Shown in pieces: positions 1-64,000 of a DNA stretch of 64,000 bases (within the stretch, counting starts at the first letter, position 1; each line of letters begins with the position of its first letter). Source of the DNA: Limnomonas spitsbergensis (lineage: Eukaryota; Chlorophyta; Chlorophyceae; Chlamydomonadales). A program made the position numbers and the translations under genes. The DNA lies in NCBI GenBank assembly GCA_037349105.1, contig JAYJMM010000109.1, forward strand, positions 4,482,001 to 4,546,000, in the 5' to 3' direction. The notes under the pieces are model-generated. The model did not search any database, had not been told where the DNA came from, and saw only the letters and a list, made by a program, of their open reading frames with translations.

Positions 1-2450
1 CAGCCCGCCCAAGCCGAGGACTGTACACAACACCAGGGGCAAGGGCACAGTCAGGACACATGGTGCCCCATGCCTCTGGTGCGAGAGGAGCATAGTCTGC
101 ACCAGATGGTCAGCGTCTATCCCCAGAGTCTATTATCTTCAAACTGTGAGACTCTTGTGTTTACACAGCCTGTTTCTATGCAATGCCATTGTCAACTTGC
201 TGACCTGGCGCCAGGTCAGCTTCTGTGCACCCTGCCTGCTTGGCCAGGACTGTGGCCTGGGAATGGCATGTGTGGGAGGTTCAGGATAATGACATTGGCT
301 TGCTTGAGGCTGAAGAATAGGTGGCCATTTTCCTACCATGGGCCCCATAATGCTCATTTGGAATCCGAAGAGAAGCGAGATGAAGCAGTAAGTAATTGCG
401 CATAGTAGAACGTAGGTCCGTTCGGAGGCTTCATTCCGGACCTTTGTGGGCATTGCGAGAGAGGATAAATGAGAGCAGCTCAAGAGGGTTTATGTGCAGT
501 GCTCTAGTTCGATTTTTTTTTGTTTACGTGTCTTGAAGTTTTCAATTCCGTCTGACGCGGCGGGGAGCGGGGAAAGTTCGGAGGGGGCGAGTAGCGGTGG
601 GGAAAATGAGTGTGGGCGAATAAACAACACTTGCTTTAGCCCCCCAAAGTAATGAGCATGAATGCGCGTGATATGGTGTCTTTGCATGTTACTATCGAAT
701 TAGCCCACACTAATCAGACTCAGAACTCCAGAGCGTGGCTGAATCTGATATCCGAATTTAAGCTCATTACTACCCTGATTACTACCCTGGTGGCCGCTCA
801 GCCACCCACCTGCCTCACTATTCCGTTATAGTTACTCCCTGCCCAACTTTCCTTTCATCCCTACTAGAGGTTGGCAGCATGCCTACAGTGTAGGCCCTAC
901 ACAGTAAGAGCCTTTTGCGGGAACAAGCATAATGTCATTCACATTGCTATCCAGGCATGGTCATATGGCTGGGGTCATGGAATGATGCATCAATAACAAG
1001 GCATATGCATGTTGGCTGGCGTTTCTCGTGCCCCACTGGACAGGTCCAACCCTGATCCTTCTTGAGAGATCAGGTTTCACCAAGCCAGCCCTGCGTGTTC
1101 ACACAGCCGCTCAGCCCAAAAAAAAGGGCTTCCTGCCTGAGCTTCATCTGTGAAAAACAGGAGCACCGCCTCCGGCTGTTTTGTGAGGTGAGCCCTGGCT
1201 TCCTCCCCCATACAACCAAGTTCCAAGTGAACACATGCGAGATGATTGATTCCAGTAGTTCACCTGCAGTGTCCCTGCAGGCCACAAATCTTTAAGGCTC
1301 TTTAATATATACTACTGTACATGGACATAACAGACAGCTGATCTCGAGGTACTTGGCGAGGTGGGCTGTGTGAACTACAACTCGTATCCATACTCATTGT
1401 TCTAAGCTAAGCGCTACACACATGCCGCAGCCCTGCAATACATACCTCGCAAGTTCGACGGTTCAGCGGTCGCAAGTTGGAGTCCCCATTCGAGGGACAA
1501 CATCTTGCACCTGACCCTAACTGATGCGACAGCCAGTTGAGGGGCCGAGGTGGGCCCGCTTGGGACCAGACATAGACGGCCAACAGCTGGCAGCCCAAGC
1601 AGCATGGCCGGCCGCACTTCGGGTCTGTAGCAGGAGTGTAGCTAATTCATGACAAAATAAGCCTTGATAAGAACCTTCTCTAGCAGTGAGTTAATTCTCC
1701 CCAGCCTACAGCCTTAGTTTTGCTCACCAAGCCTGGATACCCCCTGGGGGCTGGATGCATGGCCATGCAGCCCAATCGTCCATGGAATGTGATTATCGAG
1801 CAAATGCGAAAAAGCCACATGGTTTATTGGAGGATTGTGGGGCTGGGGGACTCAGGCAGGGAGGCAGAGGCCCGTACCTCCACGGATGTGGTAGTGGTGC
1901 GTGTGATACACGAAATTATCGACATTGGGGACAGCGGGTGGCTGCGCTAAGTTGAAATCCAGGCTAGGCCTTGCGAAAGAAAAATGCTCATCTAGATTAT
2001 GACGTCCAATCCTGGGCAATGAGCTTGGTATGCAAAAAGAGTGGCTGTGTGCAGCCTTTCTACTAAAAAAACTTGAGAAATCAGCACACGTGGTTACAAA
2101 CTATTAAACCATAGACCTGCCGACCATACACTCCTGCTTAGGGTAACCAAATTAGGAAATAAATAGTACACGGCGGGTCCTGTCTGCAACATTTATATCC
2201 AATAGACCTGTGAAAAATGTCAGTTTCTACCATGCGCACAGGCTCCAACAAAAGAAAAGTGTAGTTCAGCATTCAGATCTACAAGTTATGGAACGGGGTG
2301 TCAATGCAATGGTCAGAAGTCTGCATTTAATGTGGTAAATGCATTTCTGATGCAGTGTAAATGAATGTTGGCCGCATCATGGGCGTCGATAGCAGTAGCA
2401 TGAATTGTCAAGGTGTCCCATCAACGTTGGCGCTCTAAGCATAGCAGAGA
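1..2450. other. Intergenic, no gene recognised
   Basis: Open frames here are short and lack recognisable domains or coherent splice structure. The left edge may hold the 3' part of a neighbouring gene, but nothing supports one. No RNA gene was recognised. Confidence 0.5.
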
Positions 2451-5400
2451 CTAATAAATCCTCTTGGGGAAAAGCGTCTTGACGAACTCGTGGTATTCAA
2501 CCCTCCCATTCCCGTCCTTGTCAAACACCTGAAAGCAAGCAAGAAAGAGGACATGACAACGTTCATGTCGGATCGTTACTATGTACTGTCACTGTGATAG
2601 TGCAGTGATGTCACGATGCCATTGGGGCAGCAGCAAGTCCAAGGGTGATCAGCAAAGATGAAGCTTCTGTTCCCTGAATTTAGAACGGTGCAGACCCACT
2701 GGGCCCTGCTGAACGCTCGGCCTCGTGGGGCTGGTAGGGAATAACTATGCTCAATTCCAGCTACCATGCACAGCCTGGGCCATGGTGCAGCCAGCAGTGG
2801 TCATACCACTGGACCATCCCCCCCTGTTCCCTGACTAGAGACGTGGACGATGGAAGGAGGTCTGGGAAGACACAACGCACAGTTGCGTTTCAAATACACA
2901 GATCGCACATGTCCGCAACCTTTGACAGGCCCGTGAGCATGTCCTCTACAACACAAGCATACCACCACAGAAGCTGAATAAATAGCAAAAGCAGCACACC
3001 AGTGGTGGGTATAGAAAGCAAGCAATGGGCATGCAATCGTCCCGTACTAACTGTCCTCCAGCAGTGTGATGGACAGCCGAGCAACGCTCTCTTCATCGAG
3101 AAAATGAGCAAACTTGCTGCTGCGGTCCCATGCATGGCCCCACCCAGGCACCCACCTGCATCACTTGGCCCGTCACGCCCTCACTCAGGTTCATGCCTAG
3201 GGCTGCAAAGCCATCCACGAGTTCCTCCTTGGACATGGTGCCACTGTTGTCAGTGTCGATGAAACGGAAGGCATCGTACATGACGTCTCCGCAGGCTGTG
3301 GCGGATTGCGCGCCATACATGACGGCGCTGACACGGATGAGGTTGATGGCTGCGCCCAGCGTCCGGACCGTTTTCAGCTCTTGTGTCCTGAAGTAGCTCT
3401 TGACCTGCGAGTGGAAGCATCACCACTGTCTGTGCTGCATAGTGGGGTCCCGGGAAGGGTGCAGTCTTCGATCTGAGAGGACACACATATGAACTCCTTG
3501 GCAGGCCATTCAGAATCCAAACCTGATTTATATACTTAGTTTAGGATACGGTAGGCCGGTGCATGCATGTCAGCTGTTGAAAAATGCCGCAGAGTTTCAG
3601 AGATCCAAAGGTGTGCCTGTGCCTGTGTCCCTACCTTTTCATATGGTGAGGACACACTGGGCAGGCCCATGAACTGCTTCATATACAAGTGGCACAGGAG
3701 TTCCACCATCCTGTAGCTCCCCAAGTCGCCCCAGTCCAAAGATGACAGGTAGCCTTTGCCGCCCCGATCCAGCCTGCGGGTCCGCCAGGGTTCAGGGTTG
3801 AGAGGTCTACAAGCCCACTGTCTAGTGCGTAGAGTCCTGCCTTGTTTTACGTCCACAGCCATTTATTCGTGTCATCTCTATTTTATGTCAGGGGGTATGG
3901 AAAGCAAGCAACATTTACACATCAGCCGGATCTCCCCGGTAGCGTCATCCCAAAATGGCAACAGCGCATGTGAAAGGTATGCTGACATTGAAGCCATAAA
4001 CCTGTTAAGCCTCACACAGAGGATTGCTGGGCGCCCATTCGGCCGAGCCTTCTGAGCAGGGCCCAGAGGTGTAACGTCATTGACAGGATGTCTGTGCACA
4101 ACTCGTTCTATGTCGTTATAAGCTTATGTGTCAGCCAGCCCCAGACTATTGATTGGGCTGCAGGGCCAGGCTGTACCGTATCATGCCTCCACTGCACTTG
4201 CACCAGCACGCGAACTCACTTCCTGAAGATTTCGTGCGCTTTTGAAATGGGGAAGCCGAGACCAATGATTGCATTCTCCATCTCCGTCATCGTGACCTTC
4301 CCCGTCTTGTCAGTATCTATTTGGTTGAAGACGATCAGTGCCTGCATCCATTGCCAATCGTGATCATCAGCAGGGGATCATCAGTTACTCACAAGCACAC
4401 ATCCCCCGCATGCAATCCCCATGCGCATGTTCAGCCATGTTGTCGCTGCTGCCTCCAGCCCCAGCAGAGCTATTCCTGGCTCCATTAATGGTGACTACAT
4501 GCCCACCCGGTTTCAAAGGATGTCATAGGTTCTTCACAGCCCCGTGATGGCTCCCTGATCAGCCCTCACCTGTGCTCGCGATGGCTTAAAATTTGCCATA
4601 GGATGTGCTTGAAAGCGCCGGACAAAGGGTTTGACAGTGGATGATCTGTCATGCAAGGTTGAGCTAGCTCGCAAGGACGGGTTGAGCTGGCTGGCGGGGT
4701 TCTCCAAAGACATCACTGTAACGGTGGCGGCCCGCGGCAGTTTGTCAGCTGTGGCACCGAGAGTCTCATCAAGGCGGGCTGCGAAGGCCTCTGCTGTGGA
4801 TGCTGATGGTTGCTGCTGCGGCAGATGCATAGACAGTAGGATACCTGCTGCTGTTGGGGTACCACCCCTGGCTGGGGGCCTGCCTTGGCCTGACTCTGAT
4901 AACGCGGTCAGGTTGGCAGCTGGTATGGATGCACCCAGGGAGGTTGCATTTAAAAAGCTCATCGATTTGGACACACTGTTGCTCTGGGATGAGGCACGCA
5001 GCAAACTCCTGTCTGCAAGGCTAGAGGAGTGGAGGCCCCCCGATGTGGCAGGCCGTGTGAGGCTGCTGGTGAGGGGAGAGAGCGGGCCTCCTAGTGACGC
5101 AGGTCTCATCAGGCCGCCAGAGGTATGGGGCCGTGCAGGCTGCGTCATCTGTGGTGCACATTGAAAAAAGCAAGCTAGTTAGACAGCGCTTTTGCATGCT
5201 TGCTGGTTGCTGACCGACATGGGAGCCATGGCATGGTGTACCGCAGGGACACCTTGGTACTGCTTAGACACAAGGCTGAGCAGTGTCTTGGTCCTACACC
5301 GAGTTTGGCCCCCTGTTCTAACTGACCCGCCATAGCCCCTTTCCCCCTTAAGGGGATACAGACCGGGGCTTGGGCGTCTCGTCAACCTGTACTTCCCAAA

Positions 5401-5843
5401 ATCCACGCCGCATCGGTGTTATCTTTTCTTTTCTTTTGGCATCAGCAGCCAGCATGCTGAAGCATACTTGCCAATTTGTCTGCTAATCTGCCCAGAGTGT
5501 CGTTGTCGAAGGAGATTGAGAGAAGCAAGTTCCCCACCTTACTACTGAACGTGAGAATCGAAGGGGTCCTGGGTCGGATGTTGCCTCTCCGACATGAGTC
5601 GTACAAGCTTTGATTGATGTGCAGGCCTCTGTCCCAAGAGACAGCAAAAGGGCCATCGGATTCGAGACTCTGTGCGATGCCATCGACGTTGGGGGTAGCG
5701 CGCAGCTCTTTCCGGTCTGCAATGCACGGTACTTTTCAGAGTTTGCAACAACTCGCATTTGTAGACAATGTGCCAGTGTCTCGCCCAATACCTGTGAGAG
5801 GTGACAGCGACGGAATCAGGAAACGTGACGACGGTGTGCTCAT
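2451..5843 (-). CDS. EF-hand calcium-binding protein, paralogue 1
   Basis: Seven exons on the minus strand: 5843-5792, 5716-5538, 5148-4570, 4341-4220, 3773-3635, 3404-3156, 2528-2451. They join in frame to 465 aa. The N-terminal ~270 residues are low-complexity (Ser/Pro/Ala/Thr) apart from a conserved block around residues 18-77 (SWDRG, RPRTPSILTF). Three canonical EF-hand loops follow: residues 279-290 (DTDKTGKVTMTE), 407-418 (DTDNSGTMSKEE) and 443-454 (DKDGNGRVEYHE). A degenerate fourth loop (DRGGKGYLSSLD) lies near 313-324. The product should therefore bind about three Ca2+ ions; its target and cell location are unknown. It is a tandem paralogue of the gene at 8136-13232: exons 2 and 5 have identical lengths (179 and 139 nt) and phases. 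The start at 5843 was chosen because the phase-1 exon it opens creates the Asp codon conserved in the paralogue; an upstream start is possible. Confidence 0.85.
2686..2812 (+). repeat. Dispersed repeat family R, copy 1 (partial)
   Basis: Matches copies at 20636-20885, 45863-46005, 46514-46735 and 56306-56520. The shared core reads CTGGGCCCTGCTGAACGCTC, then GTGGGGCTGGTAGGGAAT, then CTCAATTCCAGCTACCATG. This copy stops after the first ~125 bp. It sits in the last intron of EF-hand gene 1. Confidence 0.8.
4040..4087 (+). repeat. Short dispersed repeat S, copy 1
   Basis: About 46 bp centred on GGGCCCAGAGGTGTAACGTC, in an intron of EF-hand gene 1. It is nearly identical to 46080-46126. A shorter echo of the GGGCCCAGAGGTGTA core occurs near 20187. 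Nature unknown. Confidence 0.7.
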
Positions 5844-8135
5844 GCCTGTGCTGTGCAGGGTAACCTCTATGCCTCAGCCTCCACAGGTGTGATCAAACAA
5901 CTGCAATACAATTTAGCCTGTCTGTCTATCCGTTATGGGCACGTTGTATCTGATGTGACTCGCTGGTGCACCGCCTGCCTCGAAGGTTTTCTCAAGGCCA
6001 ATGCCTACTGCTGACAACGAAGCATTGCTATTATGAATAATTCAATTATATGTGAATTATTGAACTGTCTAGCTCAACCGATGGCATCAGAAACTGGGAT
6101 TCAGGCATCATATTGACAACAAAGTGTGCATCACGCACCGAAGTACGGCAATACTGCAGGACAAAAACTGCAAAGCCACGAGTAGCTGTCACGCTGTCAC
6201 TATTGCAGCACCCAGAACGCGCGTCGCCCTGGGTGCCGCCCCTCCACTTCCGGCTGCACGGCTGCGTGTGCGCTTAGCTTCTGCTGGAGCGTCCACACCT
6301 GCCCTATATACCCCTAGTAAGCCTTCAGCTCCGAGTACAAATAAAAATGTTACTGGCTGCTGCTGCTGCAACGAACCCGTCAATACCCAATTACCCACAG
6401 CAAATAATGCTGCGTTAGTTCATACCGACCCCAGCCTGAAGACTAGATACCGGTACCTGGCTATGATTAGGTTGAGGCAGGTCATCCACGAAAGAGGACG
6501 GTGGTCGCATTTGACGCTGCATTTCATTCCACAACTTAAGATTTGTTTTGCATTGTGACAGGTCGTTCAAGACCTAGAAAATGTCCTCACCAGATTGTTT
6601 GGGATTTTTGTCAAGCCGGCGATTTTAAGTATTGTTCGGGATTCTTGTCAGGCCGGCAATTACAAGTAAAAGCCGTACTTACGCACGTCAGTCGTATTTC
6701 CAAAGGTTAGGACGTCAGTGCACAAGAATAGCAAAAGAGCCCCCCTCGTCTACACTGCTGATGGGCTAGTTCAACTCAGACGCATGACCCTGGGGATAGG
6801 TCATTAGGGTCATTAAAGTCTTGTGATAGCCGAAACGATTGCATTTGATATGGGATGATTGATGTACGGTGCCAGGGGGTAACACTAAAATTTAGCATAC
6901 AAAATGGACCGCGTCTTTTGGAGCTTTTGGGTAGGAAACTGCTTGAATGTATAACTGGAAAGGTAAAATTGGAATGGAGAAACAGAAGGAAAAAAATATG
7001 ATCAAGGAGCCACATCAAATGTATCGCAAAACAGGATAGGGTCCGCGCACCCTTGTTGAGAACTAGTGTATCAAATTCGTCGCGCAGGCAAAAAGTACCC
7101 TACTCCGCGCACGCACACGGGAGCTGATTTTTTTTGGTGCCGGAAACAGTGAAACACTACTCTGCGTGCCCCCCCGAAATATATGTCAATTATCATTCTG
7201 TCGCGCACCACTCCACGCACCTCCAAAAATAATTAATTAAACGCTGAGTCAAACCGATTTTAGAGTATCATGACTCGGAAATAAGGACGTATGCATATTG
7301 CTCAGGTGTTCTAGACCATGGGGCACCAACGGAGGAATTCTTCCTTCATGATTCGGCTAGTGCTCTCTGCACGAGTCAGTGTTATGGGGGGGGGCGCCTC
7401 CCTTCCTACCAAATTCTTCACTACAGAATCTCTGTTTTCCGATCTGGGGCTGGGCGAGTGCAGGATAATCCACCTCTTGAAGGTGGAAGCCCAGAATCCT
7501 CCCCAAAGGCACATATGGAATCAAGGAGGGTAGCTCCAAGTAATCAACTTAAGTAAGGGGATAAGTAGATTGGTGTAGGTCCATAGGCTGTGCCACGGCC
7601 TGCCTTTTTGAATTTGTCACCGTAAGCGTGTAAGCATGTGCTTGCTTGGCGCCCAACGGACTATTAAGCATCAATATTACAAATCGCCAGCTTCAACGAG
7701 CGGTCCTTTGATAGAATAATAGCAGATGGGCATCAACTTGCAATATTTTGAATAATCAGGTAGAACATGACACTAGTTTCTTCACTGACCCCAATGATAC
7801 AAATAATCGCGGATCCCGCATGGCGGACTAGCAGTGCATCCGAATCACATCACATTATGTAGGCACTCAGAACAGTGTGCTCATAAAATCCGAAAGTTAA
7901 GTTTTGTAACAAGAGTCTAATGCCTGTGCTTGCACCTACATCCAAACTAGGGAGTCAAGAAATGAAGACAAGGCCTTTGCTGGCTCCTATCATCATCAAG
8001 CTCCAATTGAGCCCCCAAGTTCTGCATGACATGGTCCTGCCGCGACAAGGGCACATATCTACACGCTAGCGTAGAGCTCACAGCTTGGCTGCCATCTGTT
8101 GAAGCCGTATCCTGGCCGCTCGTGGTGCAGAAGTA
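5844..8135. other. Intergenic between the EF-hand paralogues
   Basis: About 2.3 kb, AT-richer than the genes, with no coherent coding exon on either strand. It should contain the promoter of paralogue 1 and the 3' UTR/terminator of paralogue 2, but no specific elements were identified. Confidence 0.5.
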
Positions 8136-11100
8136 CTATTTTTTGCCACCATTCTTGCCGAAAAGAGCCGTGACGAACTCATGGTAGTCCACGGACCCAT
8201 TCTTATCGGCGTCAAAGAGCTGCGGCAAGGGTTTGTGCGTATTGGCGTTAACAATTAATTGAGGCAAGCCCATTAATATCGTTTTAAATCTATCAACACG
8301 CCGCTGATTGTTAGCATGCGCCTCGGTCACTCACTAGGCTTGGGCAGGGCGTTTTTTGCGGCCATTAGCCAGTCAGTACTGCTGGACTATGTTACGCCTC
8401 TAGCCCCAAGAAACAAGTCTGCCTTTCAGTAATCAAAGCGTTCCACTCAGTTCCTGCTAACCGGTCAGGTCAGGTCAAAGGACATATCGACAGAGTAATT
8501 GCATGTGTAGTGCACTATTGCATCAGAACTGCAGGATCAGAAATTACTTACTTATTGATGCAGGTGGATGAGCTCAAGGTCCTGCGCAAAAAGGCACGTG
8601 GGTGCCTAGCTGTCCAATGTGGATCAATAGGAAAGAAAAAGGGAAGAGTGGCAGAAGAGAAAAAAAAGGGGGGGGGGCAAATTCAAGGGACAACCATAAA
8701 TCTGGTGGCTCACTCGCTCACTAGCAGCCACCAAATCCCGGATGTAGGCCCATGAAAAGTCCCTTCCATGGAACAAGAGGGCAAATGCCATATGGCCAGC
8801 ATTCAACGTGACACACCAATTAAAATCCTCTCTCTATTTCTGATTAGAGCCAACACTTTCTGTATCGCAAGTCCGAAGGTCCAGAGTCGCTTAGATAGCT
8901 ATAATTCTGGCTATTGAGACATTCCTTTTGATGTCCGACGTATTCTTCACTCCCCCCCTTTTCCTCCTTGCTTGTCGACCCCTCCTTTCCTTCCCCCCTT
9001 CCCCCATCCACTGTCGACCCCTCCTTAACTTACCTCTCCACCCTGGCTTGTCGACCCATCATTTACTTCCCCCTTCCATCCTTCAGATGTCAACCCCTCC
9101 CTTACTCCCCCCTTCCCCCCACTTGGATTGTCGACCCCTCATTTACCTCCATGACGCTGTCGGTCACACTCTCATCCACCGGCACGCCCAGTGCGGAGAA
9201 GCCGTCAGCGATCTCGGATCTGGACAGCTTGCCGCTTCCATCCGTGTCAATGAACTTGAAGGCGTCATAGATGGCGTCTCCACACCTACACAAAAACAGG
9301 AGGGCCAAAGGGCCTTAAGGTCAAGAGCTGATCGGATATTTGCAGAATAAGTAAAATGAAATGAACGTTTCAAGGACCCTCAGTCGGCTATGCACAAGTC
9401 ATTCCGACCACTGTTTGTTTTATAATTGCACTTCAACTACAACTCAGTTACATCATGACCCACGGCCGTGGGGGCCTGGTGCAGCAACCCTAAACCCACT
9501 ACTTGGTACACCGGATGCCGGTCAATCAAAGCTTGGTTTCAATCTGCCCAGTAATGGCCGCCCATTCCGTTGGATCATCACAAAGGTACTCTTGTGCTCA
9601 CTTAAATAAACTATGAACCCAACAGCTCAAGAAAACACCTTTTATCCTCATGAAGACCATTTCAAGCCACAAACAGCGGAAAGATTGTCATTCATGCAAC
9701 ATGCATGTAACCTACATTGTATTCCACTGAAGCAAGGACCTAGTGAGGGGGCTTGCCCCTCAACATGATATATTATTCTGATAAGTGAATGGAGTGCAAT
9801 GCCGAAGCAAGCAGTAACCTAGGCCTGCAGCCGGGGGCCCGATTGATAATTCCCGTGAATGGAGGAGCAAGTTGTCGCGCCTTGACCGCACCTGGTGGCT
9901 GAATGTGAACCCTGCCTAATGGCGTTGTAGCTGAGTCGTTGGACGGCATCTTGCAAGCTGGTAATCTTCTTGGACTCCATCTCGCGATTGTATTGGGCAA
10001 CCTGGACGAGGGACGTGCAACACTGATTATTTTAGCGCACATCAGCTACTTTTCAGGTACATCACGGCCTACGGCTGTGGGGCCCTAGTGCAGCAAACCC
10101 TACTGCTTTGGCCACCAGCCGTAGGCCGGTCAAGGTTTCGTCCTCATTGGCCCAGAAATGGCTGCCCAGTGGCCCCGCAAAGGTGCTCTGACACGTACTA
10201 AAATAAACACTGATGTGCAAGGACATCTTCACAACAAGTCTAGGCGGTCAGAGATACCCTGTGGTGATCAGGGTCACACACATCACCAGCACCACCCAAC
10301 CTTCAACCAACACAGCAGCACCATCACCCAGCATGTTCAAAGCGCAAGCAGAGCCAGGGACAGATTCCACAATTGCTGCCAGACCACACAGCCTGGGACA
10401 CCTCAACAGTTTTCAGGGCACACACGTCACTCAGGGGCTGCGCTGAAGGCACAGCTTTTACAGACACCTCGTGGTGAACAAGATCATGAGAGTGGATGGT
10501 CAGGATTATGGGTGGGAAGAGGTAACTTATTGCTTGCGAGAAGTCAAACACAGCTTGGATACTTTGTATGGCATCATTGCCAGGGTTTGCCATCTTCAGG
10601 TGCCTGGGGATGCAACAGAATGCAGGGACACACGAGCGAAGTACTTCTCCGCGGTCGCGGCGATTTCCCCTCTCAAGCAGCAAACTGATCAGAGCACAAC
10701 TCCCTAGAGGGAAGCAGGCTTGCCCCATTGCCCCCCTCTTCACACATATGACATACCGCATGATTGCGCTCCTCCCTAACGCACCAATTCAGGTGATGCT
10801 GAAGAGCTGGGCAGGCCCAAGAACCGTCGCATGTACAGAAGTGTGAACACCTGGATGGTTGCGTACGCGTCAGCATGGCCCCAGTCTAAGCAGGTGAGGA
10901 AGCCCTTGCGCGTCACATCAAGCCTGTTGTTAAGGGGGTAAGGGTGTGAGGTGATCAAGACTGGTGAGATGTAATGAGGGGGGAAACATCACATCCGCCG
11001 CTCCTTCCATGCATCCCTCTGCAACGGGCTGCATGTTCATGAACCAGCTGAGCACAACAGGTCAACACCCGCCAATATTGGATCCACTTTGGCTGGCCGC

Positions 11101-13232
11101 CTGCACCAACAGCACCTCAGGGTGTGATTCCTGCAGTATTTATATATGAGCCAGCACAGTAACAGAGAGGAAAACTTTGAAGCATGGACATCGAAGATGC
11201 ATCCAAGCAGAGAGGTACACCTATGTGCTTGGATCAGCAGGCAGCGATGCATGTGGCACGCCATGAACACCTGGGCCACCCAGCCCGTTGCGACCCCGAC
11301 AATACGGGTCCTCCATCTAGAGGGAACTAGTCCCAGATGTGTTACCTGTGAAACAAGTTTCTTGTCTGGTCAATGGTGAAGCCGATTCCAAGGGCGGCAT
11401 CCTCCAGCTCTGACATCGTCACCTCAGAGGTAACAGTTTCAAGTTCAAAACTCCAAAACTCCAAAACCAGCCATCAGTGATCAGGCCTGGCGAGACTTTG
11501 TCAACAGTTTATTCCTCACACCATCAACAAGCAGTCTTTCTGAATTCCACACCTTGCTGTTGTTGTCGTTGTCTATGTGGCCAAACACCTGCAAGGCGTG
11601 CGACCGGGACGGCCTGAACGCAGCCATTGGGTGGCGCCGCTGTGCCTGTAGCCGCGCTGCCCTCGCCCCAGGGGTGGAACATCTTGACAGTGGGGAGTCA
11701 GCGATGATGCCGTCTCTTGAAGACGGCCTGCCGGGAGCCGGCAGAGTCATTTTATGTACTGCTGGTGTGTTGGGCCGCACAGGGGTTCCGGGATGGGATA
11801 AGCTGACACGAGGGCTGTCCCGCAGGCCTGAGGGAGCTGGGCCTGAGGAGGATTTCTGGGAAGTCCCAGGCCTAGAAGCATCAGGCTTGACAGAGCCTGG
11901 CTTTGCTGCCTCAGCATTTGCTGCTTCTGAACCTGCTTCTCCTGGGGCTGACGCTCCCCTGCTGCTTGGCCGGGGATTGGCGAGGCCGGGCCTGGCAGCA
12001 GTTTTAGGTGACATCGTCGAAGGCCTCTCGCTGAGGGCTCTGGCCAAGTGCGCGGGCCCTGAGGGTGTGTTAAGGCGGTGCTGCATGCTGCTCAGGGACT
12101 TCATGCAAGCTGCTGCCAATGGCTGGTTGGCGTTCACTGGATGGTTGTGGGATCCGCTCCTGCTCGTGCTGGTCGGTGATGCTGCAGTGGCTGCTACTGC
12201 AGGAGGCATGGTGCCGCTAGGCGAGGCTTCGGTCTTTGCGACCTGAATTTGCCAGGCAACAAAACTGCGCTTAACACGAGGCTTGTCTCAGTTGGTGAGA
12301 TACTGTAAATTCGCTTCCTGGAAGTTTAGAGGGGGGCTTTGAAAACTGATGCCTTTTCGCATGTTCCTTCTGCTCTTGATTACACTGTTGCAGTTAGGAA
12401 TATTGCAGGTGAGTAACACTGATTGTCTAGAGTGCTTCAGCCTCGGTTTCAGCCCCTGGTTTCAGCTACCATATAGGTTCGTTGTGGCCTATTGCTGCTG
12501 AGGCCTGGTACTGCATGCTGGGGCCCATGACCGCAGGCCAGTCCAGATTTCCCCCCCCCCAGCCCAGTGGTGGCCGGCCAGAGGCCAGCCAAGCCTGGTC
12601 TGGTGCACAATCAATGACCACCGGTGAGCTGGTTGAGCCTCGTACGCGGTACGGTACGTCGGATGATGACCAGGTTCCCCACACCAGAAGGAAAGGAACA
12701 CACATCAGGGGAACCTTGGGATGCTGGTCATCATCCGACATCCACATCAGAATGGCCTCATGCAAAGTCACTATTGTTCTTACATTTACCTTGCTGTTCT
12801 TGAAGGTCAGGAATGAAGGTGTCTTTGGCCGCGCATTATTCCCATGGGGTGGCTGCATTGAGACAGTAAAGCCGCCCTTGTCCCAGCTGGCACTGCTCAG
12901 TCCCACGGCACGGGAAAGCTGTCCCATTATAGCTTCCACCTCGGGAGTGGACCTAATCACTTGCTTGTCTGGGACGTGGACATGAGATCCGTCAGGTAAA
13001 AAGAAAGGCACATGTGGGACCCATGAGCAGCATTGAGGCACATTTACATTATGGCGCACTTTGGGGCTTCAAAAGCCTTGATGAGTTTACCTGTATGTAG
13101 AGAAATCATCGGCAGGATTCTCCTACTTCTCCCGGTCGGGGTCGTGGGCTCGGCACCGGTTAAGAGCACGGGTACTTCCTTCCCCCCGAAGGCCTCGGTG
13201 AGGGACATTGCACGCATCGCTTTGTCGATCAT
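8136..13232 (-). CDS. EF-hand calcium-binding protein, paralogue 2
   Basis: Eight exons on the minus strand: 13232-13091, 12968-12790, 12242-11553, 11422-11346, 10923-10785, 10001-9892, 9285-9147, 8219-8136. They join in frame to 519 aa. The N-terminal half is disordered (Ser/Pro/Ala/Arg-rich) with the block shared with paralogue 1 (SWDKG, RPKTPSFLTF). EF-hand loops: residues 331-342 (DNDNNSKVTMSE, Ser replacing the usual Gly at position 6), a degenerate loop near 365-376, 459-470 (DTDGSGKLSRSE) and 495-506 (DADKNGSVDYHE). One intron lies inside the first EF loop, and another splits the segment before the third loop; paralogue 1 lacks both. The 13232 ATG is the first after an in-frame stop, so the first exon may be complete. 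Its 3' end faces the promoter of paralogue 1. Function beyond Ca2+ binding is unknown. Confidence 0.85.
8973..9146. repeat. ~40-bp minisatellite carrying copies of a 5' splice site
   Basis: Five units begin with GTCGAC/GTCAAC near 8973, 9013, 9050, 9089 and 9130. On the minus strand each reads roughly GGAG-GTAAAT-GAGGGGTCGAC. The unit at 9130 spans the genuine exon 7 donor of EF-hand gene 2 (GAG|GTAAAT, exon end 9147). Three further units retain a GTAA-type donor (GTAAAT, GTAAGT, GTAAGG). Confidence 0.75.
9455..9610 (+). repeat. Dispersed repeat family T, copy 1
   Basis: Diverged match to 10058-10206: both start ACATCA..GCC.ACGGC, share GTGCAGCAA.CCCTA and a GCC.CCCA/GCCCAG core, and end AAATAAAC. 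Lies in an intron of EF-hand gene 2. Confidence 0.7.
10058..10206 (+). repeat. Dispersed repeat family T, copy 2
   Basis: Second copy of the family at 9455-9610, in the next intron upstream of the same gene. A third, inverted copy is recognisable near 41404-41515. Confidence 0.7.
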
Positions 13233-13934
13233 GTTGTTTTCATCCTTAAGTCAATTGATAATATGCGCTTCCTGCAGACTTTCCTCTAAGCCTTTTGCTT
13301 CACTGTGTTGCCTTCCACACGTGACAGTTCACACAAACGAACGCGCAAAAGGTTTGATCGCTTTACTAGTAGGGCGGTGTCTGTCACGGGTGTTCGTGGC
13401 AGGGACGCGTAGGCGGGAGGGATTCAGGGTTTTAACTATGCAAAGGATGCCTTTACTGGCTTACATTTCCCCACTACTTATTGTTTCAAAAATCTTTCCC
13501 TCTACCGTATGCAAAATTGCAAAGTATGCCGAGGGGGAGGCAAAAAACAACTTAATACACCCCATTATCGAAAGTTGTAGAGCTTGACGAGAGCTTTCCA
13601 TATCTGGTCTTAAATTGTTTTTGGCCCAGGGGGCTGGAATATATGGAGGGTCAAAGTGGGGGGGGGTAAAAGAAAAAGGGCTTTTTTGAAAATTTAGAAT
13701 AATGTTTTGTTTTGTAAACATCAGATTGAGACGATAGCTACACCGTTGCATTCCTACTGCCATTTGCTACAGATATGCTTCATAAAAAATCCCACACAGA
13801 ATACCAGACCCCTCTTGGCATGCAATTTGGGTACGGGGGGGTGTCATGGCTCTGGAACCACATGCACCGTTGTGCGTACACTCATTATGGACTCACACGG
13901 TGTAGCTGCATTGGTATTTGCTATGAATTAAGCA
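13233..13934. other. Intergenic upstream of EF-hand gene 2
   Basis: No gene recognised. This should include the promoter of EF-hand gene 2, but no TATA-like element was convincing. Short G and A homopolymer runs occur near 13650-13690. Confidence 0.4.
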
Positions 13935-14905
13935 ATGACAACCTGTTGTGAGCATTGTTTGAAGGTCTCAAACTTCACAGACAACCCAGTGGCCCTAGGG
14001 AATCATCAACAAGGGAAAGAGTGCAAGAGAGGAGCTGAGAAGCTGGCCAAGGAGAACTCGACAAAGCGACGGCGCACAATCACATCTTTATACTCCACTT
14101 CTACTCCTGCTACTCCCTCAGCTCCTGCTGCTGCTGCTGCTGCCGAGCATGCGGCTGTCGCCGAGCCTTCTAGCCCAGCTGGTGGGGGTCCTGGGTCAGC
14201 TTCCACCAGCTTCTAGCCACAGCTTGAGCATGTCGGCTGAGTTCCCGTACAGAGGCGATGATGCCAAGCCCTGGCCACTTTGCGATGACAACCCCCAAGA
14301 GTCGGAGGATGTTCAACAAGAATATGGACCATCAGTGGCTGGGGATGCGCCGACGGTGTACAAGGTGCATGGCTGGGGGACGATAACCAAGCTATCAGCT
14401 ATGCGGTTGCACGTCGGAGCGCACATCTTGCTGCGCCAATGTGGGGCAGCCTGTAGCTTGGCGCAAGCGGGGTTCTGCCACAAATCCTTGCACCAACAGA
14501 CCAGTGGCTTGCACCATCTGCAGGAGCATCGCGGATACCATCCGCCCTTATGCGTGGAGTTATCACTTCCTAGATCACATGGAGTTAGCCCACCCTGGTC
14601 AGGAGCTGACGGAGGCAGATGTGACGAGATATGCCATCAGCGCTGAGGAGTTGAAGGGGGTGGTGGGCAAGGAGCTCCCCAAGAAGCAGAAGACCAAGCT
14701 TCTGAAGCAGCACATCAGCACGCGCAAGTTAGATGCTAGTTTGATGCCACTCATGCGTGAATCCTCTGGAGCCTTGAGGTCTCTAGCGAGGATGGGTAGC
14801 TGGCAGGTGGTAGCAAGAGCAATGGTATATTATTTTGTTACACCGCTTAATATTTGTGAACTAGCTACATTTATCGACACCATTAGAAGCGCACGGACGA
14901 GCTGA
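13935..14905 (+). pseudogene. Zinc-finger protein remnant of a mobile element
   Basis: Coding potential is spread over three plus-strand frames. The first (13935-14216) starts with a C2HC-like finger (CEHC...NHQQGKEC) followed by a basic tract and poly-Ala. The second carries MRLHVGAHIL near 14401. The third (to 14905) carries NPCTNRPVACTIC followed by WSYHFLDHMELAHPG. The MR.HVG.HIL, CTN.PV.C..C and W.YN/H...H...HP pattern resembles repetitive transposon-associated proteins in fungi and algae (from memory, not searched). The frame changes could be introns, but no good splice sites link them, so a decayed copy is more likely. Function unknown. Confidence 0.5.
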
Positions 14906-15111
14906 TTGACCCCGCTTCCTTCCTTCAATTCTGAATTCTGACTGAGAAATCAAGGTTTTACTAGGTTCCGGAGGCGAGGGGGGGGGGTAGCCAGAAGTCG
15001 TTTCACATTTTTTGTATCATGGGGTGTTTGACTTTTATTTTTGCCCCCCCTCGAAGTATGCATTTACTCGTGTACATTTTATTTTCCCACTACCTTACTT
15101 TGGGTACTAGT

Positions 15112-15190
15112 TGGTACTACTTGGTGCTAGTGACGGTGGCCGTGGCACTAGTTGGCGGTGGTACTAGTTGGTGGTGGTACTGGCTAGTTC
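15112..15190. repeat. Low-complexity GGTACTAGTTGGT repeat
   Basis: Irregular short tandem repeat built from GGTACTAGTTGG / GGTGGTACT words. Confidence 0.7.
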
Positions 15191-15210
15191 CCCGTGGTAT
15201 TGACTGTGGT

Positions 15211-15472
15211 CCGATACGAAATATCTGGACCTTGAGACCTTCAAAATCAATTTCCTGGTGTCCACATACCTCTGTAAGCACTCTTGGATGGTCTTGATCC
15301 GCGAAGTTTAGGGCACCACCAAGTTTGAATCCCCCCGCACCGGCACTCAGCCACTGGTGCCTCTGGTCCGATGTGAAATATACCGTATGGACCTTGCGAC
15401 CGTCAAAATCAATTTCCTGGTGTCCAAATATCCCTGCTAACACCCCTGGATAACCCTGGATAGTCTTGATCC
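15211..15472. repeat. Imperfect ~160-bp direct repeat
   Basis: The segment around 15213-15299 recurs at 15371-15472. Both contain GACCTTG.GACC.TCAAAAT, CAATTTCCTGGTGTCCA and TGG.T.GTCTTGATCCG. No coding meaning was found. Confidence 0.75.
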
Positions 15473-16641
15473 GAGCATCTCAGGTCACTGTCCACTAGTG
15501 GGGAAGGTCCCCCCCCACACACAACCGCAGTGGCACTATGCCACTGTAAGAGCTAACAAAACCACTCAAAGCTAACATAGTGTATCAATCCAAGTATGAA
15601 CCGATGGCCGTGATGCCCAGCTCAGCTTGGCAGCTTCCCATCTCCACACATCCTGCTTCCTTACAAGGGCCAGTGGGTGGCCAGCTTCACAATGTTGTTA
15701 AGCAAAATAAACATAAATAAAGGCTGGCCAATACCGGTATCGAAACCTAGCCTTTTCATGCAAATATTGTGTGTCACGTGCCCTGCGCTATATCTGCCTG
15801 GTGGGGCGGGCATTGGGTGTACCATCCAGGGTTCTCAAGCCCATTCCTAAGACTGAGATTGGGAGCATGTGCTTTTGTTGCTTATGAAAATGAGGCCCTG
15901 AAGGACTACTTTTGGAGGCCATCTCCCTTGCAAGGGGGGGGGGACTCGAGAGGCGCAGTGCCATGAGGGTGAGAATTGCTGAGGTGGACAGATGTATGGA
16001 TGTGGGAGGTACGGTGTTGTGGGGCATGCATAAGTTTCTTTGGTGATCTGGGCAGGTTGATTGTGAGGCCGACTGGTGGCTAAGCAGTACAGCAATGCGA
16101 GACAGCACAGCTGTTTTTTAGTTATCTCCATCATGCGCAAGCCCACTCACTGTAGATATGCAGTAAAGAAGAGAGAAAGAGTTAAGTCTGTAACTAGCCA
16201 GTTCATGGCAGTCCTCTGATGTCAGTCGTCACCTGCACCAAAGATGTACAGGTGCACCACAGCCGCAGCAGTTACAACGGCATACAGCATGGATATTCCG
16301 CATACGTACCATGTCAGTGAGCTCATGTGAAGAAGCTGCTGGGTTGATCTTTCAGGCATACGGTATATCAAATGCTAGCTCATCACTTACCGGTGTCACA
16401 CGGCATTTTAGCGCCCGGGTGCTCGGCTTTTTTACGTCCTGGATGCCGTATTACGGTACTCAAGCCACGCTACGGAGTTTCCTTTCCTACTTGCTCTCCC
16501 TCAATACATTGCAAATTATCGAAAATGCAAACGTTCAACAGCCCTACAAGAGATGGTTTTCAACTGAGCTCAAACACGAATCAAACTGCCGATGTGAAAT
16601 ATGAAGAGTTGTGATGACTCGATCTGACGGAGTCACGAACT
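15473..16641. other. Intergenic upstream of FANCE candidate
   Basis: No gene recognised. A frame at 16311-16614 is open but has no recognisable content. Confidence 0.4.
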
Positions 16642-19600
16642 ATGAATCCCCTGCATAGTCTTCCGCGTCAGAGAGGAGAAGAGGAAGTTCTCAGTGTTGA
16701 TTTCAAAAAGCAGAAGAGGTGTCCTCAGCCTGGAAGCCTACTGGTAACTGAATTAGTGTTCAGTGTACAAGAGTGGGCTGAGTCAGAAAGATCTGCACGA
16801 GGCGATACATGGGTGAGTAGACTGGGACCATATCTCTGCACCAATCATACTCAAGTACTTGAATCGACCCCAGACAGGGGCAGATTAGCATGCAGCAGCC
16901 ATGCATGCCAAGGTCTCATGTGGGTGACAATTTGTGTACGTTGACTTGCTTGGTGACGCTCCAAGAGCAGCCTTATGTCAGGTTTCTTCCTACGTCTGCC
17001 CTGCCCTGCCAGCTGCATGGACTCCTACTGGGCATCCTTGCTGGAGTCCTGCCCAACACCCCTGAGGTTGCCAGCCACTTGGGCATTCATCAGCAGCACC
17101 ACGAACAACTACAACAAAAGCAACAGCCTGGAGACCCAGTGGCAGGCATGGTTAAACGCATACATGGTCTGGAAGCTTATTTGGAGTCGCTTCTGCGGCA
17201 GCTGTCACCTCATATCATTCCTGAGGATTGGTCATCCCAAGTGCTGAGGCTGTACCACGCCACCCAAGGCCAGAACACGCATAATGTGGACGTCCCTGGA
17301 CCAGCCCCTCAGACAGATGCACCCGAGGCACCTTGTGAGTCCGCGGCAGCTGGGTGTCGCTCCAGGGAGGATCCTGACTGCCAAAAGGCAGGCGCCAGCG
17401 ATGAAGCCGCACCTGGCGGACAAGGGGCGCAGATCCCCCTTGAAGGCGCAGCCACCAGCCTGTTGCCTGTGGGCTCCTTGGACGCCCTGTCGACCCAGCC
17501 TGGGGGCTTACATCACCAAGCTGGCCATGCCCAAGCAGGCCCAGTCAGCATCCAGGCCGCCAACGCCCCACCCATCGATGCGGTCACTACCCCTGCGCCT
17601 GAAAAGGATGCGGCCGCTCTGCTGCAGTGTCAGCCCGGTGACCCCAACCCTGAGTCTTCTCCTTCTCAGGCCTCGCAGCTTCCCACACACCCGCTGTGCC
17701 TGGCTGAGGGAAGGGACAGACCGAAAGATGCAACGGAGAAGGCCCTCAGCGACAGAATCAATCTGGCCCAATGTCAGCTGAAGGTAGGGAGCGAAGCAGT
17801 CAGTACATATGCTGCGTCTATGTTCATTTCCAATGGGGTGACCTGTGTTGCTGCATTTGTGACACGAGCACACGCCCTCATGGTCGTCAGGTGCATGCTA
17901 TTCATAATATCCATTTCAAGACGGTTTGAAATAGGGTAACGGCCGCGGCGCGCTCCTCGTTCCCCGATTTCTGTCCTAATCAATTGGAGTTGGCCCTTGA
18001 TCCTGTCATCCAGGCCATGTCAGAGTCGCTGGACCCTGAGGGTGTGGACTGGCAGCAGCTGGCAGACCTGTTGCAAGATACTGACCCCAACGACAGACGC
18101 CAGCGCAGCGGAGCCCAAAGCCTCTGCCCGGCACCTGGCCCGCACCTGGAGGCGTCGGTGCACCCAGACACGGCTCTGCAGCTGGGGCAATTACCAGACG
18201 GGGCGCTGCTACTCCTCATCCGTCACCTGGTCGCGCCAGGCTCAAGCTCGAGGCAGGCCCGGGCAGTCCTTCAAGCTGCGCTGCTGCCCAAGCTGTTGGC
18301 GCTGCGGCAGTCGCCTCCCCGATCTCTGTGGGAGGTGGTCGCCGCTGCAGGTGTGCCTGAGTAGGCAGAGCAGGGCTCCGACCTGAACCAAATATGGCTT
18401 TGCGTGAAAAGCTCTGACACCTTGTTGTTCAGGAGGCGCACTGGCTGTAGCAGTTGGAATTCGTTGCCTTGCGTCCTATTACATTCGCCGCCAACGCCAG
18501 CAGGGAGGGGAGCATCACAAGCTATTTGCTTAGTGCCCATGCGCCTCCTTCACGCGCAACTCAATGGAATGACCTGGATACCTGTTCTGTGGGGTTCTGA
18601 CTTTAGAACCCTCTGATCTTGCTACTCGGGTTTCCTTGCTGATGTCTTCCCATTCCTTCCATCCTTGATGGATCTAATCAGAGGACATCAACATTATTTC
18701 AGCCACTCCTGTCCCTGCACTCTTATGCAGGCGCAACACATCCGAGAGCGCTGCTGGAGTCCGTACTGATGCCACTGCAGGTGCAGCGGGACATGAGGAG
18801 CTGCCAGGGCCAGGTGAGGATGATGAACAGAGCTGTTTCTATACTCACCAGGCATGGGTTTTAGATGGGTCACCTTTGGTCATTGACTTTAAGGTCAATG
18901 CTCATACTGTTGGCGTTTGGTCCTTGAGATCAAGATTCAAGATCGATGCACAATTGCTCATACTGCTGAGTATGGCCAGCAGGTATTCACGGCTGATGGC
19001 AAGCTGTTTCACTGCTATATTAGCCAGAAATTTGCCCTTCATGTGGGAAAGGCCATCGACCGTTCCTTCTGCACCATCAAACCTCTTGCATATGAGCCTG
19101 CTTGTTGCATTTACACAGGTTCTGTCCCGAGCTGCAAAAGACTTGTTTCCACCCCTGATGCGAGTCGAGCTTCTTCGGCATCTCTGCGACCTTGGGGGCT
19201 GTGCATCGGTGGTAGGGGCTGGAGACATTGGAAAAGGCGCTGCGGTGGGGGCTGGAGGCAGTGGTAAAGGCGCTGCTATGGCTGCCTCGCTCACACACCT
19301 ACAGCCACAGGGCACATGCCATTGGCACGAGCCACACGTCATTGTTGCTCGCTGCCTCACAGACCTGTTGCAGGCAGAGCTGGCCGCGGCTGACGCTAGC
19401 AGCAGCATTGTGTTTGCAGCTGCATCTGTCTGGGAGACATTGAGCGCGCTGGTGGCAGCTCAGGTGAGCGCTGGAGCGGCTTAAGGCATGAACTGATCAT
19501 GAGCTCCAATGCCGTAATTGATTTTAGCTGTGGGTTGCTGCCTAAGAAATCCACCATTGCTGCTTTCCGCTTTGATGGTTCATGTTGTGGCTGATATCCC

Positions 19601-19982
19601 TGAGGCCTTCCACCTGTCAATGAGTGCCCTCCTCGTTGTTGTTCCCCCTTAGGTTGCAGCTGTGAAGGCGGGAACCCTGACCAAGAGCACGCTGCTGTGT
19701 CAGCTCATGTTATCCACATTGGACGTGATTGCATCTGCAAGCACCAGCAGATATGGCGCTGGGAGAGGAGGCACCTGCTTAGGGGATGCAGGGGAATCAG
19801 CGGCGTTCGATGTCCTGGAAGCTGATCATGGGGGCCTGCCGGGTTATCTTTTAGGCACAGCAGCCTGTGGCCTGGTGGAGCACCTCCAGAGAGCATCTGG
19901 ACGATGCGAGGGCTTCCTGGCCAAGGCTGTCCAAAGCAGGGCGCAGGCCTTGCTCAAGCAGACAGTCAACACAAATGCATGA
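16642..19982 (+). CDS. FANCE: Fanconi anaemia group E (FANCE)-like protein
   Basis: Six exons: 16642-16812, 16971-17783, 17990-18350, 18731-18813, 19119-19463, 19653-19982. They join in frame to 700 aa. Residues ~58-330 are mostly disordered (Pro/Ala/Gln/Ser). From ~370 onward the protein is an alpha-helical Leu-rich solenoid: LLLLIRHLVAPGSSSRQA, ALLPKLLALRQSPPRSL, then THPRALLESVLMPLQ created exactly across the intron at 18350/18731. It ends with an ALLKQTV segment resembling the FANCE terminus (TFLKKSL type). FANCE is the nuclear subunit of the FA core complex that links it to FANCD2-FANCI during interstrand-crosslink repair. The helical signature matches plant FANCE in my memory; no search was possible. 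Another solenoid protein is the alternative. The first exon is the weakest part: its donor and phase fit, but the start could lie in exon 2. Confidence 0.6.
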
Positions 19983-21085
19983 ATGCTTCACAGCCAGTGG
20001 AGTCCTGAGGATGAGGTCTGGGCACGAGACAAGGCCTCTGTTTCCCTTCCTTTCCATTATTCTGTTTTGTCTCTTAATAGGTTCCCGTCTCTCGTTCCCC
20101 TCTCTTTTCTGCCCCCCTCCTTCTCTGAACTTTCCTTTTCTTCGAACTGGACAGTTCAGCGCCTACGCGGCCGCGTCTGTTGTGTAGGGCCCAGAGGTGT
20201 ATTGGCTAGACAAAGCCTGGCTCTGGGGGGAAATCATAATCCTGGATTCATCCCTAAATAGAAGCTATGACAGTGCCGCAGGCTTTCAGCTCCTCTGGGC
20301 AGACGCCTAGCCCATAAATCCATAACTAGGCAAAGTCTCAAACAAAGGTTTCAAATGCGAGAAAAGCGCACCTGTCTTGAGGTGGATGCGGGGGTCTGTG
20401 GGCAATGAGAGGAGACCACCTGATGGTAACTGATTTTTGAGTTGATGCATGATCAGTGGTTTCCACTGGGAGTTTATGTGTCCCATGCACTTCACCCAGG
20501 TAGACTTTGAGATGATACGCTATCTGCAAATGAGGTCTAAGGTGGGAATGACACATGTGAGCCGTTAACTGAATGTTCCCTGTCGCTAGGGCAGGCCGCT
20601 GCAGCTTTATAACATGGTTTGTGTTCAGAATGACTTGACTGGTTTAGAACAGTGTATACCCGCTGGGCCCTGCTCGACGCTCTGCCACGTGGGGCTGGTG
20701 GGAATGACTATGCTCAATTCCAGCTACCATGCGCAGCCAGGACCATGGTGCAGCCTTGCTGCCCTCCTATGTGAGGGGGGCAGGAACATGGAATCCGGCG
20801 ATCTAGACAGGGGGAGAGAGAAGATGTGTGGCAGGTTCGATTCCTCAACCTTTGGGTATGGAGGATATCCCCGCACCCCTCACCCTTAGGCCATTGAGGA
20901 TAACGCGCATGCTGCAAATGTTTAAGTTTGCGTGTCAACCGACCTCATGGTGCTTACCCTGGTGACGCCGCCTGGCAAATGGAGTGAAATACGGACAGCG
21001 TCTTAAGGTCCTCTCAGGTGTGGTTGCAGCACACAGGCAGCTGCGACGAATAGAGATGCTTCTAGCCCACAAGTGGCAGAACCCA
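19983..21085. other. Intergenic, contains repeat R copy 2
   Basis: Between the FANCE candidate and the retrotransposon target. Apart from repeat R (20636-20885) nothing is recognised. Confidence 0.5.
20636..20885 (+). repeat. Dispersed repeat family R, copy 2 (full, ~250 bp)
   Basis: Longest copy of the family. It carries GGTTCGATTCC near 20832, a perfect match to the RNA polymerase III B-box consensus, about 200 bp from its start. A clear A-box was not found. This suggests a tRNA-derived SINE-like element, but no poly-A or target duplication was identified. Confidence 0.7.
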
Positions 21086-21209
21086 CACATACATGCATCC
21101 CGAGCTATCTTGCAGCACCCATACCACACTACAGAGTTCATTATGTTTTCATTTTGGTTGTATAGGAATATGCATTCCTCATGCTGCCGCATGGGTGCAT
21201 GCACATATG
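21086..21209 (+). repeat. Repeat F, left copy at retrotransposon target
   Basis: Diverged direct copy of 36154-36345. Shared landmarks are ATGCATCC, GAGCTATC, GC.GCACCCATACCAC, ATTATGTTTTCA/ATAATGTTTTCA, TTCCTCATGC and CCGCATGGGTGCATGCA. The copy ends at the TATG target duplication. Confidence 0.8.
21206..21209. repeat. Target-site duplication TATG, left
   Basis: TATG immediately precedes the element terminus TGTCGCACC. The same four bases follow the other terminus (TGTGACA|TATG, 36154-36157). Confidence 0.65.
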
Positions 21210-21452
21210 TGTCGCACCATAAAGCAGTAACTGCAATACTATGGTAAATACCGTGAACTCCGGTCAGGACGCCTTAGAGAGGCGTCCTCTACTCACAACT
21301 ACGGTGCAGCGTCGTACACTCATGCTCCTTGTACTACATACAAGAGCTGTTTAACAAGATAAGAAAGGCACAGCCCTAGTAGGAGAGTCTTCCTGTCTAG
21401 GGCCTGTCTGGGTGTCCCTGTCTCGTGGGTACCGCCCCTACTACTTTACTCG
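21210..21452 (-). repeat. Terminal block b, outer copy (b2)
   Basis: 243 bp, starting TGTCGCACC and ending TACTTTACTCG. It is ~98% identical to 22088-22338. It joins block a at a CG/TGA junction shared with the other a copy (CG.GA|TGTGCGC). Confidence 0.9.
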
Positions 21453-21455
21453 TGA

Positions 21456-22085
21456 TGTGCGCTTCAGGTCCGTGGCGGACTTCTTTCCTCACGGCAGTGA
21501 CGGACGCCTACGGGCAGACTCAGTGACTCTTCACTGGCTGCGAGTGCTCAGCGAGTTAAGCAGCTGAGCTGGATATTTGTATGTATAGCAAAAGACTAAG
21601 GTAGCGTAGGCCTTCTAGCCATCTGGGCGCGATCCAGCAGGGCTATGTTAAGGGCACTTACCGCGCAACACGCGGTGAGGTGGCCGGGACGTAGACTGCG
21701 TACTTCTTCTTCTGCAGGGTCTCGGTTCTCTACTGAGGTACTTGTCTCCAGCTAGTTCAGACGAGGCTGGACTAGTCTTGACTCGGATTAAGGTACTGAC
21801 TTATGTGAACGTAGGAGGTCTCATACACGGATGACGGCCGGCGCTTGTTACAAATAGAGGTCTGTCCTTTTGAAAGGGACGAAGTAACTAGTTGGGCAAT
21901 TGCCGGGATACAGGGACCCGGCAGGCCCAATTCAGAGTACGGTAAATTATGCACTTCACCCTGCGTAAGCGGGTTTCTAGGTCTCAGTTCAAATCAGGAG
22001 GCTCCGCAGAGAAGCTGCGGAGGCTCCGTGGCCGCTAGTGGCGGCTCCAACGGTTCTGTCACGTATACGGTAATATACTGTGACA
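21456..22085 (-). repeat. Terminal block a, 3' copy (a2)
   Basis: 630 bp, TGTGCGC...TGTGACA in plus orientation (TGTCACA...GCGCACA in sense). It is the same length as 35524-36153 with about four substitutions. One substitution (21871) alters the segment complementary to the primer-binding site. Confidence 0.92.
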
Positions 22086-22087
22086 GC

Positions 22088-22338
22088 TGTCGCACCATAA
22101 AGCAGTAACTGCAATACTATGGTAAATACCGTGAACTCCGGTCAGGACGCCTTAGAGAGGCGTCCTCTACTCACAACTACGGTACAGCGTCGTACACTCA
22201 TGCTCCTTGTACTACATACAAGAGATGTTTAACAAGATAAGAAAGGCACAGCCCTAGTAGGAGTCTAGGAGAGTCTTCCTGTCTAGGGCCTGTCTGGGTG
22301 TCCCTGTCTCGTGGGTACCGCCCCTACTACTTTACTCG
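22088..22338 (-). repeat. Terminal block b, inner copy (b1)
   Basis: 251 bp. Relative to 21210-21452 it has an 8-bp tandem duplication (TCTAGGAG) near 22265 and a few substitutions. It is separated from block a by only GC, making the palindrome GACAGCTGTC at the junction. Confidence 0.9.
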
Positions 22339-22351
22339 CCCCCCGCTCCCC
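22339..22351 (-). promoter_or_regulatory. Candidate polypurine tract
   Basis: The minus strand reads GGGGAGCGGGGGG directly before block b1. In retrotransposons a purine run just upstream of the 3' terminal repeat primes plus-strand DNA synthesis. That role here is inferred from position and composition only. Confidence 0.5.
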
Positions 22352-22917
22352 AGCGTTAAGCCCTCCAGGCATGCGCGGGGAGCCGGAAAAGGGGTGGTAC
22401 TGAAAGAAACTTCTGGAAAATATGTACGTAGAAGCTCAAACTGTTTTAGCAAATCTGCCTGGTTCAGGCCTTCTTCAAAAAGAAAAATTCCACAGAGTTC
22501 AACTGCTGATGCGCACATGCGCGGAATCCTACAAATCCTAACTGTTCAGCCCACTACTGGCTAGCAAACAGAGTTCTCTCCAAATTCATCAGGGCAGGCT
22601 AAGAATAACCGCTGCTCTCGCCCCACTGCGCCATAGACACCTGGTCTTCACGGCCACAGGAAATGTGCGCCGTAGCAGCGGGGTCTGCCCCCTGCTGTGT
22701 TATCAACACACGAACTGACTAACTATCTTCATCCATCACTGCCCCAGCAAATGTATTACTGCCGCCTTGCTGCTACAGGTATTTTGAGAAACAAATTTCA
22801 GACAGGCCGTGCTGCGTCTGGATGTCTCTTCTACTACGCAGACGCCTGCCCGCTCCTTGCCATTAACGTTCCGTGCTCAGCGGCCTTGCCGCTTCTGGGC
22901 TCGGCCTTCCCTGAGGG

Positions 22918-23700
22918 TCAGGTCTCAGTAGACCCCTCAAATGCTGATTCTTCCTCCTCCTTTGCTGCTTCCTTGGCCACCTTAGCCCTTCTGGCTACTG
23001 CCCTCGGGGTGACATTGGCCTCTCCCCTGCCAGTGGTGTACGAGATGTCGTACAACCCGTTCGCCATTGGCCTTGCGATGCCCCGCTCCATTTGCCTTGT
23101 TGCTGGGTTGGTGGCCATAACTTCCACCTCAGGCTTGTCCATGACATTGGCCTCCGGGGCCGCCCTGGCTGCCGCTCTGGCGGCTGGGCTCGGCCGCCCC
23201 TGGCCCCCCACACTGTGGGCTTCCGTAGCGGGCCCTGCTATCGCAGCGGGCCAAGCTCCCTTGTCTTCAGGCGTGCACCTTGGGCACACCCACTCGCCTT
23301 CAGGCACCTCTTCGAGTGCCGGTACCAAGCAATCCATGTGCCAACCCGCGACCAGCAGTGCCTCCTTGATCCTGGCCACTCTGGCCAAGAGTAGGTCTGC
23401 CGCCTCCTCTGCTGTTGCCACCTTGGCTGTGTTCCACAGGTTCGCCCCCACTCTGGAGGGAAAGGTGGGTCTCTGCCCGAACAGCACCTCGTACGGCGCC
23501 ATGCGTGTGGCCTGCTGCGGCGAGCAGCGGAAGCCTAGAGCCACCCAAGGCACCATTTTGTCCCAGGATTCGTCGCTGCTCCCTTCCTCGCAGCACTTGC
23601 GCAAGCCTGCTTTGAGGGTCTGGACAGCCCTCTCTGACAGCCCGTCTGCCTGGTTCTTGTGCTGCGTCGGCCCAATCTGCCGCAGCAGACTCTCCCAGGC
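22918..23700 (-). pseudogene. Pol remnant: DDE integrase C-terminal part plus half PHD finger
   Basis: The frame contains QADGLSERAVQTLKAGLRK, WDKMVPWVALGF and SPYEV-like APYEVLFGQRP. This is the catalytic-Glu helix and following region of a retroviral-type integrase; the Glu of SER is at about 23634. About 95 residues later comes GWHMDCL...VPEGEWVCPRC, the His-x2-Cys...Trp-x-Cys-x2-Cys second half of a PHD finger; its first four Cys ligands are absent. The tail is Ala/Arg/Glu-rich and stops at 22918. Upstream the frame is out of register with the rest of pol, and the first two integrase catalytic Asp residues are deleted. Confidence 0.75.
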
Positions 23701-24511
23701 ACTGCCTGTACGACGCGGCCACCTCCCCACTGCCAGAGCACGCGTTTCCTCCAAAGGGCTCGAAAAGGACCACTCCCTCCGCCTCCATGGCCTGCACGGC
23801 CTGAGCCGGTAGGCACATTGTGTCCACTCCCTGCGTACCGCAGTAGCCTGGTAGATCCTCCATTGAGTAAGCGAACGCTCCTTGGCGATCCCTGAGGCTC
23901 TGCTCAAGGCTCTCCTGCTGTTCCGCAGTGAAGTCGGGGTGCTGGCCCAGCAGCCACCCCTCCTTGGTTTTGACGTACTCCGCGGGCGGCTCCACTACTC
24001 CCCCCGGCTGGAACATGTCGATCATCTCAGCCGCCTGCGGGTCGTCCTCCGCGGGCGGTTCCTCCCTGCCAGTGTTGTTGCTGCGTTGCCAGCCCTCCTG
24101 CCGGCTGCAGGCACCCCTCCTGCTGGCACCCCCCATGGGGATGACTGCTGGCGGGCGCAACCATCCAGATGACAGCTTCGCTGCTGCCTCTTGACCGGAC
24201 ACAAAAGCCCCCTGGCTTGCTGTAAATCCTCCTCCCCGTACTCCCTGCTCGGTGGCTCGCGCCCCTGGTACACACACCGACAGCAGGAGCCACACCAGTA
24301 TCAGCTGGAGCGTCCCCGTAAGGATCCCCTTAAATGCTGTACAGGTCAGGAGTCCTCTGCAAGCTGGCATCTGCCGCGTGGGTTTCTGCGGTAGGTGCTC
24401 TGTGGGCTGTACGCATGGCTCCGCACTCTGTGCTGGCCTCTGCTGCCCTCTGGCCCACGTGATCTCCAGGTCTACCTGGCTGATCCTGAGTGGCAGGACT
24501 GGGCAGTCCAT
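23690..24511 (-). pseudogene. Pol remnant upstream of the reverse transcriptase deletion
   Basis: Overlaps the end of the giant ORF by 40 bp in the -1 frame, ATG at 24511. Near the N-terminus is a hydrophobic stretch (GTLQLILVWLLLSVCV) that could be a membrane helix or signal. Near 23960-23860 the frame reads EEQ-type linker sequence KTKEGWLLGQHPDF...AFAYSMEDLPGYCG, which in Gypsy Pol precedes reverse transcriptase. Instead of RT it runs within ~20 residues into GVVLFEPFGG and then loses register near 23700-23760. FEPFGG resembles the start of a methyltransferase-like domain I recall from algal Gypsy Pol proteins (unsearched). RT, RNase H and most integrase are thus deleted. No clear -1 slippery heptamer was found in the overlap. 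Confidence 0.6.
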
Positions 24512-27500
24512 TCCCGGTCTGCTGCCACGGTCCCTGTCCGCGGCTGCCCTTTGCGCCTTCCCTGCACGTCGCCTAGCCTTCTTTGACTTTTTCCTCGCAA
24601 CTCGGCTGTGTCAGCCCAAGCCGTACCGGCCCTTTCTGGCCCTGCTCCTGGGTTATGTCTAGTGCTGCCTTGTGCCAGCCGCTCTTGCCTGCGAGTAGCG
24701 CGCTGCACAGCCTTGTTGCTGCCTGCACCCGCGGGCTCCTCTGGCCCGCAGCCCCGTCGCATGGCTTCCCGAGCGCTGGCAACTTGCCTTGCAGGGTCCT
24801 CCACCCTGCTGGTTCGGGCTTGGCTGCCCTCCCAGGTGGCTGCGTTCCCAGCCCGGCCCGTTGGCCTGGACTGCTGCCATCCTGGGGCCTGGCTGCTGCG
24901 ACTGTCCGACGGCTGTTGGGTGGCTACTCCCTTTGCTCCCATCGTTCCTAGGGCTGATATTTTCCCTGCCAACTCCTCTTGCAGATCCCTGAGCGCCCGG
25001 TTGTACCCTCCCAATCTTGGGTCCGTATCAGGTGCCGGCAGCGCTCTCAGCTGGAACCGCAGGCTGGACTCTTGGCCTGCTTCTTGCAGGCCTATGTCCT
25101 GCCTCCTCTGCTCGTCCAGCTGATCTACGAAGGTCTTCAGCACAGCTGTCCAGCATCCTGTACTGTACGCTGCTGGGTCACCCCAGGGTTCCCTTGCCTG
25201 TGCTGACACTGGCGTGCTGGAATGGGCACCCCCTGGGCGGTCACTGCCTGCTCCACAGGCTGCTGTAACTTCTGAGTCTGAGGTGTGTGGGGCTGCTGCC
25301 TGCCGCGGGTTGACCCCCACTGCGGCCTGGCGCGCCCCAACCTCCAGCTCCCCCCTGCTGCTGCTCTCCTTATCGCGCGCAGCCTTCTCCTGACTAATGC
25401 TGCTCATCCACTCTTGCTGTAGCTGTAACAACTCCTCCTCGAGGCCCCACCCTGGACTCCCTGGTCCTGGGCCTGCGTCGGTTGGCTCCTCCATTCCATC
25501 TGCATCCCCGGCATCTGCTCTTGTGATGCTGATCCTTTCCGGGAACGTGGTTCCGTCAGCGCCCCACTCCTCTTCTGACTCTGAATCCTGCACCAGTGAT
25601 GGTGGCCCTTCCGAAGGGTCTTCGTTCTCCCCTCCTAGCCGTCCCGTGCCCTCCTGGCGGGAGTGAAGCTCTTCGCTGGCCCTTGGATCCCTGCTGTCCA
25701 GGTCTCCTGCAAGTGATCTGCTGGTACTGTCCGGGAGCGTCTGGGGCTCCGCCCGCTCCCCGGGCTCAGCCTCCAGGGCTGACACTTCCATCTCCCCCAT
25801 GGGCTCCAGCCATTCCCAAGAGGATGCTGTTGCCCCGAGTGTGGTGACGAAGGCTACATGGCCCCGTTCTGGTGGCTCGTGCGCGTCCTGGATTGGTCCG
25901 TCACTGTCAGCAGCGGGGTCCCAATAGTGGGCACCATATCTGCCCACTATCCAGCGTCCCAGCACGGGCTGAGTCCTCAGCTCCTCCAGCTCCTCCATGT
26001 AGGTATCCGATCCTGCTCCTCTGAACAAGGGATGCAGCGTGCGCACCCCTGCCGGGTGCGCCTGCCTCCACAGCTGTACTGCCATACCGTTTGCTTGCCA
26101 ATAAGGCCCCACGCTGCTGGCCCTGTTGTCGCGCCACGCTCTTCTCTCCCAGCGCACCCACTGGTGCACGCACGCTTCTAACCTCTCCACTGCGAACGGC
26201 GAGCGCGCGAACTCCTCTTCGTCTTCCCACATGGGTCCATCTGCTGGCGACCTCTGGATCCCATATGGCCATGTGGGGCAGTCTGTCATTTCCAGGGGCG
26301 CCCACTGATCATCCACGCCCCACACATGCCGCATGGCTGCTGACAGCTGGCCCGGTAGCAGGACCCGTTGCAACGCCATGAGCATGACTGCCCATGTCGC
26401 TGGACCTGCTCCCCTGGCGTGCGTGTGCGCGTGGAATTCTGCCTCGTCGACTGATGCGCACTTGGTGATCGCCACGTTCCCTTCGCTCCTTGCGAACAGG
26501 AAGACTGGCATGTTATCCCGCGACGCATGCATGTGGATCCATGCCTCTGAAACAGGCATTTCTCCCTCTTCCAGCTCCTCGTAGTAGTAAGTTACCAGCT
26601 GCTGAACTGGGATGGCTGCCCTGGCTTCCCCAGGAGCCACTCCCCACGGTACAGCTTGCCCTGCGACCATCCTGGGGATGGTGACCGACGCCTCAACGGT
26701 GGCCTCACACCGCCTTGGCCTATCGGAATGGCACAGCCCTGCCCCGCCGTAGGTTCCATCCTCTGACCTGTCACCCCCTCCGTGCCCTCCTAAGGCCTGC
26801 ACGGGCACGTAGAAAGCGCGGTCTCTGAGAGCGGGGTGCTCCATCAACTGATGGACGCAGTCCTCCGCCCATGGCGTGCGCTTGAACCCGGGCTGCGTGC
26901 CCTGCCACACCCCCTCGGTGCGCGTGCTATCCGGCACGTCTGGGTGCGCCCTGTCGGCTGCGGCCACCGCTGTGATGCCTTCTTTGACGGCTAGGTCCAC
27001 CATCTCGTTAACGCAGTATGCGTAGATGGGGTGCTGTGACCACCCCCTCTGCATATAATCCTCCATCCTTGTGCTGGGCTGTATGAACCCCTTGAGTCCT
27101 GCACCCAGCAGGACTGCTGTCACCGCGTCCCACGGAAAAATCAGTCTGGCCACTGCCTGCATGGCTGCCGCTATGTTGACACACGTCTGCGTCCTGCCTT
27201 CCAGGAGCCTGAGGTTCTGCAACCTACATAGCCCGTCCTTGGACTGTGCTGGCAGAGTGATCATAGCCTCTGAAGACGACGCCTCTGGCATTTCTTCCCC
27301 CAGGCGGTACCACTGCACGAAGCACCTGCTCTCTGGCAGTCTCGGCGGGTCTGGCCCAGGGCGAACCCGCCCTCTGCTGCCTGACCTGTCCCGGCGGCCT
27401 TCACCGCCCTGGTTGAATTGGGAATCCTCATGCCATGCAGCGGGCCTCTCGCCCCTGCTGCGGCTGCGCTGCAGCCCTCTGTCCGCCTCTTCCCATCTTG

Positions 27501-30500
27501 CAGGGTTGGACAGAGAGGTGGTACTGTGACGGGTCCTAACGGGCCCCGCCGTATTGTCCTCTTGACTCATAGCTGCTGCCCCCCTGGCCCTTGGGTGGTG
27601 AGCCTGCACGCTGAGCCAATCCCGGGTCCTGGTGGCTGCTCCCGCTACCTCGCCGCCTGTGTCGTTGTTGCCCTCCGGGGTACCTGGGCAGAGCATGGCA
27701 GCTTCCTCTTCACGTACTGTTAAAGGAGCTTGAGGCTCATAGCCCTCCATTGAGACGTTGGAGCTGTCCCCACTGGAACTGGTCTCCCATTCGTCTACTC
27801 TGTGCTGGGGTGCTGCCTCCTGCTCTACTAGCCTCTCAAACGCATCCATCTGGGCATCGTAGATATCCCATTCTTTGTTGAGAAACTGCTGGAACATGCC
27901 AGGCCATCCCTCACACGGGGCAGGGCACCCCCTCTGCTGGAGGTCCCTGAGAAACTCCACTGCATGCGCCATGGATCTGGCTGACCCTGCGGGCCGAGTA
28001 CCATAGTGATTCATGGCCAGGGCCTCTACCGCCATCTGCCAGTGGTGTCGTTGCTGGGCCACCTGCCCTTCTGGCACCACCTGGAATGTTATAGGCATTG
28101 CTGCGGCCTGGTGGCCCATAAGTGGTGTTGCTTCGGCCTGCCCCGAACCCTCGTGGACAGACACCAGACAAGTGTGCCTCTCTTGGCTGACCCACCTGGA
28201 ATTGTATGACTGTCCGGCTGGTCCCGGCCAACCCGGCGGGCCTGGCAGTTCACTTGGGCCAGCTGCCTGCTGCTGTTTCTTCCAGTCCTCGTAGGAGACC
28301 TCCTTGGCAGCCTCATAAGCTTGCCTCATGCTGTCTTCTGAAGCTTCTTGGCTCCTGCCAGGTCCCCTGACTCCCCAGCCCCGTTCTGGGCCTGATGATG
28401 CTCGCAGTCGGTCAAACCGGCTGCTATCGCCTGGCTGCGAGGCCTGTCCCTGCTCTGGGCACGCATTAGCGTAGTGCCCTGGCTTCAAGCAATTGAAGCA
28501 GACTCCCCCATCGTGGGGTCCAAGGACACCGCTCTGTCCACCCATCCAACTGCGCCCTGCCTGGGCCCTGCCCGGCGGACTCTGGCCGGAGGTCCTCCTT
28601 TTATCCTGCTCTCTCTCCTCCAGCTTGTATGGCCTGGCTTGACCACCTGCACTTCGCTCTTGTGACCTGCCCCTGGGCTGGCCTCCGCGGTCCCTGCTGG
28701 GTGACCGTTGCCTTCTGCCTCTAGGCTGGTCGTATCGATCATTGCGGTCCGGCCGCTGGGTTCGAGCCTCAGGTGTAGGCACCACCCCGTGGCGTTCTAC
28801 GCTGTGGGCCCTCTGCGCGCTCCTGCTGCGCTCTCTGGTCCCCTTGTTCTTTGCAGCATCTGGGGTTGTCCCCCTGTGCTGCGCGCGCTCCTCCGCTTTG
28901 GCCTCCCTGGCCCTGCCACTGCCCCCTGGTCCTTGCTGACCAGTGGCTTGCTGTTCTTGCTCCAGCAGCTTCTCCTGGTCAAGATCCTCGTCCTCATCTG
29001 TGAGCGGGGCCGCGGGTAGAAGCATTACTCTTATGTGTTCTGCCAGCTCCGGGTCTGCTGGGGCTGTGAACTGCAGCGGCTCTCCTGCCTGCTGGTTCCC
29101 CAGGTTGGCGTACAGCTCTCGCAGCTGGTCTGCGCGCAAGATGTACTGCTGCTGTACCTCCGTGAGCCGTATATTGGCATCCTGGAGGCCTGTCCACCTG
29201 ACCTGCTGCAACCGCAGGTATTCAATTGTTGCTGCAGCCTGGCGGTATAGCTGCTCCTCTCTTGACCTGACGTCTTGCTGCAGCAACGTCACTTGCTGCT
29301 GCAGCTTCAGTACATGCATGTACTTCTTACTGGGCATCTTTTCCTGGGCTTCTTCCTCCTCTGAATCCTCTGGCTCTTCACTCTCCTCCTTGCTGCCAGG
29401 CTCCTCCTGGCCGCGGTTTGCTGTTACCCCCCGCGTTCTGTCTGCTGCCTCTGGGGCGTCTTTCCTAACGCCCCCATCATCCTCACAGGCCCTCTCGCCC
29501 CTGCCAGGTACTCGCACCTCCGAGCGCCTCATTGATCCCCCTGATGCGGCTCTCCCTGCTGCAGCTGCCCCGAAGGCCAACCGCCGTGTTGCTCCTGATG
29601 ATGTCCCCTGGGCTGCGAGGACTGCCCCATCCTTCTGCAGTAGCTCCTGGATTCTCTGCTCGCACTCCTCTGGTGAGTGCTGGCCAGGCTCTCCGCACAA
29701 GACGCATGGGTGGCTTGGGCTTGCCACCACGCACCTCCTGATGATGTCCTTTTCAGATGCTGGCCTTGATGCTGCCTTGCGTGCCATTTTTATCTCATCT
29801 GATACCGCAGCACCGGCCTCTGCCTGTGCTGCCGCCTGGCTCTGCTGTGACGCAGCAACCCTGGCCTCCATCTTGACCTCCCCGGGCACTGCAGCCTGCA
29901 CTTGCCTGTGCTGGCGCGGCCTGGAAGGGGCCTCCTGTGGGCCCCCACGGCTACTCCTGCCTGCCTCTGCGGCGCTTCTGCCTGCATCTGCGGCTGTTCC
30001 GCGGCTTTGTCCTGCTTCTTGGTTAGTCCTCATGGCGGCACCTGTGTGTGTGGCCATGGCATGCTGTAAGAGTGGCTCATGTTCTTCCTCAACACTGGCC
30101 GCAGGCCACCCTTCCCGTTCTGCAAATCCGCACTGGATTCCTGCCCATGCCACTGCTGCTGCCTGGTACCCCCCTGCTGGGGATGCTAGCACCAGCGGCA
30201 GCGTGAGGTCCCTGACCCCTCGTACTGTCTGGGGGCCATCTCTGGGGCGTAAGGTCAGCCTTCCTGCTGCCTCCAACACCCCACTGTACTTGAGGAACTC
30301 CGGGTTCCCTACCAAGTGTTCGTATGCATCGGGTGGCGTCTTAACGACCCTGACCACCGTGGGTTCCATAATGGCATTGGGCCCACCGTATCCGTACACC
30401 ACATAAATGAAGAGCACTCCATACAGATCTGCCCCTGCATTGTCTGTGGTACGGATCTTCTCATCCGTCCGGATCAGTTCTGCCCCCATGGCTACTAACT

Positions 30501-33500
30501 GTTCCGCAATGTTGACTGTGATCACATGGCAGGAGCATGCTGAGTCCATGAGGGCCTTTTGAGCCACCAGGACCTTTCCTTTGACCATAAGTCCCACACA
30601 TTGCTCCAGATTGCTTCTGTCATTCTTAAAATACTGCAGCCTTGGTGCAGCTGTGACAGCCTTGCTCTCCTGCCTGCCTTTACCGGCCTTACCCCTGTGG
30701 TCTTCTGAACCCATGGGCATAGTGGTGAACGACAACGCTGTCAGCCTCTCGTTCAACTTGAACACCTGCAGTCGGATGTCAGACATATCGTCAGCCAATT
30801 TGCTCAAAACCAGCCTCTTTGCTCCCTTCCTGGAGGCAGGTTCCACGAGCCTTTGCTCAGGTTCCTCCTCCTGGCAGGGTTCTGGCAAGAATGACCTAGG
30901 ACGAGCGTTGTGAGCTGCCTGTTTGAATCCTGCGGGTTTGGGCACCAGCCCAACCTGCGTCATGAGTGCTACAGACTCGCTGAGCATCTCTGCCATAGTC
31001 TGTTGCCAGCCCTCTGGCTCAGCTTGCCCCGTTGGGCTGCTTAGGTGTGATACGTGTGCCGCTTGCTGAGCCTGACCCCCCTGGCCAGGCCCTGGCCGCT
31101 GGTACTGCCTGTTGTTCTGATTCCGCTCGTACGGCCTGCCTGCAGGTTGACCCTGCTGTGGCCTTGGCGGTAGTGGATACTGCTGCGGCGGCGGCCTTGC
31201 CTGCCCAGTTGTAATGTCTGTAGCGAGTGGCGCAGCCCTGCGGTCATCCCTGGCCCTGGGCACCCTGCAGTCCCTGGCCAGGTGCGCTGTGCTGCCACAC
31301 TGGTAACATGCCTTGGCTGTCCCCACAGCGCCTTCTGCACTGTAATTGGGTGCCCCGGCTTGATCTGCCCAGGTAACACCCCTGGGTTTGCCGTCAATCC
31401 GCAGTTGCTGGACAGCTGCTGAGCCTGCGGGGTTCACTGCCCCTTCAAGGCGCGTCCGCATCTCCCACTGTCCAGATCTCTCCCTTCTTGTTCTGTTGGG
31501 CTGCACCTCTCCCTGGCTAGGCCCGCTGGCCATCTGTTTGAGGCTTGCGCCTCCTAGGTCCCCCATTTCCAGGGCAAATTTCTCCCACAGCACCACCTGC
31601 TGTGTGAGCACTGCAATCTGATCTTCATCAGTCATGCTGAGGTACCCTGGTACTGTCATAACAAACTTGCTCAGCTTGGCCTTAGCGTTTGCCGGAAGTC
31701 CGTCATGGAACAGATGCGAGACAGAGTGCCGTCTGCCGAAGTGGTCCACTGCGTCCCTTGAGATCTGCAGCAACTCTGCTGTCGACAGTACTCTGTGAGC
31801 AAATGCTTCCACCGTCTCTTCTGGCTTGACGTCAGGGTCGAGGGTGGTCTTCACCCCTAGCCTGAGATTGGAGATGGCTGTCCTCTCATCTGAGGTTGGC
31901 TTCCCCACCTCTGCTTGGACTACCTTGATCCACAAGGTTAGCAGCGAGGCTTCGCAACACTGCTCCTCTGCTGGGGCAATCCACAGCCCCCTGATCCTTT
32001 CTGCTTCTCTGGCAGCCCTGTCTCCCGCATGGGGCGCCGCCCTGATGGCTACCATCAGCGGCCCCACGCTAGCTGGCTTGCTGTCCCATAGCTTGACCAG
32101 CGACTTCACCAGCATTGTCATAGCTGACGGCGACTGGCACGATCCAGCTATTTCTCCTGCCACCACAGCCAGCGCTGGCGGGTCATCTGACAGCGCCAGC
32201 CTGTTGTGCGATCCCCAATATCCACACGCCTGGCAATATTTCCTGGCTGCAACCGCGCCCGGGTGCGACATATCCAACACCGGCACGTTGCCTTGGATAG
32301 CCGGGATTTTTGTGAACTTGGCTACCCCTGCCAGCTGCAGGACCATCTGCTGCTGCAGCTGCAGGTTCACCCTTGCCTGCTCCCTATCGAGCCTTTTCAT
32401 TTCCTGGTCGCTGGACTCCTGCCTGGCTCCCGGCCTGCGCCTGTCCGTTCCTCCTGGTCCTGAATCTACTGATTCTGACCGCGACCCAGATCCTCCACCA
32501 CCGCCCCTCGATGGGCTGCGACCTGAATGGTATCTGTCATGTCTGTAATAATCTTCCTCCTGATCATGATCTTCTCGTGATGGCTGTCTGCCTGCTCTTC
32601 CTGCAGAGCTTCTACTCCCATCAGGTGGCGGCCGTTCTGATTCGCTTCTGCCTGGTCTGCTGTCAGAGCCAGGCCTCCAAGACTGTGCTCTGCCAGGCTC
32701 TGCCTGTCCCCTGGGCAGCTCCTGGTCTTGCCAATCCTGCTGCGTCCCTCTGCTGTGTTCCGCTGGTCCCCTGGGTTGCTCCTGGCTTTGCTGGCTTGGC
32801 TGTTCCCTGCCATCTGCCTGCCCTCTGGGCGGCTCCTGGCTATGCCGGTTTGGCTGTTCTCTGCTGTATGCCTGCCCCCTGGGCGGCTCCTGGCTCTGCC
32901 AACCTGGCTGCGTCCCGCCTGTGTAATTCCTGGCATAGGAATCAGACTGCGTTTCCTCTCTGGCTTCCTGCATTCTTGGACCGCTGCTCCGCACGCTGCC
33001 TGCAGGCTCATTCCTCCTGGTTCCACTCGCTGTGCACGCCTGCCTGTTCCTCAGGAATTCCTCAATGTAATCCACCTGGATTTCCTGGCATGTGTTCTCT
33101 TCGTCCTCGACTATGCGTAGTAATGCATAAGACTCTTGCCTGTTTGCTCTGCGTGTTGCTATGCCTTGCCCTGCCATCCTGGCAAGTGATCGGCTAGTCA
33201 ACTCCGCCCTTTCGCTGGCGGCTGGGCTGCTGGCTCTGGGTGCTTCCCTGCCCCTTGGCCTTCCTCTGAGGCTTGGCTCGCTGCTGACCTCGAAGACCTC
33301 AGATCTGAGTGTTGGGGTTGGCGCGGCTCTTGCCTGCTGCTGCCACCTTTGCACCTCCCTGAGCTCCTCTGGCCGCTGCACTGCTGTTTCAAATCCTTCC
33401 CATGCCTGGTCCTCCTCATCGTCTGGCTCGGATCCAGGTTCTACCTGATTTCCTGTTACCTCGTTGCACCATTCATCTGCGAAGGTCTTAACAGCCAGGG

Positions 33501-34800
33501 CTGCTTCGCGTCCCGCCCTTCCCTTGGATACCAGTCCAAGGGCGGCTAACAGCGTCGCCCTGTCCTGCCCTGTGTGGGGAATACCCATCATGGCCTTTGT
33601 TGCCCATCCCCGCAGATGATGGGCCTTGAACTCCTCAATGGCTGTGACCTGGTCCTGGAAATGCAAGAACGTCCTGGAGCAAACTTGCTTCCACAGGTCC
33701 GTTGCCCACTGCAAAATTCCTGCCCAACCAATCGGCTGCATCTGTCCTTCTGACTCCTCTTCGCCGCACACTACTCCCCCAGGCTCGGAGCGTTCTGGCT
33801 CTCTAGGGCTGGTATCCTGCGCTCTTGATGGATCGTGAAAAAATCCTCGCAGGATTTCCTGGTTGTCGTCTCTCTGCATCTGGCTGCTAGATCCCTCCTT
33901 GGATTTCTGCACAGGTCTGCCCACTCTGGGCGGAAACCTGGACAGCGGCGTCCCATAGGCTGTGGATCCAGCCCCTCTTCTAACCAGCACCCTGCGCGGT
34001 CGCAGCTGCTGCCTTGGACGCAGCCCTGCCTTAGGCTGCTGCCCCTTCTCTTCCTGAACTGGGTCTGACAGTTCTTCCTCGGATATTAGGTCAGCCCAAG
34101 GCTTCCCTACCGGTACAGCTGATTGTTCCCTCTCCTTGCCGACCTGCGAGTTCTGCCTGCCCACTGCTGGCTGTACCTCAGCTTCCTCGTGTTTGACCCC
34201 TGCAGGCACACTCCTGGTCTCCACTTCCTCTGCTTTCATTCGTGGTTTGTCTGGGTAGGTTTTATCACGGCCTGCAACCTCTCTTGGTGCTGCGGCTACC
34301 TCGGCCCTTTGATCCGGCTGGCTGGGTTCGTCTTTGACCCGTTGTGCGACCCTTGCCACCCTGGGCGGATTCTGCTGGGGCGTGGCTTCAGGATCGCAGT
34401 TCTGCCGCGTGTCACAGCTCTGGGACACTTCCTTTGCTTGATCCAAAATCAGCTCTGGTGTTCCCGCTTGCGTCTGCCACTGCTCGAATTCCAGGCTGCC
34501 CCTGGAATCAGCGGGCACTGGACCCCCTCGACCGATGCCTTTACGCGTCACTAGTGCCGAGCCGTCTGCCTGCGCCCCTGCCTCTCTGGGCGGTACGCGG
34601 CCCGGTTCTGGCACCTTGTGGTCTCCTGCGGGCGGTCCCACTGGCCCTGCCAGCTTCGCCGCCACCAACAGGGCTTCTGCAGCCAGCTCATCACTAGCTT
34701 CCATCAGGTTTACACCCGGCTCCAGCCCCCTCAGACGCCCACTTCTCCGTTGGGCGTCAGGGTGCTGGTGCCTATCGGGATTCAGATCTACGTCTGTCAT
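24472..34800 (-). CDS. Giant gag/protease-like polyprotein of the retrotransposon
   Basis: One uninterrupted frame of 3442 codons from the ATG at 34800; an upstream in-frame GTG at 34851 is less likely. Approximate residues: 1-850 is charged, Arg/Ser/Gln-rich and low-complexity, with a QEPPRGQA-type repeat at ~640-750. 870-1140 is a helical gag/capsid-like region (VEAFAHRVL, LFHDGLPANAKAKL). 1165-1178 is a CCHC knuckle CYQCGSTAHLARDC. ~1418 has MDSACSCHVI, a possible retropepsin D-S-A site. 1699-1713 is a variant knuckle CVLCGEPGQHSPEEC. 1820-1905 is a coiled coil. 2101-2114 is a third knuckle CFNCLKPGHYANAC. The last ~1300 residues match nothing I recognise (acidic, Trp-rich; HVWGVDDQW). Two gag-like units in one ORF suggest fusion or duplication. 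It lacks reverse transcriptase motifs. Confidence 0.8.
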   Translation of the reverse strand: MTDVDLNPDRHQHPDAQRRSGRLRGLEPGVNLMEASDELAAEALLVAAKLAGPVGPPAGDHKVPEPGRVPPREAGAQADGSALVTRKGIGRGGPVPADSRGSLEFEQWQTQAGTPELILDQAKEVSQSCDTRQNCDPEATPQQNPPRVARVAQRVKDEPSQPDQRAEVAAAPREVAGRDKTYPDKPRMKAEEVETRSVPAGVKHEEAEVQPAVGRQNSQVGKEREQSAVPVGKPWADLISEEELSDPVQEEKGQQPKAGLRPRQQLRPRRVLVRRGAGSTAYGTPLSRFPPRVGRPVQKSKEGSSSQMQRDDNQEILRGFFHDPSRAQDTSPREPERSEPGGVVCGEEESEGQMQPIGWAGILQWATDLWKQVCSRTFLHFQDQVTAIEEFKAHHLRGWATKAMMGIPHTGQDRATLLAALGLVSKGRAGREAALAVKTFADEWCNEVTGNQVEPGSEPDDEEDQAWEGFETAVQRPEELREVQRWQQQARAAPTPTLRSEVFEVSSEPSLRGRPRGREAPRASSPAASERAELTSRSLARMAGQGIATRRANRQESYALLRIVEDEENTCQEIQVDYIEEFLRNRQACTASGTRRNEPAGSVRSSGPRMQEAREETQSDSYARNYTGGTQPGWQSQEPPRGQAYSREQPNRHSQEPPRGQADGREQPSQQSQEQPRGPAEHSRGTQQDWQDQELPRGQAEPGRAQSWRPGSDSRPGRSESERPPPDGSRSSAGRAGRQPSREDHDQEEDYYRHDRYHSGRSPSRGGGGGSGSRSESVDSGPGGTDRRRPGARQESSDQEMKRLDREQARVNLQLQQQMVLQLAGVAKFTKIPAIQGNVPVLDMSHPGAVAARKYCQACGYWGSHNRLALSDDPPALAVVAGEIAGSCQSPSAMTMLVKSLVKLWDSKPASVGPLMVAIRAAPHAGDRAAREAERIRGLWIAPAEEQCCEASLLTLWIKVVQAEVGKPTSDERTAISNLRLGVKTTLDPDVKPEETVEAFAHRVLSTAELLQISRDAVDHFGRRHSVSHLFHDGLPANAKAKLSKFVMTVPGYLSMTDEDQIAVLTQQVVLWEKFALEMGDLGGASLKQMASGPSQGEVQPNRTRRERSGQWEMRTRLEGAVNPAGSAAVQQLRIDGKPRGVTWADQAGAPNYSAEGAVGTAKACYQCGSTAHLARDCRVPRARDDRRAAPLATDITTGQARPPPQQYPLPPRPQQGQPAGRPYERNQNNRQYQRPGPGQGGQAQQAAHVSHLSSPTGQAEPEGWQQTMAEMLSESVALMTQVGLVPKPAGFKQAAHNARPRSFLPEPCQEEEPEQRLVEPASRKGAKRLVLSKLADDMSDIRLQVFKLNERLTALSFTTMPMGSEDHRGKAGKGRQESKAVTAAPRLQYFKNDRSNLEQCVGLMVKGKVLVAQKALMDSACSCHVITVNIAEQLVAMGAELIRTDEKIRTTDNAGADLYGVLFIYVVYGYGGPNAIMEPTVVRVVKTPPDAYEHLVGNPEFLKYSGVLEAAGRLTLRPRDGPQTVRGVRDLTLPLVLASPAGGYQAAAVAWAGIQCGFAEREGWPAASVEEEHEPLLQHAMATHTGAAMRTNQEAGQSRGTAADAGRSAAEAGRSSRGGPQEAPSRPRQHRQVQAAVPGEVKMEARVAASQQSQAAAQAEAGAAVSDEIKMARKAASRPASEKDIIRRCVVASPSHPCVLCGEPGQHSPEECEQRIQELLQKDGAVLAAQGTSSGATRRLAFGAAAAGRAASGGSMRRSEVRVPGRGERACEDDGGVRKDAPEAADRTRGVTANRGQEEPGSKEESEEPEDSEEEEAQEKMPSKKYMHVLKLQQQVTLLQQDVRSREEQLYRQAAATIEYLRLQQVRWTGLQDANIRLTEVQQQYILRADQLRELYANLGNQQAGEPLQFTAPADPELAEHIRVMLLPAAPLTDEDEDLDQEKLLEQEQQATGQQGPGGSGRAREAKAEERAQHRGTTPDAAKNKGTRERSRSAQRAHSVERHGVVPTPEARTQRPDRNDRYDQPRGRRQRSPSRDRGGQPRGRSQERSAGGQARPYKLEEREQDKRRTSGQSPPGRAQAGRSWMGGQSGVLGPHDGGVCFNCLKPGHYANACPEQGQASQPGDSSRFDRLRASSGPERGWGVRGPGRSQEASEDSMRQAYEAAKEVSYEDWKKQQQAAGPSELPGPPGWPGPAGQSYNSRWVSQERHTCLVSVHEGSGQAEATPLMGHQAAAMPITFQVVPEGQVAQQRHHWQMAVEALAMNHYGTRPAGSARSMAHAVEFLRDLQQRGCPAPCEGWPGMFQQFLNKEWDIYDAQMDAFERLVEQEAAPQHRVDEWETSSSGDSSNVSMEGYEPQAPLTVREEEAAMLCPGTPEGNNDTGGEVAGAATRTRDWLSVQAHHPRARGAAAMSQEDNTAGPVRTRHSTTSLSNPARWEEADRGLQRSRSRGERPAAWHEDSQFNQGGEGRRDRSGSRGRVRPGPDPPRLPESRCFVQWYRLGEEMPEASSSEAMITLPAQSKDGLCRLQNLRLLEGRTQTCVNIAAAMQAVARLIFPWDAVTAVLLGAGLKGFIQPSTRMEDYMQRGWSQHPIYAYCVNEMVDLAVKEGITAVAAADRAHPDVPDSTRTEGVWQGTQPGFKRTPWAEDCVHQLMEHPALRDRAFYVPVQALGGHGGGDRSEDGTYGGAGLCHSDRPRRCEATVEASVTIPRMVAGQAVPWGVAPGEARAAIPVQQLVTYYYEELEEGEMPVSEAWIHMHASRDNMPVFLFARSEGNVAITKCASVDEAEFHAHTHARGAGPATWAVMLMALQRVLLPGQLSAAMRHVWGVDDQWAPLEMTDCPTWPYGIQRSPADGPMWEDEEEFARSPFAVERLEACVHQWVRWERRAWRDNRASSVGPYWQANGMAVQLWRQAHPAGVRTLHPLFRGAGSDTYMEELEELRTQPVLGRWIVGRYGAHYWDPAADSDGPIQDAHEPPERGHVAFVTTLGATASSWEWLEPMGEMEVSALEAEPGERAEPQTLPDSTSRSLAGDLDSRDPRASEELHSRQEGTGRLGGENEDPSEGPPSLVQDSESEEEWGADGTTFPERISITRADAGDADGMEEPTDAGPGPGSPGWGLEEELLQLQQEWMSSISQEKAARDKESSSRGELEVGARQAAVGVNPRQAAAPHTSDSEVTAACGAGSDRPGGAHSSTPVSAQAREPWGDPAAYSTGCWTAVLKTFVDQLDEQRRQDIGLQEAGQESSLRFQLRALPAPDTDPRLGGYNRALRDLQEELAGKISALGTMGAKGVATQQPSDSRSSQAPGWQQSRPTGRAGNAATWEGSQARTSRVEDPARQVASAREAMRRGCGPEEPAGAGSNKAVQRATRRQERLAQGSTRHNPGAGPERAGTAWADTAELRGKSQRRLGDVQGRRKGQPRTGTVAADREWTAQSCHSGSAR

Positions 34801-35495
34801 TCCTACAGGCAATTTACGAACTGCACGGTCCTGCAAGCGTGCTGGCGACACCCCCTACAGGATCTGCTAACGTTAGGCTTCTGCCCCCTTGTTCCTACTG
34901 CAATCTGGTGAGGGTTTGCAAGTCAAGATCGGACGGCAGGTACAGCAATATGCAGGATAGGCCTCGCCTTCCTGCTTTTCTGCTCACTAATTTCAATCTG
35001 GCGGAATCCTCCTTCGCCTTTTCAGTTCTTCCCACCTTGCTGGCTGGGCTGCTTCTAGATGTCTCACGTCCTGCGTGGATGTCACACGCCCTGCGTGGAT
35101 GTGGCCTCTTGCGTAGTGTCCGCTCAGCTCTGCTTCCCTGCGGGGATCCTTTGGCACACCCACAAGATTTCAAACTTGGATGTTCTATCCACAAGTTCAC
35201 TTCTGTCAATGATGAAAGATTGGATCCACCCGATCACAATCTGCAGTCACACAGGTAATTATCTGCTGGGTGTATAAATCCTCAGCCAGATCTTCAAGCC
35301 ACTCCTGGACTCAACACTAAGCTGCCACGCTCAGTGATTCTCAGGGTTTAACTTGGCAATCTCTCTCTGGAGATTACCACAGCAAAGTGCAGTTCAAACA
35401 CTGTCCAAGGTCGTTTGCATGCAAACAAAATTCCAATTCCGCTGCACAAGCACCTTTAGCAGGAATTGGCAAATCAAGCTGATCAGGCTAGATCC

Positions 35496-35518
35496 ACTTC
35501 GTCCCTTTCTAAAGGACA
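35496..35518 (-). promoter_or_regulatory. Primer-binding segment, self-complementary type
   Basis: Lies directly inside block a1 on the sense strand, after CACATCGCG. Its 23 nt are perfectly complementary to 35931-35953 within the same block a. No tRNA 3' end is evident. Position and complementarity match the self-primed retrotransposon Tf1, where the mRNA 5' end anneals to the PBS. Confidence 0.7.
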
Positions 35519-35523
35519 CGCGA

Positions 35524-36153
35524 TGTGCGCTTCAGGTCCGTGGCGGACTTCTTTCCTCACGGCAGTGACGGACGCCTACGGGCAGACTCAGTGACTCTTC
35601 ACTGGCTGCGAGTGCTCAGCGAGTTAAGCAGCTGAGCTGGATATTTGTATGTATAGCAATAGACTAAGGTAGCGTAGGCCTTCTAGCCGTCTGGGCGCGA
35701 TCCAGCAGGGCTATGTTAAGGGCACTTACCGCGCAACACGCGGTGACGTGGCCGGGACGTAGACTGCGTACTTCTTCTTCTGCAGGGTCTCGGTTCTCTA
35801 CTGAGGTACTTGTCTCCAGCTAGTTCAGACGAGGCTGGACTAGTCTTGACTCGGATTAAGGTACTGACTTATGTGAACGTAGGAGGTCTCATACACGGAT
35901 GACGGCCGGCGCTTGTTACAAATAGAGGTCTGTCCTTTAGAAAGGGACGAAGTAACTAGTTGGGCAATTGCCGGGATACAGGGACCCGGCAGGCCCAATT
36001 CAGAGTACGGTAAATTATGCACTTCACCCTGCGTAAGCGGGTTTCTAGGTCTCAGTTCAAATCAGGAGGCTCCGCAGAGAAGCTGCGGAGGCTCCGTGGC
36101 CGCTAGTGGCGGCTCCAACGGTTCTGTCACGTATACGGTAATATACTGTGACA
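35524..36153 (-). repeat. Terminal block a, 5' copy (a1)
   Basis: 630 bp at the sense 5' end of the element, TGTCACA...GCGCACA. It should hold the promoter. The segment complementary to the PBS (35931-35953) lies ~200 bp in and is the predicted region of the transcript 5' end. A weak TATA-like TAATTTA lies ~60 bp upstream of it on the sense strand. Confidence 0.92.
35931..35953 (-). promoter_or_regulatory. Predicted self-primer in block a
   Basis: 23 nt whose sense-strand sequence (ACTTCGTCCC...) pairs perfectly with the segment at 35496-35518. The 3' copy of block a (21863-21885) has one mismatch at 21871. Confidence 0.65.
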
Positions 36154-36157
36154 TATG
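36154..36157. repeat. Target-site duplication TATG, right
   Basis: Follows the element end TGTGACA; matches 21206-21209. Confidence 0.65.
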
Positions 36158-36345
36158 GCACGTCACTGCTAAACGCATGCATGCATCCAGAGCTATCATG
36201 CGGCACCCATACCACTCTGTAGCTATACAATTTATAATGTTTTCAGATCTTGGTGGCGCGTGCCACGAACGCGCGTGGGTATGCATGGGGTTCCTCATGC
36301 CACCGCATGGGTGCATGCATGTCGCAGCAAATAAAGCCATAGGCA
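36154..36345 (+). repeat. Repeat F, right copy
   Basis: Direct diverged copy of 21086-21209. The element appears to have inserted at the junction of two tandem F units. Confidence 0.75.
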
Positions 36346-37528
36346 TCAATTGAAGGCCACTGCCAATATCCTCTTCTTCATAAACTGCAACAGCTCACGC
36401 GCTAGGCACCATTGTTCATTGTCTGAACTATGGGTGGATTTTGCCAGTCTTGCCGGGTACTAGCTTTTCATATCGCTGTATTGTTACCCTCACGGCTGTT
36501 TAAGCATAGATCTTTCACTTCATCTCAATCCAGACAACTCGTGTCTAATAAATATCTGCCAGTGAGCAACCGAAATGGCATTTTGCATGATTAAAAGCTC
36601 CTGAAATTAGGGGTGACAAGTGACTCGGGAATGCAGGATCTGACTGAAGCTTCATTGGCTTCTCAACACTCGACAGTTCTTGTTTTAGTAAGCACCATAC
36701 CAGATTTGGCAGGCTATTGCACGACCACCACTGGGCTGGTTGGGAACGAGCCTTGACCAGCCAAAGGCCTTAAGCCCAAGCAACAGGGCTTGCTGCACTA
36801 ATAAGCCCTGCTTGACGTAGGCCAGGTAGGGCAGCTCTGTAGTTGTAGAATTAAGAATTAAACATAATCTCTCAGTATGCGTGCCATTGCTTGTCAAATG
36901 TAGAGCGGCAATGAAACCATGGCAGACAAGAATATTGGATCCTTTGCTTGGTGGGTAGCTTGAGCATGCGCCCCTCACTGCAGGCTGGGTCTTGCATGTA
37001 GCTGTCACTGCATATCTGCCTGTTCACATCTCACGAGATATCGTACTCAACTGTCTAGCACGAGCTGTTGTGATCAGACTTGCCTGATAGTGCTTCAGAA
37101 GGCGTCAGGAAGTCACCTACACAGTTTTCCATACCGTAGGACATTTGAATCGACAGATAGGAAGCCTCCTGGTTCAAGTCTTCTACAAACGAAGTGCATC
37201 AACATTGAGCACGATGAATGTGCGGATTTCTTATCATACATGTTCGTGGCCGACGTGGGTCTACGTCCTAGGACGCGTCCTCTGGTCTACGCGTGGATCT
37301 ACGTCGATACACTTTGAAAAAACAAACCCTGGGGTACAAGACCCTGCTATTGGTTCTAGGACTAAAATTTGTCACCCTGCATAGCCACGCACGCAGCTCC
37401 TCCTCACCGCAGATGTTGGACCTTGCGTTAACCCGAAAGGTCTGACAATAATTACTATTTGAATTACTTGTACTGACAGCTTAATTTTGGTCAACCTCGC
37501 ACACTACCATATCAAGTAGAGGAACAAA
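36346..37528. other. Intergenic upstream of KNL1
   Basis: No gene recognised; open frames here have no recognisable domain. Should include the KNL1 promoter. Confidence 0.45.
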
Positions 37529-40500
37529 ATGTCTCGGGACCTCTCAGCCAGGACACCGACGACAGTGGGTCGAAGTTGTTGCATCCCAGCTAATTGCCAT
37601 ACGTTCGCCAATTTGTGAACACCGGTATTGGTACACTGCAGATCCTGAGAAAGCGCGCTAATAAAGAAAACGATGAGAAGGAGGGCCGACGGAACAAACT
37701 TCGGGGACGCAGGGTTAGCTTTGCGCCCGATGAGGAGCTGGAGACAATGCACCTGTATCGCAAGGTGATGCACTATCACATGGACCCACCATGGCCAGGC
37801 TCTCAATCATCGGCATCTCCGCCTTGCAGGACAAAAACCATGGCCGAGATGACACTGACGAGCTCCTAGCTGGGACTGCTGTTCCATATGGAGCAAGTGG
37901 TGCAGCGCTTGATGTCAACACAGGCATGGAGTCCCCTGCACCCAGGCTTGGCGACATGGCAGCTAGCCCCATGTTGACACCTCTGTCAATGGACTTGACA
38001 AATAACAGCCAGCTGCATGGAGCTCCAGCCCCGTCAGCGCCTAAAATGCCTGGGAACCAACAGAGTCTGGCCATGGGGAGTGGCAGCCAAGAATTTACTC
38101 GCAATATCACTGGTTGCGTTCCAGCTCTTTCAACACTGGTAGGGTCCAAAGATGATCGCAGGCTCATGGCTGTGAGCTGCATCTCTACTTCATGGCAACG
38201 TGCTTGTCATCTGTGCGTACTTGCGCTCTTCATTTGTTTCTCCACATTCCGCAGGTGGAAGAGGATGAAGATGGCATGATTGAGGCAGGGGGCCCCATGC
38301 ATGACAATGCAACTGAATCACCCGCATACTGTAGCCAGGCACATGGTGAGTATGATGGATGCCTAGCACACTCGCATATGAGCACCCGGACTGTTTTTTG
38401 TGTTCGTGTCTCAGGTGTTCTATGGTTGGGCGGCCGGCCTTACACCTTGTGAAGTCCAAGCAAAGAAAGGCACTCGTGCCTTAAAGAGAAAGCACTGTCA
38501 TGGCGCACTTCATGCATGGATGGTGAAGAGGTGTCAATCTCTGACTTTCTGCGGCATTGCAGTCCTCCATCTTTCCTTTACGTCATCTTCCTACTGCAGG
38601 AGTTACTCCTGGAGGTCCCTCTCAAGGAGCTCTCCTGTCACCCCTCAGCCCCTTCCTTCTCAACGAGATGCGTCTGGGAGGTGGCATGGGGGATGGGACG
38701 CCAGGCGCACCTGAGGATACCGAGGAATTGAAGCAAAAATGGGGCTTCACGCCAGGAGCTGAAGACACTCTTGATGCGAGTCACGGTGAGGGAAACACAA
38801 CGAATGCCACGTTCTAAAGCCCACGTTCACATAGCCCTTGCATGGCAAGGCTGTTGTTGTTGAGGATGTATTTTTATGTGCATAGAGCTCCCCCAGACGC
38901 TCAGCTTCTTGCGCGCATGGCTCCTCTTGTGCAGGCCGCAGGGTCATGGGTGATGCAACCTACAACAACGTGTATGGGAATGGCACAACGGGGGACATCA
39001 CTCGGTCCATGAAGCCATTGGCTGGCAATGGCAGTGCTGCAGGTAAGTCAAGAATCTAAGCATGTCATTGATTTTCCACGGCGTCCTGCAACGATCTTTT
39101 CCCACAGCTATCCTGGCATGGAAGGATTCAGCACCCTTGATTGAGGCCAAATTCCTGAGTCTCTCGTTTAGTCATCCATGCAGTTATTAAACGAGGCAAA
39201 TCCTCCCCAGGTGCTGGTGGTGTCCCCCTTGGGGCGCTGCAATGGCAGAAGTCAAACGCGTCGCTGGCGGCGCAGGCACCTGCCCTGCCTCAACAGCAGC
39301 AGCAGCCTCCACCTGAGATGACGCTGAGACTGCTCGAGGAGGAGGAGCAGCACACTGCAGCGTGGCGCGAGCCTCGATATGGCGCAGGTGCTTTGGGGTA
39401 GGGGGTGTTTCTGGGGTTAAGGAGGTGCCGTATGGCTTCCTGTAGCTTCCCTGGACTACATACTGGCAGCTGTGGTCGAGGATGCTGCACTTTTGTGCTC
39501 TCAGACTTAGGGTCGGAAAGAGGTGCCGAGATAGCAGAAGGGAGTCATACATGGCAAAGCATACAGGACATGTCCAGTTAGCCTGCTGGAAATCCACCCT
39601 CTGATCTACTATTTTGCCGCTATGGCTTTCCTGCTGCTGTTTGCTAATTTCCATTGCTTGACATGCTTGTGCCCTGCGCTCAGGCCATGCCAGCGTCGCA
39701 AGCAACAAGGTTGCGCCAGACTCCATGCACCTGGGATACAATGAGACGACGGGCATCCTGGCCAGCCCACTGCCAATGGGTCAGCCCTCGGCTGCTCCTG
39801 TGACTGCGGGCTTCACTGCCACTGCCGGTGTTAATTACACGGCACAGCTGTTGGCTGACGGGACTGTCACGCGGCACCATGCGTTAGGCACTGCCATGCA
39901 GCACATCATGCGGAGCGGCGGTGGGGCTGCTCCAGGCAGTGTGCAAAAAGCGAGGTGATCCAGGGGGTGAGGGGCAATGAAGCATTGCCATGGGTGAAGA
40001 AGGAATGCAACAAAGCCACGGGCTGGGAAGTAATGGGGGGGGGGGGGAGTGGAGAATCAATGCACTACAGCAGCACAGCCTTGGGTCGAGGAGCCATGCC
40101 ACAAACCAGCAACGCTATGGGTTGAGAAGCAACAAAAGAAGTTCATGGGTTACAGAACAATAAAGGAAAGCCATGGTATAAATATAATAAATGAGTCACA
40201 GCTGCATCTAATTTCCACCCGTATGTGTGTCAAAGAGCTTAAGGTGCCAGCAGCCCATTGCTGAATATTGCCCTGGTCCTTTTATCTGCATGCAGCAGGC
40301 GCCATGACGGGGGCCTGATGACACTTGACCCAAGACCCATGCCCTTAGACCCGACAGCCGCCTCAAGCAGCATCATCGCATCAGATATGTACGAAGACAT
40401 GCTGGAATCTCCATTGGTGACTGCAGGTGCGTGGAAACAGCCATATAAACAGCCATGAGAATATGAAACACGTGAGGGACCTCTCTGTTTCCAGGTAGCT

Positions 40501-43500
40501 AAGCCACTTCTTGTTGACTCCCTGTGGCTGTTTTGCCGCGTCACTCTTGGCTTTCCACACGGAAGCATCCAGACTTGCTCGTTTAGGCTTAGACTAGGGG
40601 CATATGGTGCCAGCCTCGTCCTTCATTTCTGGCTGGACTTCAGGCGGTGTGGCAAGAATTTTCAAACCAGAGACACCTCTTCATGCATTGGCAAATTATG
40701 CACACGCGTACAGACTCGGCCTCCACGACACTCTGCAGGTGGCCGCATGGGCTCTGGGTTGCAGTCACTCACGCCCATCTTCGACAGGAGCGCAGTGAAG
40801 GCTAGCCCAGCAGCAGCAGCAGCAGGAGGCGGTTTCCTGGTTGACCAGACCTACACCCTGGACGATTTTGCGCTGCCTCCAGAGCTGCCTGCTAGTCAGT
40901 CGTCTCTGCCGAGGGGCTACTCGCAGCAGCAGCCTTCACAGCAGCCGCAACAAATGTGGCATGCAGCTGCCGCTTCTCAGGAGCTTTCGCTGCCGCTGTG
41001 GCAGCAGCCGTCACAGCAGCTGCAGCCGTACAGCTCCCTCGGTACCGCCTCTGGGACACCCATGCGGCAGATGAGCCAGCCAGCCGCCCCTCCGTCGGAG
41101 TGGCCGTCCCTCGGTAGAGGTATCGGCGGAGCTGGGTCCCAGCCTTCCTCCATGCCCGACATGCATCACATGGCTCCCAGGCAGCAGCTCATGGCTCCTC
41201 CGCCTGCAAGGCCGACTGTGCCAGCCATCTCCTTCCCGGTGAGGCGCTACCTCCTGCAAGCAGGGGGGCACCTAGCTTTACTTGCTACGTGTCTAGGGTT
41301 TATGCCACATCCTGCCCCTGCCTCCAAAGGCAGAAGCCACCCTATGCCTCCGAAGGCAGAGTCCACCCCAGGCATGAAAAAGCTCTACCCATGCAGACCC
41401 CGTTAATGCGTACCAGACCGCCTTTGGTGGGCCGCTGAGCAGCCACCACTGGGCCCATTGGGATGAAGTAGCAGGACTTTCACTGCATCAGGCCCCCAGC
41501 CGTAGGCTGAGATGCAGCTGAATGATAGCTGAAGCACACGTTCAAAAGAGCCATCAGCCATGGCCATTTCCCTCTCCTTTTAGTATCCCACCCATTTCAT
41601 ATTAGGATGGCACTGTCAAACAACGGCAAATGATCAAACCGAGAGGCAAACAAGCCTTGTCTCAACTCTTCCTGACCCACTTCCGCTTAGTTCCAGTTGC
41701 TCCTCACTGGAACTAAGCAGAAGTGGGTCAGGATTGGTTGAGGGTTGAGACAAGGCTGCCAAGACAAGCTGTAGGCAACCTCTGACCATCTGTCGGTTGC
41801 CCCCACGGGTGCACCTCCGGCAAAGGGATGGGGCTGTTGATGGGCACGGGATCCAAATAAAGGCAGCCTTCATCAATGACCCTCTGTCCATTTCCCCCAC
41901 CTCTGCGCCTGTATCGTATCTCCCACCTCTGACCCTCTATTCGTTTCCCCCACCTCTCCTCAGGAGTTCTTGCAGCTCGTCGAGGTCCGTTTCCTCGATG
42001 ACATGCGCCGCCGCACCTCCATCATCCACCCCGCCATGGGCGCTGACCTGCAGCAGCCCAATGCCGCGTCCGAGGCGGCGATGCTGGGCGCCACGCAGTC
42101 AGCCGCAGAGCTGCTTGACGCGCTGCACGTGGTAGGGCCGAGGGCAGCCCTCAGCCGACGCATCATCGACGAGCTGGCAGACAAGGTCGAGGAGGTGCAG
42201 ACGAGAGTGGGCCGAGCTGAGGGCACCATGGCCAGGGAAAACCCGGCCGTCTTCTCGACAGTGCAGGTAAGGAGTCAGGTGCCAGGTTGTTGCCGTCCCC
42301 TACGCATCGTCCACTGCCTCTGTCATGCATGTGGCAATGATACAAAAAAGGCTAGTCAAGTGATCAAGACCAGGGCTGCTGCTTAGGAATGCGGTGACTC
42401 GTGTTTGTTTGCTTAAGCATGAAGGGACCACGGTAGCCACTAAAGCCGAGGCCTTGAGCATGGTCTCCGTTTGCCCTGCCGCCTGTAAAGGATGTGAGCT
42501 ACAGCCAATGCTGCCCTGTGTATCTACCTCTCCCCTGCAGCTGGCCCTGCCCTGCCCTGCCGCCTGTAAAGGATGTGTGCCGCGGCTGACCCTGCCCTGT
42601 GTATCTACCTGTCCCCCGCAGCTGGCCCTGCCCTGCCCTGCTGCCTGTAAAGGATGTGTGTCGCAGCTGACCCTGCCCTGTGTGTTTGCCTGTCCCCCGC
42701 AGCTGGCCAGCAACCAGGACCTGGACCGGCTGCGTGACCAGATGAAGCTTCTCAAGCGCGTTTGCCGCCTGCGCACCATGATGTCGTGGAAGCAGCAGCG
42801 GATCCAGTTTGAGCAGGAGCTCGGGGTCGCGTACAGGTCCAGCATACAGGCGCTGCAGCAGGAGGTGGAAGCAATGGAGGTAAGACAGGGAAAGCTGCTG
42901 TTTTTTATGCTGTTGTTGAGAACGTCCGCCAGCCCTGGGAAATGTGAGCCAGTCCTTTGCTCTGCTAGCACAGCAGCTTCGACACCCGTGAGCGTGTATG
43001 TGCATTTGCAGCTCAAGGTGCTGCAGAGGCTGCAGGTGCGTGACAGGGCGGCCCCTCTCGTCTCCCCCCCTTGTCTTTCCCTTGTCCCCCCTTGTCCCTA
43101 GGGGGTCTGATTCGATGCATCAGCTGCTCAGATTCGACACCCCTGAACGTACATATGCATTTGCCCCCTCCCCTCAGTCTGTGTTGCCGCTGCCCTGTTC
43201 CGCTGCAGGTCTCCCTCCAGCACGCCCTGAAGCTCGAGGAGAACGTTGCGGGCCTGCAGGCACAGGCCGCGAGGAGGGCGCATATGGAGGAAGTCCGTGT
43301 GAAGGTCAGAGGCCTGCGTGTTGTTTTGGGGTGGGGATATATTCAGGGTTCCCACCTGTCCAGGAGGTGGGTCTCCCAGCCAGTATTGGGCCATTAGACC
43401 AGCAGCTGCCAAGTTATTTTGTGGGAAGGTGGGAACCTTCAGCATCAGTTTCTGCGAGGCACATGCATAGCACCTTGTTGGCCTTCTCCCAATCTCCCAT

Positions 43501-45634
43501 AGCCTCCCTCTGCTCTTGCTGCCCCTAGGCTGCATAGGAGCAAGAGCAGAGGGAAGGTGTCCAGAAACTAAAGCAACAGTATCTGCAAGGCACATGCAAC
43601 ACCTTATTGGCCCCTAGGCCTTCCCCCAATCTCCCCTGGCCCCCCTCCGCCCTTGCTGCCCCCAGGCTGCGTTGGAGCAGAAGCAGAGGGGAGGTGTCCA
43701 GAAACTTAAGCAACAGTTTCTTCAAGGCACATGCACACATTGCACAGCACCTTATTGGCCTTCTCTTAATCTCCCATCGGCATGGCCCCCCTCTGCACTT
43801 GCTGCCCCTAGGCTGCATAGGAGCAGAAGCAGAGGAACTATGTCGAGAAGCTTAAGCAACAGTTTCTGCAACACCTTATCGGTCCTATGGCCTTCCCCCA
43901 ATCTCCCATGGCCTCCCTCTGCCCTTGCTGCCCCTAGGCTGCGTTGGAGCAGAGGCAGAGGAAAGGTGTCCAGCTGCGGCAGCTGCATGAGGTCAAGGCG
44001 GCCAATGAGCTGAGGGGTGTCCGGCAGCAGGCTGCTGAGGAGCGGCTGGCCGAGCTCAAGGTGGGCATGGAGCCTGTGGGCCTGCGAGCATGTGGCCCCT
44101 CCCGATACCGCACTGTCATTCTGCATGTGGGACTCTTTCTTAGGTCTCGATGGAGGTTTGGTAAATACAATTTACTTTTTAATGCTGCTTGGGACCCCAA
44201 ATTGCTTGCTGATTGACGTCATGTACACAAACCTGATTTATTGTTTATCTTTTTATGTACTGGTATATGTTCCGGCTGTGACTGTGCTGCGGGGGGCCCT
44301 TTGCCCCCAGTCTCGATACGAGACCGCGCTGCAGAGCAAGCTGGTGATGAACAAGCAATTGCAAGCGCTCCGAGCTGAAGGGGTGCTGCAGGAGACCCCT
44401 GGCAAGGACAAGCGGCAGGCAGCCTCACCGCTGGTGGAGACGCTGCTGCAAAGACAAGAGCAGCTCGAGGTGCTGCAGAGGCTGCAGGTGTGTGACAGGG
44501 TGGCCCATCTCGTCTCCCCCCCTTGTCTTTCCCTTGTCCCCCCTCGTTTGTAGGGGGTCTGATTCGATGCATCAGCTGCTCAGCATTGAATCAGACTCTC
44601 AAGGGAGTCCCATGAAAACATTCAAATTTTAGGGTTAAGGTTTAAATTCAAATTGTCTGTGCGCCCTGACGAGGCCTGAACCCTAACCCTGTCCTTTCAT
44701 CCTGCAGGGTCTGCATCTTGACGCGAGGGAGGTCACCTCGCGGGGCTCCTTTGAGCTCACCTTCCGCAATCAGTTCCAGATCCAGGTCCAGCTTCCACCC
44801 ATAGGTGTGGCTGCAAGTGCCGGTTGTGCCGTGCGCGTACGGCTGCTGCCGGCGCAGGACAGCCAATCGCCCTGTGTCGAGGCGTTGTTGCCCCACTTGG
44901 GTGAGTTGTCCGAGCATGAGCACCTCGACTAGTAACGTGGGCAGGGTGTGTGCATGCCTCCTACCCATCCTACACTGAAATGCACTGTTCATTTAACTTT
45001 CTGGCCACCGCATTCGTAGCACTGGTGAGTGGTGACTCTGATGTGATGTACCTTGCTACCCTCCCCGGCAGAATCCATGTGTCTGCACCCCCTCGGCGCT
45101 GTGACTTCCACCGTGGCCCAGCTCCCAGCCATCCTCTCCAGGGCTCAAGTCCGCCTGGGGCACCTGTCCACAAAACTAGCCCAGCTGGACGCGCTGCTGC
45201 TTGCCCTGCCTCTTTTCACGCGGGTGCAGTTGCAGCCCGGCAGCCCCCAGGTTGCACAACTCCAGCTCGTGTTCATCGATGCGGAGTCGTGCATCAGGGT
45301 GGCGGTGTCATGCCCGTTCCTCGAGGCGCTGCAGCAGCAGCCGAAGCGTCAAAGAGCGGAGGCGGGGCCAGCTGCTGCGTGCGTGGAGGTGGAGATGCCG
45401 GGTTGCCCAGCTGCTGCCACAACACTTGTCGCGGCGTTGGAGGGTGCCGTAGCCACTGTGCTCGCAGGTCCTGCCTGGCTGCAGGGCATTTGCTTGGCGG
45501 TGCATGCGGTGTTGCGTGAGGCTGGCCGGAAGTTTGCTAGTGGCACCACCATGAGCCCCGCTGAGGCTAAATATTGGGGAGCGGTGTTGTCGCAGGTGGA
45601 ACGGAAAAAGGGATTAGATTTCATGAAATGGTGA
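37529..45634 (+). CDS. KNL1: KNL1/Spc105/Spc7 outer-kinetochore scaffold
   Basis: Eighteen exons: 37529-37564, 37642-37764, 37830-38138, 38255-38345, 38600-38785, 38935-39042, 39211-39387, 39684-39954, 40299-40426, 40739-41238, 41964-42266, 42703-42879, 43012-43035, 43209-43304, 43938-44060, 44311-44487, 44708-44900, 45072-45634. Every phase closes; product 1194 aa. Residues 36-39 are the PP1-docking RVSF inside GRRVSFAPDEELETMHLY. MELT-like motifs (MDLT at 107-110, GDIT, LMTLDP) follow in a disordered middle. Residues 644-744 (EFLQLVEVRFLDDMRRRTS) are the Spc7-type domain, 745-943 a coiled coil, and 944-1194 the RWD-like end (SRGSFELTFRNQF). KNL1 links microtubules (with Mis12 and Ndc80) to Bub-dependent checkpoint signalling. 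The first exon (12 codons) and the 24-nt exon at 43012 are the least certain. Exon 9 has a NAGNAG acceptor (40296 or 40299). Confidence 0.85.
41404..41515 (-). repeat. Repeat family T, inverted copy in KNL1 intron
   Basis: Reverse complement contains CAGCCTACGGCTG.GGGCCT, matching the start of the copies at 9455 and 10058. Confidence 0.55.
41651..41755. repeat. Long foldback hairpin in KNL1 intron 10
   Basis: The 5' arm 41651-41694 pairs with 41705-41755 across a 10-nt loop (41695-41704). There are 14 bp, an internal bulge, then ~29 bp with one mismatch. Could be a small foldback element or a small-RNA precursor. Confidence 0.8.
42468..42702 (+). repeat. 81-bp tandem repeat of a 3' splice site (KNL1 intron 11)
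   Basis: Three units, each with GCCTGTAAAGGATGTG and ending in C-rich tract-GCAG|CTGGCC. The AG|CTGGCC junctions fall at 42541, 42622 and 42703, exactly 81 bp apart. Only the last (42703) continues into exon 12. Confidence 0.9.
43012..43129 (+). repeat. Duplicated exon-end/donor/intron segment (copy 1)
   Basis: 118 bp nearly identical to 44464-44581. It includes the exon end CTC.AGGTGCTGCAGAGGCTGCAG, the donor, and the start of the following intron. Here it forms a 24-nt micro-exon (LKVLQRLQ); at 44464 it is the end of exon 16 (LEVLQRLQ). Confidence 0.85.
43505..43937 (+). repeat. Tandem copies of acceptor plus exon start (KNL1 intron 14)
   Basis: Three diverged upstream copies of the 3' splice site and start of the exon at 43938 (AG|GCTGCGTTGGAGCAG) occur at 43529, 43666 and 43812. 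The first and third have in-frame TAG (GCATAG). The second is open (ALEQKQRGGVQKLKQQFLQ) but lacks a GT donor. Units are about 126-146 bp. Confidence 0.85.
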
Positions 45635-45862
45635 CTTTGTTGTGGGCTGGTTGAGACCTAATACCCAGACTGGTGTGACCTGGCTGTCTTTCAGCTGACG
45701 CGGGGACCTCTGCATTTGAACTGGGTGTCCCGTGCTGAAAGACCTGTGACTTGTATTGATCGCATCTCTTCTGTGAGACCTGGAGCGGCATGCTCCTTGG
45801 CAACTTTCATGTTTAATGATTTGGGAAGGGTGGCTTAGCTATGCTCATGACTTCATAAACGG

Positions 45863-46005
45863 TGCATACCCGCTGGGCCCTGTTGAACGCTCGGCCCCGG
45901 GGGGCTGGTAAGGGACGAGCAAGCTCAATTCCAGCCACCATGTACAGCTAGGACCGTGGCGCAGCCATGCCATCCTCTAATGTGAGGGGGCAGAAACATG
46001 GACCC
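45863..46005 (+). repeat. Dispersed repeat family R, copy 3
   Basis: Matches 46514-46650 through CATCCTCTAATGTGAGGGGG, then diverges; lacks the B-box end. Confidence 0.8.
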
Positions 46006-46079
46006 AGCAACCCTATCCAAGGTGGTGCCGCACCCACATCCTAGGTGAATGACACTACACCTATGTGATGGGGCTCACG

Positions 46080-46126
46080 CGGCCGAGCCTTTTTGAACAG
46101 GGCCCAGAGGTGTAACGTCATTGACC
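46080..46126 (+). repeat. Short dispersed repeat S, copy 2
   Basis: Near-identical to 4040-4087. Confidence 0.7.
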
Positions 46127-46513
46127 TGTGTGATGGGGCCGGAGGTTGGGACACGGTGTTTTAGATAGGAGGGGAGAAAGGATTAATCTAGCCTGCCTTT
46201 TTGAATAGGTCATAACCTGGGTCGTCTGCTGACGGGAGGCCAGGGGGTGGAATTCATTGCAAGGGGAGTCAGGAACAGATGGTCGCTGGCATGGACTGTT
46301 TGCATGGAGCTGGTGCATGACCGCCTGGAGAGCAATGGTAGGAACCCTCAGGTCGTGTGTGCACTAATATCACGAACTGGGCAAAAATCGGATAAATGTT
46401 TAAGGAAAAGCAAGAGCCTAGAGATAAGCAAATCTATGATGACATGATTCTTGCATCCACACTAAATTGCTGATACCGAAGGGAAACAAATTCTACCTGT
46501 AGGGGAACTAGGG

Positions 46514-46735
46514 GTTAGAACAGTGCATACCCGCTGGGCCCTGCTGAACGCTCGGCCACGTGGGGCTGGTAGGGAATGAATAGGCTCAATTCCAGGCACC
46601 ATGCACAGCATGGGCCATGGTGCAGCCATGCCATCCTCTAATGTGAGGGGGCAGGAACATGGAACCCGGCACTGTAGTCGGGGGGAGAGAGAAGATCGTG
46701 TGGCGGGTTCGATCCTTCCACCTCTGGGTAGGGGA
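46514..46735 (+). repeat. Dispersed repeat family R, copy 4
   Basis: Near full-length; carries GGGTTCGATCC at its 3' part, matching the B-box-like site of copy 2. Confidence 0.8.
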
Positions 46736-47053
46736 ACTAGGGATGCTTTCATGACAACCCACACTGAAGTCCTGTTCATAAAAATAGTTGCAGAAAGAGT
46801 TAAGCATACAAATAATCTTGACCCCCTGTTCTTAGTACGAGGCTTCCACACGGTAATCTTGCCTCTGATCATCTACATGTTTTGCTAGTCCCATCTCAGC
46901 CATAAATAACAAACAGCACCCTTCCAAACACTCAGTCCAGGATCTGGAAATCAGTTTATACAAATAGTGACATAACCAGTGGTATTCCTTTTGAGGGGCT
47001 GACGAGTCACCACAAGAAAAGCAAGTCACACAAAGCAAGCACAGCATCTGACC

Positions 47054-50000
47054 CTAGCCTAGCACAGCATGTGAGCTCACATCGACCCCCGTCAGCCATC
47101 CCCAGACCCCCCCCCCCTTCTTCCTGGCCCTGGTTTGCTCAGGGACCAGAGTCATCTCCTCTGAGTCTGCGCGCCCCGCTGCGATCCGATGGCCCATGGC
47201 GTTCACCACTGGCTGGTCTGGAGAAGATGAAGCACTCATGCCATCAGTAGCCATCGCTTGCATGACGTTCTGAGTGACAGCAGAGCCCAGCCCTGCCCCG
47301 GGTGGATCTGGCCGGCTGCCATGTACAGCATGGTGAATGCTTCCCAGTTGAGAGAAGGGTGCAACCAGGTGGGGGTGCACAGCGGCAGGAGGCTGCCCAG
47401 AGTCACCTTCGTGCTGCTGCTGCTGCTGATGAGCACCTCCCTGTGAGGGTGCACCGTCAGGGCTCGGCTCCTGGCGTCTGTCAAACACATGCACAAGATG
47501 CAAGTGCGGTATTCTGCCACTGTGCGGCAATACAGCCTTCTCAGGGGCGCCATCACTGCCCTCAGGGTGGTGCTGGCGCTCAATTTGATTGCTGCCTTCA
47601 GCCTGATTATCAGAAAGGGTGCCTCTTGCGCCAGGCCCGCCCTGATTGGCCCTGACTACCGTCCAGCCCGCCTGGAGACCCTGCTGTGGCTGCTGCTGCT
47701 GCTGGTTCTGACGCAGCCTCAGATCCGCCATGGCACCCCTCTCCTTCTCCAAGTCCTCCTCAAGCATGGCAAGGCTCTGTGCGAGGGCTTGGATACGAAG
47801 GTTCACAGGTAGCCCACTGCAAGCAGCGGCGGCAGAAGCAACAATGGAGCCTGCGGCATTGGCCATCAGCCTCTCCATCATGGCAGGCGGTCCAATGCTG
47901 CCAACGCCTTCAGCTTGCAACTGACGCTCTAGGTCCAGCCGCTGGCCCCGCTCATGCCCAAGCTCCGTTTCCATGCGCGCGATCTCCTCCTCCAGCGCCC
48001 TGACCTTCCACTCGGCTTCCGGGATACCGTTGAGAGGCGTCGACGGCAACTCCGGGGAGCACGGCCGCTGCGCGCGGAAGGCGGCCTCTACGGCTGCTGC
48101 CAGCTCAGCACGCAGGTTGAGCGGATCAGAGGCCCTGTCGCTGTTGTGGAGCCCGTCCCTGCCTCTGCCTCCCGCGCTGGCGGCCACTGCAGCTGAGCCC
48201 CACCGTCCTCCCTGAGAAGCCATGAGCTGCTCCAGAGCAGCCACCGTCGCGTCACGCTTCCGCACCTCGGTCCGCATGGCGGCCAGAGCCTGGCCGTGGA
48301 CATTGATCTTGTATGTGAGCTCGCTTCAGGCAGGGCATGGCAGCATGATAAGGATAAAGGATAGGCCATTTAGATGTGATTGGAAGGAGTTCTTTCAGGG
48401 GCAGGAGCCCTAGGCCTTTGCATATTTTTACTTATGTTGCTTTAGTACTAGGGGGTTAAGAAGGGTGCTAGGGGGTGCTCTGCTTTTAAGGGAATCCTGC
48501 ATACTTCGAAATGCGCGTGCACGTGCATATGCACAAGTAATGGAGCAAAGCAATAGAGAGAGGCAGCCGCCCATCTCAGGGCATCCTTCAAAACAGTCGC
48601 TGCTCTGCCCGCCTGTTCTCATCAATAAATATACAAATAAACCACACTGTAAATTTGCTTTGCCTTCCCACATAATGATGTTGTTTGGGGTTTATGGATC
48701 CACAAAATTACTAATGATCCATTGGCAACGCCAGATTTCAGTCAGAAAATTAGAGTTTGGTCGAAAGTTTGCACTGAGGACAGCTTTAAAAGAAATCAGT
48801 TTTTCACCCCAGGGAAGGCAAATCATATCTACGGTACGCTAGAGGCATGGATTAAGCAAACCACCCGTTCGGCCGCAGCACCTGTTCTCATCAATGAGGC
48901 GTGTGATTGTGGTCGCAGCTGCCTCGCACTGGCGCTGCACGTCCAGAGACGCATGCTCTGCAGCACTGGTGCGGTCCTGAGCAGCACATAATCTCACACT
49001 CCAGGACTCCTCAAGCCCACGGAGCTGCCCCACGTCAACGCGCAGCCTGGCATTGGCCTGAAGGCAATTCGTTCAAGGTTCGGTATTGATGGCAAGACGG
49101 CACATGCCCCATGATAAGGCGGATCGACATGGGGAAAAAACTCAACTGACGCTTTGTTGCACAGGGGGAAGATCAGCATATTTAGCTCCGAGTTCAGTGT
49201 TTATTTTCTCAGCTACGAGTCCTTCTTTTGACGGGCCGCCCCGAAGCCGCCAAAGGCTCGATTTGGCGGAAATCTGGACCGGCCTACGACTGGTGGCTAG
49301 TGCAGCAAGGCTGGCCACAGATGGGGCCTCTGGCCAGCGGCCTGAGTGTACCTGACATGTAGCGAAGTCACAAAAAAAGAAACACTGTCCAAGTGCTATA
49401 GGAAGATAGGCTGGAAGGAGGCAAAGCAAATCCAACACGATTCCCCGTTATCACGAGCTATCCAAAACGTTTCCCCGTTATCACGAGCTATCCAACACGA
49501 TTCCCCGTTATCACGAGCTATCCAACACGTTTCCCGTCATCACAAGCTATTTGTTGACTCCAAAATGTATTTCAACAAATCAATTGGCTTCTTTTGCACT
49601 TGTCCTGGAGATATCCACTGACCTTGCTCAGCTCGTCCACCTTCCTCTCCAGCTCCTGCTCCTCATCCAGCGTTTTCCGACCCGCCTGCATCAGCCCCTC
49701 CAGCTGATGGCGCAGCCTCGTGGCCGCAGCCTCCCGCTCTGCCACCACTCCTCTCAGCCTCTCCGCCTCCACGGTTCGCTGCAGCAGCTGCGTCTGAGCA
49801 ACGCGGAGCTCCTGCTGCAGCTGCTCGGCCTCGCTCAGTGTGTGCATAGACAGTGGAGAGCGGGCTGGACGGACTGCGGCCTCACCGGGGCTGTGTACTG
49901 CAGAGTTGATGTCAGACGAGGAGCAGCTGCTGCCCTGACCCGCATGGGGCGATGGTCGCATGGAGTGCTGAGCGCAGCTGTCAGGGACGCGGCGGTTCAG

Positions 50001-51311
50001 CGCTGATTCAAGCTGTCGTCGGAGCTGGGCACACATGGCTCGCTCCTGCTCCAATGCATTTTCTGCCCTCTGAAGCCGTAGTGCATGGCGCTCTGTTTCC
50101 CATGGCGGCTCTCTGAGCATGAAGCACATGGGGCTACAATTATTGCGGCCTTGCATGCAGGTCGCGAGCTTCGGAGAGACTACCGGTAAGAAAGAAAGAA
50201 AGCTACGCCCTATTAGGGCGTGGAGGTTAAGGAAACAGCGCAGCTTGGGGCCGTACCCACATCCGCGCCGTTACCATGAGGCAAAAAAGAAAGAAGCAAC
50301 TTCCTCACGGTGGTTTTCTCTTTTAGGTGTGCTTTATTGGCCCAGTGACAGGCTTTGTGGCGGAAAATATTCAAGTCTGCGTCTGGTTCCTACTATGCTA
50401 TGCAAGAGTTTTATCGAATGGACATGCATTTTCTGGGCGCATTTCTTAGCATGGAACGCGGTGATCCCTAGAGACATCATGGCTTCAATTGTGTGCTTAT
50501 TATAATTAGTGCCCGATATGCCCATCAAGATTGGAATACATTTTATATTGTTTCGTTGGTTTTCGTTCAGGATCAGTAGCTCAACGAGGTCAGTGTGCTG
50601 GTTTAAGCACGCTTTTAACTGGTCCCCATGCTCAGTGTCTCTGCAATACTTAAATTCCCCAATGTGGACTACAAAGTCCTTCTTTTGTCCTGTCGTTTGC
50701 ATCAACAACATGTCAGGCTGCATTTTCGTTTTCATTTGGACGGCTCCAAGTGCTGGTGCCGCAGCGTGGGGGATTAAGTACGAGGGGACTTTATTCATCA
50801 GCATGGCTGGTGCTCCTGCTCTCTCACACTTCTCGGCCGTCCCCAGGTCTGCCATGACGATGTCCCCTCCCATGCTGCCTTTCGATACAGCCCTCAGCAA
50901 AAACCTTCCTACCGGTATGTACCATCATGGACAATGCAAATAGTAGCTAACTAGCACATGGTGGTCTCTCACATGGTAGCAGTGCGTAAGTGCTCGCTGC
51001 TGGACGCCAGTGCTGGCTGGAACTGCATCAGCTTCAAAAGCTCTTCCTTTTCAAGAATGGCCTCCCTGGCGACCCGCTGTGATTCCTCGAGCTGTCTCTG
51101 AAGATCGGAGATTTCTGCCTGCGAAGAAAAGTGGCCGCTATTTGTTGGCACCTTTGCGCTGAAACACCGAACGCGGCAGGTAACTTGCCTTCAGAACAGT
51201 ATCGACATGGGAAGATTCGGTCAGGGAATGCCCTGCCCCATCAACCTTAGGAGTACAGATCTGGGCGTCTTTAAAGTTATCGGTGTCCGGCATTGCTTGC
51301 GTTATCTCCAT
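47054..51311 (-). CDS. Coiled-coil protein, function unknown
   Basis: Five exons on the minus strand: 51311-51189, 51118-50973, 50112-49623, 49057-48882, 48323-47054. Phases close to give 734 aa. Intron 1 uses a GC-AG pair (AAG|GCAAGT). Heptad-rich coiled coils occupy roughly residues 42-80 (ISDLQRQLEESQRVAREA), 90-130, 180-330 (ELRVAQTQLLQRTVEAERL and onward) and 390-500 (VRALEEEIARMETELGHERG). Between them is Ser/Pro-rich disorder. The C-terminal ~200 residues are Gln/Pro/His-rich and end in WGWLTGVDVSSHAVLG. No enzymatic domain is visible, so a structural role is likely; the partner is unknown. The start at 51311 (MEITQAMPD) is the first ATG, but an upstream exon is possible. It is divergent from LACS, with 366 bp between the two start codons, implying a shared promoter region. 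Confidence 0.75.
49436..49555. repeat. 30-bp minisatellite, four units
   Basis: Units of TCCAACACGATTCCCCGTTA-TCACGAGCTA type, the last one diverged, in intron 3 of the coiled-coil gene. Confidence 0.9.
50334..50900 (-). CDS. Transposon-derived ORF with nuclease-like motif, nested in an intron
   Basis: 188-codon frame within intron 2 of the coiled-coil gene, same strand. The core reads KKDFVVHIGEFKYCRDTEHG, then QLKACLNQH, IPILMGISGTNY, LGITAFHAKK and RRLEYFPP. The D...ExK arrangement (EFK) resembles a PD-(D/E)XK nuclease fold. I recall very similar C-terminal regions in algal retroelement ORFs (VIEIKYC.DT type), but could not search. The N-terminus (MLRAVSKGSMGGDIV) suggests that only the 3' part of a larger ORF was captured. 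The frame is intact, so insertion is recent or under selection. A host gene is less likely. Confidence 0.55.
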   Translation of the reverse strand: MLRAVSKGSMGGDIVMADLGTAEKCERAGAPAMLMNKVPSYLIPHAAAPALGAVQMKTKMQPDMLLMQTTGQKKDFVVHIGEFKYCRDTEHGDQLKACLNQHTDLVELLILNENQRNNIKCIPILMGISGTNYNKHTIEAMMSLGITAFHAKKCAQKMHVHSIKLLHSIVGTRRRLEYFPPQSLSLGQ

Positions 51312-51677
51312 GACACCTCCGCCACCCGGAGCGACCCAAATAACTGTCAATTGACTTCACTACTGATTGTTAATCCTTTGGCAGACAATAGTATAAAATG
51401 AAAATGAACCCTGCTGACACTCTGCTGCTGACACAACTTTGCAACTTCTGGTAACTCCAAATGAAGAACTTGAGTGAATGAAGTGAGCACGGCTGGCCTT
51501 TACTCTTACATCAGGTCAGTGGCACACTGACACGAACTACTTTTGCTGCCCCGGGATATTTGTCACACAAATGCGCATACGGTAGCTACAAAAACCCAAA
51601 CCCTCATAAATATTTGGCCACGTCAACAACGTCCAGGTCGTTTGGTTATGCACTTGTCGCTCATATTCAATATCACC

Positions 51678-59591
<7,914 letters not shown>

Positions 59592-60754
59592 GATTGAGAG
59601 CTGTTCTTGATCGTTTGGAGAGAAAAAACTAGATTGCCCTTGGCAAACATGGTAGAGTTATTCCTTGTCTGCTGTGTGCTTGGGAACGGCAATCAAGGAT
59701 TTAAGTATTGAACAGACCATGGGGGTAAATTCGGCTTGCCGCCCATGGGGAAAGTGAGGAGGAATGCTTGCGTTTTGCGAATGCCATGTATCGATTAGCC
59801 TGTTGATGCCATCGTGGTCAAATGGCATTTAAGTTTTTTGCAAGAAAAACTCTCCTTTGGACATTGGTTCTATGATTATCTCAATTACTGGGTCGTGTTC
59901 TACTGGTTCAAGAGAAGGGACTATTTGTGAAAACGAAAAGACATGGTGAAAGAGTAGGACATTACCAGTACTGTTGATAATGGCCTAGTTCAGTTCCATG
60001 GCTCCTGTGATCGAACATACATGAAGGGCACCGGCACAGTGGATCCTAGGCATTCGTTCATTTGCTGTCTCGTTTATCGCTAGGGAATCTCTACTTATAT
60101 GAAGCTGTGCTGTGGGCGGACAGCCTACTGCTTTGGGCCTACTCTCATTAGGCTGGCCGAGGAAGATTTTCTCCACCCAGTTAGTTAACAACACATGTTA
60201 TTAAAGAGCCAGTATTCAAGCACACCTCTAATGCATACAGAAATAATTTGAATTGAAAAAACATGCACAGTACCGGTAACGGGCCAGTGCAAAGCCACTG
60301 CACCATGGGAAAATGCTCCTACAAGCCCTAATCGTTTCATTCCACCTGCAGGAATCCTATCTACCCCTCCCCCCGCACTAATCTAGAGGCAATTTTCTCA
60401 ATCTAGGGCAAACTAAGGACTGATCACATCAATTGATTTGACAAATTAGTTTGCCATTAGGACAGGCAGCAGGCCACTCAGCCAGCTCCTGCTTCCCTCA
60501 ACTAGTGAAACACGACTCGTGCTAGCGCGGCACAAAGGCTGGTCGTAATTTGAATTTAGAGTTTTGAATGATAAGAACGATCGGGATCAGATGAAAATCT
60601 GCTCAAGGCCACACTGCTGCTCATGACTGACTTATTGCCTAAGTTTGAGTCTGCCCCACATTGGAAAGCCCTCCTTAGCGGGACTTCATGCTGGACCTGA
60701 TGCCAAACTGGCACACTCCAAACTGAGAGCGTAGGAGAAAGCAGGCAGAAGTTT
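59592..60754. other. Intergenic between LACS and the small minus-strand gene
   Basis: No gene recognised; open frames are short and featureless. Should contain the 3' UTRs of both convergent genes. Confidence 0.5.
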
Positions 60755-61340
60755 TCAGCAAACAGCAAGGGCTGTCCAGCGCTTCAGGCAGTCTGCACAC
60801 TTATGGTAAGACTGATGGTGGACGCTTGGCACTGTGGTAGTTAAAACACGGCATGCATCCAATACACGATTACATTTTTGATGGAAAACACGTTTTAGGA
60901 AGGCACAAGGACAGCTGAGGACCCATGAGCTCACCTGCTCCAATGACAGTCGTGAGCCCAGGGTCTGGCTCTGACGCATGAAGAAGGGGTTTTCCCGTTC
61001 CAGCCGCTCAGTTTGGATCACGTTGCTCATCACTACGCTTTCTAGGGCTGTGTTAGGGCGCATTGGTCGAGCTAGCAGGCGATGGGGAGCAATCTCAGGC
61101 AGTTTGTTTTCAGCCTTTGGCTCCGGCACCCTGACACGTTTGATGGTCCAGGTCCCTCCAATTTGATGGTACTTCTGCATGTTGACAGGGGCATAGCAAA
61201 TGAACATGCAGGCATGAGGGGTGGCCAGCAGCCCGGTACGACACCCAAAGGATAACTGTTGTTTTATGGACAAGACTTACTGCTGGCGTTGATGAATTGC
61301 TAAGAACTCGCGATAAAGTACCGGACAGGAAGCCCTGCAT
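60755..61340 (-). CDS. Small protein of unknown function (3' end uncertain)
   Basis: Exon 1 is 61340-61281 (MQGFLSGTLSRVLSNSSTPA) and exon 2 is 61174-60935. Exon 2 begins KYHQIGGTWTIKRVRVPEP and ends SQTLGSRLSLEQ, with consensus splice sites and matching phase 0. Two in-frame acceptors could begin a last exon, giving either SYHKCADC...LAVC or CQASTISLTISVQTA. The total is about 115-120 aa. The central part is polar and charged with no recognised domain. It is divergent from the gene at 61925. Confidence 0.5.
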
Positions 61341-61924
61341 TGCGAAGATGTGGAAGATGTCGCGTCGTAGTTGGGCCTCGGAGAAAGTTAAATAAGGTGT
61401 AGCCAATTTAGAGACAACTTACCCACTCCTGCGACTGCCGCTTCGAACTTTGAAGTTCTTTATTCACTCGAATTGTCCCTGGAGCGAATGGACATCGAGT
61501 TTAACCATGCTCAGCACGTCGAGATGGCACACACAACTTAACACCTCAATCATTGCTTACAATTTGCCTGTTGCTCTACAACATTGATGGCAACCGGGGC
61601 CCCTGACATGAGGAAAGTCTACGATGAAGCTAGAATATCTATGGCGGGAGGGGCAAAGTTCACGGAGGTTTCAGAAGTCACAGCGAATGTCTTTAAGAAG
61701 GAGACGTCGGCGTAAGATCCCAGTTTTCTTTATAGGCTGGGCGCAGGTGGTGGGGCGCAGGGGTACATGCAATAGCACTACAAGGCACCGAACGGTAAAT
61801 TGGCCGTACGCCGTACTAAATCAAAAACCAAATCCAGCGAGTCAGCTCTACGCGACGCAATGTTGCCATTTGGCCCTCTGAAACAATTATCGAATACTGA
61901 GTACCATATTTAGTCTGGTCAACT
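61341..61924. other. Divergent promoter region
   Basis: 584 bp between two divergent genes; no element could be named with confidence. Confidence 0.4.
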
Positions 61925-63781
61925 ATGGAGCAAAGCGGGTCACCGTCCGAATGGCAAGACGACGAGGACTGTCTGCCATCAACCTCATCGTTCATAACTC
62001 CTGGAAGGGATTTCTCGCCTGCTCCTCAATTTGACAGGCAGGTTCACAATCGCATTCTGTCCCGTCAGCCATGTGCCCTGACTGCAGTCAGTGGCTATTG
62101 CAGGACCTCTACCCACCAAGGAGCAGAGTTCACCCCAGAAAGGCCTGGAAACATGCATGGCTCACCCCATGATGGCATGGGTCTAATGGGGATGCGGGTT
62201 GCCTCAGCGCCGCAAGCAATGGCGCTTCATGCTGCGTTTGAGGCAGCAGAACGGCTGCATGCAAACCGCGAGCGCGCCTCCCACCCAGAGGCAGCTGCCC
62301 CTCAGCAGTCCGCGAACAGCCAAACCATCATTCAGGCTGATAGATATGCTGGGCTGCCCTACCTGGACGACCAGCAGCAGCATCCAGTGGTGGAGTACCC
62401 AGCGCATCCAGGATCAAGGCACACCACGTCACCGCACCCCTCCATACCTCACCAGCAACACCAGCAACACCAGATCGAAAGTCATCACCAGCCCCCTCCA
62501 GACGCAGCTCCATCGCAGCATGCTGAGCGCATGTCGGCCCTGGACAACAGCCATGCTGTCGTCATGCAGCTAGAGAGATCCAACCACGAGCTACAGCGGC
62601 GCATGGCGGCACTGCTTAGTGAACTGCAAGAAAGCGAACAAAAGCGCATGGTAGCACAAGACAAGGAACAAAGTCTCAAGGAGGCGGCGTCTGAAGTGGG
62701 TGGGAATAATAGGCTGCTATGTAGGTGCCCTGGACCCTTACAGAAGCAGCCGGGGTTGATCTTCTTCCCGATGCGTCTGACTAGGTGCATGAGTCAAGAT
62801 GAGTCATTGCTGATGAGAGCCTCCAGGCCAGTGGTCGGCAGTCTGGCAGTCAAGGCATGGCTGCAGACCTTGCATTGACGCGTGGCTGCCCGTTGCTTTG
62901 CGTGCAGGCGGAGGCCAAAGTGGTTCACCGGGAACAGGCGCTGGTGATGCTGCAGAAGCACTGCGACGCCGCCACAGCTGAGCTGCGCGGCTGCCTGCTT
63001 GAGCTGCGGCAAGAGCGGGAGCGCGCTGCTGCAGGACGGGACGAGATTGCCGGGCTGCACGACACGGTGGAGGATCTGAAGAAGGCGCTGGGCGGGGCCA
63101 TGAAGAAGGTGGGGAAAAACCCTGCATGGGCCTACGCAGGAGCTTGAGCAATTTTGGCAGGGGTGAACTAGGCAGGGAAATTCCATACTGAAGGGATTGA
63201 TGCAGAGGCCTTCCAAGCTGCCTGATTGCTTGGCAAGGCATGACTGGGCTCAGATACGGACAGGGGAAATATAAACATTTTACATACCGTATCCTTTGCG
63301 CGGAAAGCACCTCCAACACATACCAGTTCCAGATGTTTTTCCAGGTGTGCGCTCTGATGCCTTTCTGCGCTGATCATGCATCCGCTGACTGCATGCAGGT
63401 TGACCATGTTGGGGAGGACGACCGACGGCAGCAGGCTGAGCTGCTGCAGCTGCGTAGGGAGCACCAGGCATTGCAGGCAAGTCCTGAAGGCCTGAACTGC
63501 CTGAGCCTTCATCCGGCATGCCCGCACTCATTGCCCTTGTCAAATAAAAGCAGGGCAGCACAGAAATGCTGGTGTCCGGCACTCTATGTGACGCGGCACT
63601 GCTCTCCCCCTGCATTTCCAGGATGCGCTGCAGCGCTGCCGTGTAGATCTGGCCGAGGCAAGGGAGAAGCTGACGCGGACAGAGGGGGACGCCGGCAGGC
63701 AGCTGCAGCTGGCGGCTCGGGCAACGGCTGAGAGCGGAGGCGCGGTGGTGCAGCTGCACGCTCTGAAAACAAGAGTGCAGG
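61925..63781 (+). CDS. Coiled-coil protein, 5' part (may run off the window)
   Basis: Exons 61925-62695, 62908-63108, 63399-63476 and 63622-63781 keep phase; the last donor is CAG-G|GTGGGC. Intron 3 uses a GC donor (TTGCAG|GCAAGT). Residues 1-215 are low-complexity (Gln/His/Pro/Ala). From ~215 the protein is a near-continuous coiled coil: VMQLERSNHELQRRMAALL, LELRQERERAAAGRDEI, QQAELLQLRREHQALQ, CRVDLAEAREKLTRTEG. About 402 aa are visible and the gene probably continues past 64 kb. The architecture resembles centrosome, basal-body or cytoskeletal proteins, but no family is recognised. Confidence 0.7.
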
Positions 63782-64000
63782 GTGGGCTGGATGGGAGAGG
63801 CATGGGCTGGAAAGTGCTAATTTTGATTGGTTCACCCTCAGTCTGGCTCCTCTTTATCGAAAGGTTCGAATTGCCATATTCAAGTGCTTGAGTTGTGAAA
63901 AAAGTCGTCAGCCTGGGGTGGGCTCCTAGAAGCTCACTCACGCTACTTTGATGAAATCTCCCTGGCTTCGAGAGACTCTGATTGGTGACACTAGTACGAA

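Follow-up and report, generated by a model that had tools for sequence, protein, structure and literature searches.

Split direct repeats on a Ty3/gypsy-type retrotransposon family of Limnomonas spitsbergensis and a probable offset between its reverse-transcription and integration ends

Introduction

A retrotransposon combining repeats of the DIRS structure, Gypsy domains and a DNMT3 methylase, KnitGypsy-Dnmt3, was described in 2018 from Klebsormidium nitens (PMC5890265). The available part of that paper gives no target duplication, priming mode, joints or mechanism for it, and our literature search, which covered titles and the openings of abstracts and included few subscription journals, returned no explanation of KnitGypsy-Dnmt3 and no self-priming, target duplications or joints for it. 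For retroviruses, Panganiban and Temin placed a circle junction inside a viral genome in 1984, and later work identified linear DNA as the integration substrate (both as recounted in PMC11054761). Tetramers of HIV-1 integrase are described as cutting the palindromic LTR-LTR joint in vitro at CA on both strands, with mostly 4-base overhangs (PMC1905944), and integration from 2-LTR circles has been reported in cells after drug removal (PMC4372172).

Split direct repeats count as a hallmark of retrotransposons with a tyrosine recombinase; here an element of the LTR type that encodes a DDE integrase carries them. The layout itself is known from KnitGypsy-Dnmt3, and what is new here is its probable logic, that is, a self-primer, offset ends and a variable joint.

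Results and Discussion

Structure of the element

The window, i.e. the whole analyzed stretch of 64,000 nucleotides, carries the element at positions 36153-21210, with the minus strand as the sense strand; all features below lie on this strand and are given in window positions. The order is a1-internal-b1-GC-a2-b2. Repeat a1 (35519..36153) forms the 5' end of the element and starts with TGTCACAG; b1 (22088..22338) and a2 (21451..22085) lie beyond the internal part and are followed by b2 (21210..21450), which forms the 3' end and terminates in GGTGCGACA. The termini are TG...CA, and the sequence reads CATA in sense on both flanks, at 36154..36157 on the 5' side and at 21206..21209 on the 3' side, a 4-bp target duplication. 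The two a repeats are identical at 626 of 630 bases (four mismatches, no gaps), and the two b repeats align over 241 bases with two mismatches and one gap. An earlier note on this DNA had described the two repeat blocks in this sense order, the TG...CA ends and the 4-bp duplication, and the sequence bears it out with slightly refined boundaries: a extends five bases more (TCGCG), b proper begins with AGTAAAG, and CG is common to both sides of the a|b joint. The lengths of the repeats, about 630 and 240 bp, together with their recurrence elsewhere in the genome, rule out chance.

Coding content of the window copy and of an intact relative

The window copy contains an open frame of 3460 aa (24472..34854), which is gag-like, has a zinc knuckle and shows no RT match. 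Four direct repeats of 54 nt lie within this frame (32699-32920) and are 61-76% like the reference copy. A second frame of 358 aa (22918..23994) contains, as its alignment to an intact relative has shown, fragments from the 3' portion of the polyprotein: a linker piece (23752-23648), a piece behind the integrase core (23652-23518) and a C-terminal/PHD remnant (23517-22921). A remnant of the methylase region (23732..23935) is a weak match with 42% identity.

The intact relative (L083, contig C68) has an open frame of 5121 aa and the layout a1, PPT-b1-GC-a2-b2 between AGTG on both flanks. Its Pfam matches are RVT_1, RT_RNaseH, C-5 methylase, Integrase_H2C2, rve and PHD; the methylase, which matches DNMT3A, 3B and 3C chains among solved structures, sits between RNaseH and integrase, and RT-RNaseH before integrase is the Ty3/gypsy pol order. 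Compared with this relative, the window copy has lost the RT, RNaseH, the methylase core and the zinc-binding and core ranges of the integrase, and the alignment stops 56 residues into the RT-RNaseH piece, ahead of the RVT_1 match. The DDE-integrase remnant proposed in the earlier note is present but small: 45 residues just past the Pfam integrase core (QADGLSERAVQ...) are 100% identical to the intact family integrase, and the C-terminal/PHD region has 59-86% identity to it. The window copy is an internally deleted, non-autonomous member of a Ty3/gypsy-type family.

Searching the genome with the RT yielded 131 scored matches, 99-100% identical and with frames of up to 5315 aa. These matches indicate that the autonomous group is young and abundant, which makes the mechanism testable in living cells. 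The methylase region has 136 relatives, of which 120 are listed; the listed ones show 37-48% identity, and most of them carry precomputed RT, integrase and PHD domains. The named relatives belong to Haematococcus lacustris, Monoraphidium neglectum, Chlamydomonas eustigma and Cymbomonas tetramitiformis; for C. tetramitiformis no PHD is listed. A homologue search with the 358-aa integrase remnant gave no match at E<=0.001, and no relative of the element was found in the viral contigs scanned. Other families of the same genome have integrases 66-68% identical (C28:459449, C95:57887, C103:3349454 and C124:5482697).

The coding content bears on the reading suggested by the repeats alone, since the split direct repeats a-internal-b-a-b would fit a tyrosine-recombinase element of the PAT/Kangaroo kind or a derivative of one. 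Against it stand the LTR-type RT_RNaseH, the presence of the integrase core, H2C2 and PHD, and the 4-bp target duplications. The phage-integrase (tyrosine recombinase) family had no Pfam match in the scanned frames, the N-terminal ~2800 aa of the 5121-aa frame being covered only via the gag-like frame of the window. A tyrosine-recombinase element is refuted by the integrase and the target duplications, and we regard this reading, derivatives included, as very improbable.

Recurrence of the layout across the genome

The genome searched comprises 260 Mb in 124 contigs. The query b-a-b gave 47 matches, and 40 of 2296 first-look candidates were scored; for the young group, 20 of 40 listed right ends and 20 of 40 listed left ends were sampled. 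Seventeen of the 20 right ends fetched read internal-b-a-b or internal-b-a-b-a-b, the longer form occurring at three of the 20 loci (L041, L047 and L049), and three were solo a-b, two of which are a duplicate pair. At the left, sense b was lacking directly upstream of a1 in 28 of 30 ends from the older group of the window copy (two of the 30 being a duplicate pair) and in all 20 ends from the young group. The two exceptions among the 30 are L038 (C112:1878718-1879561), a tandem int3-b-GC-a-internal array, and L014 (C123:2233842), an odd a(deleted)-b-a in which a strongly shortened a precedes b-GC-a-internal; the latter is the sole candidate for the opposite opening a-b-a-int-b. At another locus (L013, C83:1753090) two inverted copies lie head to head, with the starts of a about ten bases apart.

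Matching 4-bp target duplications flank 14 of 15 position-paired a-int-b-a-b copies, one of the 14 being a segmental duplicate; the pair at C83:1176864/1162031 has none. Pairs were scored where both flanks were read, and L025/L047, which lie on opposite strands, were excluded. Within copies, a1 and a2 differ at 0-5 sites (seven copies), whereas a1 differs at 7-39 sites between copies; the 0-7 mismatches between b1 and b2 within copies overlap the range of 3-24 for b1 between copies.

The earlier note had left a choice between an undescribed Gypsy architecture and a rearranged or misassembled copy, to be settled by other genomic copies. Independent insertions with different duplications share a-internal-b-a-b, including a copy with a complete polyprotein frame, so that the architecture is genuine and the second possibility is rejected; undescribed it is not, given the DIRS-like repeats reported for KnitGypsy-Dnmt3 (PMC5890265). 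A single rearranged or misassembled copy is refuted by this recurrence. More generally, an ordinary element whose LTR is a+b, with the window copy as its rearranged, tandem or misassembled form, would agree with the solo a-b copies with target duplications, found at two loci (CGAT and CCCC on both sides). Such solos would, however, also be the expected product of recombination between a1 and a2, sense b lies between a1 and the internal part in none of the 30 left ends, and the same layout stands at independent insertions with different duplications, which leaves an ordinary a+b LTR with next to no probability.

Shorter a-int-b copies made up seven of 20 in the older group, where one more was unclear (L103) and one was a b-b deletion (L098), and one of 20 in the young group. 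As they are common in the older and rare in the young group, subsequent b1-b2 recombination would suffice as a simple source. In L098 (C84:484700-485040) b joins b directly inside GGTGCGA|GTAAAG, and a is absent. Alternatively, all integrated forms could be circles opened by cutting at random palindromes, with 1-LTR circles giving a-int-b, 2-LTR circles giving a-int-b-a-b and larger ones giving b-a-b-a-b. Target duplications at all three a-int-b copies checked and the b-a-b-a-b form at three of the 20 fetched right ends are in line with this; the uneven share of a-int-b in the two groups, for which b1-b2 recombination suffices, and the absence of a-b-a-int-b from all 20 young left ends speak against it, and we consider it quite improbable.

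Priming marks and the unit of reverse transcription

Directly after a1 lies a putative primer-binding site, TGTCCTTTAGAAAGGGACGAAGT (35496..35518). Its perfect 23-base complement, ACTTCGTCCCTTTCTAAAGGACA (35931..35953), sits at about position 201-223 of a, where it marks the predicted RNA start and a putative self-primer. Priming by a tRNA half was dropped once this complement inside a had been found. A polypurine-like tract, GGGGAGCGGGGGG (22339..22351), precedes b1.

Over all 23 bases, primer and site are perfectly complementary in 24 of the 30 left ends (again including the duplicate pair), and the intact relative has the same primer and primer site. Two ends, L017 and L027, carry matching substitutions in both primer and site; in random trials, two or more matching substitutions arose by chance in 13 of 200000. 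The change is in the primer alone in L028 and L029 and in the site alone in L015, L025, L026 and L033. Self-priming is expected to leave covariation of this kind because each primer serves as the template from which the following primer site is made. The 23-base complement with its covariation is thus what Tf1-like self-priming from the predicted RNA start would leave. With the primer site after a1 and the polypurine tract before b1, the cDNA would begin where b begins and finish where a finishes, and we infer that reverse transcription has b-GC-a, rather than a-b, as its repeat unit.

Palindrome at the b-GC-a joint

The integration ends fall inside this unit, at the perfect palindrome GACA-GC-TGTC of the b1-a2 joint (22082..22091), which we propose as the candidate cleavage site of the integrase. 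The spacer of b-GC-a has two bases in all 100 joints listed of 498, GC in 99 and GT in one. Cutting after CA on both strands of the palindrome would yield two ends with recessed CA and 2-base 5' overhangs, and such ends would have the form produced by canonical 3' processing.

Variation of the a|b joint

Joining of cDNA ends at a2|b2 (21450..21455; here TCACG|A, canonically TCGCG|AGTAAAG) would be expected to make this joint vary where joints copied from the template do not. Joints were counted by a pattern allowing 0-8 spacer bases between fixed flanks, which misses deletions and diverged subgroups, and the counts refer to the first 100 matches listed, which include duplicates or two joints of one copy. 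Of 283 a|b joints, 100 were listed; 83 of these were canonical and 17 had extra bases: T in four, TG in four, TGT in one and A in eight. T, TG and TGT, together nine of the 17 variants, correspond to the beginning of the primer site, which does not explain the eight with an extra A. The PPT|b1 joint showed one length variant, an extra G, among 100 listed (326 in all). Fisher's test gave p = 7e-5 for the variation of a|b against PPT|b1 and 7e-6 against b-GC-a, values that are indicative, as some matches are duplicates.

Direct reading covered 41 a|b joints at 37 loci, partly the same as the pattern matches. Length variants, which are scattered on a tree of these joints, comprised TG in one joint, T in three, CG in one, a loss of nine bases in one and an insertion of four bases in one; CG matches the bases preceding b1, and single substitutions were also present. 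In the young group two of nine a|b joints vary (L153 and L154). In each of the three b-a-b-a-b copies, the two a|b joints match at all 16 bases compared, which would fit capture of an extra b-a piece or its gain through unequal exchange. A third subgroup (L155-L160, L162, L164, L167-L172 and L174) has b starting with GAGTGAAG, with the polypurine tract in place and a run of six or seven G before b1. Among the copies missed by the pattern, mostly of this subgroup, the run has seven bases in eight of 17 read; this length difference is slippage in the run, and the PPT|b1 control is not constant everywhere.

Judged by these sequences, a2|b2 has the look of a place where cDNA ends were joined. The circle-derived a|b joint with CG microhomology considered in the earlier note comes close to the joint data, with the difference that it would be routine in the life cycle and not damage to a single copy. 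A different origin would be copying in the DIRS/PAT manner combined with a DDE integrase: the RNA would extend from a1 to b2 and pass on both b2 and the a2|b2 joint, b1-a2 would serve as the splint for circle closure, and the integrase would then act on the restored joint. The repeat order equals that given for PAT-like elements, Ngaro and VIPER (PMC4157794, PMC6681497), and the 83 identical joints among the 100 listed agree with inheritance. Extra bases at 17 of 100 listed a|b joints, nine of them prefixes of the primer site, against one and none of 100 listed at the two template-copied joints, point the other way, as do the polypurine tract before b1 and the covarying self-primer after a1, which mark strand starts of the ordinary LTR type. 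We consider DIRS/PAT-style copying unlikely.

Proposed replication cycle

We favor a cycle in which the ends of reverse transcription differ from those of integration, and would give it, on sequence alone, a probability of roughly two in three. The RNA would start about 200 bases into a1, and its first 23 bases would fold back onto their complement right after a1 and prime minus-strand DNA, with the plus strand beginning at the polypurine tract before b1. The resulting cDNA would be b-GC-a-internal-b-GC-a, with the integration ends inside its repeats. The DDE integrase would ignore the cDNA ends and cut GACA|GC|TGTC within the 5' repeat, creating both TG/CA ends in one step, and these would be inserted with a 4-bp stagger. 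The unused cDNA ends, the end of a and the start of b, would be joined by host end joining, either before strand transfer, as a circle, or after it, and the final product would be a-internal-b-a|b. The architecture, the target duplications, the coding content, the primer-site covariation and the variable a|b joint as against the near-constant template-copied joints are observed; the RNA start, the cleavage of the palindrome by the integrase, the order of steps and the reason for the choice of the 5' repeat are inferred.

The preference for the 5' repeat is the main gap of this cycle. If a free, symmetric 2-LTR circle were opened at random, a-b-a-int-b and a-int-b-a-b should be equally frequent, and the near-absence of the former calls for an extra rule. 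The signature of a-b-a-int-b was found at none of the 100 listed b-GC-a joints, 25 of which are unclassified. By pattern, 55 of these joints had the polypurine tract upstream, two had an a|b match (b-a-b-a-b) and 43 had neither. Twenty of the 43 were read: 17 had the tract, most of them belonging to the third subgroup, two had neither, and one had a different sequence upstream, yet lay one repeat unit behind a PPT-b copy. Three of the 100 listed joints lie inside b-a-b-a-b arrays, one of them judged from spacing. The integrase may act at a stage when the second strand is complete in the 5' repeat but not yet in the 3' repeat. The canonical a|b joint (83 of 100 listed) is also very uniform for end joining, which counts against the cycle.

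For the integrase itself, we lean slightly towards a lineage that makes no use of the physical cDNA ends but cuts a palindromic site resembling a circle junction in the 5' repeat, while the host joins the leftovers. If this is true, the integrase would routinely use an interior palindrome, the kind of substrate that was at one time suggested for retroviruses and later abandoned, and insertion would regularly involve end joining by the host. Split direct repeats would then be a by-product of offset ends and could arise independently of tyrosine recombinases.

Comparison with known systems

KnitGypsy-Dnmt3 resembles the present family, as far as its description allows a likeness to be drawn, in the DNMT3-type methylase within a Gypsy Pol frame and in the DIRS-like repeats (PMC5890265); in the present family the integrase is followed by a PHD finger, and the open frame has about 5100 aa. 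The PAT-like group, Kangaroo, Ngaro and VIPER of the DIRS order share the split direct repeats A1-internal-B1-A2-B2, but the PAT-like group is described as having a tyrosine recombinase and no target duplication (PMC4157794), whereas the present family has a DDE integrase, TG...CA ends and 4-bp duplications. With Ty3/gypsy elements it shares RT-RNaseH before integrase, the TG...CA ends and a short target duplication, while the conventional LTR-internal-LTR layout was not found among 20 right and 30 left ends. Two elements of Chlamydomonas can be likened by description only: TOC1, with its odd LTR layout, and REM1, a PHD-bearing Ty3/gypsy element.

Tf1 has conventional LTRs. As in Tf1/sushi elements, the primer site has its complement within the repeat, where the RNA is predicted to start, but Tf1 is described as using the first 11 bases of its RNA as primer (PMC7175516), whereas 23 bases and offset integration ends are proposed here. 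The b-GC-a palindrome resembles the CA-spacer-TG palindrome of the retroviral 2-LTR circle junction and would be a natural counterpart of the interior junction of Panganiban and Temin. Retroviruses differ in that linear ends are their accepted substrate and the overhangs described for HIV have mostly four bases, while the spacer has two bases here and the linear ends are apparently unused.
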